A DNA stretch of 16,203 bases, taken from positions 1 through 16,203 of the forward strand of contig JAUWBH010000144.1 in assembly GCA_030605085.1 (NCBI GenBank), given 5' to 3'. A program made the position numbers and the translations under genes. This DNA comes from Promethearchaeota archaeon. Its GTDB lineage: Archaea > Asgardarchaeota > Lokiarchaeia > Sigynarchaeales > SOKP01. The first letter of the stretch is position 1, and each line of letters opens with the position of its first letter. Shown here in pieces: positions 1-16,203 of this stretch. The notes under the pieces are model-generated. The model worked only from the letters and a program-made list of their open reading frames with translations. It did not search any database and was not told where the DNA came from.

Positions 1-132
1 AATATTTCTTTCCTTCACAATTTTTTTTATTTTCTGTAAATATTTATTGCGCCTCTTAATTGAGGACTCCCTTTTATGAAAATCCGTGAGATGATCGTAA
101 TACTTACCTCTTTTTTTGCCATTTGTCGTCAT
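1..132 (-). CDS. Partial small basic protein, cut by window edge
   Basis: An open frame of 44 codons starts at an ATG whose first base is 132 and runs off the left edge without a stop. It begins MTTNGKKRGKYYDHLTDFHK and is dominated by Lys and Arg, with an amphipathic basic stretch towards the cut end. It lies 6 bases after the stop codon of the next gene on the same strand, so the two are probably co-transcribed. I do not recognise a family. The high charge would suit a nucleic-acid-binding protein, but that is only a guess. A GGAGG lies about 14 bases upstream, too far to be a convincing ribosome site. Confidence 0.5.
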   Translation of the reverse strand, partial: MTTNGKKRGKYYDHLTDFHKRESSIKRRNKYLQKIKKIVKERNI

Positions 133-138
133 AATATC

Positions 139-456
139 TTAACATTCCTCCATTACACTTCCCGTTAATTTCTCATAATTATATTCCGTTAAATAGTTCT
201 CATAAAGTTCTTGTTCTTCCTTTTTAAATTTCGTCACATCAAAACACTTCGCTATTACATACATTAACTTAATTTGAAATGAGTTAACTTCTACTTTATT
301 TAACTTATCAAACTTTAAATGTGAATTAATCTCTTCTTTGAGAGATTGAAACTTTTGTTCTATTGCCTTTTTCTTTTGAGATAATTTATAATATTCCTGT
401 GCCAATGCGAAATATTTATTATCTCCTTTCAAAACATGTGAGTTTTCAATTGCCAT
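139..456 (-). CDS. Small helical protein, phage-accessory-like
   Basis: This encodes about 105 residues. The ATG at 456 is preferred over a TTG at 465 because a GGAGG sits about 10 bases before the ATG and almost touches the TTG. Residues 15-45 are rich in Lys, Glu and Gln and look like a coiled coil (YYKLSQKKKAIEQKFQSLKE). The second half has VNSFQIKLMY followed by FDVTKFKKEEQELYENYL. This resembles the FDskkFkeehPelYekY pattern of small phage proteins encoded near YqaJ or RecT-type recombination genes. That likeness comes from memory of the family pattern, so a phage or plasmid origin is an inference. It is followed after 6 bases by the partial gene at the left edge. Confidence 0.6.
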   Translation of the reverse strand: MAIENSHVLKGDNKYFALAQEYYKLSQKKKAIEQKFQSLKEEINSHLKFDKLNKVEVNSFQIKLMYVIAKCFDVTKFKKEEQELYENYLTEYNYEKLTGSVMEEC

Positions 457-567
457 ATATTTCAAACCTCCATCTTTTCGTTTTTCTCATAATTTAGTTA
501 ATTTGATTATATTTAAAAAAAAAAAGAGTGAATTGGTTTTTCAGAATTTCATATATCTTTTGAGATC

Positions 568-828
568 TTAATTCGTATGACACTTTGGACATTCCCTAAT
601 CCCATCTTCTCTAAGTACCATGAGTATCAGAAAGCGATGTAAACAACTTCGTACTATCCATTCGGGATCATAATCTATCTCATAAATTGCATTTCCGTGT
701 TCTTGTAATTGGTCTAACTCATAGTCAATAAGAGCTTTCGTCCTCTCTGAAAAAGAACTTAATTTAAAATAATTATCAAAAAGGAGGGCTTTAGCCCCCG
801 TCCAAGTAAAAATATTCTTCAAAAGCAA
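568..828 (-). CDS. Hypothetical protein with half a zinc knuckle
   Basis: This short open frame encodes about 86 residues from a TTG at 828; a second TTG lies two codons in. There is no ATG near the start, and an in-frame TGA closes the frame about 10 codons upstream. The protein has a hydrophobic, aromatic N-terminus, an acidic centre (residues about 34-57) and ends with CPKCHTN. One CxxC without a partner suggests a zinc ribbon cut short, or a site completed by a partner protein. I recognise no family. It may be a decayed gene fragment. It lies 111 bases upstream of the phage-like gene on the same strand. Confidence 0.4.
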   Translation of the reverse strand: MLLKNIFTWTGAKALLFDNYFKLSSFSERTKALIDYELDQLQEHGNAIYEIDYDPEWIVRSCLHRFLILMVLREDGIRECPKCHTN

Positions 829-1004
829 TGATGCTTTACTAAAAAAAGTCCCTCAAAACCAGTAGCATGGTTATGGACTATATGTGCCAATCAAATATAT
901 GAAGTAATTGAATATTTGACTAAAGCTCTTATAAAAACCTATTTGCACTAGTAATTTATATTTTCATTGATAGCTTTCTTAAATAATGGTGATTAGTGAT
1001 TTGT

Positions 1005-2159
1005 CTAAAACTCTTTTACAATTTCTTCGATTCTATTCATAGCTTCTTTTAATTTATCAAAGGCAGTAGCGTAAGACATTCTTAATCTATAAATTGAAAA
1101 AGATCCAAAAATATCACCGGGCACTATTGCAACGCCCTTTTCTTTCATAATTTTCATCGAAAATTCTTGACCAGTCATGTGAAAATTTTTAATCGATGGC
1201 ATTATGTAAAATGCCCCGCGAGGCTTAACAACTTCAAATCCAAGCTCGTTTAACCGATCATATATAAAATTTCGTCTTTTATCGAAATCTTTTAAAATAT
1301 CGTTGAAAAAGCTAGTGTCCATTTTTAAAGCTTCAATAAAACCGTATTGTGCAGCATGATTTGTGCCAGCGATAGTATATTGTAGATATTTTTCCATCAA
1401 ATCAATTACTTCTTTCCTTGCCACACAGTAGCCCAATCTAAAACCCGTAGCACTAAATAATTTACTCATAGCATTAAGCGTAATCGTTCGTTCAAACATT
1501 CCGTTTAAAGATGCAGGACTAACATGTTTCAAGCCATCGTAGACATAGTTTTCGTATACCTCATCGCTAATTAGATATAAATCGTTTTCTACAACAATAT
1601 CTACTATTTCTTCAAGCTCTTTTTTGCTTAGGGCGTATCCCGTTGGATTATTTGGAGAATTAATGAGAATTGCTTTTGTTTTAGCGGTAACTGCTGCTTT
1701 CATTTTTTCGATATTTGGGCTCAAATCAGGATTACGCTCAACTTCAACAACTTTGACCCCAAAAAAAGCACTACAATAGAAATACGATACAAAATTCGGA
1801 GATGAAATGATTAATTCGTCCGAAGGATTAAATATCGAAGCAAACGCAAGAGTAATTGCGTTTGAACCACCATTACAAAGGATAACATTATCTCTCCAAT
1901 TTACCCTAACATTATTGGCTTTATCTACTTTCTCTTCTATTAATTTCAGTAATTCTGGAACTCCACGTGTCGGAGCATATGTAGTAATATTTTTTTTTAA
2001 CGCTTCAATGTTTCCTTGTATTGCGGGTAGAGGAGTAGGAAAATCTGGTTGCCCAATCCCTAAACTAATAACATCAGTACGACCCGCAGCTAAGTCGAAT
2101 AATTCTCTAATTTTTGATTTTGGAGTTTTATGAGTTAGAATATTTGATAATTCTTTCAT
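1005..2159 (-). CDS. Class I/II PLP-dependent aminotransferase
   Basis: At 384 residues this is the usual length for a fold-type I aminotransferase of the aspartate/aromatic (AspC/AvtA-like) group. Cytosolic members move an amino group between an amino acid and a 2-oxoacid. Visible landmarks are GIGQPDF (34-40), GGSNA (97-101) at the cofactor phosphate site, NPTG (171-174), Asp199 in ISDEVYE, the cofactor lysine Lys233 in the SKLFSATGFRLGY motif, and Arg360 in YRLRMSYAT, expected to hold the substrate carboxylate. All core residues are present, so the enzyme should be active. The substrate cannot be read from sequence; Asp, aromatic amino acids or Ala are all possible. It starts at an ATG and is last in the leftward GTPase group, 90 bases after the preceding gene, so it may have its own promoter. 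Confidence 0.93.
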   Translation of the reverse strand: MKELSNILTHKTPKSKIRELFDLAAGRTDVISLGIGQPDFPTPLPAIQGNIEALKKNITTYAPTRGVPELLKLIEEKVDKANNVRVNWRDNVILCNGGSNAITLAFASIFNPSDELIISSPNFVSYFYCSAFFGVKVVEVERNPDLSPNIEKMKAAVTAKTKAILINSPNNPTGYALSKKELEEIVDIVVENDLYLISDEVYENYVYDGLKHVSPASLNGMFERTITLNAMSKLFSATGFRLGYCVARKEVIDLMEKYLQYTIAGTNHAAQYGFIEALKMDTSFFNDILKDFDKRRNFIYDRLNELGFEVVKPRGAFYIMPSIKNFHMTGQEFSMKIMKEKGVAIVPGDIFGSFSIYRLRMSYATAFDKLKEAMNRIEEIVKEF

Positions 2160-2249
2160 AATTTATACCAGAAATTTGATATTATTAAAAAATTTGGTTT
2201 TAGTTTACTAACCTTAAAAAAGAGATTTTTGTCTAGTTAAAAGAATTCG

Positions 2250-2798
2250 TTAATTAATTTTACCAATTCTTTTAAGTATGTGGAGGACCAAGTTTTTAAA
2301 AGCCAATTCGACATTCTCTCCATATTTAGCACTTGTTTCGATGAAATCACTCGCGTTAATTTGTTCAGCATATTCGGCCCCTTTTTCTGTAGGGACTACA
2401 CATTGATCAGTCAAATCTATTTTATTTCCAATCAAAATATAAGTCCCTTCTTTTTTCACATATTTATTAAAATCTCTCAACCACTTTGAATCAATGGCTT
2501 CAAATGTGTTAAATCTAGTTACATCGTACACTAACAATGCTCCAACACATCCTTGGAAGTACATGCTCCTTATCACATTGTATTTCTCCTGTCCAGCAAG
2601 GTCCCACATTATTAATCTTACGCTTGCGTTGATTTCATCTACAGTTACATCTTTCCGTATTATATTTGCTCCCAATGTGGGTTTATAATCCTCTTGAAAA
2701 GAATGTTCAATATATTGATTTATCAAGGAGGTCTTGCCGACTGCCGCGTCGCCTAAGACAACAATTTTAAAGACAAATTCTTTAACTTCTTCTGACAT
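2250..2798 (-). CDS. Rab/Ras-like small GTPase (1)
   Basis: This is a compact 182-residue Ras-superfamily GTPase closest in style to eukaryotic Rabs, as is common in Asgard archaea. All G motifs are visible: P-loop GDAAVGKTS (16-24), switch I Thr41 in KPTLGAN, WDLAGQEKY (65-73) with catalytic Gln70, GNKIDL (124-129) and ETSAK (154-158). It should bind GTP and cycle as a switch. It ends IGKIN with no C-terminal cysteine, so it cannot be prenylated in the eukaryotic manner, and any membrane attachment must come from partners. It lies 59 bases downstream of the V4R-like gene and has a second GTPase two genes upstream. Its targets are unknown. Confidence 0.93.
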   Translation of the reverse strand: MSEEVKEFVFKIVVLGDAAVGKTSLINQYIEHSFQEDYKPTLGANIIRKDVTVDEINASVRLIMWDLAGQEKYNVIRSMYFQGCVGALLVYDVTRFNTFEAIDSKWLRDFNKYVKKEGTYILIGNKIDLTDQCVVPTEKGAEYAEQINASDFIETSAKYGENVELAFKNLVLHILKRIGKIN

Positions 2799-2857
2799 TT
2801 TTAAATTTAAAATCTTTGTAATTAATATTATATTTTTCTTTTTTTGTATTTATTTGT

Positions 2858-3427
2858 TTATTTATTTTTTTCACATTTTAATTTCAATTGATAAGTATTA
2901 TGAGTAGGGTCTTTTACACTCTTTTTTGTTTCAGAATAAGTAACTTGTCTGTTATCTGGTAACGATTTTTTCAAACTATGGACCAAAAACCCTTCAAATA
3001 AGTCGCATGGGACACCAATCTCAGAACAAAAAATGCAATTTTGAACTTCCACGGTTATAGAATCTGGATTTTTTTCTACAATAGCAACTTTCCAATCAGC
3101 TTTTATTAATTCATTATCAATTTCATGAATGATTTCTTCAAAGCTTTTCCCATAAGGATATAAATAAAAGGAGAATTTCTCTCCAATGCTGTGTAATAAA
3201 TTATAACACTCATATAATAAGCAATTTTGAGCCGTTATAATTTTTTTAAAAGAAAAAAAATTTATAGTTTGTTCAGGGTCCACATCTCTAAAATCTTTTA
3301 AAGATAACATTTCTGCCTCTTTTAAAATAGACTTCATACCATCATAATCAAGGATATCTAAATAAGCTTGTAAAAGCGCCGTTACAACTTTGTTTTTTAC
3401 TTTTCCTTTATAATTGCCTATTATGAT
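2858..3427 (-). CDS. V4R/TRAPP-fold-like protein, non-canonical start
   Basis: The only ATG (3337) gives 159 residues, but the frame stays open and protein-like for about 30 more codons, including GKVKNKVVTALLQAYLDIL. That stretch matches the first helix expected of V4R and heme-NO-binding type domains. An in-frame TGA at 3433-3431 closes it, so translation would have to begin at ATC or ATA (3427-3421), just after a GGTGA. The end now placed at 3427 is a judgement. The rest fits a V4R-type domain: helices around SIGEKFSFYLYPYGKSFEEI, a strand with SITVEVQNCIFC, then GVPCDLFEGFL and a C-terminal strand pair. V4R, H-NOX and TRAPP/Bet3 share a fold that binds small ligands or partners. It lies between two Rab-like GTPases. 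The family call comes from pattern, so confidence is moderate. Confidence 0.55.
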   Translation of the reverse strand: MIIGNYKGKVKNKVVTALLQAYLDILDYDGMKSILKEAEMLSLKDFRDVDPEQTINFFSFKKIITAQNCLLYECYNLLHSIGEKFSFYLYPYGKSFEEIIHEIDNELIKADWKVAIVEKNPDSITVEVQNCIFCSEIGVPCDLFEGFLVHSLKKSLPDNRQVTYSETKKSVKDPTHNTYQLKLKCEKNK

Positions 3428-3454
3428 GGTTCACCAATCAATTTACGAAATTAT

Positions 3455-4018
3455 TTAATTTTCTTCAAACTTTACTCCATAATTACTTAAAATTTGACGT
3501 ACTAACTTTAAAAAAGCGTTTTCTACATTATCACCAAGTTTAGCGCTTGTTTCGATGAAATCAATCGCATTAATTCTTTTTGCCAGCTTAGTCGCATCTT
3601 CCTTGTAAACGCCCCTTTGATTCTCTAAATCGTTTTTATTACCAATTAAAATGTACGAGTCCTTATCTTTTACATATTTTTTGTAATCTTTAAGCCATTT
3701 AAACTCAATATTCTCAAACGAAGAGTATCTAGTTATATCGTAAATAAATAACGCTCCCGCACATCCTTCGTAATAAGCATGCCTAGACTTTTCGTATTTG
3801 TCTTGACCTGCAATATCCCAAAGGATTAATCGTACTTTCGATTCAATTTGTTCAATTTCAATATTTTTCATAACTATATTTGTCCCCAAAGTGGCCTTGT
3901 AGTCCTCTTTAAACCTATCTTCGGCATATTTATGCACGAGACTAGTTTTTCCCACTGCTGTATCGCCTAACAAAACTAGTTTCAAAACATAATTAAGATT
4001 CTTCTTAGCTGACATCAT
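3455..4018 (-). CDS. Rab/Ras-like small GTPase (2)
   Basis: This 187-residue small GTPase is clearly a paralogue of the one at 2250-2798. G motifs are GDTAVGKTS (18-26), switch I Thr43 in KATLGTN, WDIAGQDKY (67-75) with Gln72, GNKNDL (126-131) and ETSAK (156-160). The shared blocks, including KEDYKxTLG/QEDYKPTLG, indicate a fairly recent duplication followed by divergence in the tail. Like its paralogue it has no C-terminal cysteine. Two successive ATG codons open the gene; the first is used here. It begins 21 bases after the PPC-domain gene stops and ends about 27 bases before the V4R-like frame, which points to one transcript for all three. Confidence 0.93.
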   Translation of the reverse strand: MMSAKKNLNYVLKLVLLGDTAVGKTSLVHKYAEDRFKEDYKATLGTNIVMKNIEIEQIESKVRLILWDIAGQDKYEKSRHAYYEGCAGALFIYDITRYSSFENIEFKWLKDYKKYVKDKDSYILIGNKNDLENQRGVYKEDATKLAKRINAIDFIETSAKLGDNVENAFLKLVRQILSNYGVKFEEN

Positions 4019-4039
4019 ACATTTCCAATTTTTAATTCT

Positions 4040-4468
4040 TTATAAATCTAGAAGAGACAAATTAAAGTGAGGGTCATTAGCACGATTTAATTGTTGACTA
4101 ATTTCATATATGTATACTTCTCCTGTAATAGATATAATACTTGGTTGAGATAGATGTCCTCCAATAACGCTAAAATCTTCCCTTCCAACCGCAACATGAA
4201 TATGTATTATCGGTTCTCCATCCCTGTACGAAATATTCCCCATACATGAAATCAGTTCCACATCTTCTTCAAATGTTTTAAAGTTATATTGTTGGGTTTT
4301 AAGATCAAAATATCCAATTGTAAATTCTTTTAATGCTCCAATAATATTGATGAGCCCCGCTTTTATTTTATGTTTTTTAACAACTTCGTTAATTGCATCG
4401 AAAACATCCTCACCAGGCTCGATCTTTCCGACAATAACCCTTCCTACATTAACACTTATACTTTTCAT
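4040..4468 (-). CDS. PPC (DUF296) domain protein
   Basis: At 142 residues this is a single-domain archaeal PPC protein, the domain also found in plant AT-hook proteins. The signature is IIHIHVAVGREDF followed by the family hallmark GGHL (103-106). His89, His91 and His105 form the conserved histidine set, thought to bind a metal or face the cleft between subunits in the trimeric family. There is no AT-hook or other DNA-binding extension, so a role in DNA binding is not supported here. It is the first gene of the leftward group, 21 bases before a small GTPase, and is divergent from the AAA ATPase gene across a 207-base gap. Its molecular function is not established for the family. Confidence 0.85.
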   Translation of the reverse strand: MKSISVNVGRVIVGKIEPGEDVFDAINEVVKKHKIKAGLINIIGALKEFTIGYFDLKTQQYNFKTFEEDVELISCMGNISYRDGEPIIHIHVAVGREDFSVIGGHLSQPSIISITGEVYIYEISQQLNRANDPHFNLSLLDL

Positions 4469-4626
4469 TAAAAACCTATTTTATAAATTAATTGCGGAAA
4501 TTGTAATTTATTCCTAAATAATAGTTATAATATTTAATGTTTTATTATTTTTAGACTTGTACGACCCAGATATTAGAACATTATTTTTTAATTTTTAACA
4601 AAAAAAATTATTACTACGAATTAATA

Positions 4627-4640
4627 TTATATTTATAATT
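4627..4640 (+). promoter_or_regulatory. TATA box for the AAA ATPase gene
   Basis: The sequence TTATATTTATAATT lies about 40-50 bases before the ATG at 4676, a suitable place for an archaeal TATA box with a short untranslated leader. No Shine-Dalgarno-like sequence is close to the ATG. Because the region is so AT-rich, the match alone is weak evidence. Confidence 0.35.
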
Positions 4641-4675
4641 TAATGATTAATAAGGATAGTACAACATAGTTAATT

Positions 4676-5581
4676 ATGAGCGAAAAAATTACAATTTCAG
4701 GGGTTGAATTAATATTATCTGAACCAGCTGAAGTAGATATGTCGTGGGTCGGAAACGAAGACGTAATCAACGAGTTAAAAGCAGCGTGGATGGTCGTTGA
4801 CGAAAAAGAGGATATCCCCTTAAATCCTCGAATATTAGGAAAACCGGGAGTAGGAAAAACAACTCTGGCGTACGCAACCGGAAAAAAGTTAAATAAACCC
4901 GTCTACATATTTCAGTGTACGATGGATACTCGTCCGGAAGATCTCTTAATTAGTCCCGTTATTTCTTCGAATAATCAAATCGCTTATGTTGCAAGTTCTT
5001 TAGCATCTGCGATTATTAAGGGAGGAGTATGTCTTTTAGACGAAGGAAACCGAATGAGCGAAAAAAGCTGGGCGTCTCTTGCTCCATTAATGGATAAACG
5101 CCGATATGTGGATTCAATTATAGCAGGAATAAGAATATACGCTCATCCTGATTTCCGTTTATGTGTTACCATGAATAGCGACAGTAGTACATACGAGCTC
5201 CCACAGTATATTTCTTCTAGGCTTCAGCCGCGCATTACAATCGAATTTCCTCGTAAAGTGGACGAATTAAAGATTTTAAAATATAACCTTCCATTTGCTT
5301 CAGATGAAATTTTAGAATATTGTGTGGACTTCCTTCAAAATGCTCATATTCACGACGAGCCATTTACAGTGAGGGATGGTATCAATATCGTAAGATATTA
5401 TATAAAATCACGAGCTTTGAATAATAAAGATAGAAATAAGTTAAATAAGAAAGAGTTTAAAAATACCATTAAACAGGTTGCTGATAAATCAGCGATTAGA
5501 TATTGTTCAGATGAATACAAAAAACTGATGAAAGAACAACAAGAAAATTCAGTTCGAAAAGATTTTTTTAACGAAGGATAA
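4676..5581 (+). CDS. MoxR-type AAA ATPase (AAA_5)
   Basis: This 301-residue soluble ATPase has a Walker A GKPGVGKTT (55-63), a Walker B ending LLDEGNRM (120-127) with Asp122 and Glu123, a sensor 1 Asn167 in TMNSDSST, and arginines in SSRLQPRITIEF (180-191) that fit the arginine finger. The order and the GVCLLDEGNR wording are typical of MoxR/dynein-related AAA_5 proteins. These form hexamers that remodel partners, often von Willebrand A proteins for metal-centre or complex assembly. No von Willebrand A gene is in the window. Downstream on the same strand are two membrane proteins and a TraB-like protein, which may be functional neighbours. The C-terminal 60 residues are basic and helical. Confidence 0.88.
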   Translation: MSEKITISGVELILSEPAEVDMSWVGNEDVINELKAAWMVVDEKEDIPLNPRILGKPGVGKTTLAYATGKKLNKPVYIFQCTMDTRPEDLLISPVISSNNQIAYVASSLASAIIKGGVCLLDEGNRMSEKSWASLAPLMDKRRYVDSIIAGIRIYAHPDFRLCVTMNSDSSTYELPQYISSRLQPRITIEFPRKVDELKILKYNLPFASDEILEYCVDFLQNAHIHDEPFTVRDGINIVRYYIKSRALNNKDRNKLNKKEFKNTIKQVADKSAIRYCSDEYKKLMKEQQENSVRKDFFNEG

Positions 5582-5620
5582 AGGTCGTTCAAATCCTTAC
5601 TTTTATTTATATTATATCGA

Positions 5621-5646
5621 TCTAGAAAAGATTTATAAATTTATTT
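5621..5646 (+). promoter_or_regulatory. Promoter with TATA box, copy 1
   Basis: A TCTAGAAAAGATTTATAAAT stretch places a TATA box (5631-5639) about 55 bases before the ATG at 5694. The same 26-base element, with one base changed, precedes the paralogous gene at 6587-6612 at nearly the same distance. Conservation in both copies is better evidence for a working promoter than the match alone. An AAAAG run before the TATA would fit a BRE. Confidence 0.65.
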
Positions 5647-5693
5647 AAGAATTTTAACTTAACTAAAAAAAGTTTTAAAATCGTGAAAACAAA

Positions 5694-6464
5694 ATGTCGA
5701 ATATTGATGTTCATAGAAAATTCTCGGAATTCGGGAATAAAATGAATACAATAGCGATTTTAACGATCGTAAGTCTTATATTAGGTATTATTGCTTGGGT
5801 TGCTAGGTTCATTGGATTTATATATCTCGTAGTAATTATAGTTACGTTAGCTTTTTTCTTTTCAGCCTTAGGAAACATTAAGGAAGCAAATAATACGCTT
5901 AATAATCAAAATTTACTCGAATATCGTTCAAAACTTATCCTCGCATTCATTTTTTTTACGATTGGAATGTTTTTCTTTGTAACTGGGATCGTTGGTTTAT
6001 ATATAGTTTCTAATGCTGGAGCAATATTGGCAGCAATTATTGTTTTTGCAGTATTTCTTATTATTGGAATTACATTTTTAATAATTGCAGCGGTTTTTAG
6101 TATTATAGCATGGAGTCGTTTAGAATCCTTTTTTACATATAATACAACATTATTTCCACAAAATATTGGTAATGATGCAAGAATTGGAGCCAATTTATGT
6201 AAAATCGCCTCTATATTAGATTTGACAATAATTCTCACTATTATTGGAAATATTCTAAGAATAATTGGGTATTTCAAATTGGCATCGTTAAAGAATTCAG
6301 CAGGTGCTCCAGCAGCTCGATTAGCACCATTATCACCGGGTCAACCAATCCAAACCCTACCTGCAACAAAAGAAACTACGAATTTTTGCCCTAAATGTGG
6401 TCACCCTATAAAAGGAAAAGGAGATTTTTACCCTGAACATGGATCCTCAATAGATAAAGATTGA
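5694..6464 (+). CDS. DUF996/DUF973-like membrane protein, degenerate zinc tail
   Basis: This 256-residue protein has about five membrane segments (near residues 18-38, 40-60, 82-105, 109-140 and 172-196), a Pro/Ala-rich linker (about 201-225) and a C-terminal zinc-ribbon remnant. The membrane part, with IIAWSRLESFF and ILRIIGYFKLASLK, resembles the archaeal DUF996/DUF973 membrane families, whose role is unknown. The tail begins FCPKCG but the second Cys pair, kept in the neighbouring paralogue as YCTECGS, reads FYPEHGS here, so four-Cys zinc binding is lost. It is the upstream copy of a tandem duplication; the promoter and untranslated leader were copied too. The ATG follows the promoter by about 55 bases. 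Confidence 0.8.
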   Translation: MSNIDVHRKFSEFGNKMNTIAILTIVSLILGIIAWVARFIGFIYLVVIIVTLAFFFSALGNIKEANNTLNNQNLLEYRSKLILAFIFFTIGMFFFVTGIVGLYIVSNAGAILAAIIVFAVFLIIGITFLIIAAVFSIIAWSRLESFFTYNTTLFPQNIGNDARIGANLCKIASILDLTIILTIIGNILRIIGYFKLASLKNSAGAPAARLAPLSPGQPIQTLPATKETTNFCPKCGHPIKGKGDFYPEHGSSIDKD

Positions 6465-6586
6465 AAGATAATCAATTAACCAATTTCATTTTTTTTTAAC
6501 AATATTTTTTTTTTCGATCTAGGGATTATTTACGCATAATGACTGAATTACACGTTTTCGATCGTTTTATATAAAATGAATATTGG

Positions 6587-6612
6587 TCTAGAAAAGATTT
6601 ATAAACTTATTT
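6587..6612 (+). promoter_or_regulatory. Promoter with TATA box, copy 2
   Basis: This is the second copy of the element at 5621-5646 and differs in one of 26 bases. Its TATA box (TTTATAAAC, about 6598-6606) lies about 55 bases before the ATG at 6661. Similarity continues, more weakly, down to the shared ATGTCGA at the start codon. Confidence 0.65.
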
Positions 6613-6660
6613 GATAAAATTAACTCATCTAAAAAAAAAATTAAATTGTGATATTAAAAA

Positions 6661-7419
6661 ATGTCGAGTGCGAATATAAATAGGGAATTCTCGGAATTTG
6701 GGAATAAAATGCTGATAATAGCGATATTGACGATTGTAAGTTTTGTATTAGGGTTTGCTTCTTTGATCAGTTCTTTCATTGGATTTGTAGGTCTCTTTTT
6801 AAACATAGGTATTTTTATCCTTTTCTTCATAGCTTTAGGAAACATTTATGAAGCAGGTACTGAGCTAAATAATCAAAATCTACTAGAATTTCGCTCAAAA
6901 CTTATCATCTCTTTAATTTTAGGACTAATTGGAAGCTTTTTCTTTGTAGTAGGGATATTTGGTTTAGTAATAGTATTTAATGCTGGAGCAATATTGGCAG
7001 CAATTATAGTTTTTGCATTATTTATTATTATTGGAATTGTCCTTTTAATAATTGCAACTGTTTTTAGAATTATAGCATGGAGTAAACTTAAAACATTCTT
7101 TGAATTGAACGCATCTTTATTTCCCTCAAATATTGCCGAAGATGCAAAATCCGGAGCGTCTCTTTGTAAAATCGGTGCTATATTAGATGCAACTATAATT
7201 CTATCGTTTGTTGGAGATATTCTACGAATAATTGGATATTTTAAATTAAAATCTTTAAAAGATTTAGTTGGTGCTCCAGCAGTCCGACCAGCACCCCTAC
7301 CAGAAGCTCCACAGCCAGCAGCATCACCAAAAACAGCCGCTAATTTTTGCCCAAGTTGCGGGAGCCAAATTGAACCGGGAGTTAAGTATTGTACTGAATG
7401 TGGATCAGAAATCAATTAA
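6661..7419 (+). CDS. DUF996/DUF973-like membrane protein with zinc ribbon
   Basis: This 252-residue paralogue of the preceding gene has the same plan: a short N-terminus with the shared REFSEFGNKM or RKFSEFGNKM motif, about five membrane segments, the shared block FNAGAILAAIIVFA, a Pro/Ala-rich linker and a C-terminal zinc ribbon. Here the ribbon is complete, CPSCGSQIEPG followed by YCTECGSEIN at the very end, and should bind one zinc, probably on the cytosolic side. Such tails usually contact partners, but no partner is known. Similarity is strongest in the membrane region and weakest in the linker. The gene stands 196 bases after its copy and has its own promoter, so the two can be expressed separately. 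Confidence 0.82.
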   Translation: MSSANINREFSEFGNKMLIIAILTIVSFVLGFASLISSFIGFVGLFLNIGIFILFFIALGNIYEAGTELNNQNLLEFRSKLIISLILGLIGSFFFVVGIFGLVIVFNAGAILAAIIVFALFIIIGIVLLIIATVFRIIAWSKLKTFFELNASLFPSNIAEDAKSGASLCKIGAILDATIILSFVGDILRIIGYFKLKSLKDLVGAPAVRPAPLPEAPQPAASPKTAANFCPSCGSQIEPGVKYCTECGSEIN

Positions 7420-7561
7420 AAATGAATAAGATCAAATAAAGAAATAAATTTTTTTTTTTCATTCTAATTTAAGTATTTTTATTGTTATTATTACTATAAA
7501 ATAATGACTACTAAATTCTTGTTCTAATAATCAAAATATAAACACATAGGATCGAAGCCAT

Positions 7562-9553
7562 ATGGATAAAACACCTTATCTTAAATATAAGAACATCTAT
7601 ATTATTCCGACATTTCATTCGAGAATCGAATTCGCTAGATTGGTTCGAACTGCTTATTTTAAGGTATTTCCGGACGTAATAGCTATAGAACTACCAGATA
7701 ACATGAGAGACGAGGTAACAGAAGGAATTGAGCGATTGCCTTTTTTATCTTTAATCGCATACGCAGATACGCTAAATCCAAAAAAAATGAATTTTATCCC
7801 CATCGATCCAGGAGATTCTATTATCGAAGGGATAAAGATTGGGCTTGAGTATGATGTTCCAATCGAATTTGTTGATTTAACTGTCTCAGAATACACGCCA
7901 ACAGCCTTTAACCTTCCAGACGATTATTCGGTGAAAAAAATAGGATTAAAATTATTTTATGAGAAAATTTCGGAATATTTTGAAAAGGAATATAAGACTA
8001 AAAAAAAAGAGCTTCGAGACTCGATTAATTTAGAAGAATTTCTAAAGATACAAGAAAATCAAGAAAAGGAATATGATTTCGTAGAAAAGGATATATTACG
8101 CGAGAAGTATATGGCCTCTCATCTTTTGAAAATGATGCCAATATATCACAGAATATTATTTATTGTTGGAATGGCTCATTGGGAAAACATTAAATACTAT
8201 TTAGAGAATCCTGAAAAAATCCAAGATGTTGAATTGGATCTAGTTCCACATAAATTTGTTAAAATTTACAACATTAAAAGTTCAGACGCAAGATTTCTAT
8301 TGAGAGAATTACCTTATAATACTTACAAATGGTTAAAATTTAAAGAGAAATACTCAAAAAAAAATTTGGAGGAAATTGAATCTCCTGACGAACTATATAA
8401 TATTTTAAGTTCTTACGATAAAGTGGAACATATTAGAAAGATTTTATTAAGTGCTAAATACGAATACGAGGAGGAATTCAAAGAGTTTGTAGATCTGCAT
8501 AAATTAAAAACTCTTTTTCAATATTCGAGAAATCTGACTTTAACGGAGCAAAGACTCTTGCCTAACCTAACTCAATTATTAATCTCTTCCAAGAACATAG
8601 TTGATGACGATTACGCCTGGAAAGTGTTGGAAAAGGCAACAAAATATCCTTATGACGACGAAAGTGAAAAATACGAAACGATGAAACTTAGCATAGAGGG
8701 AGGTTACGATCCCAATGGAAGATATATCAGATTAAGAAGGCGCCACCCTTACTATTATGAAAAAGAAAGAGATGTTCCCTTGAAAAAAAGACCTAAAGAA
8801 GAATACGAGGGACAATGGAGGGACGAATGGGAGTCGAGAAGATGGGATACTGTGTCCTGGCCTCCTGAGGATGTTGTCGAAGAAGATTATTTCGCGTATA
8901 TAAGAAAAAAAGCAATGAAAAATCTGAAAAATCAGAGAGTCAAAATAGAGGAATTCAAATCAAGCCTCATGGATGGAATAGCAATAAAAGAAACAATTAG
9001 AAATTGGGCTTTTAAGAAAAAAATTTATGTGCGAAACGAACAACAAATTCAAGGCAAGGTTGATACTCTTATCGTTATTTTCGACAAGGATAGTGGAGAG
9101 ATTGAGAAATATCCATATACATTAACATGGTGGGCGGAACACGATAAAGAGAGCGACATGGCTTTCTATGCAACTAGTCCAGGCGATTATCTAATTGGAC
9201 CTGGAATCTCTCACATAGAAATAGGAGGATTGTTGTCAATTTTTCCCGCACCTCAATTAAAACAGATATTTGATTCGTATATGGATTACGAATATCGAGA
9301 CACTAATAACAAGGCAGAAAGACTGTTAAAAGCAGGCATACTTTTTTCGAAAGAACGCTACATTGTGTATGTAGCAGAAAAACCACCGAGAAAATACTTT
9401 TTTTCGCTTGCGGGAGTAAAAAACAGAGAACTTGTGTATATCCCTTTGGATAACTTTAGTCAAGAATCGCTCAAAACCATTAAACATATACACATCTTAG
9501 CTGGAAAAGACAAAAGAAAAATTGCTCATAATTATATTTTTTTAAATAAGTAA
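7562..9553 (+). CDS. Large protein with TraB/ChaN/EreA-like N-terminal domain
   Basis: The protein has 663 residues. The first 210 fit the TIKI/TraB/ChaN/EreA superfamily: a strand with IIPTFHSR (His19), then PDVIAIELP (Glu43), VDL (Asp105), DILREKYMASHLLK (from about 167) and the late IVGMAHWENI (His206). In that superfamily these His and Glu residues form a possible hydrolase or metal site; activity here is unproven. Residues 211-663 are unfamiliar to me and highly charged, with a basic, Tyr-rich stretch (RYIRLRRRHPYYYE, about 388-401) and a Trp-rich one (about 419-434). The later half contains a mixed alpha/beta region. No signal peptide or membrane segment is seen. It follows the zinc-ribbon membrane protein by 142 bases and converges with the gene at 9657-10130. 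Confidence 0.6.
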   Translation: MDKTPYLKYKNIYIIPTFHSRIEFARLVRTAYFKVFPDVIAIELPDNMRDEVTEGIERLPFLSLIAYADTLNPKKMNFIPIDPGDSIIEGIKIGLEYDVPIEFVDLTVSEYTPTAFNLPDDYSVKKIGLKLFYEKISEYFEKEYKTKKKELRDSINLEEFLKIQENQEKEYDFVEKDILREKYMASHLLKMMPIYHRILFIVGMAHWENIKYYLENPEKIQDVELDLVPHKFVKIYNIKSSDARFLLRELPYNTYKWLKFKEKYSKKNLEEIESPDELYNILSSYDKVEHIRKILLSAKYEYEEEFKEFVDLHKLKTLFQYSRNLTLTEQRLLPNLTQLLISSKNIVDDDYAWKVLEKATKYPYDDESEKYETMKLSIEGGYDPNGRYIRLRRRHPYYYEKERDVPLKKRPKEEYEGQWRDEWESRRWDTVSWPPEDVVEEDYFAYIRKKAMKNLKNQRVKIEEFKSSLMDGIAIKETIRNWAFKKKIYVRNEQQIQGKVDTLIVIFDKDSGEIEKYPYTLTWWAEHDKESDMAFYATSPGDYLIGPGISHIEIGGLLSIFPAPQLKQIFDSYMDYEYRDTNNKAERLLKAGILFSKERYIVYVAEKPPRKYFFSLAGVKNRELVYIPLDNFSQESLKTIKHIHILAGKDKRKIAHNYIFLNK

Positions 9554-9656
9554 TATAATAAATCGGTAAATTATTTATTATTGCGTTTTTAACATTCCTA
9601 ATAGGAGCCTTTATAGATCAATTGATTGGATATAAGATTAAATTATTAATTTAAAA

Positions 9657-10130
9657 TCAACTCTCTTCATTTTCAATTTTTTTTGCCATTTCTTTAATTT
9701 TTTCTTTAGATTCATTTGAAAGTTCCCCTATACCATTGGTCTCTGCAATGATTTTTAATGCTTTTTTTAAATCTTCTTCTGCTGTTTTAATTCTTATTCT
9801 TCTCCTTTCATATTCAATATTTAGTTCTGATGGGGGTTTCATTAAAAATCCTTTCATCGTTATAAGCCCGCCAATCATTAGTATTATTCGTATTATTAAG
9901 ATTCCTATATTGCTTGGAAATCTCAGGCCATCTAAAGCAATACTAATTGAGAACAATAATATACCTAATTCTATAATTCTAACTCGTTTATAAGCAAATG
10001 TATCTTTATCAGGTGATTTTATAAGATATATAATGAATATAGCGTTTGGAATGAATATATATAAAAATAAAAAGAGAGTAAAATAAAAATAGACAAATGG
10101 ATTTGCAATTGTTAAATCCGAAACATCCAT
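9657..10130 (-). CDS. Small membrane protein with cytosolic coiled coil
   Basis: At 157 residues this protein has three likely membrane segments (about 11-37, 51-67 and 74-92). A charged tail (about 100-157) follows, containing EYERRRIRIKTAEEDLKKAL and ending in Lys/Glu-rich helices that could form a coiled coil. I recognise no family. The basic residues just after the third segment favour a cytosolic tail by the positive-inside rule. It starts at an ATG (10130) and is the only leftward gene here, convergent with the 663-residue gene over a 103-base gap. Its function is unknown; membrane anchoring of a partner through the tail is one possibility. Confidence 0.65.
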   Translation of the reverse strand: MDVSDLTIANPFVYFYFTLFLFLYIFIPNAIFIIYLIKSPDKDTFAYKRVRIIELGILLFSISIALDGLRFPSNIGILIIRIILMIGGLITMKGFLMKPPSELNIEYERRRIRIKTAEEDLKKALKIIAETNGIGELSNESKEKIKEMAKKIENEES

Positions 10131-10325
10131 GAATACGGTTAATTCCTGCTCAAAACCAATAAAAAGTATAACTAGGCTGATTTAAAATAGTATGCATCAT
10201 CGATAAAATGTAGAGGTGGTGTATGGGTTAGGAACGGTTAAACATCGGAACCTTGAAATTTTTACATCCTCCAATAACCTATATTTTTTTTTTTTCGATT
10301 TATAGATGTACTAAAACATCGATTT

Positions 10326-10688
10326 TTGGCAATTTACGGTCAAAAAGAATTGGAGTTCTTAGAATCTATGAGAATAGTGGACATTCAGCAAAACTATTAC
10401 GAATCGCTCACTGCCGGGCTTTTTAGCTTGGACGAGGAGGTTTTGCCCGATCCGGTCCTCCGAATTTCTGACAATGTAGATCCTCTGTTCGACATGGGGT
10501 ACTTAGACTTAATCGCCGAGCATAACGAGACTTGCCTAATCTCAACCCTTACGCTGTTAAAAAAGAGGTTTTTTAAGTTAAATCTAATAGATTTAAATTA
10601 CTATAAAAACCAATTTATGAAAATTTATAAAGACACTCTTATAATTTATCTAACTGACAATTCAGAAATACAGGTGAAAATTTGCTAG
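10326..10688 (+). CDS. Unrecognised ORF of mixed composition
   Basis: This frame of 120 codons starts at TTG (10326); the frame is open further upstream but has no ATG. The first 75-80 codons are noticeably richer in G and C than the surroundings and read like a normal acidic protein (LFSLDEEVLPDPVLRISDNV). After about 10560 the sequence turns AT-rich and the protein turns Lys/Ile/Asn-rich (FFKLNLIDLNYYKNQFMKIY). This change inside one frame suggests that the end of an older gene was lost and replaced by a chance continuation. I recognise no domain. It precedes the CRISPR region and could mark its left junction. Confidence 0.4.
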   Translation: MAIYGQKELEFLESMRIVDIQQNYYESLTAGLFSLDEEVLPDPVLRISDNVDPLFDMGYLDLIAEHNETCLISTLTLLKKRFFKLNLIDLNYYKNQFMKIYKDTLIIYLTDNSEIQVKIC

Positions 10689-10760
10689 TAAAAAAAATTA
10701 AAGATTTAAAAATTATTAACTATAGCTGAAATTCTCACTTACTAATAACATTCAGATGTC

Positions 10761-10997
10761 TCACTTTTTAATTCCGTCCCAAAGTTCGATTAGATTTCCA
10801 TCTTCGTCGGTAAACCACCTATCTAGTTCTTCATTAGAAAGAATTATAGGTTTATCCTCAAACTTATCAATAAACTCTTTTAGATATGTAGAATCACAAG
10901 AAAGACACTTAATGTCATCACCCAGATCGATAGCTTCCTCTCTATTACATCGAGGGCATTTATACTTTTTTACTTTCTTTTTCAATTTTTTTCTCAA
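10761..10997 (-). CDS. Small zinc-ribbon protein in the array 1 trailer
   Basis: About 78 residues are encoded from a TTG at 10997. The frame stays open upstream to a TGA at 11045, inside the last CRISPR repeat, without an ATG; ATA codons are the other options. After a Lys-rich start come CPRC (14-17) and CLSC (31-34), a four-Cys zinc ribbon, then an acidic, Trp-containing C-terminal half with LSNEELDRWFTDEDG. Such small ribbons occur in archaeal transcription and recombination accessory proteins, but I cannot name a family. It lies on the crRNA strand directly after the oldest repeat of array 1, so array transcription would run into it. Confidence 0.55.
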   Translation of the reverse strand: MRKKLKKKVKKYKCPRCNREEAIDLGDDIKCLSCDSTYLKEFIDKFEDKPIILSNEELDRWFTDEDGNLIELWDGIKK

Positions 10998-11039
10998 TTT
11001 TTTTCTGAAAGCTTCCCAATGACCTATCTTTTCTTTTAT

Positions 11040-11671
11040 GTTTCAATCTTCTATTTGAAGCTATTTTTATTGTCACTAAAGTTGGCGATTCTTATCAAAT
11101 TGTAGCAGATAGGTAATTTCAATCTTCTATTTGAAGCTATTTTTATTGTCACAAATCTGTTTTTCAAAGTCAATTTCGGGAGCGATATTATTTCAATCTT
11201 CTATTTGAAGCTATTTTTATTGCTATACTGTCACTTATATTGCCTCTGATGGGAGTAATCTTGAATTTCAATCTTCTATTTGAAACTATTTTTATTGCTA
11301 TAAGAAAAAGATTTTGTAATAAATGTCTCGAAACCATAATTTCAATCTTCTATTTGAAGCTATATTTATTGCTATTTTAGAACCTAAAACGCATTATTGC
11401 GAATGTACACCATCAATCTTCTATTTGAAGCTATATTTATTGCTATCAGATAGCTCCCGGTGTGTCCACAGAGAGTGAGCTTCATTTCAATCTTCTATTT
11501 GAAGCTATACTTATTGCTATAGTAAGGAACTACGAGATAACTATGACAGTAAGACCTACATTTCAATCTTCTATTTGAAGCTATATTTATTGCTATTTAA
11601 AGGATCTACACTTAGAAGAGCGATTCTTTGAAACATTTCAATCTTCTATTTGAAGCTATATTTATTGCTAT
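11040..11671 (-). CRISPR. CRISPR array 1: 9 repeats, 8 spacers
   Basis: A 37-base repeat begins ATTTCAATC and ends ATTGTCAC or ATTGCTAT on the plus strand. With the A counted as its first base, copies start at 11040, 11116, 11190, 11265, 11339, 11410, 11484, 11560 and 11635. Spacers are 34-39 bases and less AT-rich than their surroundings. Read on the minus strand the repeat ends ATTGAAAT, the usual crRNA 5' handle form, and holds a CTTC/GAAG stem. The leader is on the right, so the newest spacers are at the right. The two oldest repeats end GTCAC, the other seven GCTAT; from the fifth on there is also a T-to-A change. The copy at 11410 has two changed bases near its left end. Confidence 0.97.
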
Positions 11672-11764
11672 CTTTATATAATAATAATATAAGATTAAAT
11701 ACTTTCATATTTATTTTTATCTTATTTAACAATCAGTCCTTTATAAATGAGACATACTTCCTTA
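11672..11764 (-). promoter_or_regulatory. Leader of array 1
   Basis: This AT-rich stretch abuts the newest repeat and is closely similar, over about 90 bases, to the sequence in the same position beside array 2. It contains TTTATAAA at 11740-11747, about 70 bases from the first repeat, which would start transcription leftward into the array. Next to the repeat is a TTATAT/ATATAA inverted repeat with a 7-base centre. Leaders direct new spacer insertion and pre-crRNA transcription. Confidence 0.8.
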
Positions 11765-12397
11765 AATCCTCTTTTTTTATTATTGTTTTTACTCTCAAGT
11801 AGAGTTTATGCCCTAAAAATCAATCTTATAGACTTAAATAAGTTCCATAACAATTCTACTGCAACTTAATATTTAACTTTTTCATTCGAGGATCTTAAAA
11901 AAAATACTCTATTTATAAATTATACTCGAAAAATTTGAATGTGAGGAAATTTTTTCGAAAGGGTTGTTCTTGCATTTTTTTTATGTTATTAGTATCTATC
12001 ATGTTTCTATTGCATCATTTTTAGATTTTTTAAGTATTAAGCAGAAATGAAATTTTAACATAAATTAGGCAATTTTGCACGATCAACTAGGGTATTTTTC
12101 ATATTTTTCGTTCTTTTCTTTTCAATTTTAAAATTTAAATACTGATTAGTATAATTTTTAAAAAAAATTTAGTGTGTTGCTCGAAACTATTTAAATACTT
12201 TAAATACTATTTTTATTGCCTGAAAATGAAATCAAAAGATTGATCTATTAGGAGCGTTTCGATCTTGAAATACGGGAAAAATTTGAATTTTTTTGAATAG
12301 TAATTTGAGCAAATAGACATAATATGATGCATAGTTAAATTTAATTGAAATTTGAAATCAGTAGAAAGATTTCCTTAAATTTCATAGAAAAGAACAA
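11765..12397. other. Non-coding AT-rich region before the CARF gene
   Basis: About 630 bases separate leader 1 from the CARF gene promoter. I find no open frame with protein-like composition on either strand and no RNA gene. It contains a 9-base tandem (TTAAATACT at 12191-12208) and many T runs. It may be a decayed remnant, or room for regulation of two divergent units. Confidence 0.5.
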
Positions 12398-12425
12398 ATA
12401 TTTATAAAATGTTGTAATTAACATT
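12398..12425 (+). promoter_or_regulatory. Promoter and palindrome before the CARF gene
   Basis: AATATTTATAAAA gives a TATA box near 12400-12407. Directly downstream is AATGTT-GTAATT-AACATT (12408-12425), a perfect 6-base inverted repeat around a 6-base centre. It falls where transcription would start, about 50 bases before the ATG. A site there could be an operator, perhaps for the encoded HTH protein itself. The TATA call is fair; the operator is inference. Confidence 0.45.
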
Positions 12426-12472
12426 ATTGTAAAATTGTCATATCAAGCAAAAGAAAAAAAAAAAATCAAAAG

Positions 12473-13303
12473 ATGAATAAGGATAATACTGAAAAAAACT
12501 CTTCTTTAATTCATATTGTATTTAATTGCAGAGAAGACCATCGAATTACCATGCCTATTATCAATATCCCAACAACCTATAAAATATACTATTTTACAGC
12601 ATATATCAAAAGTACCGGACAAAAAGACGAAAATATGGATTATTATCATCGAAATTGTGAATTTTTAAGAAATCAAATACCAAAAATTCAGATTATACAA
12701 AAAGAAATTGATTATACTGATTATATAGAAATTATTCAAGAAATTTCTAAAATTATTAAATCTGAAAGAAAACAAAATCCCAAATGCAAAATTATGATTA
12801 ATATCGGGACAGGTTCGAATATAACGGCATTGGCATCGACAGAGGCAACTAGATTATGGAACTGTGAACTATATTATGTATATTCAACAAAATATGATCC
12901 CTCAGTTAATGGTCCCAGACATAAAGGTGAAATGATTATAGTTTTCCCTCCTATATTTCCAATAATAAAACCAAATAAAATCCTTATCAAAACATTAAAA
13001 GTTATTAATGATGAAATAAAAAATAAATACATTGGTAAAGAATCTGAATTCTCCAGAAAGTTTCTTTATAAAAAGAAATTAATTGAAATCCTAATTGATA
13101 AAGGATTTTTAAAACTTAAGAAAAACCACAAAGACTTAAGATCTCGCCAATCAAGCTACTATATGAAAGTTAATAAAAGATTTCTTGAACCTTTAGCAAA
13201 TAAACTCGGATATATCAAAATCTCTGATGATAAAAGAAATAAAAAAATTACTATCACTAAAAAAGGTAAAATTATCCTTGAAATTTTTCGCTATTGGATC
13301 TAA
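12473..13303 (+). CDS. CARF-HTH transcriptional regulator
   Basis: The protein has 276 residues. Residues 12-145 match the CARF-type domain seen in archaeal DUF6293/HFX_2341 regulators and, more distantly, Csa3. They run HIVFNCREDHRITMPI, a variable middle, KEIDYTDYIEII, then the ligand-loop motif MINIGTGSNITALAS (108-122) and CELYYVYSTKYDPS. CARF domains bind cyclic oligoadenylates or related nucleotides; the ligand here is not known. Residues about 190-276 look like a winged helix-turn-helix, with a basic recognition region (KKNHKDLRSRQSSYYMK) and a wing (KKITITKKGK). No effector nuclease domain follows, so it is a regulator. It lies between two arrays with matching leaders, which makes arrays or distant cas genes its likely targets. 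It faces the arrays' direction of transcription. Confidence 0.8.
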   Translation: MNKDNTEKNSSLIHIVFNCREDHRITMPIINIPTTYKIYYFTAYIKSTGQKDENMDYYHRNCEFLRNQIPKIQIIQKEIDYTDYIEIIQEISKIIKSERKQNPKCKIMINIGTGSNITALASTEATRLWNCELYYVYSTKYDPSVNGPRHKGEMIIVFPPIFPIIKPNKILIKTLKVINDEIKNKYIGKESEFSRKFLYKKKLIEILIDKGFLKLKKNHKDLRSRQSSYYMKVNKRFLEPLANKLGYIKISDDKRNKKITITKKGKIILEIFRYWI

Positions 13304-13306
13304 AGG

Positions 13307-13347
13307 ATTCTTGATATTAATGATTAATATCAGAATTAATTTTTTTT
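13307..13347 (+). terminator. Hairpin and T-run terminator after the CARF gene
   Basis: Four bases after the CARF stop codon is a near-perfect inverted repeat, 13307-13336: ATTC, one bulged T, TGATATTAAT, a central G, ATTAATATCA, GAAT. A run of eight T follows at 13340-13347. This fits a transcription terminator for the plus strand. The hairpin itself works on both strands, so it may also stop leftward transcripts from array 2 before they enter the CARF gene. Confidence 0.7.
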
Positions 13348-13366
13348 AACCTTTATTATGAAATTA

Positions 13367-14360
13367 GCGCTAATCTTCTATTTGAAGCTATTTTTATTGT
13401 CACCTTTCTGCGGATGCGAAAACTCCTTGAAAGCCAATATATTTCAATCTTCTATTTGAAGATATTTTTATTGTCACGTGGAGGGATTGTTGTAACCACA
13501 TATCGCGCATTCCCATTTCAATCTTCTATTTGAAGCTATTTTTATTGTCACTTCCCAGCTTTTCGTCCCATCTCTCCAAGTTGGATAAATTTCAATCTTC
13601 TATTTGAAGCTATTTTTATTGTCACTTTTCCGTATTTCTTTCTTGTCTTATCTGCTCTGCCACAATTTCAAGCTATTTTTTTTGTCACATGGATTATACA
13701 ATGAATATAGATTGCTCCTAGAAGTATTTCAATCTTCTATTTGAGGCTATTTTTATTGTCACCTTTAGAGAGTGGAAAAGGATTGATAGATCTTTAGGAG
13801 AATTTCAATCTTCTATTTGAAGCTATTTTTATTGTCACGGAAGACTCCTAACCTTTATGCACACATATATCGTTACATTTCAATCTTCTATTTGAAGCTA
13901 TTTTTATTGTCACTTATTCTACATTTCAGATATTTATAAAAAACGGCTTTATTTCAATCTTCTATTTGAAGCTATATTTATTGCTATGAAATTCATAAGG
14001 AAAAAGGATACCCACCAAATATTTGATTTCAATCTTCTATTTGAAGCTATTTTTATTGTCACTTGATACGGCTTGGCATACTCTTTTCTTGTTAGATACA
14101 TTTCAATCTTCTATTTGAAGCTATTTTTATTGTCACGAGACGGGGAATATCTCGTAAGACAATTCTTAGATTCATTTCAATCTTCTATTTGAAGCTATTT
14201 TTATTGTCACTTAATACGGCTTGGCATACTCTTTTCTTGTTAGATATGTTTCAATCTTCTATTTGAAGCTATTCTTATTGTCACTTTATCCGTACAAGGT
14301 GCTGAGACATTCACATACCATATATTTCAATCTTCTATTTGAAGCTATTTTTATTGCTAT
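13367..14360 (-). CRISPR. CRISPR array 2: 14 repeats, 13 spacers
   Basis: The repeat is the same 37-base family as in array 1. Copies start at 13367 (first bases degenerate), 13441, 13515, 13589, 13665, 13726, 13802, 13877, 13951, 14026, 14100, 14174, 14248 and 14324. Spacers are 37-39 bases. Most repeats end GTCAC; those at 13951 and 14324 end GCTAT. The copy at 13665 lacks 13 internal bases. Two spacers, 14063-14099 and 14211-14247, are almost identical. The leader is on the right at 14361, so the array is read leftward and the degenerate left end is the oldest. Confidence 0.97.
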
Positions 14361-14453
14361 CCTTTATATAATAATAATTTAAGATTATACTTTCATATTT
14401 ATTTTTATCTAATTTAACAATCAATCCTTAATAAATAAAACATATTTCCTAAT
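14361..14453 (-). promoter_or_regulatory. Leader of array 2
   Basis: This matches the leader of array 1 closely over about 90 bases, starting with CTTTATATAATAATAAT beside the newest repeat, with one extra C. The TATA position reads TTAATAAA (14428-14435) rather than TTTATAAA, so its promoter may be weaker. The cas6 remnant ends a few bases beyond it. Confidence 0.8.
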
Positions 14454-14459
14454 TATTGA

Positions 14460-14891
14460 TTATTTCTTTAATAAATCCTTTTCTGTTAAATAACTTCTAT
14501 GATAATAGTGAATAACACCCATTCCTGCAGTTCGGTTTGCTCCAACATTAGTATATTCACCAAATCTGCATAAAATCTCCACCCAACGACAATTGCTCCC
14601 ATGATCTTGGTTAACTAATTTATAATCATATTTTCGATTCAATTGCTCTAAATAGTGTTTATAATAATTTTTATTAATCTTTGTAACTCGGTAAGAGGCA
14701 TTACCTAAACCCCCTACAACGAGCCTTGGCTTTCCAATGTTATGTCGTACACTCCTCATTTTATAACCGCTCACGTATACGTGAGAATTAACCCAAGCTA
14801 AAAAATTTTCACGGTCAATCTTGGTAATATTTTCATTAAGGGCATTCCATATATTTGAGAGATTACCAAAAATTATTTCTGGAATTGGTAG
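14460..14891 (-). pseudogene. cas6: 5'-truncated Cas6 (CRISPR RNA endonuclease)
   Basis: The frame is open from just after a TAA (14894-14892) to the stop at 14460, 143 codons. It reads LPIPEIIFGNLSNIW, then WVNSHVYVSGYKM, GGLGNASYRV and near the end CRFGEYTNVGANRTAGMGVI. This is the C-terminal half of Cas6, including the glycine-rich loop of the second RRM-like domain that holds the crRNA repeat. Cas6 cuts pre-crRNA within the repeat. The N-terminal half, where most Cas6 proteins carry the catalytic His, is absent, and no frame up to 15096 supplies it. A GTG at 14774 could start only 104 residues. The fragment lies just upstream of leader 2 and reads the same way as the array, a normal place for cas6. 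It is probably inactive. Confidence 0.8.
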
Positions 14892-14964
14892 TTACAAACG
14901 AAACAAAAAAAGTACAGTTTGGCGTGAAGGTGGAAATAATTACCAAAAATTATTTCTGGAATTG
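14862..14964. repeat. 26-base direct repeat at the broken cas6 end
   Basis: The 26 bases at 14862-14887, part of cas6, recur exactly at 14939-14964; both copies begin ATTACCAAAAATTATTTC. The offset is 77 bases, which is not a multiple of three, so the copies are in different frames. The copy nearer the cas6 body is in the coding frame; the outer copy is a stray. The repeat marks a rearrangement at the gene's broken end. Confidence 0.85.
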
Positions 14965-15096
14965 ATAGTAGTTTTTAAGGTTATTGTTGTGTTTTATGAA
15001 TTATATAATCGAATATTTTCTGAATAATTACTGAATGGTTATTCAATTGCCTAATAACTCTCTCATTTTTGTTGTAATTTCGCTACGGGGGAAAAA

Positions 15097-15939
15097 TTGG
15101 CGGGTGAGTGTGAATCGGAAATATATAAGTCGCTTGGATTACACTATGTTGAGCCGGAATTGAGGGAAAATAACGGCGAGATTAAGGCTGCGCAAAATGG
15201 AGCCTTAGCTTCGCTTATATCTGACGGAGACATCAAGGGAGACTTGCATTGTCACTCGCGTTGGACCGATGGGGCTGGTTCCATAGAACAAATGGCTGAA
15301 GCCGGTAAAAATCGAGGGTACGAATATTTGGCCATTACCGACCACGCAAAAGCCTTAAAAATATGTCGTGGGATCTCAGAGGACGACATTCGACGCCAAA
15401 TGCACGAGATTGAGCTTCTAAATCGAAAATTAGAGGATTTCACAGTCCTCATTGGCATCGAAGCAAACATAGACGCCCAAGGTCGATTAGATATCTCTTC
15501 CACGGTTCTGAAGGATCTCGACGTGGTTATAGCGTCCGTTCACTCGCACCTCTACCAACCGGAAAAAGTGTACACGGAACGAATATTAAACGCTCTACAT
15601 AACGATTATGTGCGCATATTGGGACACCCCACGGGTCGCGTTTTGTTGTATCGACCCTCATTACACATCAACTTACATCTTTTGTTTGAGACGGCGAAAA
15701 AATTGGGAATTGTTTTGGAGATTAACACGGACCCAGGCAGACAGGATTTGTCCGGTGCCAACTGCTTTCTCGGTCGGAAGTATGGGGCCTCTTTTTCAAT
15801 TGGAAGCGACGCACACTATCCAACGCATTTAGGTTTTTTACCGACCATGGGAGTGGCTACAGCACGGCGAGGATGGTTAGAAAAAAAAGACATAATTAAC
15901 AGTTTACGATTAAACGATTTATTAAAAAGATTAAGGTAA
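15097..15939 (+). CDS. polX: PHP domain of a PolX DNA polymerase, polymerase half missing
   Basis: About 280 residues match the C-terminal part of bacterial and archaeal family X DNA polymerases. They contain the linker ESEIYKSLGL and ELRENNGEI, then a full PHP domain from GDLHCHSRWTDG. All metal ligands expected of PHP are visible: His51, His53, Asp58, His83, Glu122, His149, His177, Asp238 and His240. In PolX this domain gives 3'-5' exonuclease and end-processing activity during base-excision repair. The helix-hairpin-helix and nucleotidyltransferase halves, about 300 residues, are absent; family-like sequence fades out near 15076 and a stop lies at 15055. The TTG at 15097 follows GGGGG by 5 bases, so a lone PHP protein may be made. 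The gene is clearly richer in G and C than the CRISPR region beside it. Confidence 0.8.
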   Translation: MAGECESEIYKSLGLHYVEPELRENNGEIKAAQNGALASLISDGDIKGDLHCHSRWTDGAGSIEQMAEAGKNRGYEYLAITDHAKALKICRGISEDDIRRQMHEIELLNRKLEDFTVLIGIEANIDAQGRLDISSTVLKDLDVVIASVHSHLYQPEKVYTERILNALHNDYVRILGHPTGRVLLYRPSLHINLHLLFETAKKLGIVLEINTDPGRQDLSGANCFLGRKYGASFSIGSDAHYPTHLGFLPTMGVATARRGWLEKKDIINSLRLNDLLKRLR

Positions 15940-15981
15940 CTCAATCTTTGTAATATCAAACTCAATCTTTGTAATATCAAA
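15940..15981. repeat. Two perfect 21-base tandem copies after polX
   Basis: CTCAATCTTTGTAATATCAA plus one A is repeated twice without change, starting at the base after the polX stop codon. It is too short to name; replication slippage is the simplest origin. Confidence 0.9.
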
Positions 15982-16160
15982 CCTTAGTAAAAAATCAACT
16001 TTGAATAATATGGTTAAGAAAAAATTTATTAAGTGGAATCGTCACATGTCATTTGTTAAAAGAGAGAGGTGTTTCCATTAAAAAATAACTTTTTTTCACT
16101 AATTTTAAAAAGCCCCTATAACTTATTTTTTTACCTTAAAATAAAAATTAAAGGTGAATA

Positions 16161-16203
16161 ATGAATATGAATATTTTTACATCAAATGATAGAAATGTTT
16201 TTA
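16161..16203 (+). CDS. Start of a gene cut by the right edge
   Basis: An ATG at 16161, with another at 16167, opens a frame that stays open to the edge and begins MNMNIFTSNDRNVF. AAGGTGA lies at 16151-16157, close before the first ATG and 9 bases before the second, so the second may be the true start. Too little is present to suggest a product. The 180 bases before it hold no gene. Confidence 0.45.
   Translation, partial: MNMNIFTSNDRNVF

Follow-up and report, generated by a model that had tools for sequence, protein, structure and literature searches.

Near-identical spacers in one CRISPR array invite the reading that a virus escaped recognition and was then recorded again. Two such spacers lie in the 16.2-kb stretch of DNA analysed here (the window), and we asked whether they record two captures of a diverging target or two copies of a single spacer. 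The repeats offer an internal control: if those surrounding the spacers drift too, the spacer differences need no viral origin. The window is lokiarchaeal, and a 663-aa protein encoded in it is 81% identical to proteins of Lokiarchaeota LW60_4 and AMARA_1S.

Two arrays and a near-identical spacer pair

The window harbours 22 full-length repeats of 37 nt in two CRISPR arrays, both on the minus strand: array 1 (11040-11671) with 9 repeats, and array 2 (13367-14360) with 13 full-length repeats and a decayed partial repeat near 13664. The direct repeats are regular and the spacers unique and of similar length, as in a genuine CRISPR array; 18 of the 20 inter-repeat gaps measure 37-39 nt, one measures 34 nt, and one, in array 2, measures 100 nt and holds the partial repeat. 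The repeat reads GTGACAATAAAAATAGCTTCAAATAGAAGATTGAAAT in crRNA sense, and a second form starts with ATAGC. The repeat at 11410-11446 has altered last bases and a 34-nt spacer, which reflects either imprecise integration or a small deletion.

The two arrays have their right-hand flank in common (91 bases in array 1 vs. 89 in array 2), an AT-rich leader of approximately 90 bases at 11672-11762 for array 1 and 14362-14450 for array 2 (minus strand in both cases). This flank is weakly similar to the sequence immediately upstream of two arrays in the related genome G113 (about 75% over 59 bases, E ~3e-4). The shared leader at the right indicates that the crRNAs are read from the minus strand and that the right end of each array is the younger one. 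No Rfam match was obtained for positions 10700-15100.

Spacer A (14063-14099, the older position) and spacer B (14211-14247, nearer the leader) are both 37 nt long and lie on the minus strand. The repeat and spacer coordinates bear out the claim of an earlier note on this DNA that the two agree at 35 of 37 positions and have the same boundaries. The differences are at the third and last plus-strand bases, as that note had described: G at 14065 in A vs. A at 14213 in B, and C at 14099 vs. T at 14247. The note was also right that the last plus-strand base is the first spacer base of the crRNA, since the crRNAs are read from the minus strand; in crRNA sense, position 1 is G in A and A in B, and position 35 is C in A and T in B. 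The adjoining repeat base differs as well, as noted earlier (plus-strand A at 14100 beside A, G at 14248 beside B); read in crRNA sense, this is the last base of the repeat that precedes the spacer, T in the case of A and C in that of B. The note's description of B as the newer copy agrees with its position, which is the younger one because the leader is on the right.

The alignment score of A and B is 34, whereas no other spacer pair in the window exceeds 12. Three dinucleotide-type shuffles of the 681-spacer survey described below gave no within-genome same-strand pair at a score of at least 18, so the likeness of A and B is not due to chance. The arrangement is that of a single, non-adjacent copy with one other spacer in between. 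Both differences are within 3 nt of a spacer end, which would happen by chance in 2.3% of cases (a post hoc estimate). We also looked for the signature expected from an evolving target, namely synonymous changes confined to one codon phase. None of the differences that could be scored in the two open frames of A/B is synonymous (one frame scores just one difference), and the differences do not fall in one codon phase; with only two differences, this negative result is weak.

Drift, probable exchange and breakage at the locus

Seven private substitutions were counted across 20 repeats, two repeats with broken ends being excluded. The leader-side repeat of B (14248-14284) carries two of them, at repeat columns 11 and 37, and is therefore changed at 2 of 37 bases, the same amount as the spacer. 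The trailer-side repeat of B (14174-14210) and both flanking repeats of A (leader side, 14100-14136; trailer side, 14026-14062) have the consensus sequence, all on the minus strand, and the flanks of A and B have no rare marker in common. The measured repeat rate predicts 0.7 differences between two drifting spacer copies and a probability of 0.12 for exactly two, P(2); if the rate is taken from the repeat beside B, P(2) is 0.27, and across three ways of setting the rate it ranges from 0.11 to 0.27. Drift as seen in the repeats can thus give the difference between A and B.

Repeat forms are also mixed. A late array-1 form (13951-13987, minus strand) lies inside array 2 between neighbours of the GTGAC form, and the leader-proximal repeat of array 2 (14324-14360, minus strand) has the ATAGC form while the next repeat differs. 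Such an order is hard to obtain by copying the leader-proximal repeat one acquisition after another, and the array-1-type repeats at 13951 and 14324 therefore suggest that array 2 is likely a mosaic produced by exchange between the arrays. We also considered whether the last repeat base is imported together with the spacer, in which case it would count as a third target difference. This idea was rejected for most arrays because the base is constant per array or changes in long runs. The exceptions are arrays L059 and L061 of genome G123, in which the base alternates repeatedly between T and C, and the window, which has two single C.

The genes around the arrays are partly broken. A gene for a CARF and winged-helix protein (HFX_2341-like; 12473-13303, plus strand) lies between arrays 1 and 2; its relative in G113 is the CARF gene next to Cas6 in that genome's type I-D locus. 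The cas6 remnant (14460-14891, minus strand) encodes only the C-terminal half, matching residues 147-289 of the 289 residues of the G123 Cas6. A PolX fragment (15097-15939, plus strand) faces the cas6 break; it also lacks its N-terminal half and matches residues 292-569 of the 575 of a solved PolX. The two broken ends, at about 14891 and 15097, thus face each other, and the simplest reading is that a deletion or rearrangement took out the intervening DNA, possibly with the cas operon. A 31-bp stretch occurs twice near the break (14862-14892 and 14939-14969), and an exact 21-bp tandem repeat is present at the end of the PolX fragment (15938-15979). A 120-aa open frame with locally higher GC (10326-10688) had no match in PADLOC or NCBIfam.

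When the Cas and CARF proteins of the I-D locus of G113 and the III-D locus of G123 (15 proteins) were compared with the window, only CARF and Cas6 matched; in tblastn with the G113 Cas proteins, the matches were CARF and the C-terminal half of Cas6 only. The CRISPR system that serves these arrays may be encoded elsewhere in the genome. In the complete G113 locus, the related CARF gene neighbours a Cas6 gene of 299 aa and the genes of a type I-D set (Cas3d, Cas5d, Cas7d, Cas11d and Cas10d, with Cas4 further on). It resembles the window in its 37-nt repeat family, leader, CARF gene and Cas6, but the window retains just the CARF gene and half of Cas6, and the two repeats differ in the 5' half and the loop. 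By the same repeat family we mean a common core around AGCTTC...GAAGATTGAAA, which is present at no more than 2 mismatches in 5 of the 17 genomes behind the related loci; the first 20 bases of the window repeat (its 5' half) did not occur in any of 222 genomes of the phylum when up to 1 mismatch was allowed. G113 would fit a type I-D assignment of the window, yet G123 shares the repeat family and carries an operon of III-D type on a contig that also holds one of its arrays.

The effector type bears on the escape reading of the earlier note, which placed the first crRNA base of the spacer in the region most sensitive to mismatch in type I systems and suggested that B came from an escape variant. 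The first statement stands for type I in general, where PMC10212523 gives the seed as the first 8-10 nt except position 6; it does not stand for type I-D, in whose Cascade position 1 is described in an I-D review as flipped out and tolerant of mismatches. The change at position 1 would then be a poor escape mutation if type I-D applies here, an assignment that comes from the related G113 locus and not from cas genes of the window. This weakens the suggestion of an escape variant, and the second change, at crRNA position 35, lies towards the opposite end of the spacer.

Spacer pairs in related lokiarchaea and the search for a target

We surveyed 681 spacers of 28-48 nt from 43 arrays of 18 genomes, including the window, at a score threshold of at least 18. 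The arrays are a subset of those from class members with a GATTGAAA-type double pattern (28 of 83 genomes), and other repeat families are unrepresented. The parser was stricter than in a preceding pass, which used 709 of 713 spacers, the four spacers of two spurious arrays having been left out. The threshold was reached by 27 pairs: 19 identical over the compared stretch, five diverged on the same strand, two on opposite strands, and the window pair. Three of the identical pairs were assigned an offset of 1 through a parsing slip. The opposite-strand overlaps, both with offset 9, are at L054 (G115, spacers 51/81) and L062 (G124, spacers 16/60).

All five diverged same-strand pairs have offset 0 (two in G009, two in G011 and one in G124). 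The parser overlooked one more diverged pair with a common start, in G123; it was added by hand and then verified, which gives six such pairs over four related genomes (loci L038, L039, L060, L061 and L062). These six differ at 5-12 compared positions, none at 2, and apart from the window pair no pair in the survey differs at 1-4 positions; copies in the relatives are identical or strongly diverged. Identical copies are in tandem in G011 and G115, form a block of four in G124, and are single and non-adjacent in G100, G118 and G123. One spacer is common to G013 and G110, the only pair at threshold among 204,605 between-genome pairs.

The coding content of two diverged pairs points to their source. 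In G011 (pair 28/40), five nucleotide changes give one amino-acid change in one frame; in G123, six nucleotide changes give no amino-acid change in one frame. Both pairs are likely captures of homologous coding sequence. In three of the relatives, the repeats hardly change: none of 70 in the G011 array, two single changes in 19 in G009, and changes at one column only among 106 in G124. The divergence of the spacers in G011, G009 and G124 is therefore not array drift, and the control that allows drift in the window points here to real recapture of diverged targets with one fixed start. Recapture of one protospacer start from diverged targets thus does happen in lokiarchaeal relatives. This result is more interesting than the window pair itself, and it bears on how narrowly these archaea choose protospacers.

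Copying of units also occurs in this repeat family. In G123, one spacer occurs in two exact, non-adjacent copies, and each is followed by a repeat of the GTCAC form, which is rare there (3 of the 44 repeats of the stretch); one of these two repeats has since changed at one base. The shared rare repeat indicates that the unit was copied by recombination.

The earlier note had pointed to viral and metagenomic data as the place to find both versions of the protospacer, and neither version turned up in the collections searched, which comprised viral, phage, plasmid and genome sequences. No protospacer was obtained in viral contigs with the exact 33-mer and 23-mer of the common core of A and B, in genome contigs with the 23-mer, in 227 genomes of the phylum with the 35-base A/B pattern at no more than 3 mismatches, or with three degenerate patterns derived from the spacer frames. 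Phages gave six records with partial matches of 17-25 bases to spacer A, none above 80% of the query, and plasmids gave none for spacer B. Half-spacer patterns in viral contigs retrieved 11 loci, the best with 25 of 37 positions matching, and no protospacer among them. The two loci at 25/37 (L083 and L084), which have a 19-nt stretch in common, were treated as chance matches.

Origin of the pair and comparison with known systems

We put the chance at about even that A and B arose by copying followed by drift in a decaying array. They would be two copies of one spacer: a repeat-spacer unit would have been copied within array 2, or imported from a sister array, by recombination between repeats, and the copies would then have diverged by ordinary mutation in a decaying CRISPR locus that may have lost its own cas genes. 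The repeat substitutions and breaks, the truncated cas6 and the mixed repeat forms are plain in the window. Because the repeat adjoining B carries as many changes as the spacer, recombinational copying and subsequent drift would suffice; the drifting array and the lack of a scored synonymous difference in the two open frames also favour this reading. The copying event, its direction and timing, and the loss of the cas operon are our reconstruction. Several observations argue against it. A single non-adjacent copy needs more than a simple tandem duplication, slightly drifted copies are not common in the survey, and drift does not explain why both changes are near spacer ends, a pattern noted post hoc. 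Moreover, the repeats flanking A and B have no rare marker in common that would trace the copying directly; those of A are consensus and so could mark nothing.

A somewhat less probable origin is independent recapture, as the earlier note read the pair: one protospacer would have been taken twice, each time from a different variant of a diverging mobile element, with its start fixed by the flanking motif and with or without escape. The six same-start diverged pairs of the relatives, two of them nearly or fully synonymous in one frame, show what it would look like, in G009, G011 and G124 with repeats that vary too little for array drift; B is also nearer the leader than A, as expected of a later capture. 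On the other hand, repeat drift in the window is enough for two differences, these fall in unlike codon phases and are non-synonymous where scored (few as they are), the collections searched yielded no protospacer, and the recaptures of the relatives are all more diverged. With two differences, the window pair falls between the exact copies (0) and the recaptures (5-12). If the effector is of type I-D, neither difference would be a good escape change, which counts against the version with escape. An artefact is improbable: strain variants or reads of similar units might have been joined in a short-read metagenome assembly, for which the array periodicity of about 74 bases and the mixed repeat forms would favour chimeric joins, or the consensus might contain base errors. 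The window is presumably a metagenome contig. The array around B is regular, however, the spacers to either side of B occur only once, and four changes in a single unit are more than base errors would readily produce.

A broader proposal is that lokiarchaeal arrays of this repeat family resample one protospacer start as the target diverges, with A/B as the youngest case; we consider it rather unlikely. In a variant of this proposal, kept as an idea only because it is post hoc and n = 2, the changes in B would stem from DNA damage in a recaptured fragment and not from virus evolution. Both differences would be C-to-T changes, arising on single-stranded 3' overhangs of the prespacer, and crRNA positions 1 and 35 both lie no more than 6 nt from the 3' end of the respective strand.

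Published cases resemble the pair in part. Among 805 duplication candidates, PMC11472070 lists 695 duplications, 8 reacquisitions and 7 independent insertions, and on these figures duplication is favoured in general. Duplication by repeat misalignment, as described there, likewise gives the same spacer twice per array; by contrast, the window copies are non-adjacent and differ at two bases. A precedent for nearly identical spacers within an archaeal genome exists in Methanomassiliicoccus intestinalis, whose sp59 and sp63 differ by one mismatch and one extra nucleotide (PMC6336856). Other spacers of that organism match smacoviruses, whereas the window array is decaying and has no target among the collections searched. 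The open-access literature searched gave no report of same-start recapture in Asgard arrays. The acquisitions of Sulfolobus islandicus (PMC2946923) include similar spacer pairs with up to 4 SNPs, comparable to A and B in this respect, but they come from coexisting strains and 37 of 41 are offset, while A and B sit in a single array and share both boundaries. As reported there, independent captures are thus mostly not same-start, which argues against recapture as the origin of A and B and contrasts with the diverged same-strand pairs of lokiarchaea, all of which have the same start.
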